Shown: positions 1-38,659 of the stretch, in pieces
Position numbering within the stretch: position 1 is the first letter of the stretch
How the letters are laid out: every line of letters begins with the position of its first letter
NCBI GenBank assembly: GCA_003249935.1
Contig: QKHT01000085.1
Span: 1-38,659 of the forward strand
Length of the DNA stretch: 38,659 nucleotides
DNA from: Bacteroidota bacterium
GTDB taxonomy: Bacteria; Bacteroidota; Bacteroidia; Bacteroidales; UBA5342
Direction: 5' to 3'
The notes under the pieces: model-generated
What the model saw: only the letters and a program-made list of their open reading frames with translations
What the model was told of the DNA's origin: nothing
The model's database searches: none
Program-made: the position numbers and the translations under genes

Positions 1-363
1 GAAAACCGGTTGGATATTGCCAGGGTATGCGAGGCGATTGGCGTTAAAGATATTGTAACCGTAGACCCCTACGAAATTGATAATCTTGAGAAAGCTATCC
101 TGAATGCGGTTCATGCAAAAACCAATTCGGTAGTGATTGTTAAAAAACCATGCGTTACCAGATTTAAACTACCCAAGGATACACCGAGTTCCATCGATCA
201 GGATTTGTGTGTAAAATGCCGGAAATGTATCAATATTGGATGTTTGGCCATTGAGAGTAAAAAATCGGCCGATGGGTCAGTTCAAATTGTAATCAACGAA
301 GATCTCTGTACCGGTTGCAGACTCTGTTCAACGGTATGTAAAAAGGACGCTATAATACAATAA
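1..363 (+). CDS. iorA: Indolepyruvate ferredoxin oxidoreductase, alpha subunit (C-terminal fragment)
   Basis: This is the 3' end of a gene cut by the window edge; the frame is open from base 1. The visible 120 residues hold the end of the thiamine-diphosphate domain followed by a two-cluster ferredoxin domain. The Cys motifs are CVKCRKCINIGC (about bases 208-243) and CTGCRLCSTVC (about 307-339), typical 4Fe-4S ligands. In this family the alpha subunit oxidises aryl pyruvates, from aromatic amino acid transamination, to aryl-acetyl-CoA and passes electrons to ferredoxin in the cytoplasm of anaerobes. The gene ends 3 bases before the beta subunit, so the two form an operon. The identification rests on the tail plus the adjacent iorB; a related 2-oxoacid oxidoreductase is the only serious alternative. 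Confidence 0.9.
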   Translation, partial: ENRLDIARVCEAIGVKDIVTVDPYEIDNLEKAILNAVHAKTNSVVIVKKPCVTRFKLPKDTPSSIDQDLCVKCRKCINIGCLAIESKKSADGSVQIVINEDLCTGCRLCSTVCKKDAIIQ

Positions 364-366
364 AAA

Positions 367-999
367 ATGAAGGACACAGGAAAAAATATCATCATTGCAG
401 GTGTGGGTGGTCAAGGTATTCTACTATTCAGCAACCTTTTAAGTAAGTTTTATATGAAACTTGGTTACGAGTTGAAAATATCGGATGTGATAGGCCTTGG
501 TCAACGTGGTGGAGGCGTGGAAAGCCATTTCAGATATTCGACCAACCCTGTTTTGTCTCCCTTCATTAAGGCAGGCGATGTGGATTACTTAATCTCTTTC
601 GAACAGACCGAAACGTTGCGTTTTCTGCATTGTCTCAAAGAGGATGGCATCATCTTTACAAGTACGTACGAGTTAACCTCTACCAGCGTAAATACCGGTT
701 TGCAAAAGGCCATGCCGGGTTCGAAAACCGAAATGATTCTGGCGGCTGACAGCACAAAATACATTATAAACCCCGATGAACACAAGAGTACGGAGTTTGA
801 TATCAGCAAAATGATGAACATTGTGATGTTGGGTTATTATGCCGAATTCAGAGGATATGCACACGACGACATGATTCAGGTTGTTCGTGAAAACGTACCT
901 GCAAAGTTTGTTGAGGCCAATCTTAAAGCCTACCAAAAAGGCGTGTCGATTGCATGTGTCGAATTTGCATCAAAAGAGTCAAAAGTTTGTGTTTGTTGA
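367..999 (+). CDS. iorB: Indolepyruvate ferredoxin oxidoreductase, beta subunit
   Basis: The 210-aa protein has the usual size for this subunit. It opens with the glycine-rich motif IIIAGVGGQGILL (residues 8-20), the hallmark of the pyruvate-ferredoxin oxidoreductase gamma-type domain, followed by GLGQRGGGVESHFRYS (about 43-58), also characteristic. In known enzymes this subunit pairs with IorA to form the CoA-dependent aryl-pyruvate oxidoreductase. The ATG lies 3 bases after the iorA stop, so the genes are probably translationally coupled. The last 15 or so residues (ending KVCVC) are unremarkable. The next gene starts about 16 bases downstream on the same strand, which suggests one transcript. 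Confidence 0.93.
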   Translation: MKDTGKNIIIAGVGGQGILLFSNLLSKFYMKLGYELKISDVIGLGQRGGGVESHFRYSTNPVLSPFIKAGDVDYLISFEQTETLRFLHCLKEDGIIFTSTYELTSTSVNTGLQKAMPGSKTEMILAADSTKYIINPDEHKSTEFDISKMMNIVMLGYYAEFRGYAHDDMIQVVRENVPAKFVEANLKAYQKGVSIACVEFASKESKVCVC

Positions 1000-1015
1000 A
1001 CCGGGAAACGATAAA

Positions 1016-1815
1016 ATGGAATTTCCAGAAGGTGTTGTTCTGCTCGATAGTTTGGGTGATGTAAAGCCTGAAAACACAAGTCCAATCCTTGTTTGCGGTT
1101 CACACTGCGGCGGCAATTTGGCACTCGCGAGACAAGTAAAGAACTGTCATTTCAAAGCAGTTTTCCTTAATAATGCCGGAATTGGAAAAAACAATGCCGG
1201 CATCAGAGGCCTTTTACATTATGAAGCTGAGGGTGTGATTGCCTGTGCCGTCGATCGTAACAGTGCCGAAATTGGCATTGCCTTCGATGCCTGGGAAGGC
1301 GGAATAATCAGTCACATCAATGATTTGGCCAAAACCGCCGGCATTGAAATCGGTGATTCGATACAAACGGCAGTTGCCAAAATTAGCCCCAAAATCAATA
1401 GTGCTTCAAAAAACGTGGATAGTGAGGTGTCCGTGTCTGAACCTGAAGGCAGGATTGAATTAAAAGTACAATCGCAAACGCAAATCACAGGGAAAAACAT
1501 TACGGTAACTGACAGCATTACGTTTTTGAATGAACGCAATGCCGGTGATATTGTGGTGTGTGGATCGCATGGCATCATCTTAAAGCGGTGTTTTTTAACG
1601 ATGCCGGAATTGGCAAAAACAATGCAGGCACAAAAAGTCTGGAAACATTGAGCGATGCGGGAATTCTGGCCTGTACGGTTGACTGCATGAGTGCTGAGAT
1701 TTTTAATGGACAGGACGTACTCGATAATGGTATTATATCGGTATGTAATCAATTGGCAAAGGATTGCGGCATAAGTGAAAAAATGACGGTCGTCCGGGCC
1801 ATACAGTGTATTTAG
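1016..1815 (+). pseudogene. Unrecognised two-domain protein, frameshifted in its second domain
   Basis: I do not recognise the family. The first frame runs from ATG 1016 to a stop at 1651; the +1-shifted frame carries on the homology to a stop at 1815. The two halves are internal repeats. Copy 1 has ILVCGSH, FLNNAGIGKNNAGI, ACAVDRNSAEIG and GGIISHINDLAK; copy 2 has IVVCGSHG, FFNDAGIGKNNAGT, ACTVDCMSAEI and NGIISVCNQLAK. Between the GSH motif and the following KAV motif copy 1 has 48 bases and copy 2 only 11. The 37-base shortfall shifts the frame near 1570-1580. The gene follows iorB by 16 bases, so a role linked to aryl-pyruvate or CoA metabolism is possible but is only inference. It may be a real pseudogene or a sequence error. 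The start at 1016 was chosen because earlier starts lie inside iorB. Confidence 0.7.
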
Positions 1816-2770
1816 CAATAGATATTTGTTAAAATTGCGTGGTGAGTAGGAGGGTGTTCTGCTTACCTTTTTTTTGCAAATTGGATTGCCGGGCACCCAT
1901 GCTTCCGCAACTTCAAATATAGTCCCTAATTATGGCCGGATTTCCCGGTGGTTCAACCTAAAAAATACAAAATTCGTTGTTTCATTTGGATAAGTGCTGA
2001 TAATGAACGTAAAAATTCAGGACGTTACGGTTCAACTAAAAACTGTTAATCGATACAATGACCATATTTACCTGCCGCTAACCATGCGGTATGCCAACAA
2101 ATAACCCAAAAGTTAAACGCCGTAAAATTGTATTCGGAATAAAATTTTTAAATTTGAACTCGCTCCGGTAAACATAGGATTGAATTTTTTGCCCGTGGTT
2201 GGCAAAAAGGGAGTACTTTGGTCAATAAACTTTGGTGCAAACCCATACTGTAAACAAATTTCGGGAAAACATACATGAAAGCCTGTTTTGCCGACATAAA
2301 ATCTTATCATATTAGTCTGCTGCGTTCGGTAATATTCGGCTTCGGAAATACCCGGTAGAGGCCGGAAAGGATTTTAATGCTACCACCGAAATTCCACCTG
2401 CATTTTACAATTCAGGACTCTTTATTCCGGGAGAGCGATATAAAACACTGTGATTCAGCAAAAATGAAACTGCTCTTTGTGTCGAAGGCAAAAAGTGTAA
2501 GTAAATTGTTTTGTCCGGAGATTAGCCCGAAATAACCAAATTGTCGAAGGTCGTATCAGATTGCGACACATGTACACCCGATTGGCACAGGATTCGAACG
2601 GTAAAATTATAACCAAAAATAGTGTGGCTTTATTATTTTGCAGGTTTCCAAATACTGTTTTTTTCTTTTTTTATATTGTTTTGGCTGAACCACGCCATTC
2701 CGGTGGTTGGTTTACTTTATATTGTGCCATGCAGGGCATTGCCTTGAAATAGTGAAAAAAAGTGTAAATA
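1816..2770. other. Gene-free stretch of about 950 bases with possible decayed coding remnants
   Basis: No intact gene is convincing here. Two short open segments look more protein-like than the rest. Bases 2003-2104 encode a 33-residue ORF starting MNVKIQDVTVQLKT. Bases 2316-2453 encode a tail with NATTEIPPAFYNS, which resembles the segment TLNIPEFYNS near the end of the PspC protein downstream. The remainder is AT-rich with scattered stops in all frames. I see no clear terminator after the frameshifted gene at 1815. This looks like eroded sequence rather than a functional non-coding gene. Confidence 0.4.
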
Positions 2771-2799
2771 TTTAGTACTATGTTTTGCATAGTACTAAA
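2771..2799. promoter_or_regulatory. Palindromic operator, probable PadR binding site
   Basis: A perfect 12-base inverted repeat, TTTAGTACTATG at 2771-2782 and CATAGTACTAAA at 2788-2799, is separated by the 5-base spacer TTTTG. It lies about 40 bases upstream of a padR gene. PadR regulators commonly bind dyad operators over their own promoters, so autoregulation is the natural reading. There is no T-tract, which argues against a terminator. Confidence 0.75.
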
Positions 2800-2816
2800 A
2801 TTATTTCATATCTTTG
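2784..2816 (+). promoter_or_regulatory. Bacteroidota-type promoter of the padR-pspC operon
   Basis: A -33 element TTTG (2784-2787) and a -7 element TATCTTTG (2809-2816, matching TAnnTTTG) are 21 bases apart, within the usual range for the Bacteroidota primary sigma factor. The -33 element lies in the loop of the palindrome and the right arm of the palindrome fills part of the spacer, so repressor binding should block polymerase directly. Transcription would start near 2820-2825, leaving a leader of about 20 bases before ATG 2842. Confidence 0.65.
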
Positions 2817-2841
2817 TATGGCTTAATTGCAAATATGGAAT

Positions 2842-3180
2842 ATGGAGGCAAAAATAGAAAACATACAATCGCAAATGCGTAAAGGTGTACTGGAATATTG
2901 TATTATGCTTATTGTAATGCAAAAGCCGGCATACGTTAACGATTTAATCGATTCGATGAAGGAAGCAAAACTTATTGTAGTTGAAGGTACTTTGTATCCC
3001 TTGCTCACCCGGCTCAAGAATGCCGGCTATTTAAACTACAACTGGATTGAATCTGTTCAGGGACCTCCGCGCAAATATTACGAAATTACCGATGCCGGGA
3101 GAGAATTGCTTGCCGGTATGGATGATGTTTATGGCCAAATACAACACTCGGTGAATTTTATAAGAAATAATATAAAATAA
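2842..3180 (+). CDS. PadR family transcriptional regulator
   Basis: A 112-aa winged-helix protein. The segment from MRKGVLEYCIMLIV through GTLYPLLTRLKNAGYL to GPPRKYYEITDAGREL is the classic PadR fold: DNA-recognition helix with the GTLYPLL motif, then the beta wing ending in the PRKYYxIT motif. It lacks the long C-terminal helical domain of subfamily 1, so it is a short PadR-s2 type. ATG 2842 (MEAK) was chosen over an upstream TTG at 2827. It is followed after 8 bases by a PspC-domain gene, a common pairing in Bacteroidota. The upstream palindrome suggests it represses its own operon. The signal it senses is not visible. Confidence 0.9.
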   Translation: MEAKIENIQSQMRKGVLEYCIMLIVMQKPAYVNDLIDSMKEAKLIVVEGTLYPLLTRLKNAGYLNYNWIESVQGPPRKYYEITDAGRELLAGMDDVYGQIQHSVNFIRNNIK

Positions 3181-3188
3181 AAGATGAA

Positions 3189-4715
3189 ATGAAAAAGACT
3201 CACTCTATTAGTATCGATGGCCTGTTTTTTCAGGTGGAAGATGATGCCTATGAACTACTCGACAATTATATTGGTCAGTTGCAGAACTATTTTAAATTAC
3301 GGGCAGATGGTACCGAAATTCTAAAAGACATAGAGAGCCGAATTTCAGAGTTATTGAAAACCCGGCTTAATAAAACCCGCGAAGTTGTTTGTATGGATGA
3401 TGTTAATGAGGTGATTGCCACCATGGGCCGTCCCGAAGATTTTATGGATCCGGATGATGCATCTGCGGTTCAACCCGATAAAAAATATGCATATACGTCG
3501 AAAAAGCTCTTTCGAAATGCTGACAATCGGGTATTGGGCGGTGTGTGTAGCGGCGTGGCGGCCTATTTGCATACGAAGCCATGGGTAATCCGGTTGCTGG
3601 CAGGGTTACTCATTGCCCCAACAAGTGGCGTAATGCTGGCTGCATATTTTTTAGCATGGATTATTGTACCACCAGCCGAAACGAAGGCTCAAAAGCTCGA
3701 AATGCAGGGTGAACCTGTGAATATTGACAGTTTGGGGAAAGAAACCGAAGGCACTCGCATGGCGGTTGAACCGAGGTTAAAAGTTCGGCGTGACCCTGTA
3801 TTGTTGCGAATTTTAAAAGTTATGGTTAAGATTTTGGCTGTATTATTTGTTACCGTGTTTGCTTTACCTCTCATTGTTGCACTTTTTGCAATTGCAGTGG
3901 CATTATTTGCACTTATTGCGGGAGTATCTGTTTTGCCGGCCTTTTTTACCGATTTGTTTCCTGCTGAGTTTTTTATGGCCGGTTCGCCTTCTGCAACCGG
4001 TTTGTATATTATGGGCGGAACCTTGGTTGTGGTGATTATCTATTTCTTTACAAAAATGATGTACCACCATAAGGGTAAAACCGGCTGGTTTTTGTTGCTT
4101 GCATCGGTGGTTTTTTTATCGGGTTTGGTAATGACTGTTAAGCATGGGGCGTTGTACCTCAAGGATCATCCCGAGCGGTTCGGTCACCTTAAAGGGTTAG
4201 ATCATTATGTGGATGCATCGGATTGGGATGTAAATAATTTTGAAGTGGCCTCGCAGGGGCATTATGCGATCCCCAAATCTATTACCATCGCGGTTCAATC
4301 CAATAAAAATGTACTTGTTGTAAATGATACAAGCTTTGTTTTTCCTCTCACTGTCGAGTTAATGCCTGTCGATTCGGGTACATTGGATGTGGGTTGGAAT
4401 AGTTCATTCTTAGTAGAAAAACGGTTTAAAATGTCTGACTTGCCTCGCAACCCCGAAGTTAAGGGGAATTATGATGCCGCTACACATACGCTTAATATCC
4501 CGGAATTTTACAACTCGCCGTACAAAGCCCGAAATAAATACGATTGCAAGGTTATTTTAAAAGTACCGGTAAATACTACAATTACATTTAAAGGCAATAC
4601 GGCCAATTTTGTGAATGTGGCATTTTCGGGTTTGAGCGATAGTGATATGACAGGTGAGGTTTTGAGCAATAAATCGTGGAAAATGCTCGCCGATGGCTTG
4701 CTTAAAATAGAGTAA
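3189..4715 (+). CDS. PspC domain-containing membrane protein
   Basis: A 508-aa inner-membrane protein. Residues 1-90 form a soluble region (MKKTHSISIDG...) typical of the Bacteroidota version of this family. The PspC domain follows at about 105-162, with KKLFRNADNRVLGGVCSGVA and a hydrophobic helix pair ending AWIIVPP. Further membrane segments lie at about 205-250, 271-290 and 298-317. The C-terminal part, about 340-508, is probably an extracytoplasmic beta-rich domain. PspC-like proteins act in envelope stress responses elsewhere. Here the upstream PadR, 8 bases away, most likely controls it. The transcript ends at a strong hairpin shared with the convergent fabD. Confidence 0.88.
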   Translation: MKKTHSISIDGLFFQVEDDAYELLDNYIGQLQNYFKLRADGTEILKDIESRISELLKTRLNKTREVVCMDDVNEVIATMGRPEDFMDPDDASAVQPDKKYAYTSKKLFRNADNRVLGGVCSGVAAYLHTKPWVIRLLAGLLIAPTSGVMLAAYFLAWIIVPPAETKAQKLEMQGEPVNIDSLGKETEGTRMAVEPRLKVRRDPVLLRILKVMVKILAVLFVTVFALPLIVALFAIAVALFALIAGVSVLPAFFTDLFPAEFFMAGSPSATGLYIMGGTLVVVIIYFFTKMMYHHKGKTGWFLLLASVVFLSGLVMTVKHGALYLKDHPERFGHLKGLDHYVDASDWDVNNFEVASQGHYAIPKSITIAVQSNKNVLVVNDTSFVFPLTVELMPVDSGTLDVGWNSSFLVEKRFKMSDLPRNPEVKGNYDAATHTLNIPEFYNSPYKARNKYDCKVILKVPVNTTITFKGNTANFVNVAFSGLSDSDMTGEVLSNKSWKMLADGLLKIE

Positions 4716-4735
4716 CAATCATGATTTATGGCACA

Positions 4736-4772
4736 AAAAAAGGCGAAATTGATTTTCAATTTCGCCTTTTTT
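4736..4772. terminator. Bidirectional intrinsic terminator between pspC-domain gene and fabD
   Basis: A perfect 17-base stem (4736-4752 with 4756-4772) around the loop TTT contains the core GGCGAAATTGA and is flanked by an A-run on the left and a T-run on the right. It therefore works on both strands and ends the two convergent genes. Confidence 0.9.
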
Positions 4773-4791
4773 GTCTCTGTATGGGTGCGAT

Positions 4792-5673
4792 TTACATCGC
4801 AGCACTTTCGGTTACGGCTTCGCGGCTTACCTTTTTTACAAGCCCCTGAAGTACCGTCCCCGGACCAACTTCAACAAAATGGTTTGCGCCATCATTTACC
4901 ATGTTTTGCGCTATTTGTGTCCATTTTACCGGCGAAGTAAGTTGAGCAATAAGGTTTGTGCGAATAGTTGCCGGGTCTGTCACCGGTAATGCATCAACAT
5001 TTTGATAAACCGGACAGATTGGGGCATTAATTTCGGTGCTGTTAATGGCTTCTGCAAGTTCTACTTTGGCTGGTTCCATCAAAGGTGAGTGAAATGCTCC
5101 GCCCACTTTAAGAACCAATGCACGTTTTGCTCCTGCAGCGGTAAGCTTTTCGCATGCCTTGGTGATACCTGCTACCGAACCGGAGATTACCAATTGTCCG
5201 GGGCAGTTGTAATTTGCAGGAACCACAACCTCGTCAATTCCGGCACAAATTGTTTCTACAACATCATCGGCTAAACCCAATACGGCAGCCATGGTCGATG
5301 GTTCGGCTTCGCAAGCTTTTTGCATGGCCATTGCCCGTTTGCTTACCAGGGTTAAGCCATCTTCGAACGAGAGCGCACCCGCAGCCACCAATGCCGAAAA
5401 TTCGCCAAGAGAATGACCTGCCACCATGTCGGGCTGGAATTTGTCGCCCAATACTTTGGCTAAAATTACCGAATGCAGGAATATGGCCGGCTGCGTAACT
5501 TTGGTTTGCTTTAAATCGTCTTCGGTTCCGGCAAACATCATGTCGGTTATACGAAAACCAAGAATTTCGTTTGCTTTTTCGAACATTTCGCGTGCGAGAT
5601 CCGAATTGTCGTATAAATCTTTACCCATACCTACAAATTGGGCCCCTTGTCCCGGAAATACAAATGCTTTCAT
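4792..5673 (-). CDS. fabD: Malonyl-CoA:acyl carrier protein transacylase
   Basis: The 293-aa protein has the full length of FabD. It shows the N-terminal FPGQGAQFVGMG motif (residues 6-17), the nucleophile serine in GHSLGEFSAL (S88), the carboxylate-binding arginine in SKRAMAMQ (R113) and the catalytic histidine in GGAFHSPLM (H195). It moves malonyl from CoA to acyl carrier protein in the cytoplasm, supplying the extender unit for fatty acid synthesis. It is not inside a fab cluster here; it is flanked by a convergent pspC gene and an upstream CarboxypepD_reg-like gene. A promoter just upstream (5805-5834) suggests it is transcribed alone. Confidence 0.97.
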   Translation of the reverse strand: MKAFVFPGQGAQFVGMGKDLYDNSDLAREMFEKANEILGFRITDMMFAGTEDDLKQTKVTQPAIFLHSVILAKVLGDKFQPDMVAGHSLGEFSALVAAGALSFEDGLTLVSKRAMAMQKACEAEPSTMAAVLGLADDVVETICAGIDEVVVPANYNCPGQLVISGSVAGITKACEKLTAAGAKRALVLKVGGAFHSPLMEPAKVELAEAINSTEINAPICPVYQNVDALPVTDPATIRTNLIAQLTSPVKWTQIAQNMVNDGANHFVEVGPGTVLQGLVKKVSREAVTESAAM

Positions 5674-5804
5674 GCTTTAACCTATGTTTTTTAGTTTTTA
5701 AATTTTTATCCTTTGAGGGCGTGTACCCACTAATGATGTAATGGGCCGAACCACCTTTTTTGTATTAAAAAGTGCACAACAAACAACACTTTAAAACCAC
5801 GCTG

Positions 5805-5834
5805 CAAAGATAGAAATTCTTTTTATTGCACAAA
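5805..5834 (-). promoter_or_regulatory. Probable fabD promoter
   Basis: Read on the minus strand, TTTG (5834-5831) and TATCTTTG (5812-5805) are separated by 18 bases, close to the Bacteroidota -33/-7 arrangement. The predicted leader is about 120 bases. The -7 context, GCAAAGATAGAAA on the plus strand, recurs exactly upstream of lepA. Confidence 0.5.
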
Positions 5835-5837
5835 TCA

Positions 5838-6581
5838 CTAATTTTTATGCAATATTGAATCGAGTAGGGGATGTTTAAGTTGTTCGTATTTTGTGGCTTT
5901 GTATATATTAATGAGATATTCGTTCTCTTCGTCTGTAATTGTTTGACCCAGACGTATGGTAATGTCTTTGTCGTTTTTTCCTTTAATTTCTTTAATGGCT
6001 TCGGGTACGGCGGTCATCACATTTACACCAATCATTTCACCGGGGTTTATCATCCCTCTGTAACTTACTTCCTGGGCTTTTGTACCGATTACCATTTTTT
6101 TGTTCATCTCTGCATCCATTTTTGCGGGTGGGCGGCGGGCTTGTTGTTTGCCCATTTCGAAGTTGTGTGCCGCGCTGTTGTTGTATTTTTGTACTGTGGC
6201 TGCATCGGTAGTAACAATCACCGAAGTATTGGGGTATCGTGGTAAAACGAGAATTTCCGACAATAATATATCGGTTGGATGCATAAATACTGCGACCAGA
6301 TTGTTGGTGCTTTTCAGCGAGTCTTTGGGGATATATATCACCGGTTTGTAGCCGATATGGCTGAATATCAGGGTGTCTTTGGTCGAAAGTTTTAACGAAA
6401 ATCTGCCGCTATTGTCTGAACCAAGGGTTCGCCCTTGAAATAATACAACGGCACTATGGAGTGGTTCAATACTTGTGGCGTCGTAAATACGACCCGAAAA
6501 CCACACCGAATCCGAAGGTGTTAACTGACCGAATGCAGCGTATGGCAGCACTAAAAAAAGTAATTTGTACAATGTTTTCAT
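5838..6581 (-). CDS. Secreted CarboxypepD_reg-like domain protein
   Basis: A 247-aa protein with a signal peptide (MKTLYKLLFLVLPYAAFGQ, probable cleavage near residue 19). Residues 27-105 form a carboxypeptidase-regulatory-like beta-sandwich: VWFSGRIYDATSIEPLHSAVV, then GSDNSGRFSLKL and LIFSHIGYKPV, the standard spacing of this fold in Bacteroidota. The C-terminal half (about 110-247) is charged with no domain I recognise. In TonB-dependent receptors this fold is an N-terminal plug extension, but here no barrel follows, so it stands alone, probably in the periplasm or at the outer membrane. It lies 35 bases downstream of the nitroreductase gene, likely in one transcript. Its function is unknown. 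Confidence 0.8.
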   Translation of the reverse strand: MKTLYKLLFLVLPYAAFGQLTPSDSVWFSGRIYDATSIEPLHSAVVLFQGRTLGSDNSGRFSLKLSTKDTLIFSHIGYKPVIYIPKDSLKSTNNLVAVFMHPTDILLSEILVLPRYPNTSVIVTTDAATVQKYNNSAAHNFEMGKQQARRPPAKMDAEMNKKMVIGTKAQEVSYRGMINPGEMIGVNVMTAVPEAIKEIKGKNDKDITIRLGQTITDEENEYLINIYKATKYEQLKHPLLDSILHKN

Positions 6582-6616
6582 AACTGTATTTTTTTTAGTC
6601 GGACCGGAATTGTTTT

Positions 6617-7207
6617 TTATTCCAATGGATCTGTTACTTGGTTCACTCCAAGAATAAGTTCATCCAGCATTCGTTTGGGCACATGGTGAACCTCTTTTTT
6701 GTCTCGCCAGTATCTTACATCGCCATTAAAATCTTCAATTACCACATTTTCAACCGGCTTCCCAAGGGCCAATACGTATATCGGCACCAAATGTTGCGGC
6801 AGATTAAACAATCGTGTAATACCAATCTTATTGAAAGCTCCGATAATACAGCCACCCAACCCTTTTTCGGTGGCTCCTAACATAATGGTTTGCAAAGCGA
6901 TGCCATCATCGCAATAGTGGTTTTGGTTCACCAAGTTGTCTTTTAACATAATAATATATGCCGAAGGCCGTTCTTCGGGCAGCGGGCCACGCCAGTATTG
7001 TAAATACCCTGCCCATGCCAAACTCGGGAATACCTGTTCACATACCAATGGTTCATTAATAAGTATATATCGCAACGGTTGTTCGTTACGGGCCGAAGGG
7101 CATAATCTGGCCAGTTCAATTAAATCGGTAAGTTCATTCGTCGTAATCTTGTATGTGTTGTCAAAACGACGGTAACTCCTGCTTTTTATAATCAGATCTT
7201 TTAGCAT
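6617..7207 (-). CDS. Nitroreductase family protein (FMN-dependent oxidoreductase)
   Basis: A 196-aa protein of normal family size. The N-terminal SRSYRRFDN (residues 9-17) is the phosphate-binding motif for FMN. ARLCPSARNEQPLRYILI (33-50) matches the usual SxxNxQPW-type segment, with L in place of W. DDGIALQTIMLGATEKGLGGCIIGAF (100-125) is the conserved core helix and dimer region. These enzymes reduce quinones, nitro compounds or flavins with NAD(P)H in the cytoplasm; the substrate cannot be told from sequence. It is the first gene of a two-gene minus-strand unit and is divergent from the GH43 gene. Confidence 0.9.
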   Translation of the reverse strand: MLKDLIIKSRSYRRFDNTYKITTNELTDLIELARLCPSARNEQPLRYILINEPLVCEQVFPSLAWAGYLQYWRGPLPEERPSAYIIMLKDNLVNQNHYCDDGIALQTIMLGATEKGLGGCIIGAFNKIGITRLFNLPQHLVPIYVLALGKPVENVVIEDFNGDVRYWRDKKEVHHVPKRMLDELILGVNQVTDPLE

Positions 7208-7387
7208 GTCTGTTTATCTTTTCATTGCAAGTTAGTAAATCGTAGCTTTTGTTGGGCCTTGTGAGGTCTTATTTTAACACTTTTAATGGTGCATTGTACA
7301 ACAGTTTTGATATTTAGTACGGTTGAACCATCGGTACAGATATTTTTGTCACTATCTTGGCTTTCGAAATTATTAATGCTGCTCATT

Positions 7388-8416
7388 ATGAAAATCGGAT
7401 TCGAACAATTTACCGCTTTATTACTCTGCGGAACGCAATGGCTATCGGCTCAATGGATAGATATAGATTCTATTTGTGTTCACGATCCTCAAATTTTGGC
7501 TGATAAAGCCACTCAAACCTACTACCTGTATGGGCAGTATTCTCCTAACCGCGATTATTATCCGGTTGAACCACCTGCGCAGCATGCCGGGGTATTGGTT
7601 TATACAAGTAAAGATTTAAAACACTGGACGATTCCAAAGTTAGTATTTGAGGTACCCGAAGGATTTTGGGGCGACCCTCAGGATGCACCATGGGCTCCTG
7701 AGGTTCATTTATACAATGGAAAATACTATTTGTTTGTTACGTTTAACGACTGGTCGAAAACAATGGAAGAACGGCCCGAGCGACCACCAATTACCCAAAG
7801 AGCATCGCAAATATTGGTGAGCGATTCGCCAATGGGACCCTTTAAACCATTTTCAAACACATTTACAACGGCCAAAGGCGATATGACACTCGACGCTACT
7901 TTTTGGGAAGAGGACGGCATCCCTTATATCGTATATTGTCATGAGTGGATTCAGGTTGGTGCGGGGCTCATCGAGGCAGCACCATTAAAGTCCGATTTAT
8001 CGGCACTTAACGGAAGCCCCTTCAAACTTATTTGCTCAAATGAGGTTTCGTGGCCAAAAGACACCATAAACTACAAAGGGAAAATGTACGATGGCATTGT
8101 TACCGATGGTCCTTATTTGTATCGGATGAAAAGTGGAAAATTAGCCATGCTTTGGAGTAGCTGGGGTAACAGGCAATATGCTCAAACTGTGGCTTATTCG
8201 CCTTCGGGAAAGTTATCGGGGCCATGGGTGCACGAACCGAAACCCATTATTGAAGACGACAGGGGGCACGGCATGGTTTTTACGTCGTTTGATGGAAAAC
8301 TGCTCTTGTGCCTCCATCGGTATTTTCATCAACCAGCCACTCGGGTACAAATTTTTGAGATAAAAGATACCGGAAAAAGTCTTAAAGTCGGGAAACAACT
8401 TTATGGTGCCAGATAG
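7388..8416 (+). CDS. Secreted glycoside hydrolase, family 43-like
   Basis: The 342-aa protein begins with a signal-peptide-like stretch (MKIGFEQFTALLLCGTQWLSAQ), which is why ATG 7388 was preferred over starts further upstream. The five-bladed propeller signatures of GH43 are present: general base Asp in CVHDPQIL (D33), the APEVH segment (103-107), the pKa-tuning Asp in TLDATFWEEDG (D169) and the catalytic acid Glu in YCHEWIQ (E186). GH43 enzymes cleave arabinan, xylan side chains or related beta-linked pentoses; the exact substrate is not resolvable. No SusC/SusD pair is next to it, so it is not part of a visible polysaccharide utilisation locus. TATTTTTG at 7341-7348 may be its -7 element, but no good -33 is seen. 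Confidence 0.87.
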   Translation: MKIGFEQFTALLLCGTQWLSAQWIDIDSICVHDPQILADKATQTYYLYGQYSPNRDYYPVEPPAQHAGVLVYTSKDLKHWTIPKLVFEVPEGFWGDPQDAPWAPEVHLYNGKYYLFVTFNDWSKTMEERPERPPITQRASQILVSDSPMGPFKPFSNTFTTAKGDMTLDATFWEEDGIPYIVYCHEWIQVGAGLIEAAPLKSDLSALNGSPFKLICSNEVSWPKDTINYKGKMYDGIVTDGPYLYRMKSGKLAMLWSSWGNRQYAQTVAYSPSGKLSGPWVHEPKPIIEDDRGHGMVFTSFDGKLLLCLHRYFHQPATRVQIFEIKDTGKSLKVGKQLYGAR

Positions 8417-8522
8417 TTTTGGTATAGTTATTTTCTGTTAATTTATAGGTGGTTGTAGTGTGCAATTATTAATAAATAAGTAATTTAAGCCCCTGAATAA
8501 AGGGAACTTAATAGAATTAATA

Positions 8523-9731
8523 ATGAAAGCAATAAGCTTATTTATTGGATTGTTTTGTGTTACTGTTTTTGGGTTCAGTCAAAACATAACACGCTGGCGT
8601 GGTGTAAATGGAAACGGTATCTATAACGACCATAACCTGCTGAATAGCTGGCCTGAAAGTGGACCGGAGATTGTTTGGCATTTTGATGATTTGGGAATCG
8701 GTTTTTCGTCGCCGGCTTTTGATGGGAACAAAATTTATATTACCGGCATGAATGGTTCTAATGGCGTTTTGTATGTGCTTTCGTTAAAAGGCGAGTTGAT
8801 TCTTAAAAAAGAATATGGCCCCGAATGGGAAACAAACTACAACGGCACCCGCAGCACCGTTACGGTTGCCGGCGATCGTTTATACATTTACTCCGGATTG
8901 GGTGTACTGTATTGTTTGGATGCAAATTCGGGGAATAAGATTTGGCAAAAGGATATGATGAGCGATTTTGATGGCAAAAATATTGAATGGGGTGTAACCG
9001 AATCGGTCGTGGTCGATGGCGAAATGGTATATTGTACGCCTGGTGGCTTAAAGAATAATGTAGTGGCCCTTAATCGATTGAATGGAAATCTGATTTGGAG
9101 TTGTGCGGCTGCGGGCAATCTTTCGGCCTATTGTACGCCTTTATTGGTTGAACACAACGCTCGGAAAATTCTGGTGACTATGACTGCTGCAAATATTGTT
9201 GGTATTGATGCCAAAACCGGTAAAATGCTTTGGAAATACGAACAAAAGAACAGGTGGTCGGTTCATGCCAATACCCCTGTATATTCCGATGGTAGTTTAT
9301 ACTGTGTGAGTGGTTACGGCTGTGGTGGCGTAAAGCTTAGATTGAACCAATCGGGCGATAGCGTTACAAAAGAGTGGTTTAATGCCACCCTCGATAACCG
9401 TTTTGGCGGTGTGGTTGTAATGAATGGTTATGCTTACGGTTCTGGTGATAAAAACCGCCAATGGCAATGTGTGGATTTTACAACCGGTATGCAAAAATAC
9501 ACGCTTACAACCATTGGACCGGGTGCAATTATTGCAGCCGACGGTAAGTTGTATGTTTATTCACAAACCGGCGAACTTGGAATGCTCAAACCCGAATCAA
9601 CAGGATTTAATCAATTGGCTGTAACAAAAGTTATGCTTGGTAGCGGGCAACATTGGGCACATCCGGTAATTTTCGATGGCTTACTGTATGTACGCCACGG
9701 CAACAGCCTTATTGCTTACAAAATAAAATAA
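8523..9731 (+). CDS. Secreted PQQ-like beta-propeller protein (BamB-type)
   Basis: A 402-aa protein with a signal peptide (MKAISLFIGLFCVTVFGFSQ). The mature start ITRWRGVNGNG is the WRG/FRG entry motif often seen in such proteins. Blades end in the PQQ-repeat signature: LYCLDANSGNKIWQK (about residue 124), VALNRLNGNLIWS (about 182), VGIDAKTGKMLWKYE (about 225). PQQ-fold propellers may bind the quinone cofactor or, as in BamB, act as protein scaffolds; no dehydrogenase catalytic features are visible, so a scaffold or binding role is more likely. It is followed after 5 bases by a membrane-anchored paralogue and then an NHL-type propeller, forming a three-gene unit. Confidence 0.85.
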   Translation: MKAISLFIGLFCVTVFGFSQNITRWRGVNGNGIYNDHNLLNSWPESGPEIVWHFDDLGIGFSSPAFDGNKIYITGMNGSNGVLYVLSLKGELILKKEYGPEWETNYNGTRSTVTVAGDRLYIYSGLGVLYCLDANSGNKIWQKDMMSDFDGKNIEWGVTESVVVDGEMVYCTPGGLKNNVVALNRLNGNLIWSCAAAGNLSAYCTPLLVEHNARKILVTMTAANIVGIDAKTGKMLWKYEQKNRWSVHANTPVYSDGSLYCVSGYGCGGVKLRLNQSGDSVTKEWFNATLDNRFGGVVVMNGYAYGSGDKNRQWQCVDFTTGMQKYTLTTIGPGAIIAADGKLYVYSQTGELGMLKPESTGFNQLAVTKVMLGSGQHWAHPVIFDGLLYVRHGNSLIAYKIK

Positions 9732-9736
9732 TTGTC

Positions 9737-11152
9737 TTGAATCAACGATTTAGTGTAACGACACTGCTTATTGGTGGATTGGCACTGGGAGTTTTAGGGT
9801 GGTGGCTTTTTTATAATCCGGTAAGCACGCTGATGCCGAGTTTGCCGGGTGCCGATAAACGTGGTGTGGGCGATTCTGCATCTCAAAGTGTTAGTATAGG
9901 TGAATTTTTCGATCAGTTTGCCGAATCATCAACGTCTTTAACAGGAGTTTGGCCTCAATTTCGCGGGGAAGGTTCAACCAATATATTATTAGAATCCGTA
10001 CCGTTGAAAACAGTACTGAATGACGGTAAATTGCCTGTTGTTTGGGAAAAAACGCTTGGCGAAGGCCATGCCGGTGCATCTGTTTACAAAGGTCGGGTGT
10101 ATGTTATGGATTACGACGAAGCTTTGCGTGCCGATATGTTACACTGTTACGAACTACAAACGGGAAATGAATTGTGGCGACGATATTATAAGGTGGCAAT
10201 AAAACGTAACCATGGGATGTCTCGTACAGTACCTGCTGTAAACGAACAAGCTGTAGTTACCATAGGGCCCATGTGTCAGGTTATGGCAACCGACCGGCTG
10301 ACCGGCCGGCTGTTGTGGTCGCTCGATATGGTAAAGGCATATGGTTCCGAAGTACCGTTCTGGTACACCGGACAGTGTCCGCTAATATTTAACAATATGG
10401 TTATTCTGGCTCCTGCCGGATCCAAACTCCTTATTGCCAAAGATGTGGTTTCAGGCCAAACACTCTGGGAAAGCGAAAACCCGGGAGGCTTTAAAATGTC
10501 GCATGCCTCGGTAATGCCCTATGTTTTTGGCGGCAAAAACATGTTGGTGTATAGTGCTGTGGGTGGTGTTGCCGGGGTAGATGCCGAAAATGGCAAGGTG
10601 CTTTGGTACACCAATAAATGGAATCATTCGGTGGTGGCTCCATCGGCTGTTTGTTTGCCAAATGGAAGAATTTTTCTCACCGCTGGTTATGGTGCCGGAA
10701 GCATGATGCTTAGAATAAAGGAACTTAATGGGGTGTTTGGTACAGATATTGAGGATGAGTATTCGCCGGGTTCCGGATTGGCGTGTGAACAACAAACGCC
10801 CCTCTTTTTCGATGGCAAACTTATTGGTATTCAGCCCAAAGATGGCGGTTCGAACCGAAACCAACTGGTTTGTGTCGATCCTGAAAATCTGAAAAAGGTA
10901 GAGTGGAGTAGTGGTAAAAATTATCGTTTTGGACTTGGCCCTTTTATGATTGCCGATGGCAAAATATTCATTCTCGACGATGAAGCCAATTTAACAATTG
11001 CCAAAGCAACGATAAAGGGTTTTGAACCGATCACCACAGTTAAACTTTTTGAAGGTGCCGATGCATGGGCTCCTTTTGCCCTGGCCGATGGCTACCTGAT
11101 TCTGAGAGATTCGAAAAAAATGGTGTGTTTGAACCTTAAAAAGCAGTCGTGA
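9737..11152 (+). CDS. Membrane-anchored PQQ-like beta-propeller protein
   Basis: The best start is TTG 9737, 5 bases after the previous stop, giving 471 aa. It keeps the N-terminal anchor (SVTTLLIGGLALGVLGWWLF, about residues 6-25) in place; no ATG lies at that point. The propeller begins near WPQFRGEGSTN and shows PQQ-type blade ends: CYELQTGNELWRR, ATDRLTGRLLWSLD, AKDVVSGQTLWESE and GVDAENGKVLWYTN. It is a paralogue of the preceding gene, with the same FRG entry motif and overall plan, but held in the inner membrane by a single uncleaved helix. Its stop overlaps the start of the next gene (TGATG), so the two are translationally coupled. The function is unknown. Confidence 0.83.
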   Translation: MNQRFSVTTLLIGGLALGVLGWWLFYNPVSTLMPSLPGADKRGVGDSASQSVSIGEFFDQFAESSTSLTGVWPQFRGEGSTNILLESVPLKTVLNDGKLPVVWEKTLGEGHAGASVYKGRVYVMDYDEALRADMLHCYELQTGNELWRRYYKVAIKRNHGMSRTVPAVNEQAVVTIGPMCQVMATDRLTGRLLWSLDMVKAYGSEVPFWYTGQCPLIFNNMVILAPAGSKLLIAKDVVSGQTLWESENPGGFKMSHASVMPYVFGGKNMLVYSAVGGVAGVDAENGKVLWYTNKWNHSVVAPSAVCLPNGRIFLTAGYGAGSMMLRIKELNGVFGTDIEDEYSPGSGLACEQQTPLFFDGKLIGIQPKDGGSNRNQLVCVDPENLKKVEWSSGKNYRFGLGPFMIADGKIFILDDEANLTIAKATIKGFEPITTVKLFEGADAWAPFALADGYLILRDSKKMVCLNLKKQS

Positions 11153-12114
11153 TGAAACATAAACAAATTTTGATGACTGTTCTTGCCCTTACACTCAGTG
11201 CAACTGGCTTCATTTTAATGGATTTGTACGATAATCAACCCGAAAACAGACCCGATAATCCGTTCGAGCTTAAAACCGATTCGCTAAGATCGGTACCTGC
11301 ATCGGAAATTGGTTATAAATTGGTTCGACAATTCCGGCTCGATAGCGGCGAAGTAAACGGAATAGCCTGTTTCGATAATTTACTGTGGATAGCAACAAAT
11401 CGTGGTGTGGCAACACTCGACACTTCGGGGTTAAAAACCAACGTTTTAGTTTCTCAAATACCGGTTCAAACCATCACTATAAATGGAAATTGTGTTTTTA
11501 CAGGAAGTAAAAACCATGTTTTGGTACTTGATAAAAAATCGCTTGTAATGATGTTCGAAAAATCTTTTTCTGACTCATCTTTAATTACTTCGTTAGCGTT
11601 TTGGGGTAATCGGTTTGTGGTGGCCGATGCAGGCAAACGATGCATTTACCTGCTATCTAAGGATGGCACCATCGAACAAACAATTGATGGTACAATCGGT
11701 CGTGAAGAAAAGCATGGCTTTGTAGTGCCCGGTCCGTATTTCGATGTGGCAGTTAATAGCGATAATGAATTGTGGGTGGTGAACCCGGGGGGTCACGCTT
11801 TCGAGAATTATAGTACCGATGGCGCGATGCGGTCGTTCTGGAGTCGGTCGGCTAAAGGTATTTATGGTTTTTTGGGATGTTGTAATCCCGCCCATTTTGC
11901 CTTTTTGCCTAATGGTTACTATGTAACAGCCGAAAAGGGGGTCGTGAGAATCAAGGTATTTAAAGCATCGGGCGAACCACATTGTTATGTCGATTCGCCC
12001 ATGTCGTATATTCGTCATTTTCATGCACCCGAATTGGCTGTAGATGAACAAGGTAGTATCTATGCGCTGGATTTTGAACAAGGCTGCATCAATAAATATG
12101 TAGCAATAAAATGA
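11152..12114 (+). CDS. NHL-repeat-like beta-propeller protein with GCCNP motif
   Basis: A 320-aa protein with an N-terminal hydrophobic segment (about residues 5-24, ILMTVLALTLSATGFILM) that is a signal peptide or anchor. The rest is a six-bladed propeller of NHL/SMP-30 style, for example NGIACFDNLLWIATNRGVATLD and FDVAVNSDNELWVV. Near residue 240 is GFLGCCNPAHFAFLPNGYYVTAEKGVVRIKVF, given here as GFLGCCNPAHFAFLPNG then YYVTAEKGVVRIKVF: an adjacent Cys pair I recall from NHL proteins of Bacteroidota and Planctomycetes, though its role is not known to me. ATG 11152 is preferred; a GTG codon sits immediately before it. It overlaps the upstream gene by one base and is followed by a terminator at 12133-12157. 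Confidence 0.8.
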   Translation: MKHKQILMTVLALTLSATGFILMDLYDNQPENRPDNPFELKTDSLRSVPASEIGYKLVRQFRLDSGEVNGIACFDNLLWIATNRGVATLDTSGLKTNVLVSQIPVQTITINGNCVFTGSKNHVLVLDKKSLVMMFEKSFSDSSLITSLAFWGNRFVVADAGKRCIYLLSKDGTIEQTIDGTIGREEKHGFVVPGPYFDVAVNSDNELWVVNPGGHAFENYSTDGAMRSFWSRSAKGIYGFLGCCNPAHFAFLPNGYYVTAEKGVVRIKVFKASGEPHCYVDSPMSYIRHFHAPELAVDEQGSIYALDFEQGCINKYVAIK

Positions 12115-12132
12115 GCGTTAAGGCAAGTTGAT

Positions 12133-12157
12133 AGTCGGTTGAATCCGGCTTTTTTTT
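12133..12157 (+). terminator. Intrinsic terminator after the beta-propeller genes
   Basis: A 6-base stem, AGTCGG (12133-12138) with CCGGCT (12145-12150) including one G-U pair, and loop TTGAAT, is followed by an eight-base T-run. It separates the propeller unit from the DUF1599 gene. Confidence 0.65.
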
Positions 12158-12186
12158 CTATTTTTACCACTTAAATTTTGGGTTAT

Positions 12187-12729
12187 ATGGTAAATACCGA
12201 ACAACAGTTCGATAGTGTAGTGGCAATATGTCGTAGTGTTTTTTCGAAAAAGGCAAAAGATTACGGTTCGGCATGGCGAATTTTAAGGCCTGTTTCAATT
12301 ACCGATCAGCTTTTTATTAAAGCAAATCGCATTCGTTCACTTGAGTTAAAAGGTGTGTCGAAAGTAGATGAAGGCATTGAAAACGAATTTGTGGCACTCT
12401 TAAATTATAGTGTTATGGGCATCATTCAACTCGAAAGAGGATTTGCAAGCGAAGCCGATTTGTCGGCCGATGAGGCTATTGCATTATACGACGAAAAGTG
12501 CAAGGTGGCTAAAAGTTTAATGATGAATAAAAACCACGATTACGATGAAGCATGGCGTAGTATGCGGGTGAGTTCATTTACTGATTTGATTCTTCAGAAG
12601 TTGTATCGTGTTAAGCAAATTGAGGATAATATGGGCAAAACCATTATCAGCGAGGGCATAGATGCCAATTATCTCGATATTTTTAACTACTCGGTGTTTG
12701 CGCTTATTAAACTCGAATTTGGCGATTAA
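12187..12729 (+). CDS. DUF1599 domain-containing protein (two domain copies)
   Basis: The 180-aa protein holds two copies of the same all-helical domain. Copy 1 has KKAKDYGSAWRILRP, KANRIRSLE and LLNYSVMGIIQLE; copy 2 has NKNHDYDEAWRSMRV, KLYRVKQIE and IFNYSVFALIKLE. This is the DUF1599 pattern, a family also labelled as a nucleotide-modification-associated domain. Its biochemical activity is not established to my knowledge. It sits directly before the DoxX-like gene and tpiA, a gene order seen in Bacteroides and relatives. ATG 12187 was chosen over an in-frame TTG at 12178. Confidence 0.88.
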   Translation: MVNTEQQFDSVVAICRSVFSKKAKDYGSAWRILRPVSITDQLFIKANRIRSLELKGVSKVDEGIENEFVALLNYSVMGIIQLERGFASEADLSADEAIALYDEKCKVAKSLMMNKNHDYDEAWRSMRVSSFTDLILQKLYRVKQIEDNMGKTIISEGIDANYLDIFNYSVFALIKLEFGD

Positions 12730-12741
12730 CAACAGCAGACT

Positions 12742-13980
12742 ATGGAAAAAAAGAAGTCGTTGCGATACATTGTTAGCGGAATACGTATTTTTGTTGGCAT
12801 TGTTTTTATGGTTTCAGGGTTTCTAAAAGCTGTGGACCCCTATGGTACAGCCATTAAACTTACCGAATATTTTACAGCCTTTGGAATGGATTTTCTTGAA
12901 CCGGTTACCTTGTTTTTGTCTGTGGTTCTTATTTGTTGCGAGTTTCTATGTGGCTTTTTCTTAACAATGGGTTTGTGGTATAAAAAAATTGTGATTTGGA
13001 TCATTACTGCACTCGTTGGATTTTTTACAATCCTTACCCTGTTTATTGCCTTAACCAATCCGGTTTCTGATTGTGGTTGCTTTGGCGATGCCATTAAACT
13101 TACAAATTGGCAAACTTTTTTCAAAAATATTGTGCTGGCAATATTCGTCGTGGTACTTGTTGTAACACGAAATGTTTATTCCGGTTTTTTTGCTCGTAAA
13201 CAGAAAATACCTTTGGTGTTTCTGGCTGTCTTATTTATTGGCTATATCGTCTTCAATTCGGTCTATTACCTCCCACTCATCGATTTTAGACCATTTAAAA
13301 TAGGTTCAGATATTAAAAAAGCCATGTCGATACCTGTTAATGCTCCTGCCGATGAATTTGAAACACAATTCTACTATAAAAAAAATGGTGAGACAAAAGT
13401 GTTTAACGAAAGTAATTATCCATGGCAGGATTCTACATGGCAGTTTGTCGAAATGAAGAGTGTGCTTACAAAACAGGGGTATGTTCCGGCTATTCACAAT
13501 TTTGTGCTCGAAAAAGCGGGTGAAGGCGACATTGTTTCTATGGTTTTGTCTGAACCGGATCCCGTATTTTTGTGGGTAGCACCCGAGTATTCCGAGAATT
13601 TGAAGGGCATGGCACAAATCAAAAGGTTAAATGTGTATTGTGCCGAACATGGCCTTAAATTTTATTTTGTTACATCAAGTCCGGTTGCGGTGGTATCCAA
13701 AAGTCAATTATCCGATCTTGCCCCCATGCAGGTGTTGTATAGCGATAAAACAGCACTGAAAACGGCTTTAAGAGCTTCATCCGGTTTAATAATATTACAA
13801 AAAGGTGTGGTAATCGGTAAATACAATTGGCGCAATGTACCGTTGGATTTTGGTGAAAATGTCCTTTCTTACCAAATGATTGCCGAATCAAGGGAGAAAT
13901 ATCAGCTAAAATTGCTAATTTTGTCGCTGATTTTAGCAATTGGTATTTTAGCTATAAAAAACTGTTTTAAAGAGAAATAA
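12742..13980 (+). CDS. DoxX/MauE-like membrane protein (BT_3928-like)
   Basis: A 412-aa membrane protein. The N-terminal half is a four-helix DoxX/MauE-type bundle (about 10-28, 52-76, 83-106, 128-143) with the conserved DCGCFGDAIKL motif at 110-120, whose paired Cys suggest a thiol redox role. A further helix is at about 157-178. Residues 185-385 form an extracytoplasmic domain with weak thioredoxin-like character, and a last helix (391-407) returns to the membrane. I infer a role in passing reducing power across the inner membrane. It starts 12 bases after DUF1599 and is followed 22 bases later by tpiA. Confidence 0.85.
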   Translation: MEKKKSLRYIVSGIRIFVGIVFMVSGFLKAVDPYGTAIKLTEYFTAFGMDFLEPVTLFLSVVLICCEFLCGFFLTMGLWYKKIVIWIITALVGFFTILTLFIALTNPVSDCGCFGDAIKLTNWQTFFKNIVLAIFVVVLVVTRNVYSGFFARKQKIPLVFLAVLFIGYIVFNSVYYLPLIDFRPFKIGSDIKKAMSIPVNAPADEFETQFYYKKNGETKVFNESNYPWQDSTWQFVEMKSVLTKQGYVPAIHNFVLEKAGEGDIVSMVLSEPDPVFLWVAPEYSENLKGMAQIKRLNVYCAEHGLKFYFVTSSPVAVVSKSQLSDLAPMQVLYSDKTALKTALRASSGLIILQKGVVIGKYNWRNVPLDFGENVLSYQMIAESREKYQLKLLILSLILAIGILAIKNCFKEK

Positions 13981-14002
13981 TTAATAATAAATAGAATTAA
14001 AA

Positions 14003-14758
14003 ATGAGAAAAAAAATTGTTGCCGGCAACTGGAAAATGAATAAAACACTTCAGGAAGGGGTGGCTTTGGCCTCAGAACTCAACGATGCGTTGAAAGTTGA
14101 AACGGTTAAGTGCGATGTGGTAATTTGTGTTCCAGCAACGCATATTGTATCGGTCGTAAATTCGGTGAGTGCTGATAAAATTGGTGTTGGTGCTCAAAAT
14201 TCTGCCGACAAGGTAAGCGGAGCATACACTGGCGAAATTTCTGCAGCAATGGTAAAATCTACCGGTGCCGGCTATGTAATTCTTGGGCATTCAGAACGCA
14301 GAGCTTATTATGGCGAAACAGATGCTATTCTGAAAACTAAAACTGATCTTGCGCTCGAAAATGGTCTAACGCCTATTTTCTGCATTGGCGAAGTATTGGA
14401 AGAAAGACAATCCGAAAAACATTTCGATGTGGTTAAAAGTCAAATTGTAAACGGTTTGTTCCACCTTTCGGCCGATGATTTTAAGAAAGTTGTACTTGCT
14501 TACGAACCGGTTTGGGCAATTGGTACCGGTGTAACTGCATCGAAAGAACAAGCACAGGAAATGCATGCATTTATTCGCACGGTCTTGGCTGAAAAATACG
14601 GTCAGGACGTGGCTCAGGAAATTTCAATTCTTTATGGCGGTAGCTGTAATCCGAAAAATGCTGCTGAATTATTCGCAAATCCCGATGTTGATGGCGGTTT
14701 AATTGGCGGTGCTGCATTAAAAGTTGAAGACTTTATGGCAATTATTAAGGCTTGGTAA
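14003..14758 (+). CDS. tpiA: Triose-phosphate isomerase
   Basis: A full-length 251-aa TIM barrel. It has substrate-binding K11 in AGNWKMNK, catalytic H96 in [12 protein letters not shown], catalytic base E168 in [11 protein letters not shown] with the mobile loop right after it, and the phosphate-binding C-terminal motifs [12 protein letters not shown] and GGLIGGAAL. It interconverts dihydroxyacetone phosphate and glyceraldehyde 3-phosphate in glycolysis and gluconeogenesis. It is the last gene of the DUF1599-DoxX-tpiA unit and is followed by a strong terminator. Confidence 0.98.
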
Positions 14759-14774
14759 TTAAGCTGATACTATT

Positions 14775-14813
14775 AAAAAATGGCTGTTTCTACTTCTGAA
14801 ACAGCCATTTTTT
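14775..14813. terminator. Intrinsic terminator after tpiA
   Basis: A 16-base perfect stem (14775-14790 with 14798-14813), core TGGCTGTTTC, loop TACTTCT, with an A-run before and a T-run after. Confidence 0.92.
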
Positions 14814-14964
14814 GTTTATATCTATTCGGGGGTAGTTTGTTGTAAAAAAAAAAATGACACTTATTTTGCGCTGAAATATAATTCATGTATTTTGAATGAT
14901 TGTTTAAGGTAATTGATACGCCAATAGCATAATTTTATGGTTGAATATTAAACATTAAAGTATT

Positions 14965-17900
14965 ATGCTTAAAAGACTACTACTAATTGCAGTTTTTGGC
15001 TTTACGGTTATGCTGAGCAATGCGCAGCTTTATCCAACGCCAATATTACATCTTAACGCAAACAATCCTTTGGATACTTTGCCTAATGACAGTGTATTAA
15101 TTTCCGAAGTTTACCTTCCAATTTGGGGTACTTGGGGTTTCCTTGAAATTACCAACCACAGCTCGCGTGTAGTGCATTTGTCGCATTACTTTCTTCAGGG
15201 GCGTTATCCTTTTAGAACAGATCCCTTTATTGGTAATGATAATAAAGTAAATTTAAGAGGAGAATTGGCTCCCGGAAAGTGCTATATTGCCACATTTCCC
15301 GATCTTAATTATTCTCTTGATGCTTATGGTAAACCATCGTACGATAAATATTATACCGGTCCAAGAGATTTGAATGCCATTGCAGATACTGTTTATGCAT
15401 TACAAGGTAGTATGAGATACCGGCAATTCTCTATGTACAATCGTTTTATTAACAATGCGAAAGGTGGAATTGTAGATTCTGTAATTGTGGATGTATTCAA
15501 TACCCAGGCTAACGATGCGGCCAGCAACAAACCTGTTGCCGGCATTAGTACCGGAAATATTCCCGCAGCAACAATGTATTGGGTTCGAAAAACCAATGTG
15601 CGTAAAGGAACCTCAGTTTTGGGTCAGGCAAATGCAGTGGCCTACTGGGATAAAATTCGTGGTACTTCTACAATCGACTCAGAGTGGTTGCCTGTGCCAA
15701 ATGATTACCTTACATATTATAACGCAAAAATCTTCACATCAGTAAAATCATTCGGAACCAGCACATTAAGCAATATTAAATCTGCTGGTCGTGTAACTGT
15801 GAATTTAGATGCAAAAACGATAAAATTTCCATACAACGTGTCGCGCGACAGTGTGTTTCGCGAGTTTAACTGCGGTCCGAACGTAACATGGCATTTTAAA
15901 ATCGGACCGGATACGGCCAAATATTTTGTGCAGAATAATGATACCATCATATTCTATCTTTTTAGCGATGCACTCACCGAAGTGAAGTTTGTAGCTCAGG
16001 TTGATCCGGAACCTGCAAATTCTGTTGAAGTTTCGCCTTTGGTTTATTTTAATGCCAATCGTGCGGCCGTTAAGAAGTGGGTTGTTAGTCAGGGTAAGTT
16101 GCCAATGGATACTATTGGTAATGTTGGTTACGAGACACGGGTAGATACTTTGGTTAAATATTTAGTATTCCCGGCTGGAAGCAGCTACGAAATTATTCCG
16201 CCGGATGGTATTCAAAGCCCGGATTTAAAAAGAGGTTCGATCTTAAAAGTTATTTCGGCCGATAAAAAAAGCGAAAAACAATATCTTGTAGGTACAAATC
16301 CATATGTGCCAAATCACGATGCTTCGATTGCGAGGGTTATTTTCCCCGAACTCTATTTATGGGAAAATAGTTCGTATTTGCCTACCGATACGTTTATGAC
16401 ATTTAATTCAAAAAACACCTCTTACGTTATCTCGTTGCCAGCTGATATTACGGTATCTCCGGCTATTATTCCGGTTCCGACCAACAAAAATACGCGCTTC
16501 GAAATACAGCGTGCGAAAAACCTTAAAGGTAGCCTCGCAGACAGAACCATGAATATTCTGAGTATTGCCGAAGATGACACCACACGTTTAACCTATTCTA
16601 TTACATTCAGGCTTGAACACGAAGCACCTCAATTAGACTACTCTCCGTTTGTATGCGATTTGGGTACTGATTGGGCGGTAACCAATAACTACATGACGCA
16701 ATTGTTTAATCCAAGCGACGAACAGTTGGATATGACCGAGTATGTGTTGGTGAATATGAAAAAAGGAACATATGGTAGTCTGTCTGCAATGTCTGATTTG
16801 GCAAGCAACGATTGGATTAAATACGATAAATTTATTTTGCGTCCCGGATTTTTAGTTGTAAATAATTCAGAAGGAAAACCGGTATATTCGGACGATCTTT
16901 CGCAAACAAGCTTAATTGTAAGACCTAAAAGTTGCTTCTCCATTTGTAACTATCGTTGTTATCCAATGGAAGGAACCGGCTCTTCAAAGGAGTTGGCCGA
17001 ACGGATCGACTTTTTAGTCTATCAAAACTTTAATGCGTCCGGTGTTTTTGGTAAACCTTATGATAAATGGGGCTTTGGGTGGACATATGGATTATTTGGA
17101 AGTTATACGCCAACATCATTTAATAATGGTGGTTCAATTGTATTGTTTAAAATCAAGAGCGACTCAGTGCGCGATGGTATTAAGGCAATGAACGACTTTG
17201 TAAACGATTATTCGGTAGTAGATGTTATTAATGGTGTTGGAAACGTTGGTGGCGAGTGGAAAATTTACGACAAAGTAAATGGTAAGGATATGGTTTATTT
17301 ACCACCAAATGCTAACAAATGGAATATGTATCGCAAATCGAATGTTTACAAAGGTAATCCAAACGATTTAGCTTCCTTTGGTTTTGGTAATGATACTGCG
17401 GTTGTTCAGCCGGGCGAATGGAATATTTATGGTTATCCCGGTGCAAATATTAAATTGAGCGGCCTCGACTCGCCGAATGCCATGGCCGAAATGATGACAG
17501 TAAGCCGTACTCGTTTCAAAAATCATTCAATAAATATAACAGAGCATATTGCCTATATCCTTTCGGAAGTTTATGATATTTCCGGTGGTATCGAAGGCGA
17601 ACAAACGATTATAGGTGTACCGGCAAATACAATGGTGAGTTCTTTTATGTCCAATTTAATATTGCTGGATCCAAAATTGACCGTAGAAGTAAAATCAAGT
17701 GGTGGTACCGTGAAAACTGCCGGCGAGGTAATTGCTGATGGCGATATTGTATACACCACTTCGGCCCGTGGCACTGATCATATTACGTACAAAGTCTCTT
17801 TTGCTCCGTTGAGTAGCGATGCATTGCTAACCAGTACCGTTTATACTATTGCCAAGACCGGTTCAACAGGTAAAATTTCGAATGTACCGTTTGGCATTAC

Positions 17901-18630
17901 ATTGGTCGATTTCATGAAGAATATTAAATCAAATGTATTGGCTCGTGTAACACCACTCGATGCTGTAAATAATATTATTCCTTCGTTGGCACTACCAACC
18001 GACACCACTAAAATAAAGAATGGTGAACGTGTAAATAAATTATTAGGTGCTGGCACAAAGGTTGAAGTTAAGGCTCAAAACGGCGACATTTGTCTGTATA
18101 CCGTAGAATTTAGCAATGTGAGCACACCATTTGTGATATCGGATGTGTTTAGTGTAAATGAACCGGGAAAAACAATTGACAATGCCATTGTTACTTCCGT
18201 TTCTGCATTCCTTGCTAATTTAAAAACTGCGCCCGGGTTCAAAATAAAGGTTGTAAATAAACTCGACCAGGATCGCAAGGATGGTACTTTGCGTTACGAT
18301 GATAAAGTTGTGGTTTATCAGGAAAGTAATATGGCCAATGCGTCGACCTATTATATTAATGTAATAAACGAAGACACGCACGATGCCATTGCTGTAAACA
18401 AGTCTGCCGCGTCTGCAATTGTTTATCCAAATCCAACTTCGGGTAACATACTTGTAAAAGCTAAGGGCCTGAATAAGGTTACCGTAAGTGATATCACCGG
18501 TCGCTTAATATTCTCTAAGCAGAGTTCGGCTAATGAGATGACGATTAAACTTCCTGCTGCGGGTGGTATTTATTTGGTTGGAATTCATGGCGAAAATGGT
18601 TCCGAAACAGTAAAAGTACTGAAGCAATAA
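14965..18630 (+). CDS. Large T9SS-secreted surface protein with lamin-tail-like and repeat domains
   Basis: A 1221-aa protein. A signal peptide (MLKRLLLIAVFGFTVMLSNAQ) leads to a lamin-tail-like domain (about 44-170: LISEVYLPIWGTWGFLEITN, then LSHYFLQGRYPF) and a second similar region (about 560-800: NNYMTQLFNPSDEQLDMTEY). Three related repeats follow, at about 868-936, 958-1049 and 1061-1133, each with a V/I-x-F-x-x-N/L-type helix start and a GDxV/YxV strand pair. The C-terminus is a type A sorting signal: VYPNPTSGNILVKA at about 1152, DITGRLIFSKQ, and a GGIYLVGIH ending at KVLKQ. In known T9SS bacteria such proteins cross the outer membrane and are anchored or released. No catalytic motif is visible; adhesion or a structural role is inference. 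The gene stands alone between two terminators. Confidence 0.85.
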   Translation: MLKRLLLIAVFGFTVMLSNAQLYPTPILHLNANNPLDTLPNDSVLISEVYLPIWGTWGFLEITNHSSRVVHLSHYFLQGRYPFRTDPFIGNDNKVNLRGELAPGKCYIATFPDLNYSLDAYGKPSYDKYYTGPRDLNAIADTVYALQGSMRYRQFSMYNRFINNAKGGIVDSVIVDVFNTQANDAASNKPVAGISTGNIPAATMYWVRKTNVRKGTSVLGQANAVAYWDKIRGTSTIDSEWLPVPNDYLTYYNAKIFTSVKSFGTSTLSNIKSAGRVTVNLDAKTIKFPYNVSRDSVFREFNCGPNVTWHFKIGPDTAKYFVQNNDTIIFYLFSDALTEVKFVAQVDPEPANSVEVSPLVYFNANRAAVKKWVVSQGKLPMDTIGNVGYETRVDTLVKYLVFPAGSSYEIIPPDGIQSPDLKRGSILKVISADKKSEKQYLVGTNPYVPNHDASIARVIFPELYLWENSSYLPTDTFMTFNSKNTSYVISLPADITVSPAIIPVPTNKNTRFEIQRAKNLKGSLADRTMNILSIAEDDTTRLTYSITFRLEHEAPQLDYSPFVCDLGTDWAVTNNYMTQLFNPSDEQLDMTEYVLVNMKKGTYGSLSAMSDLASNDWIKYDKFILRPGFLVVNNSEGKPVYSDDLSQTSLIVRPKSCFSICNYRCYPMEGTGSSKELAERIDFLVYQNFNASGVFGKPYDKWGFGWTYGLFGSYTPTSFNNGGSIVLFKIKSDSVRDGIKAMNDFVNDYSVVDVINGVGNVGGEWKIYDKVNGKDMVYLPPNANKWNMYRKSNVYKGNPNDLASFGFGNDTAVVQPGEWNIYGYPGANIKLSGLDSPNAMAEMMTVSRTRFKNHSINITEHIAYILSEVYDISGGIEGEQTIIGVPANTMVSSFMSNLILLDPKLTVEVKSSGGTVKTAGEVIADGDIVYTTSARGTDHITYKVSFAPLSSDALLTSTVYTIAKTGSTGKISNVPFGITLVDFMKNIKSNVLARVTPLDAVNNIIPSLALPTDTTKIKNGERVNKLLGAGTKVEVKAQNGDICLYTVEFSNVSTPFVISDVFSVNEPGKTIDNAIVTSVSAFLANLKTAPGFKIKVVNKLDQDRKDGTLRYDDKVVVYQESNMANASTYYINVINEDTHDAIAVNKSAASAIVYPNPTSGNILVKAKGLNKVTVSDITGRLIFSKQSSANEMTIKLPAAGGIYLVGIHGENGSETVKVLKQ

Positions 18631-18650
18631 GTAATAATTATTCAAAATTT

Positions 18651-18684
18651 AAAGAGGTTGCCCTTCAGGCAACCTCTTTTTTTT
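18651..18684 (+). terminator. Intrinsic terminator after the T9SS cargo gene
   Basis: A 12-base stem, AAAGAGGTTGCC (18651-18662) with GGCAACCTCTTT (18668-18679), has loop CTTCA and an extended T-run. Confidence 0.92.
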
Positions 18685-18726
18685 GTTTTATTTTCATGTG
18701 GAATTAGAAATTTTTGAATTAAAAAA

Positions 18727-18734
18727 TAACTTTG
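18727..18734 (+). promoter_or_regulatory. Candidate -7 promoter element of the FAD oxidoreductase gene
   Basis: TAACTTTG matches TAnnTTTG and ends only 4 bases before ATG 18739. If used, the transcript would begin at or next to the start codon. No -33 element at the right distance is seen, so support is weak. Confidence 0.3.
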
Positions 18735-18738
18735 TGAT

Positions 18739-20274
18739 ATGATTAATTTAAAGATTGATGGGATTGAAATTCTGGTTGCCGATAATACAAAATTGATAGA
18801 TGCAGCCCAAATGGTTGGAGTCGAAATTCCTTCCATGTGTCATAACAATGCCTTGCCGCATTTTACATCATGTATGGTTTGTATGGTAAAGGACGCAGTT
18901 ACCGGGCGGCTCATCCCATCATGTTCTTCCATTGCAGCCGAAGGACAACAGATAATTACTAAAGACATTGAGGTTGTTGCAGCAAGAAAAATGGCTTTGG
19001 AGTTGCTCTTAAGCGAGCATTATGGCGATTGTGAAGCACCCTGCACCACTGCATGTCCTGCACATATGGATATTCCGGGAATGAACCGTGCTTTGGCTGC
19101 CGGTAATGCAGATGGCGCGTTGGAAATCGTGCTTCAAAAGATCGCTTTGCCATCGATACTTGGCTTTATTTGCCCTGCCCCTTGCGAAGGTGTATGCCGT
19201 CGTAAACCCGTAGATCGCACAGTAAATATATGCGTATTAAAACGATTTGCTTCCGATAATGGTCTTGTAGATTTGAATAAATTTCGCACAAATAGGCTTG
19301 TTGGAAAACGTGTTGGTATTGTTGGTGCAGGTGTAGCCGGGTTGACTGCTGCATTTTATTTGTCGTTGAATGGTGCCGAAGTGCATGTTTTTGAAAAAAA
19401 AAGTATGCCTGGCGGTGAAATTACCGACACCGATTTTAATGGATTTTTACCCGAAAAAGCTGTTTTAAGGGATTTTAATAGAATTGTGGAGGCCGGTGCA
19501 GTTTTTCATTTTAATACACACATTACCTCAAAAGAAATTGGTTCGATCATTGAAACGTATGATGCAGTAATTATTGCAGTTGGTCGGTTTTGCGACGAAA
19601 TGCGTGAATGGCCCGTAGCGGTTGATTCGGATGGATTTGTGGTCGCTTCAGATGATTATTTCTGTTCGGGCAATGTATTTGTGGTAGGGAGTTCTGTAAG
19701 GCCCACACGGCTGGCTATTCGTATTGCTGCGCAAGCATGGCAGGCTTTTCATTCTGTTTCAAAATTTTTATTGGCTGAACCGCATTCTCATCAGTCGGTT
19801 TGCTTCAATTCATCCTATGGAAAAACCGGCGCAGATCACGTGCTCTCCTGGAAAAAATCTGACATGGTTTCGAATCAAGTCGAATTTAAGACCGGATTTG
19901 TTGGTAACGAAGCTAAACAAGAGGCTTTACGCTGTTTGCACTGTGATTGCTATAAGCCAAACAATTGTAAATTACGCATATATGCATCAGAATACGGCGC
20001 GCGACAGGAAAAGCAAAGACCATTGTTGAAAAATAAACCACATCGGCAGTGTGACTCTGAAAATATAATCTTCGAACCTGTGAAGTGTATTAAATGTGGC
20101 ATTTGCGTTAGGTTGGCCCGGAAATACGATGTTTTACCGGGGTTTACATTCTCGGGAAGAGGATTCGATAGTGTCATAACAATTCCATTTGGTGCTGATT
20201 TGAAAAGTGCTGTTGGCGATTATGGCAAAATGTTCGCCGAGGCATGCCCCACAGGGGCTATCTCATTTCTGTAA
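18739..20274 (+). CDS. Multi-cluster iron-sulfur FAD oxidoreductase, NAD(P)H-binding domain apparently absent
   Basis: A 511-aa protein. Residues 1-75 form a plant-type 2Fe-2S ferredoxin domain (C34, C45, C48, C62). Residues 93-175 match the helical iron-sulfur domain of glutamate synthase small subunit (GltD): CEAPCTTACPAHMDIPG, then CPAPCEGVCRRKP. An FAD Rossmann motif, VGIVGAGVAGLTAAFYL, starts at about 192. After YDAVIIAVG (274-282) a GltD-type protein would have a second GxGxxG NAD(P)H domain of about 150 residues; here NVFVVGSSVRP, the end of the FAD domain, follows within 30 residues. Further Cys motifs are RCLHCDC (399-404) and a C-terminal half-ferredoxin, CIKCGIC (450-456) with ACPTGAI (502-508). 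A cytoplasmic electron relay using ferredoxin or a partner is inferred. It is transcribed alone. Confidence 0.8.
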   Translation: MINLKIDGIEILVADNTKLIDAAQMVGVEIPSMCHNNALPHFTSCMVCMVKDAVTGRLIPSCSSIAAEGQQIITKDIEVVAARKMALELLLSEHYGDCEAPCTTACPAHMDIPGMNRALAAGNADGALEIVLQKIALPSILGFICPAPCEGVCRRKPVDRTVNICVLKRFASDNGLVDLNKFRTNRLVGKRVGIVGAGVAGLTAAFYLSLNGAEVHVFEKKSMPGGEITDTDFNGFLPEKAVLRDFNRIVEAGAVFHFNTHITSKEIGSIIETYDAVIIAVGRFCDEMREWPVAVDSDGFVVASDDYFCSGNVFVVGSSVRPTRLAIRIAAQAWQAFHSVSKFLLAEPHSHQSVCFNSSYGKTGADHVLSWKKSDMVSNQVEFKTGFVGNEAKQEALRCLHCDCYKPNNCKLRIYASEYGARQEKQRPLLKNKPHRQCDSENIIFEPVKCIKCGICVRLARKYDVLPGFTFSGRGFDSVITIPFGADLKSAVGDYGKMFAEACPTGAISFL

Positions 20275-20319
20275 TTGGTGAGTTTTAGCATACCTATTTT
20301 CTGATTTTATACAAAAAGA

Positions 20320-20347
20320 AAGGCCTGAAATTTTAATTTCAGGCCTT
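20320..20347. terminator. Bidirectional terminator between the FAD oxidoreductase and OmpA genes
   Basis: AAGGCCTGAAATT (20320-20332) pairs with AATTTCAGGCCTT (20335-20347), with A-rich sequence on the left and T-rich on the right. It serves two convergent genes. Confidence 0.8.
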
Positions 20348-20369
20348 AACTTTTTATTTTGTGAATATA

Positions 20370-21941
20370 TTATTTCACCGAAATTTTAATTTCTGCTCTG
20401 CGGCTTAAACTGTTGTGTTTTTTGCCATCAACCAAAGTTTCTGTCGAACCTTTAGAGCTTGTTGTTATCCTGCTTTCCGAAATTCCGTTTGCAATCAAAA
20501 TTGCCTTAACAGCGTCAGCACGACGTTGGCCAAGTTTTGTATTATATTCGTCCGAACCAATTTTGTCTGCATGGCCGGTAATGTTTACTGTATAGTCTTT
20601 GTTTTCTTTCATAACATCAATTACAGCATACACCACAGTCAGGTATTCAGATTTAACAAACGATTGATCAATTTCGAAGAATACTGTAGTTAAACCATTC
20701 ACAATCTGATCGGTAAGCGATTTTTGTGCGGTTAAGTCGGTAATAGCCTTACCCTGGAAATTAACAATTGATCCTCTTGGTGAATTTGGTTCAATATCTT
20801 TACTGTCAATTACGCCATCTCCATCCGAATCCGCCAGATTTTCGTCGGCCATTGTTTTAAGGGCTCTTCCCGAACCGTCAACAATGGTATTAGCGGGTGT
20901 ACTATTGTCCTTATCAAAATAATCCGATACACCATCACCATCGCTATCTTTAGATAATTTGGCAATCATATCAGCATTCATATCGCTGTTACGTTTTGAT
21001 TCAGACTCGTTAAACCAATAAGTTTTATCAACGCTTCCTAAACGGTATTTTGCGCCAAAACGAATTGACATTGCTGCATCATTTCCTTTTGAAGGCGTTC
21101 CGGAGTAATGCACTGCTACACCATCAAGATAATCTGAATTTACCATCGCATATTGAAGTTCGCCAAATGCATCCCATTTTTCGTTAAGCTTAAGATCTAA
21201 ACCACCACCCAAAACTGTTGTAAACTCTACGTGGCCATCATAACCAAAAAGTCCTTTGCCGGTTCCGCTTGAGTACTTTGCACCGGTGTCAAAATTGCCA
21301 TCCATTGCATCTTTTATCGTACTTATTTTGTTTGAGTAGATATTATAAGCTTTACCACTTGCATCTTTCATGTCAAAACGTGTTTCCGATGCAAACAAAC
21401 CAAGACCGCCCAAAACATATCCATTAACTTTTTTTACTAACGACGATTGTTTGAACTCCATTATTGGAAAGTTATAAATGGCTAAAAGGTCGCTGTTAGA
21501 GCCCTGCAGACGATAGCTTGCACGTAAGTTTGTGCCGGGTTTTTTGTTGAACCCTGATAGTTGACCCGAAGGTGCAGTGGCCGCTTTCGATCCATACAGG
21601 CCTGCATTTAAATCTGCAAGTTGAGATGTGGAAAGTTGAGAAGCATGAATGCCATTATATTGGTAGTAACTGGATTGAAAGCGAACAGACCAACGTGGCG
21701 AGAGTGATTTCTCTGCAAGAATCCCTACCTCGTATCCCGGGAAAAGACGCCAGTTGTCAATAATATTTGTGAGCGGATCGGCAATGTCACCCATGATATA
21801 TGCAGGTCCTGCAAATGCACCAATCGCCCAGCTATTATTCGGCAGAGGGTTCAATATACTCTTTTCTTTGTTTTCAGTTTGGCCAATAGCTGTAGCAGCA
21901 ACTAAGCTCAAAGTGACGAATGTGGTTAATAACTTTTTCAT
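20370..21941 (-). CDS. OmpA family outer membrane protein with thrombospondin type-3 repeats
   Basis: A 523-aa protein. A signal peptide (MKKLLTTFVTLSLVAATAIGQ) is followed by an outer-membrane beta-barrel region of about 300 residues. Next come calcium-type TSP3 repeats: DSDGDGVSDYFDKDN and DSDGDGVIDSKDIEPN. The C-terminal OmpA domain (about 400-523) has VNITGHADKIGSDEYN and LGQRRADAVKAIL, the Asp and Arg that bind diaminopimelate in peptidoglycan. In known proteins this tethers the outer membrane to the cell wall. The gene is alone, with a terminator downstream and about 310 AT-rich bases upstream, where I could not find a clean TAnnTTTG element. Confidence 0.93.
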   Translation of the reverse strand: MKKLLTTFVTLSLVAATAIGQTENKEKSILNPLPNNSWAIGAFAGPAYIMGDIADPLTNIIDNWRLFPGYEVGILAEKSLSPRWSVRFQSSYYQYNGIHASQLSTSQLADLNAGLYGSKAATAPSGQLSGFNKKPGTNLRASYRLQGSNSDLLAIYNFPIMEFKQSSLVKKVNGYVLGGLGLFASETRFDMKDASGKAYNIYSNKISTIKDAMDGNFDTGAKYSSGTGKGLFGYDGHVEFTTVLGGGLDLKLNEKWDAFGELQYAMVNSDYLDGVAVHYSGTPSKGNDAAMSIRFGAKYRLGSVDKTYWFNESESKRNSDMNADMIAKLSKDSDGDGVSDYFDKDNSTPANTIVDGSGRALKTMADENLADSDGDGVIDSKDIEPNSPRGSIVNFQGKAITDLTAQKSLTDQIVNGLTTVFFEIDQSFVKSEYLTVVYAVIDVMKENKDYTVNITGHADKIGSDEYNTKLGQRRADAVKAILIANGISESRITTSSKGSTETLVDGKKHNSLSRRAEIKISVK

Positions 21942-22254
21942 GAAAATACAATTTTAGTTAATATTAATTTTTACGATACTTTATAGCTATTTGTTAAAAT
22001 AAATTTGGTGTAAATTTAAACAAAAATCTTTAGATACAAAATAGTTTTATTGAAATTATAACAGGTGTGGTTTTCAAATGTTTAACCGGAAATTATTTTT
22101 TTGTGTTATATTGCATTTATTTCTTTTAGTGGTAAGTTAAGTTGTTCTGTATCTGTATTGTATTGAATAATGAACTTCTTCTTTAAAATATGTTTTGTGT
22201 CGTCAATGATGTAAATATTCTAATTTTAATCTTTGATAATCATCGTAATAAAAC
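21942..22254. other. AT-rich gene-free stretch upstream of the OmpA gene
   Basis: About 310 bases between the OmpA gene start and the lepA terminator, both on the minus strand. No ORF or hairpin stands out. It must contain the OmpA gene promoter, but no clear -7/-33 pair was found. Confidence 0.5.
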
Positions 22255-22282
22255 AAAGGCAGTCCATAATTTGACTGCCTTT
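22255..22282 (-). terminator. Intrinsic terminator after lepA
   Basis: AAAGGCAGTC (22255-22264) pairs with GACTGCCTTT (22273-22282) across an 8-base loop. On the minus strand it is followed by TGTTTTATTAC, a T-rich tail, just after the lepA stop. Confidence 0.75.
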
Positions 22283-22287
22283 ATCTC

Positions 22288-24075
22288 CTAATCAAGTTTG
22301 AGTACTGCTAAAAATGCTTTTTGTGGCACTTCAACATTCCCTATTTGCTTCATCTTTTTCTTTCCTTTTTTCTGTTTTTCCAAAAGTTTTCGCTTACGCG
22401 ATATATCACCTCCATAACATTTGGCTGTTACATCTTTACGAAGTGCTTTTATTGTTTCACGGGCAATAATTTTGGACCCGATGGCTGCCTGAATGGCAAT
22501 ATCGAATTGTTGTCTGGGAATAAGTTCCTTTAGTTTTTCACACATTTTTCGACCCAAATTATAGGCGTTGTCTGCGTGCAAAAGCGTCGAAAGTGCGTCA
22601 ACCGGTTCACCATTAAGTAAAATATCGAGTTTTGCCAATTTTGCCTCCCTGAAACCATTCATGTAATAGTCGAATGAGGCATATCCTTTCGAAATGCTCT
22701 TTAGTTTATCATAAAAGTCGAACACAATTTCACCCAATGGCATGTCGAATTGTAACTCCACGCGTGTTGGGGTAATATACTCCTGTTTACGAAGTTCGCC
22801 CCGTTTGCTCAAACATAATGTCATTACCGAACCAAAATAGTCGCTACGAGTAATAATCGTTCCTTTAATAAACGGCTCTTCGATGTAATCGATATACGTT
22901 ATGTCCGGGAGTTCACTGGGTGTATAAACATCCAATATTTCGCCTTTTTTTGTATGAACCCTGTATTCTACGTTGGGAACAGTGGTAATGACATCCATGT
23001 CGAATTCGCGGTCCAATCGTTCCTGAATAATTTCCATATGTAATAATCCAAGAAAGCCACAACGGAAACCAAACCCGAGTGCAGCCGACGATTCCGGTAC
23101 GAATGTTAATGAAGCATCGTTCAATTGTAGTTTTTCAATTGAAGATCTTAAATCTTCAAAATCTTCATTTACAATAGGATATACGCCGGCAAATACCATT
23201 GGTTTTACTTCTTCGAACCCTTCTATGGCTTTTTCGCACGATGGTTTTACGTGAGTAAGTGTGTCGCCAACTTTAACTTCAGATGACGTTTTGATTCCCG
23301 AAATAATGTAGCCAACATTGCCAGCCGATAGGGTATCGCGTTCCTGCATGTTCATTTTGAGAATGCCTATTTCGTCGGCAATATACTCTTTACCGGTATT
23401 AAAGAATTTGACTTTGTCGCCTTTGCAGATGGTTCCGTTTACAACTTTAAAATAGGCAATAATACCCCTAAAAGAGTTGAATACAGAATCGAAAACAAGA
23501 CATTGAAGTGGTGCTTCGGGATTACCGGTTGGTGCCGGAACCCTGTTAATTACAGCTTCCAGAATAGCTTCAATCCCTTCGCCGGTTTTTCCACTTGCAC
23601 GAATAATATCTTCTCTGGAAATGCCAAATATATCTACAATCTGGTCTTCTATCTCTTCGGGGTTGGCATTTGGCATATCTATTTTGTTTACAACCGGTAT
23701 AATTTCAAGATTATTATCGATTGCAAGATAAAGATTGCTTATGGTTTGAGCCTGAATACCCTGGGTTGCGTCGACTAAAAGCAAAGCACCTTCACATGCA
23801 GCAATCGATCGGCTTACCTCGTACGAGAAATCCACATGTCCGGGAGTATCAATAAGGTTCAGGAAATATTTTTCTCCCTTGTGGATGTATTCCATTTGAA
23901 TGGCATGACTTTTAATTGTGATGCCCCGTTCACGTTCAAGATCCATATTATCGAGAACCTGCGCCTGAAGATCTTTGCCGAATACGGTCTGTGTTGTTTC
24001 GAGTAAACGGTCGGCCAAAGTGCTTTTACCGTGATCGATATGGGCTATAATACAAAAATTGCGAATGTTATTCAT
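22288..24075 (-). CDS. lepA: Elongation factor 4 (translational GTPase LepA)
   Basis: A full-length 595-aa protein. GTPase motifs are all present: G1 in [10 protein letters not shown] (residues 10-19), the G2 region RGITIKSH, G3 in [11 protein letters not shown] and G4 in [12 protein letters not shown]. The LepA-specific C-terminal domain includes PGYI-equivalent sequences, YKLI-like helices and the basic tail [19 protein letters not shown]4 acts on stalled ribosomes in the cytoplasm and at the membrane. It is the last gene of a minus-strand cluster, 73 bases after the M48 protease, with its own -7 element, and ends at a terminator. Confidence 0.98.
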
Positions 24076-24098
24076 TTAAACCTTTTAATTTCAGGATG

Positions 24099-24106
24099 CA
24101 AAGATA
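24099..24106 (-). promoter_or_regulatory. Candidate -7 promoter element of lepA
   Basis: On the minus strand TATCTTTG matches TAnnTTTG, 23 bases before the lepA start codon. The surrounding 13 bases are the same as at the fabD promoter. No clear -33 TTG is seen. Confidence 0.45.
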
Positions 24107-24148
24107 GAAAAATCAGTCTGTTTTCTTTTGCGATTATTTATTCGTTAC

Positions 24149-24961
24149 TTATTTAAGTTTGGCTCTGAAGGCAAGATATTCACTTTCATACAATTTGCCA
24201 CCTCCTGGTGCGTATTTATTGGCGAGTTCAATTATTTTTGCGCTGCGTGCTTCATCAGATGGATGCGTACTTAGAAACGGAATGGGCTGATTGCCGCCCG
24301 ACATGGCACTCATAATTCCAAAGAAAGAAGCCAAAGCTCTTGGATCCATATCGGTTCCCTTACTCATGTATTTTACACCAAATTCGTCGGCTTCGTATTC
24401 GTCCTGCCGGCTAAATGCCAAATCGCCCAGCCCAAGTGCCAAATCGCTGGCCATTTTATACATTGCTGCCGGATTTTCGCCGAGAATAATTGAGGCTAAA
24501 GTCGACAATCCTAATTTTTTAGTCATTTGCGTGGTACTGTGTCTTAAAGCCGCATGAGCCATTTCGTGTGCAATAACCCCTGTTAGCTGGGCTTTGTTTT
24601 CCATTTTTTTCATTATGCCTGTGTACACGAAGATGTAGCCTCCGGGTGTGCAAAATGCATTCATGATGGTGTCTTGTAGTATGAATACACGCCACGGAAA
24701 TACATCGGCATGCCCTACCTCACCACTCGAAAGTAGCTGATCTCTAATATCATAGATAAATTTGTATGCTTCTTTATTTGTTGCACTGTCTAAAATGTTA
24801 AATTCAGCCGGATTTGATTTTACCCCATCCAAAAACTGTTGCCCCATTGCTAAGTCATCATTTAAACTAAATACGTTCAGCCAGCTTTCGCCATCGTTGC
24901 TACTGCACGATGTTAGTATGGCTGCAAAGGCAATCATCATTGCTAAAAAATGCTTTCTCAT
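24149..24961 (-). CDS. M48 family metalloprotease, lipoprotein
   Basis: A 270-aa protein with a lipoprotein signal (AAILTSC, lipid-attached C19). The zinc site is HEMAH (132-136) in VIAHEMAHAALRHSTTQM, with the third ligand Glu in DEYEADEFG (about E188). The fold and length match periplasmic single-domain M48 proteases such as LoiP and BepA without its TPR tail. Such enzymes degrade misfolded outer-membrane proteins. Only 1 base separates its start codon from the stop of the upstream acyltransferase-like gene, so they are co-transcribed. The substrate is unknown. Confidence 0.92.
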   Translation of the reverse strand: MRKHFLAMMIAFAAILTSCSSNDGESWLNVFSLNDDLAMGQQFLDGVKSNPAEFNILDSATNKEAYKFIYDIRDQLLSSGEVGHADVFPWRVFILQDTIMNAFCTPGGYIFVYTGIMKKMENKAQLTGVIAHEMAHAALRHSTTQMTKKLGLSTLASIILGENPAAMYKMASDLALGLGDLAFSRQDEYEADEFGVKYMSKGTDMDPRALASFFGIMSAMSGGNQPIPFLSTHPSDEARSAKIIELANKYAPGGGKLYESEYLAFRAKLK

Positions 24962-24962
24962 G

Positions 24963-25886
24963 TTATTTTATTTTTTTTAAAAATTTGATGTAAAATGGTA
25001 AATCATTGTATCTTATGTTGTAATATTGCGTTTTATTACTTCCGAAACCCGTATAAAATCTGGCCACACCGGCATCATTGGATCCGTCAAAATCCAATAT
25101 GGTATCCGAACCTGAAAATTTTGCAATAACCTTGTCAACAAGCGAAAACATCATATTGTTTTCTTTTGCAATATCGTTGATGCCGGAAAACAAGAACGTA
25201 ATCGTGTTTTTAGATTTCAGGAAAAAGGCCCCGCCACAAAATTTGTTGTCGGCACTATATCCCGAAACAACAAATCCCTTATCATGTTCCAGACAATAAT
25301 GCATCAATGCATTGAGCCGTACGTAATCGTCATTTTTGATATTTTTATATTGTTTCCCTCTGTTTTTTCGGAACAAATCGATAATTGTAAAAGGGTTACC
25401 ATTAAATGTGATATTAACCCCATTATGCTCGGCCTTTCGAATGTTTCGCCTTGTGTTGTCGCGATATTGCTCTCTGAGGTGCTCATAGCTGTCATAAAGT
25501 GGCAATTCATAATTGGCACTTAATTCAAATGTAACTTCATTGAGGTTTGGAAATATATCGAATGCTTTAAAATTAAATTCCCATAGTTTAAATTCCGGGG
25601 GAATATGCAAAAAAAATTCCCGAATAATATTGGTTGTTACCGGCCATGATGAAAATATACGAAAGTGCTGACAGAAGGGCGGTTGGTAGAGATAGAACTG
25701 ACCATATTTTTGTCCCGGTACCAATGGAAACACGTACTCGTAATTATTTTTTACGAGCCCATGCCAATCCGGGGCAAGATGGTCTAAAAACCAAGTGTAA
25801 CCATAAAGCGATTCGTACGGCGAGTTTTCGACGCAACGATTCCAAAGTTCCCTGTCAATTTCATTATTTTCTAAAAACCTCATCAT
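24963..25886 (-). CDS. FemAB/GNAT-like acyltransferase
   Basis: A 307-aa protein from the ATG at 25886; an in-frame TTG at 25898 and a second ATG at 25883 are alternatives. All overlap the end of the upstream gene by about 20 to 35 bases, which suggests translational coupling. The C-terminal half has GNAT/FemAB-type signatures: RDNTRRNIRKAEHNGVNI (a basic helix typical of FemAB-like proteins), FRKNRGKQYKNI, KFCGGAFFLKSKNTITFLFSG and ILDFDGSNDAGVARFYTGFG. FemAB-type enzymes move amino acids or acyl groups, for example onto cell wall precursors. The acceptor here cannot be told, but pairing with a polysaccharide-deacetylase-like protein suggests glycan or wall modification. Confidence 0.75.
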   Translation of the reverse strand: MMRFLENNEIDRELWNRCVENSPYESLYGYTWFLDHLAPDWHGLVKNNYEYVFPLVPGQKYGQFYLYQPPFCQHFRIFSSWPVTTNIIREFFLHIPPEFKLWEFNFKAFDIFPNLNEVTFELSANYELPLYDSYEHLREQYRDNTRRNIRKAEHNGVNITFNGNPFTIIDLFRKNRGKQYKNIKNDDYVRLNALMHYCLEHDKGFVVSGYSADNKFCGGAFFLKSKNTITFLFSGINDIAKENNMMFSLVDKVIAKFSGSDTILDFDGSNDAGVARFYTGFGSNKTQYYNIRYNDLPFYIKFLKKIK

Positions 25887-27174
25887 TTCCGGTTGCAAAA
25901 GTAATGATGTTTTCGAGAACTTTAACCCATTGGGCCGAACCTGTTAATGCAGTGAACGATGAATTGTGCCATAAGAGTGTAAATGTGCCACCGTAATGCT
26001 TTACCAAATTAACAATAGAGGCTACTCTTTGAGTGGCTTCGGCTTGAGATAGTTTCATGTACGAAAATAGTGTGCCATCCATAACCGTAAGTGGTGTTAT
26101 GCGGAGTGAAGTCGTTTTTTCGGCTTTAAGATCGTAGAAAAAGAAATCGTGACATGTGCCTGCCCTGAACCCGATTGTATCGGCATAGCCCATCGAAAAA
26201 TCGTGGGTAAAGCCACATTTAATCAGGTTTCGATAGGTATCGGGAAAACGTAAAAAAAGATAGTGTTGCCTCGAAATTTGCACATTTTCGTTTGTAATCG
26301 ACATAAACCGCTGTTTTTCTGTGTCGAGCAATTCCGGTTCTTTGTTAGAGGCCATCGAAGGGTGTAACCCAATCGCTGCATTCGAAGAGAGTTCGGCAAT
26401 TAAAGATTTCATTAATTGATGGTTCCACCGAATACTTTTGTCATACGGCCCGTGATTGCCCAGATGCATAAAAAAAATGGGCTTTTCGCTGTTGTTTCGG
26501 TTCAACCATAAAAGCTTTGAATAGGTATTATATGGGTCGTCTTCTTTTTTTATTAATGCTTTAACAAAGCCGGTAAGGGTTGTCTTTTTGATTATCAGTG
26601 ATTTTATGCCAAAAACCAAAGCCCGGACCAAACCTTTTCCCCTATATGCGTATGCAATATCTACATCGCAGGTGAGTAAAAATTTATAGTTGTTTTGTAA
26701 TGAAATGTTTGCGCCCTTTTGGTTTATTATTTCTGCAAGCCGGGCTATCCAAATATCAATAATCGGCTTTTCGATTGAACTAATGGAATGTAATACCGAC
26801 GACTGGCTGGTAAACCGGCCATGCTCGTCGTGAGAAAATGGCAAATACTCCTCGTATCTGGACAGCAGGTAGAAAATAGCCGATAACATATCGAAAGGAA
26901 TTTCGCACGCTCTATCCGTTTCGAAAAAATAGGGTGTTGAATCGGTTTGTCCGGGTCTTAAATTCTGAACCTTGATGTCTGATTCGAGCAGTAAACCCAC
27001 TGGTATTATTTGGGTTGAACCAACAATTGGCCATTTCGAATAATTAATGATGGGTTCGTTTGCAGGTATTTGACTGCGGGTTGTAACTATTTGAAATGAG
27101 CTTTGCATGCGACTTTCCAAAAAGCCGGCGACATATAGTAATCTGTTACTAATTTGCTCTGTAAATAGTATCAT
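25864..27174 (-). CDS. Polysaccharide deacetylase-like protein
   Basis: A 436-aa protein from ATG 27174 (MILFTEQ); earlier in-frame starts would run into the divergent coaD. The N-terminal 150 residues look like the domain that precedes the deacetylase in many Bacteroidota proteins (DUF7033 in my recollection): SRYEEYLPFSHDEHGRF, then KPIIDIWIARLAEI. The catalytic region begins with KFLLTCDVDIAYAYRGKG, where TCDVD is the metal-binding Asp motif. IGLHPSMAS and MGYADTIGFRAGTCHDFFFYDL follow, matching conserved His and Arg/Ala-Gly segments. Carbohydrate esterase family 4 enzymes remove acetyl groups from glycans; substrate and location (no signal peptide seen) are unknown. It is first in a four-gene minus-strand cluster. 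Confidence 0.78.
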   Translation of the reverse strand: MILFTEQISNRLLYVAGFLESRMQSSFQIVTTRSQIPANEPIINYSKWPIVGSTQIIPVGLLLESDIKVQNLRPGQTDSTPYFFETDRACEIPFDMLSAIFYLLSRYEEYLPFSHDEHGRFTSQSSVLHSISSIEKPIIDIWIARLAEIINQKGANISLQNNYKFLLTCDVDIAYAYRGKGLVRALVFGIKSLIIKKTTLTGFVKALIKKEDDPYNTYSKLLWLNRNNSEKPIFFMHLGNHGPYDKSIRWNHQLMKSLIAELSSNAAIGLHPSMASNKEPELLDTEKQRFMSITNENVQISRQHYLFLRFPDTYRNLIKCGFTHDFSMGYADTIGFRAGTCHDFFFYDLKAEKTTSLRITPLTVMDGTLFSYMKLSQAEATQRVASIVNLVKHYGGTFTLLWHNSSFTALTGSAQWVKVLENIITFATGNDEVFRK

Positions 27175-27231
27175 GGGTTCAAAAATAAACAAATAGCACG
27201 GTAAATTGAAATTAGTATGCTTAAAAGTCAA

Positions 27232-27257
27232 TAGTTTTGTATAGTTCACTACTTTTG
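27232..27257 (+). promoter_or_regulatory. Candidate coaD promoter elements
   Basis: Two -7 matches, TAGTTTTG (27232-27239) and TACTTTTG (27250-27257), precede coaD by 39 and 21 bases. A TTG at 27206-27208 lies 23 bases before the first, slightly long for a -33 element. Either could serve; neither is firmly supported. Confidence 0.35.
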
Positions 27258-27278
27258 TATCAATCAAAGCATTAAACA

Positions 27279-27733
27279 ATGACAAGACAAGCAATTTTTC
27301 CGGGGAGTTTCGATCCGTTTACAGTTGGTCACGAATCAATTGTTCGCCGGGCACTGGCTATGTTCGACGAAATTACCATTGCCATTGGCTACAACAGCAA
27401 TAAACAAACCATGTTTTCGTTGGAAAACCGTAAAAAATTGGTGGCCGATATTTTTAGTGACGAACCACGCATTAAAATTGCCAATTACAGCGGTTTGACT
27501 GTCGATTTTGCGAAATCCATAGGTGTTGGTTTCATTCTCAGAGGGTTGCGCACATCGGCCGATTTTGAGTTCGAACGGGCCATTGCGCAGATAAACAAGC
27601 AAATGACCGGTATCGATACCGTATGCCCGAACATACACCTATTAATTCCACCATTGTACGCGATATTATACGTCATGGCGGCGATGTGTCGATCTTTATG
27701 TCCAAAGGAATTACACTCTCTAAATATCTCTGA
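27279..27733 (+). pseudogene. coaD: Pantetheine-phosphate adenylyltransferase with a frameshift near codon 115
   Basis: The first 115 codons are a good CoaD: FPGSFDPFTVGH (residues 7-18, with the T/HxGH nucleotidyl-transfer motif), then GFILRGLRTSADFEFERAIAQ and NKQMTGIDTV. After base 27623 the homology jumps frame: from 27626 it reads PEHTPINSTIVRDIIRHGG then DVSIFMSKGI, matching the SSSxVRE-type end, with a stop at 27731-27733. Family members have about five residues between the V and PE; only two bases remain, so about 13 bases appear to be missing. Reading on in the original frame gives an unrelated tail to 27809. CoaD catalyses the penultimate step of coenzyme A synthesis and is normally essential, so a sequence or assembly error, or a second copy elsewhere, is likely. 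Confidence 0.85.
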
Positions 27734-27808
27734 AAATGGCTCAAATGGGGCTTCAGGGGTTCAGCCAAAAATAGAAATTTACATATTACACATAACCTTA
27801 TTTGATTA

Positions 27809-30800
27809 ATGAAACAGCTAAGATTTTTATTAATTGTAGTTTTATTTGCTTTTATGGCATGGTCGTGTCATACCGATAAAAAGATACAAACACCTGAAAG
27901 TAATAGTTTTATATCAGGTTTTACGCAAGGCATGGTGATGTCGCGTGGTGAAATCGTAGTGGTGTTTTCGGGTCCGGTAAAGGACGCTGTGGCAGGTAAA
28001 TCGGTTTCGCCCGAGGTGTTAATGGTTGAACCGTCGGCCAGCGGTAAGCGCTATTGGCGCGATGACCGTACGTTGGTTTTTAAACCCGATAACGGCTTAA
28101 AACGGGGTTCAAGATATACGATTACAGTTTTTGTGGACCAATTGTTTTCTAAAGTACCCAAACCTCAACGGCAACTCAGTTTCGATGTGGTTTGTATGCC
28201 ACAGGATTTTACAATTAAAGTGGGCGATATAACCATAGAAAAGGATGAAAATGGTATGGCGACTTATGCTGCCGATGTCACCCTTGAGTTTGCAGATACT
28301 GAATGGCCCGAAAATATCGAAAAAATTATCAGCGGCTTGCCACGCGATTTAAGCGTGAAATGGATTCACAATGCCAGTACAAAAACGTCTGTTTGCAAAA
28401 TATTGAATATCAAACGAAAAGATTCGGAATATACCATAAAAGTGCCGTTCGATGGCAGTGTGGCAGGCGTTTCGCGTAGTGGAAAAGAGCAGATTGTGGT
28501 GCCGTCGCTCAAAGATTTTAAGGTTGTTTCGGCAAGTTACCAGCGTAAACCCACGGAGCATGTACGTGTCACTTTTTCCGATTTTTTGAGCACCACGCAG
28601 GATTTGCGCGGGTTGGTTGCGTTGCAGGACAACGCCGATGCACGCATTGATGTGCACGACAACAGTGTTTGGATTTTTCCTAACCGCAAGTTAAGTGGCG
28701 ATTTACGCCTTGTGTTGGCTAAAAGCATAAAAAACAGCGAAGGTTACACATTAAAGGATGGCGACTTTTCGGCCACTATTCCGTGTGGCGATCTTAAACC
28801 CGATATGCGGTTTATTGGTAAAAGTGTAATAGTTCCCAAAACGGCCGAGGGACTCATTGTGCCTTTCGAAGCTGTAAATCTTAAAGCGGTTGATTTATAC
28901 ATTATTAAAATATACGAAAAAAATATTCCATACCTTTTGCACGATTATTCATTGGCCGGTTCACCCTACGAAATTGCCAAACTTGGGAAGTTGGTGGTAA
29001 AAAAGCGGATTGACCTCGAAGCAGAAACGCATAAGGACCAAGGCGAATACCATGCTTATTCGTTCGATTTGGCCGGACTTATTTCGCCTGAACCGGGTGC
29101 GTTGTATCAGCTCGAATTGCGGATGAAAAAGTCGTATTCGGCCTATCCGGGTGTATCGTTTGTTGAAGATGAAAACGAAACATTAGATGAACGCGAAGCG
29201 AAAGTATTTGATGTGGGTGGTTACTGGCCAATTTACGATTACGACGATAACTATAGCTGGCGCGATCGCGAAGATCCTTCAAAACCAAGCTATTACAGCA
29301 ATCGTTCGGTTACGCGCAATGTGTTGGCTTCGGATATTGGCCTTGTGGCAAAGGCTGGCGAAAACGGCGAATGGTGGATTTCGGCTCAGAGTATTTTGTC
29401 GGCTAAACCGCTCGACAATACGGGAATAAAAATTTACGATGTGCAAAATATGCCCATTACTGCCGGGTTTACCAATACCAACGGATGTGTATCGCTAACG
29501 GTTAAGCAGAAACCGTATCTGGTAGTGGCCGAAAAAGGCCTCGAACGCGGTTATTTAAAGGTAGATGATGGCTCGGCACTGTCGGTGTCGCAGTTCGATG
29601 TGCAGGGTGACAAAGTTCAAAAGGGACTCAAAGGCTTTTTATATGGCGATCGTGGCGTTTGGCGGCCGGGCGATTCGATTTTTGTGTCGTTTATCCTCGA
29701 CGATTCGCAAAACCCTTTGCCGGCCGATCAGCCAGTCGAATTTACACTGTACGATCCGTTGGGTAAACAAATGCATCGCGAAATTGCAAAAACGCATGTC
29801 AACCACTTTTACGCTTTCCGTTATCGCAGTGCCGACAACGCCTTTACCGGCCGATGGCGATTGCAGGCCCGCGTGGGTGGTGCCATATTTACCATGCCGG
29901 TTCGTATCGAAACCATCAAGCCCAACAGATTAAAAATTAACGTAACGCCACCAAGTCGTGTACTTCGTACATGGGAGGTTCAGCCACCGGTAAAATTCGA
30001 AGTGAAGTGGCTTTTGGGAACCGTGGGTAAAAACCTTAAAGTAAATGCCGATGTGGTTTTGGTCAACGATTCCAAATATTTTAAAAAATTTCCGGGTTAT
30101 GTTTTTACCGATCCATCTAAAACTGTTTCGTCGAAAACGATGACTATGCTCAACAAAAACACCGACGATAACGGGATGGTCGAAATGCCATTCATATTGC
30201 CCAATTCGGGTGTTTTTCCGGGAATGTTGAAAGCCATTGTGAATACCAAAGCATTTGAATCGGGTGGAGATTTTAGTATCAATCAATCGGTTTTGCCGCT
30301 TTCTCCATTTCGCGAATATATTGGCATTCAGGTGCCCGGGGCTCGTGGTGATTATGGTTATATCGAAACGGGCAAAAAGCAGGAATTTAACCTGATGATT
30401 GCCGGCGATAACGGCGAAAAAATAAATACTTCGAATCAGACTGCTACGGTCTCGGTATACAAAGTCGACTGGCGATGGTGGTGGGATGCCCGAAAAGAGA
30501 ATTTTGCCGATTACTTTGGGGCCAACAGTTATATAAAGGTGTTTTCTCAGTCGATTCCGATGGTTAATGGTGCCGGTCGTTTCGAAATGAATGTGGCGAA
30601 TAAAGATTGGGGACGTTATTTCGTTCAGGTTTCGCTTGGAAATGGTCATACTACCGGGGCCATTGTTATTTTCGATTGGCCCGATGGCGATAGAGCCAAT
30701 TTGCCCGGTGGTGCCACGCGACTCGATTTTAGTGCCGATAAAGCACAATACAAGCCCGGCGAAAAAATAAAGCTCAACTTTCAGGGTTCAACAGGTGGCC

Positions 30801-33325
30801 GCGCATTAGTTTCCGTAGAGAATGGGGCAAAACAAGTGGCTCATTATTGGGTCGATACCCAAGTTGGCGACAATATCTTCGAGTTTGCAGCGACCAAAGA
30901 GATGTGCCCCAATGCGTACATTCATATCACGTTACTCAAACCCTGGAAAAGTGCTGCACTCGATATGCCGGTGCGCATGTATGGTGTCATTCCTGTTGAA
31001 GTTGAAGATGCCGAAACGGTACTTAATCCCCGGGTGTCGGTGCCGTTGAAGGTTCAGCCGGGACAAAATATGAACATTGTCGTAAGCGAAAACAATGGCA
31101 AGCCAATGACATTCACTTTAGCCGTGGTCGACGAAGGATTGCTCGACATCACAAACTTTAAAACACCCGATGTTCATGGTGCTTTTTATGCCCGCGAAGG
31201 GTTGGGCGTAAAAACATGGGATATTTACGATTATGTGGCTGGAGCCTATGGTGGTCGCGTGGAAAAAATGTTCGCTATTGGTGGCGATAATAGTATAATG
31301 AACCGCGATGGACGTAAGCAAAACCGTTTTATTCCTGTGGTAAAATATTTTGGACCGTATGCCATAAAAAGCGGCGAAAAAAAGCAACTCAGCTTTGTAA
31401 TGCCCGAATATGCCGGTTCAGTAAAAACAATGGTAGTGGCCGCATCGGGTAAGGCATACGGGAGTACCGATGCCGTGACTTTGGTTCAGAACCCTTTAAT
31501 GATATTAGGCACTTTGCCCCGTGTAGCCGGTCCGGGCGAAGTTATCTCGGTGCCGGTAACGGCTTTTGCAATGGAAAGTGGCGTGAAATCGGCCACGTTA
31601 AAACTTTCGGTGACCGGCAATGCGACGATTCCCGATGGCAACGAGCAAACTGTAAAATTTAGCGGGGTGGGCGAACAGGATTGTAGTTTTAATATCAAAC
31701 TTGGTAATGAACCCGGCATGGTGCAGATTACGGTTGAAGCTCAGGGGAGCGGTTATCGTTCGGTATGGACCACGCCATTTGAAATAAGGTTGCCCAACGT
31801 GCCGGTTACCAAGGTTAAAACGGTTTTGGTTGAACCGGGTAAAAGTATGGAGCAAAAGTTGTATTGGGCCGGAATACCTGCCACGCGTAAGGTTCAATTA
31901 GAGGTGTCTTCGGTTCCGCCACTAAACATTGCGCACCGTGTCGACGAGCTCATTCGTTATCCGTATGGCTGTTGCGAGCAAACTGTGTCGTCGGTGTTTC
32001 CGCAATTGTACTTGTCGCAGTTAATTCTACTGAGTAATGATGAAAAGCAGCGCATTCAACAAACCATTACGTATACCATCGAAAGGTTAAAATCGTACCA
32101 AACAGCCGACGGCGGTTTTGCCTATTGGCCGGGCTCCGGTACGGCCGATTTGTGGTGTACATCGTATGTTGGGCATTTTATGGCCGAAGCTGCCAATAAA
32201 GGCTATCCCGTTCCCGGCGATATGAAATACCGGTGGCGCGATTTTCAGTCGAAACAGGTTAATGGCTGGCGGCGTGGAACCGTAGCTCCCGAATCGGACG
32301 ATATGATTCAGGCTTACCGGCTTTACGCATTGGCGCGTAACGACAATAGTGAGTTGCCTGCGATGAATTACATGCGGGGTTTGTCGGGCTTGAGTCTGAG
32401 GGTAAAACGGATGCTGGCCTCTGCGTATATGGCCTCGGGCCATAAAGATGTGGCGAAAACATTAATTAACGCAAATACCGCAGTGATAGAGCCGATTAAT
32501 ACGGATGACAAAACCTTTTCGAGCACTTTGCGCGAACGTGCCGTTTTGCTCGATGTGCTTATTTCTTTGGGGTATAAAACCCAAGCCATGCAGATTATGA
32601 ACACCATTTCGCAAACACTTAACTCCAACGAATGGCTCAATACACAGGAAACCGCCTGGGGGTTAATGGCGGCTTCGAAGTATTTTGCTGCCGGTTTCCA
32701 AACATCGGCAAGCCTGGCTTATAAATACAGTGTCAATGGCGGTGGCGAAATTCCGGTTTTACAAAACAATGTGTTCGGAAGCATCGATTTAAATAACAAA
32801 GCCGTAAGTTCCCTGAAATTCACCAATACATCCGGTATTCCGGTTTTTGTAAATGTTGTTTCGAGCGAGGTGCTCAATACCAATAGCCCTTCGGTTAATT
32901 CGCCATATGTGACCATCGATGTGTTGTATTTCGATAAAAACAACCAGTCGATAGATATAACAAAACTCCGCCAAGGCACCGATTTTAAGTCGATTGTCAG
33001 AGTTTATTGCAAATCAGATTGCCCGCAACCGTTGCGCAATATGGCACTTACACGCTTAGTGCCGTCGGGTTGGGAGATTGTTAATTCGCGTTTGTATGCC
33101 GAAGATGCAGGAACGGTGGTGCAATCGTCGGATTATACCGATGTACGCGACGATCGCATTTCCAACTTTTTCGATCTTCGCCCCGGCGAGTCGCGCAGTT
33201 TCGAAGCCCTATTCAACGCCACGTATACCGGCCGGTTCTTTATGCCCGACATCGTGGTGGAATCGATGTATAACAACAAAATTACAGCCCGAAAAAGTGG
33301 TGGATGGATAGAAGTAATAAAATAA
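27809..33325 (+). CDS. Alpha-2-macroglobulin family lipoprotein
   Basis: A very large protein, 1838 aa. The lipoprotein signal ends AFMAWSC (C20). The length and order of beta-sandwich (MG) domains match bacterial alpha-2-macroglobulins: an MG2-like segment near RGVWRPGDSIFVSFIL (about residue 615), AFTGRWRL, the bait region and the FMPEYAGSVKTMVVAASG segment near 1200. The thioester motif GCCEQT (about residues 1387-1392) lies in RYPYGCCEQTVSS and is followed by the alpha-helical TED domain (YQTADGGFAYWPGSGTADLW). In the family the thioester covalently traps proteases after bait cleavage, protecting the periplasm. Its stop overlaps the PBP1C gene by 22 bases, the known pairing for trap plus wall repair. 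Base composition looks more GC-rich than the upstream half of the window. Confidence 0.93.
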   Translation: MKQLRFLLIVVLFAFMAWSCHTDKKIQTPESNSFISGFTQGMVMSRGEIVVVFSGPVKDAVAGKSVSPEVLMVEPSASGKRYWRDDRTLVFKPDNGLKRGSRYTITVFVDQLFSKVPKPQRQLSFDVVCMPQDFTIKVGDITIEKDENGMATYAADVTLEFADTEWPENIEKIISGLPRDLSVKWIHNASTKTSVCKILNIKRKDSEYTIKVPFDGSVAGVSRSGKEQIVVPSLKDFKVVSASYQRKPTEHVRVTFSDFLSTTQDLRGLVALQDNADARIDVHDNSVWIFPNRKLSGDLRLVLAKSIKNSEGYTLKDGDFSATIPCGDLKPDMRFIGKSVIVPKTAEGLIVPFEAVNLKAVDLYIIKIYEKNIPYLLHDYSLAGSPYEIAKLGKLVVKKRIDLEAETHKDQGEYHAYSFDLAGLISPEPGALYQLELRMKKSYSAYPGVSFVEDENETLDEREAKVFDVGGYWPIYDYDDNYSWRDREDPSKPSYYSNRSVTRNVLASDIGLVAKAGENGEWWISAQSILSAKPLDNTGIKIYDVQNMPITAGFTNTNGCVSLTVKQKPYLVVAEKGLERGYLKVDDGSALSVSQFDVQGDKVQKGLKGFLYGDRGVWRPGDSIFVSFILDDSQNPLPADQPVEFTLYDPLGKQMHREIAKTHVNHFYAFRYRSADNAFTGRWRLQARVGGAIFTMPVRIETIKPNRLKINVTPPSRVLRTWEVQPPVKFEVKWLLGTVGKNLKVNADVVLVNDSKYFKKFPGYVFTDPSKTVSSKTMTMLNKNTDDNGMVEMPFILPNSGVFPGMLKAIVNTKAFESGGDFSINQSVLPLSPFREYIGIQVPGARGDYGYIETGKKQEFNLMIAGDNGEKINTSNQTATVSVYKVDWRWWWDARKENFADYFGANSYIKVFSQSIPMVNGAGRFEMNVANKDWGRYFVQVSLGNGHTTGAIVIFDWPDGDRANLPGGATRLDFSADKAQYKPGEKIKLNFQGSTGGRALVSVENGAKQVAHYWVDTQVGDNIFEFAATKEMCPNAYIHITLLKPWKSAALDMPVRMYGVIPVEVEDAETVLNPRVSVPLKVQPGQNMNIVVSENNGKPMTFTLAVVDEGLLDITNFKTPDVHGAFYAREGLGVKTWDIYDYVAGAYGGRVEKMFAIGGDNSIMNRDGRKQNRFIPVVKYFGPYAIKSGEKKQLSFVMPEYAGSVKTMVVAASGKAYGSTDAVTLVQNPLMILGTLPRVAGPGEVISVPVTAFAMESGVKSATLKLSVTGNATIPDGNEQTVKFSGVGEQDCSFNIKLGNEPGMVQITVEAQGSGYRSVWTTPFEIRLPNVPVTKVKTVLVEPGKSMEQKLYWAGIPATRKVQLEVSSVPPLNIAHRVDELIRYPYGCCEQTVSSVFPQLYLSQLILLSNDEKQRIQQTITYTIERLKSYQTADGGFAYWPGSGTADLWCTSYVGHFMAEAANKGYPVPGDMKYRWRDFQSKQVNGWRRGTVAPESDDMIQAYRLYALARNDNSELPAMNYMRGLSGLSLRVKRMLASAYMASGHKDVAKTLINANTAVIEPINTDDKTFSSTLRERAVLLDVLISLGYKTQAMQIMNTISQTLNSNEWLNTQETAWGLMAASKYFAAGFQTSASLAYKYSVNGGGEIPVLQNNVFGSIDLNNKAVSSLKFTNTSGIPVFVNVVSSEVLNTNSPSVNSPYVTIDVLYFDKNNQSIDITKLRQGTDFKSIVRVYCKSDCPQPLRNMALTRLVPSGWEIVNSRLYAEDAGTVVQSSDYTDVRDDRISNFFDLRPGESRSFEALFNATYTGRFFMPDIVVESMYNNKITARKSGGWIEVIK

Positions 33326-35619
33326 AGTGGATAAGAAGCGGTATGATAGCCGCTTCTTTTTTACTGCTTTTTTTGGTCGCAGTGCCACTGCCACGGTTTA
33401 AACAACCCTTGAGTAGGGTGGTGTTGGCATCGGATGGTACACTGCTATCGGCCCGTATTGCCCCCGACGGTCAGTGGCGTTTTGCGCCGGCCGACAGTAT
33501 ACCTTACAAGTTTGTTACTGCGCTGAAAACCTTTGAGGACCGTTGGTTTAATTTTCATCCGGGCGTGAACCCGATAGCTGTTGGACGGGCATTGTGGCTG
33601 AACGCAAAGCACCGGAAAGTGGTGTCGGGCGGAAGTACCCTTACCATGCAGGTGGCCAGAATGTCGCGCGGCAATGGTTCGCGTTCGGTTCAGGCAAAAA
33701 TACTCGAAACGGCCATGGCCATTAAAACCGAAATGGTCTGGTCGAAAAAGCGCATTCTTAAAACCTACTGTGCCAATGCCCCTTTTGGCGGCAATGTGGT
33801 GGGACTCGAAGCTGCATCGTGGCGCTATTTTGGTAAATCGCCATTTTTTCTGTCGTGGGCCGAAAGTGCATTACTGGCTGTTTTGCCCAATGCCCCGGCA
33901 CTCATCTATCCCGGTTCGGCCGATAAACAACTGATGGCCAAACGAAACCGTTTATTGAAAAAACTCTTCGAACAGGGCAAAATCGACAAAACAGAATATA
34001 GCCTGGCTACTACCGAGCCGTTGCCCGGAAAACCGTATCCGTTGCCCGATGCGGCATCACATCTCGCAGCATCGGCATTGCTCCACGAGCAATCCGGTCG
34101 GTTCAACGCAACACTAAATGCAGCAATGCAATGGCGTGTTTCGGCTGCATTGTTAAACCATTATCGAACAATTCTGGAGCCGTTGGGGGTAAGCAACGGC
34201 GGCTGCCTGGTACTCGAAACGGCTACCGGACGCGTGCTGGCTTATGCCGGCAATGTGGCCGGAACTAAGGATGAACCGTGGGTGGATGTGATTCAGGGGC
34301 GGCGAAGTACCGGCAGTATTTTAAAACCGCTGTTGTATTGCGCTGCGCTCGAAAAGGGCGAACTATTGCCCGATGAGATGCTCCCCGACATTCCGCTCAT
34401 GTTATCGGGGTTCAACCCAAGAAATTTTACCAACGATTTCGATGGAGCAGTGCCGGCTTCGGAGGCTTTGTCGCGCTCATTAAATATTCCGTGGGTGTTC
34501 GAACTGCGCGAATTTGGCGTGAGCCGGTTTCAAACGGTGCTTGCCGATTGCGGTATTACCACGCTCGACCGGCCCGGCGACGATTACGGCCTGAGCCTTA
34601 TTCTCGGTGGCGGCGAGGTAACGTTGTGGGAAATGGCCGGCGTTTACAGTTCGATGGGACGTGTGTTATTGGCTGAACCGGGGGCGAAGGTTTGGCACGA
34701 ACCGGTGGTGGGGCTGAACCAAAAGCTGCAAGGTACAGCCGGGCCGAAATGGAGTAAAGGAGCGGTTTGGTGCGTTTTCGAAGCCATGACTTCGCTCAAC
34801 CGACCCGATCCGCAATTTGGCTGGCGCTATTTTTCTTCGTCGCGCAAGGTGGCATGGAAAACCGGCACCAGCTTTGGGTTTCGTGATGCATGGGCCATTG
34901 GTGTTACGCCCGATTATACTGTGGCGGTTTGGGTTGGAAATGCCGATGGAGAGGGTAGGGCCGGCCTTACAGGTACCATGGCCGCTGCACCATTAATGTT
35001 CGATGTTTTGGGGCAATTGCCCGTTCATAATGGTTGGTTTACAAAACCAATCGACGATATGATCGTTCAGCGGGTTTGTGCTATTTCGGGCAAAAAGGCC
35101 GGCGAATATTGCGATTCGGTGGTTGAAGTATGGACCCCTCGCAATGGAAATCGTGCCAATGTTTGCCCATGGCACCATTTGGTTCATCTCGATAAATTAC
35201 AACAAATGCAGGTGAACGCCAACTGCTTCAGTGTCGACGAAATGAAGCATCAAAAGTGGTTCACCCTGCCACCTGTAATGGAATGGTTTTACCGACCTAA
35301 ACACCCCGAATACAAAATTTTACCACCCTTTGCAAAGGGGTGCATGCCCGATAATAACGCAAATCTGGCGTTTATTTACCCAACCAACGGATCGCGCATA
35401 TACATTCCCACACTGGCCGATGGTTCGCGCGAACAGGTAGTCGTAGATATTGTAACGGGGCAAAATGTAAAAACTGTATTTTGGTATCTTGACGATACGT
35501 TTATTGGAAAAACCGAAACCATGCATCAAATAACCATTTCGCCGGTTAAGGGCTTGCATACCTTAACCATTAATGATCAGGACGGAAATACACAGGCCGT
35601 TTGGTTTGAGATGTTGTAA
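33304..35619 (+). CDS. pbpC: Penicillin-binding protein 1C
   Basis: A 771-aa bifunctional peptidoglycan synthase. An N-terminal anchor (about 10-29) precedes the glycosyltransferase domain with the catalytic Glu in KTFEDRWFNFHPG (E78) and the GGSTLTMQVARM motif. The transpeptidase domain has SxxK in STGSILKPLLY (S338 to K341), SRSLN as the SxN motif, and KTGTSFGFRDAW (K519). The C-terminal domain (about 680-771: IYPTNGSRIYIP) is the PBP1C-specific beta-sandwich. It polymerises and cross-links glycan in the periplasm. ATG 33304 lies inside the end of the alpha-2-macroglobulin gene, so translation is coupled. Confidence 0.96.
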   Translation: MDRSNKIKWIRSGMIAASFLLLFLVAVPLPRFKQPLSRVVLASDGTLLSARIAPDGQWRFAPADSIPYKFVTALKTFEDRWFNFHPGVNPIAVGRALWLNAKHRKVVSGGSTLTMQVARMSRGNGSRSVQAKILETAMAIKTEMVWSKKRILKTYCANAPFGGNVVGLEAASWRYFGKSPFFLSWAESALLAVLPNAPALIYPGSADKQLMAKRNRLLKKLFEQGKIDKTEYSLATTEPLPGKPYPLPDAASHLAASALLHEQSGRFNATLNAAMQWRVSAALLNHYRTILEPLGVSNGGCLVLETATGRVLAYAGNVAGTKDEPWVDVIQGRRSTGSILKPLLYCAALEKGELLPDEMLPDIPLMLSGFNPRNFTNDFDGAVPASEALSRSLNIPWVFELREFGVSRFQTVLADCGITTLDRPGDDYGLSLILGGGEVTLWEMAGVYSSMGRVLLAEPGAKVWHEPVVGLNQKLQGTAGPKWSKGAVWCVFEAMTSLNRPDPQFGWRYFSSSRKVAWKTGTSFGFRDAWAIGVTPDYTVAVWVGNADGEGRAGLTGTMAAAPLMFDVLGQLPVHNGWFTKPIDDMIVQRVCAISGKKAGEYCDSVVEVWTPRNGNRANVCPWHHLVHLDKLQQMQVNANCFSVDEMKHQKWFTLPPVMEWFYRPKHPEYKILPPFAKGCMPDNNANLAFIYPTNGSRIYIPTLADGSREQVVVDIVTGQNVKTVFWYLDDTFIGKTETMHQITISPVKGLHTLTINDQDGNTQAVWFEML

Positions 35620-35718
35620 ATGGTTGCATTTTTCGCCGAATTATCAACATTTTGTCGTTTGCACGCATAACTAACGGTTTTTTGGCTATTTTTAAACCCG
35701 AATACATAAGTTTTCGCA

Positions 35719-38250
35719 ATGGAAAATTTCGACCCGTTAGAGAATGTTTATAACAGACTGCATGATTTGGAGTTAGAAAATGCCAGACTTCAAAAAGAAC
35801 TCGAAGAAATTCGGAACGACGATGAATTAAAGTACAAGGGTTCGTCGGCCATTCGTTATTTCCAATCGTTTCCCGAAGGCATTTTTGTGTCGAACACCAT
35901 TTATGGTGTACCTACCGAAATACTTGAAGTCAATGACACCTTTCTATTGCTTCTCGGGGCTAAACGGCGCAATGTACTGGCAGCCGATCCGCTCGATTTT
36001 TTAGCCAAAGGCGAGAAAAAGAAGATGCTCGAAATGGCCGAAATACTGCTCGAACGTAAAAAGATTGTTACAAAAATAAAGTTTGCAAATATAACGGGTG
36101 AACCCATTCTTACCGAAACGACGTTTACAGTGCTTGACAATAGTGTGAATCCGCAAATAATTTGTCAGGTGGTACAGCTATCCGACAAGCAGAAACAAAA
36201 CAAATTGTTTTTTGAAACCGACGATTATCTTAAAAAAGTAACCGAAGGTACAAATGAGGTGATATTCAGACTTAGGGTTTTACCACGTACCATTTTCGAA
36301 TACATATCGCCTGCTGCACCAAAAGTCACCGGTTTCCCGCAACAATCGTTTTACAGCGAGCCGGGTACATTCCTTAATAATTTGCATCCAAACGATTATG
36401 AAGAGTTACGAAAATACCTCAACAACTACAAAAGTACCATAAAACCTCTCAATGTCAGGTTTCTGCGCAAAGATAACAAGGTCATATGGCTCGAAATATA
36501 CCTGACACAAAGCGGTGATGCAGCCAATAACGATGTGGTGTTCGATGGTATTTTGCACGACATTACCTATCGAAGACAAATGGAACGCCGCGTTGAACGC
36601 AAACTAAAAATAGAAAATACATTAGCCGAAATATCTACAAAGCTTATTAGTGAACCGTTTAGTAACGAAACACTCTCGCCCTTATTAAGTGAACTCGGTA
36701 AAGACGATGCGCTTGATCTGGTGAGCCTCATTGTACGGCAACCCAATGGTAAAGAAGAAAAAATTGAATGGTTCAATCCTCAGTGCGAACTAATACCGGG
36801 TAATTCGATCTTACTTACATCGCCGCAATTGTCTGTATGTCGTAAAAGCCTGCTCGAAGACGATTTGCTGTATATTTCCAATTTGGAAACAGCCGCATTG
36901 CCCGAAGAAGAGTACAAATATCTGCATGGATATGGTGTAAAAAGTATTTTGGGCGCACCGGTTAAAATAGATGGTAAAAGTATTGGTTATTTGGCAATAT
37001 TCTCACTTCAGAAGTTTCATGAATGGGATCGGGTTGAAATACATCTGATTACAATGCTTTCAAACATTATTTCTGCAAATATCCAAAAAGAGACGGCACA
37101 AGCAGAAAATGCAAAACTAATCCATGCACTTAAAATCAGCGAGGCAAAAAATGAAGCCATTCTTTCTGTTTTGCCCGACTATTTTTTTGTTATCGACCGC
37201 GATTTAAACATTCGGCAAATACATGTACCGGCCGAAAACGAATGGCAAACCATTAACCATACGCTTAATGGCAAACCATTAAGCTATTTATTCGACGAAA
37301 TTGAATTTGTAAAAATTGAGACTGCTTTTGCCAGTCTTACCGAAGATTTGCCTCGTATCAAATTTCAGGGATGGTATCCCTTCGAAGGACACCAGATTTT
37401 TATCGAAGTCTTACTTCAACGACTCGACCGCTTCAACTTCCTGTGTATAGTTCGCGACCATACCCAGGATAAAATGGCCGAAAAGCGCATAGAAGAGAGC
37501 GAAAAACAGTTCCGGAGTTTGTTCGGTTCAATGTCCGAAGGTTTGTTGTTTTTACACTATCATGCCGCCGACGATCAGTTTTTAATCGACGAAATAAATC
37601 CTGCTTTCGAAGATATTGCCGGGGTAAAAAGTGCCGATATGTTGTCGAAACCATTCTCCGAAGTGTTTCCGGATAAGGGTAAAATGGTTCGGCCTCTATT
37701 AAAAAGGGTAATGATTACCGGAATCCCCGAAGGCGCAAAATTTAATTTTGCCAACGAAAATGTATGGTGGCAAATTACGGCATTCTCGACTCAGGCCAAT
37801 GCCATGGCTATTTTTGTGCAGGATATTACACGGCAAATGCTGGCCGAAAAAGCCCTTCGCGAAAATGAAACCAAACTGATGACAGCACAACAGTTGGCCA
37901 AACTCGGCACATGGGAACACTTTTTCGAGAGCGACACCATTCGCGTATCGGCTAACCTTGGCATTTATTTTAATAAAACCATCGATGCGCCGGTCATTTT
38001 TACCCTTCAGGAGTTTTTAAATCTTGTGGTTGAACCGGACCGCGACCGGGTGGAAACGTGCTATCGCGATGCAGTGGCAAAGGGCGAACCTTTTACCTGC
38101 ATTTACCGGATTCAGCTCTCAGATATGAAAATTTATACCGTTGAGGCTTTTGCGGTTGTAACCTACGACCTTAAAAACAATCCCATGAGTGCTTTTGGTA
38201 CCATTCAGGATATTACCAATCGCCTCCATTCCGAATCGCCTTTGGTATAA
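35719..38250 (+). CDS. PAS/GAF multi-sensor protein without an output domain
   Basis: An 843-aa soluble protein. A short coiled coil (about 14-40) is followed by PAS domains at about 44-150, 175-290 (PAS_3 type, ending GILHDITYRRQMERR), 477-587, 596-710 and 719-834, with a GAF domain at about 297-457. No histidine kinase HisKA/HATPase, GGDEF, EAL, HTH or phosphatase motif follows; the protein stops at SESPLV right after the last PAS. There is no transmembrane segment, so it is cytoplasmic. Family members usually carry a kinase, so this is either a signalling partner acting through protein contact or a truncated kinase. Bases after the stop show no kinase motif in any frame. Confidence 0.85.
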   Translation: MENFDPLENVYNRLHDLELENARLQKELEEIRNDDELKYKGSSAIRYFQSFPEGIFVSNTIYGVPTEILEVNDTFLLLLGAKRRNVLAADPLDFLAKGEKKKMLEMAEILLERKKIVTKIKFANITGEPILTETTFTVLDNSVNPQIICQVVQLSDKQKQNKLFFETDDYLKKVTEGTNEVIFRLRVLPRTIFEYISPAAPKVTGFPQQSFYSEPGTFLNNLHPNDYEELRKYLNNYKSTIKPLNVRFLRKDNKVIWLEIYLTQSGDAANNDVVFDGILHDITYRRQMERRVERKLKIENTLAEISTKLISEPFSNETLSPLLSELGKDDALDLVSLIVRQPNGKEEKIEWFNPQCELIPGNSILLTSPQLSVCRKSLLEDDLLYISNLETAALPEEEYKYLHGYGVKSILGAPVKIDGKSIGYLAIFSLQKFHEWDRVEIHLITMLSNIISANIQKETAQAENAKLIHALKISEAKNEAILSVLPDYFFVIDRDLNIRQIHVPAENEWQTINHTLNGKPLSYLFDEIEFVKIETAFASLTEDLPRIKFQGWYPFEGHQIFIEVLLQRLDRFNFLCIVRDHTQDKMAEKRIEESEKQFRSLFGSMSEGLLFLHYHAADDQFLIDEINPAFEDIAGVKSADMLSKPFSEVFPDKGKMVRPLLKRVMITGIPEGAKFNFANENVWWQITAFSTQANAMAIFVQDITRQMLAEKALRENETKLMTAQQLAKLGTWEHFFESDTIRVSANLGIYFNKTIDAPVIFTLQEFLNLVVEPDRDRVETCYRDAVAKGEPFTCIYRIQLSDMKIYTVEAFAVVTYDLKNNPMSAFGTIQDITNRLHSESPLV

Positions 38251-38554
38251 CACCATTAGGATGAAATATTCGTATTTATTGAGTTGGCATCAAGTGTAAA
38301 GACAGATGAATAGACAGGTACGATAACGATAAAATTGAAATAAGAATGGATTAGCTCTTTGATAGGTCAGTGCAAACTTGAAGGAATTTATTTTGTTTTT
38401 TTCTCCCTCCCGCAAAAAGACAAAGAAACCCCAACCCACATTGCACACATTGGCAAAGCCCCCCCCATAAACCAACGCTGCAACCGAAGCTTTGCCAAAG
38501 AGTGCAATTTTGCCGACCCACCACTGCATGTTGAAAACTTTATCGTAAAATTGA
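38251..38554. other. Gene-free stretch with a C-rich inverted repeat
   Basis: No gene is supported here. The left half is AT-rich. Bases 38400-38530 are unusually C-rich and carry the inverted repeat described separately. No T-tract terminator for the PAS gene was found. The right end leads into a promoter. Confidence 0.5.
38441..38507. repeat. Inverted repeat with a C-tract loop
   Basis: Outer arms TTGCAC (38441-38446) and GTGCAA (38502-38507), and inner arms TTGGCAAAGC (38450-38459) and GCTTTGCCAA (38489-38498), are separated by a symmetric 3-by-3 mismatch (ACA against AGA). The 29-base loop starts with a run of C. There is no T-run, so it is not a simple terminator. I recall similar GCCAAAG/TGCAA intergenic elements in Bacteroidota genomes but cannot confirm it here. 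Confidence 0.6.
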
Positions 38555-38584
38555 TTGATTAGTAACTGGATTTTTATAAATTTG
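38555..38584 (+). promoter_or_regulatory. Promoter of the terminal helix-turn-helix gene
   Basis: TTG (38555-38557) and TAAATTTG (38577-38584, matching TAnnTTTG) are 19 bases apart, the Bacteroidota optimum. The start codon lies 22 bases after the -7 element. Confidence 0.6.
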
Positions 38585-38606
38585 ACAAAAATAGTCAACG
38601 GCAATT

Positions 38607-38659
38607 ATGTCAACAGAAACAATCGGCGAAAAGCTAAGACAATTAAGGGAAGAAAATAA
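38607..38659 (+). CDS. Helix-turn-helix (XRE-type) regulator, N-terminal fragment
   Basis: Only the first 17 codons are in the window: MSTETIGEKLRQLREEN. The IGEKLRQLRE opening is typical of the first helix of XRE/Cro-family DNA-binding domains. A good promoter precedes it. The window edge prevents any further statement; the assignment is tentative. Confidence 0.55.
   Translation, partial: MSTETIGEKLRQLREEN

Follow-up and report, generated by a model that had tools for sequence, protein, structure and literature searches.

The gene at 18739–20274 on the forward strand of the window, the 38,659-nucleotide stretch of Bacteroidota DNA analysed here, encodes a 511-residue protein (T) that lacks the NADPH domain of its closest characterized relatives. 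The gene is intact and shortened family-wide, not decayed, because the same form is found at 38 other loci. We favor, at a probability of roughly 55%, a reading in which T would serve as a BfuA-type relay between a BfuCB protein and a membrane partner, with the FAD kept and the use of NADPH lost. The features of T and its immediate surroundings are as follows.

18651..18679, + strand: intrinsic terminator-like stem upstream of T (12-bp stem and T run)
18739..20274, + strand: T, putative BfuA/StnC-like relay subunit without NADPH domain, 511 aa (open reading frame; homology to StnC/NfnA)
18739..19029, + strand: [2Fe-2S] ferredoxin domain, NuoG/HydA-like, residues 1–97 (Fer2_4; C34, C45, C48 and C62 invariant in all classes)
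19030..19296, + strand: GltD-type Fe-S domain, residues 98–186, with the lysine ligand position K168 (Fer4_20, E 9e-17; K168 aligns with StnC K170)
19297..19782, + strand: FAD domain, residues 187–348, joined across the missing NADPH domain (invariant G196, G198, G201, G225 and G226)
19561..19662, + strand: junction at which the NADPH domain (~150 residues) is missing (residues 270–285 in both phmmer domains against 8oh5_C; junction sequences)
19690..19692, + strand: Ser318, which stands where the final FAD motif has its Asp, GS instead of GD (Asp in Stn and green sulfur proteins, Asn/Ser in the T class)
19912..20271, + strand: C-terminal NuoG-like region with N5-like C399/402/404/410 and N4-like C450/453/456/503 [4Fe-4S] sites (weak Fer4_Nqo3 match; NuoG structural match)
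20320..20347, no strand assigned: bidirectional terminator-like stem downstream of T (12-bp stem)

Domain Composition of T

The reading frame of T comprises 511 codons with zero internal stops and stands alone in the window between its two terminator-like stems. Pfam returns Fer2_4, Fer4_20, FAD-type Rossmann matches, and a weak match to an Nqo3-type ferredoxin domain, while the best NCBIfam model is PRK12814 (NF009454; E 6e-97), which scores 325 bits against a cut-off of 916. Of the proteins with solved structures, those most similar to T in sequence are StnC/NfnA subunits of electron-bifurcating transhydrogenases (8oh5_C, 9bov_A, 9n5u_A). An AlphaFold model of T (pLDDT 79.1) aligns over 498 of 511 residues with residues 3–674 of Sporomusa StnC (Z 36.3, rmsd 3.0), over ~250 residues with GltD/NfnB (Z 25–30), and over ~200 residues with NuoG (Z about 22). 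An earlier note on this DNA had proposed that the 2Fe-2S, GltD-type, and C-terminal clusters are retained. Indeed, the ligands of the 2Fe-2S cluster, of the GltD-type domain (C98/102/106/145/149/153 with K168), and of both NuoG-like sites are all invariant across the T class. A further cysteine, Cys165 (19231–19233), lies three residues before K168; it is invariant in 39/39 proteins of the T class and in 3/3 green sulfur homologues, and its position is Asp in Stn and Arg, Lys, or Ser in forms without FAD.

Loss of the NADPH Domain

The central claim of that note, that the NAD(P)H domain is missing from a GltD-like FAD/Fe-S protein, holds. Between YDAVIIAVG and NVFVVGSS (aligned residues 280–308) T has 27 residues, compared with 188 in Stn-type proteins and 177 in the green sulfur relatives, and the interval absent from T is the one that holds the second GxGxxG (GGGNTA) Rossmann domain in full-length relatives. 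The NADPH-binding Rossmann domain that characterizes Stn/Nfn-Bfu BfuA is absent from T in both the sequence and the model, and of the two-Rossmann fold of GltD/NfnB, which binds FAD and NADPH, T has the FAD Rossmann only. 8oh5_C aligns with T in two blocks, and residues 270–285 of T belong to both, which places the join between two strand motifs that resemble each other. YDAVIIAVG aligns with each of the strand motifs flanking the NADPH cassette in full-length relatives, DAV..IG at its start and D.V.ATG at its end. Removal in register between these motifs would let the FAD domain read straight through. We therefore picture a cassette that was probably cut out between two similar strands to leave a closed FAD domain; the loss itself is plain from the alignments.

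The replacement of GD by GSS in the final FAD motif is likewise real, and a family trait. Every Stn-type (11/11) and green sulfur (3/3) protein has Asp here; among the short proteins, 38 cover the position, and 37 of these carry Asn or Ser. The Arg at the StnC R239 position, present in 11/11 Stn proteins, is Phe in T and variable in its class. The lysine at the StnC K170 position is present as K168 in 39/39 members of the T class, as in 11/11 Stn proteins, and the FAD glycines are (nearly) invariant among the 39 sequences.

Distribution and Selection

The same shortened form, with its neighbors, was sought in relatives, as the earlier note had suggested, and was found at 38 other Bacteroidota loci; in relatives, T lies in a conserved operon. 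These loci come from independent assemblies, including the named Ancylomarina assemblies L048 and L068, the latter from the cultured Ancylomarina euxinus, and span many Bacteroidales families and one Cyclobacteriaceae bin; the proteins of the class are about 480–574 aa long. Full-length orthologues in very close relatives, which would have told against the reading of that note, were not seen among the loci searched, where full-length homologues occur only in Stn systems and green sulfur bacteria. In close pairs of the T class the dN/dS of the FAD domain is about 0.04–0.18, which denotes purifying selection. Considering these values together with the (nearly) invariant FAD glycines and K168, the suggestion that FAD chemistry was lost altogether is not the best reading, and a wholly dead FAD domain is disfavored.

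T of the window is itself the most diverged member of its class, with 7 deviations at near-invariant columns, two of which, G333A and A337F, lie in the helix that follows the FAD motif. Since it also does not adjoin BfuCB in its own genome, selection may be relaxed here. This divergence and the broken-up operon (see below) are what might be seen if the gene had suffered a local deletion in this genome, were a pseudogene, or had been misassembled, but the frame is open, the ligands are intact, and the same architecture recurs at the 38 other loci; we reject such explanations as next to impossible.

Conserved Operon and the BfuCB Partner

In relatives, the operon runs from a beta-propeller, an NHL-repeat protein, a ferredoxin, a NapH-like membrane polyferredoxin, and a propeller with hydrophobic N-terminal segments, through a fused NuoE-like and HydB/StnB-like protein (BfuCB), T, a propeller, and a GT4 glycosyltransferase, to a LolD-like ATPase and a MacB/FtsX-like permease, which together make an ABC exporter. 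BfuCB, a HydC-HydB/StnA-StnB-like fusion, lies upstream of the T homologue at 61 of the 62 loci with room for it, so that BfuA is found with BfuBC in 61/62 relatives; in the genome of the window the two are on different contigs. The NapH-like gene is upstream of T at 47/49 loci and the ferredoxin (Tat) at 44/49, and the LolD-like ATPase is downstream at 42/43. A limited literature search turned up no description of the operon or of the shortened subunit in Bacteroidetes.

In the genome of the window, the operon genes are split over three places. The window contig holds T, propellers, and the NHL protein; contig C197 holds the ferredoxin, the NapH-like protein, a propeller, and BfuCB; and contig C3 holds a propeller, GT4, the ATPase, and the permease. 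Three genes stand in a row at 8523–12114 of the window, two for PQQ_2-type beta-propellers and one for an NHL-repeat protein, and two of the three are homologues of operon genes:

9713..11152, + strand: PQQ_2-type beta-propeller with an N-terminal hydrophobic segment, homologue of the first operon gene (53.6% identity to the L052 operon gene; PQQ_2)
11149..12114, + strand: NHL-repeat protein with an N-terminal hydrophobic segment, operon-gene homologue (41.8% identity over 99% to the L037 operon gene; NHL)

The window thus has a displaced operon fragment ~6.6 kb upstream of T. The idea that the propellers are PQQ quinoproteins was set aside, as no PqqE-family match over the cut-off was found in the genome, which is a weak test.

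The ferredoxin of this genome contains four cysteine motifs and opens with a signal of the Tat type, NRRGFFKSG. The NapH-like protein combines two CxxCxxCxxxC motifs with several hydrophobic stretches. The NapH and NapG assignments of the operon partners come from weak domain matches; the NapH/MauN ferredoxin-type family model gives 42.9 bits against a cut-off of 213, and the partner is taken only as working like that family. At seven rumen Bacteroidaceae-type loci (L086, L088, L089, L092, L095, L098, L099), a short form of T without FAD is fused in frame to the downstream propeller, and the fusions pass through a hydrophobic, lipobox-like segment of the lipoprotein type, which suggests that T sits at the inner membrane face.

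The BfuCB of this genome (L120:7324-9669) has a BfuB part that can be aligned over its whole length with StnB, NfnB, and HydB and is closest to the Nfn-Bfu BfuB proteins 9n5u_B, 9bov_B, and 8oh5_B, then to HydB proteins. The domains of BfuB, a NuoF core, an N-terminal thioredoxin-like 2Fe-2S domain, and a C-terminal two-cluster ferredoxin, are seen in its L037 homologue (65% identity over 99%), in which the thioredoxin-like [2Fe-2S] domain of BfuC is fused N-terminally (PF01257, residues 10–151). Bifurcating BfuB proteins are recognized by the ligands of the B2 cluster, C438, T/C476, H525, C531, and C536 (7t2r_B numbering), with Thr at 476 in two thirds of the family; the His is kept in nearly all bifurcating members and is absent in non-bifurcating homologues (PMC9304861). 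All five positions are kept here, including the diagnostic His, with Thr at 476, and the partner is thus bifurcation-competent by sequence.

Other redox genes were noted in passing. Two pairs of NuoG/HydA-like and HydB-like genes occur on contigs C101 and C221 of the same genome (L003, L004, L106, L107); these pairs, whose HydA-like proteins have 596 aa, are probably hydrogenases or relatives. At positions 1–999 the window holds the last part of a ferredoxin oxidoreductase pair of the 2-oxoacid (indolepyruvate) type, identified by eye, which is a possible source of reduced ferredoxin.

Graded Losses and the Role of the FAD

The homologues fall into length classes. Stn-type full proteins have ~1150–1240 aa, and T belongs to class A, the 511-aa class. 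Classes B (349–367 aa) and C (about 318–329 aa) are both without the FAD domain, and in class D (204–222 aa; L102, L103) the whole GltD insert is gone, its two members carrying a NuoG-type HxxxCxxCxxxxxC motif. In a BfuB tree rooted on Stn, all forms without FAD make one clade (92) inside the FAD-bearing forms (94); class B forms a single clade (100), and L102 falls inside the ~320-aa class C group. In a T tree built on the shared Fe-S columns, classes A, B, C, and D group together (90), with the full-length green sulfur proteins next and Stn outside; class A is here a clade (83), sister to the forms without FAD, and not paraphyletic. Both trees place the loss of the NADPH domain ahead of that of the FAD domain; paraphyly of class A is less certain, and the deepest branches are long, which is a caveat against our best explanation. 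By these trees, FAD loss did take place in the sister clade, where the domain was deleted outright at a later step, and two members dropped the whole GltD insert.

The lysine ligand follows the FAD. The FAD-proximal cluster of StnC has K170 among its ligands, and this residue is important for activity (PMC10482914). Its K168 equivalent is lost in 31/33 class B and C proteins and kept in two, and residue 142, which is Gly in 50/50 Stn and class A proteins, is Cys in 33/33 of class B and C. A simple reading is that a four-Cys cluster replaced the lysine-tuned cluster once FAD was gone, with residue 142 as a putative ligand; a structure model of a homologue without FAD was too poor for use (pLDDT 60.6). 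Because K168 was lost together with FAD, it can be argued that FAD still works where K168 is kept.

These data also bear on whether T is a plain NuoG/HoxU-like wire whose FAD domain is a structural leftover, flavin-free or redox-silent and on its way out. Loss of the GD Asp and of the StnC R239 residue, which is important for NADPH-driven activity, means that the FAD of T may be redox-silent; the sister clade lost the domain and kept the operon, and dN is higher in the FAD domain than in the Fe-S domains in most close pairs. We nevertheless consider this account unlikely, though a serious contender, since the FAD glycines and K168 are conserved in 39 sequences with dN/dS well below 1, and since K168 and the cluster ligands change upon FAD loss, so that a kept K168 marks a working FAD-cluster pair. 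More improbable still is that the FAD has become the active site for a new two-electron substrate, such as menaquinone, in the space vacated by the NADPH domain. Selection on the FAD fold and the invariant Cys165 near K168, shared by the T class and green sulfur homologues, would fit such a site, but sister clades without the FAD domain keep the same neighbors, which is hard to square with an essential FAD reaction.

Proposed Mechanism

Our preferred reading is that T acts as the relay subunit, of the BfuA type (NuoG/StnC-like), in an NADH/ferredoxin enzyme of the Bfu family, the NAD(H), FMN, and ferredoxin sites of which would lie in the separate fused BfuC-BfuB protein. Its ancestor would have been an NADPH-handling subunit of the StnC/NfnA type, with a GltD module in the N5-cluster region of a NuoG-like protein. 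Judging from selection, FAD is probably still bound and feeds the lysine-ligated cluster, its own partner no longer being NADPH. That partner is most likely the NapH-like membrane polyferredoxin of the same operon, followed by the Tat-exported four-cluster periplasmic ferredoxin. A one-electron membrane partner is favored by the dropping of FAD in a clade that keeps the same neighbors, as well as by the T-propeller fusions. From gene content, the fusions, and the later FAD loss, we infer this membrane partner and the direction of flow: NADH and/or reduced ferredoxin would be oxidized in the cytoplasm, and electrons would leave through T. The proposal of the earlier note that T could be an electron relay free of NAD(P)H is supported for T, which lost the domain, kept the Fe-S chain, and is best read as a relay, but not for the predicted complex, where NAD(H) probably still reacts at the FMN of the partner subunit.

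A broader proposal, which we put forward tentatively and at somewhat less than even odds, is that this Bacteroidota Bfu class, not described so far, is a membrane-tethered NADH/ferredoxin confurcating machine that delivers electrons to a periplasmic multi-cluster ferredoxin, and that its relay subunit shed first the NADPH domain, then the FAD domain, and then the GltD insert, exchanging Lys for Cys at the FAD-proximal cluster upon FAD loss. Schut et al. described 17 BfuB clades of non-obvious function (PMC9304861); the present analysis ties a BfuB lineage to a conserved operon that is predicted to encode an Fe-S conduit across the cell envelope. As a natural dissection of StnC, the stepwise losses separate the needs of NADPH, FAD, and the lysine-ligated cluster. 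They lead to the prediction that the unusual lysine serves as a ligand in order to couple the cluster to FAD.

Comparison with Known Systems

The Bfu and Nfn-Bfu/Stn family and its mechanism class are already known (PMC7483475, PMC10482914, PMC9304861). With GltD/NfnB (NfnL), T shares the Fe-S domain and the FAD half of the fold; the NuoG-like parts are missing from those proteins, which do possess the NADPH domain. The N-terminal region of NuoG, HoxU, and the 247-aa NuoG-like 9mqx_A have the 2Fe-2S, N5-like, and N4-like clusters of T, which differs from them in its GltD insert in the N5 region.

The nearest lineage to T with an NADPH domain is the green sulfur protein of about 660 aa matching PRK12814, which has the single-cluster C-terminus and Cys165 as in T. 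Unlike T, it keeps the NADPH domain, GD, and the Arg, and its neighbor genes are unrelated; no full-length BfuB-like match was found in the five green sulfur genomes checked. It is a stand-alone 660-aa NuoG-GltD protein with its NADPH domain intact (L141, L142, L143; the FMO protein is found in 5/5 genomes) and might supply electrons from NADPH to a complex I that has no NuoEFG.

StnC (Sporomusa Stn, Nfn-Bfu BfuA; 8oh5_C, 9bov_A, 9n5u_A) has in common with T the 2Fe-2S domain, a GltD module inserted at the same place, the lysine at the FAD-proximal cluster, and the NuoG-like C-terminal clusters, and the BfuB partner of T is closest to StnB. Compared with StnC (1172 aa), T (511 aa) is without the NADPH domain, the GD Asp, R239, and the second C-terminal ferredoxin cluster, and it ends after the N4-like cluster, where Stn has an FdhF-like C-terminal domain. 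Since T does not have the defining NADPH domain, we do not file it as a Stn/Nfn transhydrogenase. The system to which it belongs differs from Stn further in that BfuC and BfuB are fused and the operon adds NapGH-like, propeller, and ABC genes.
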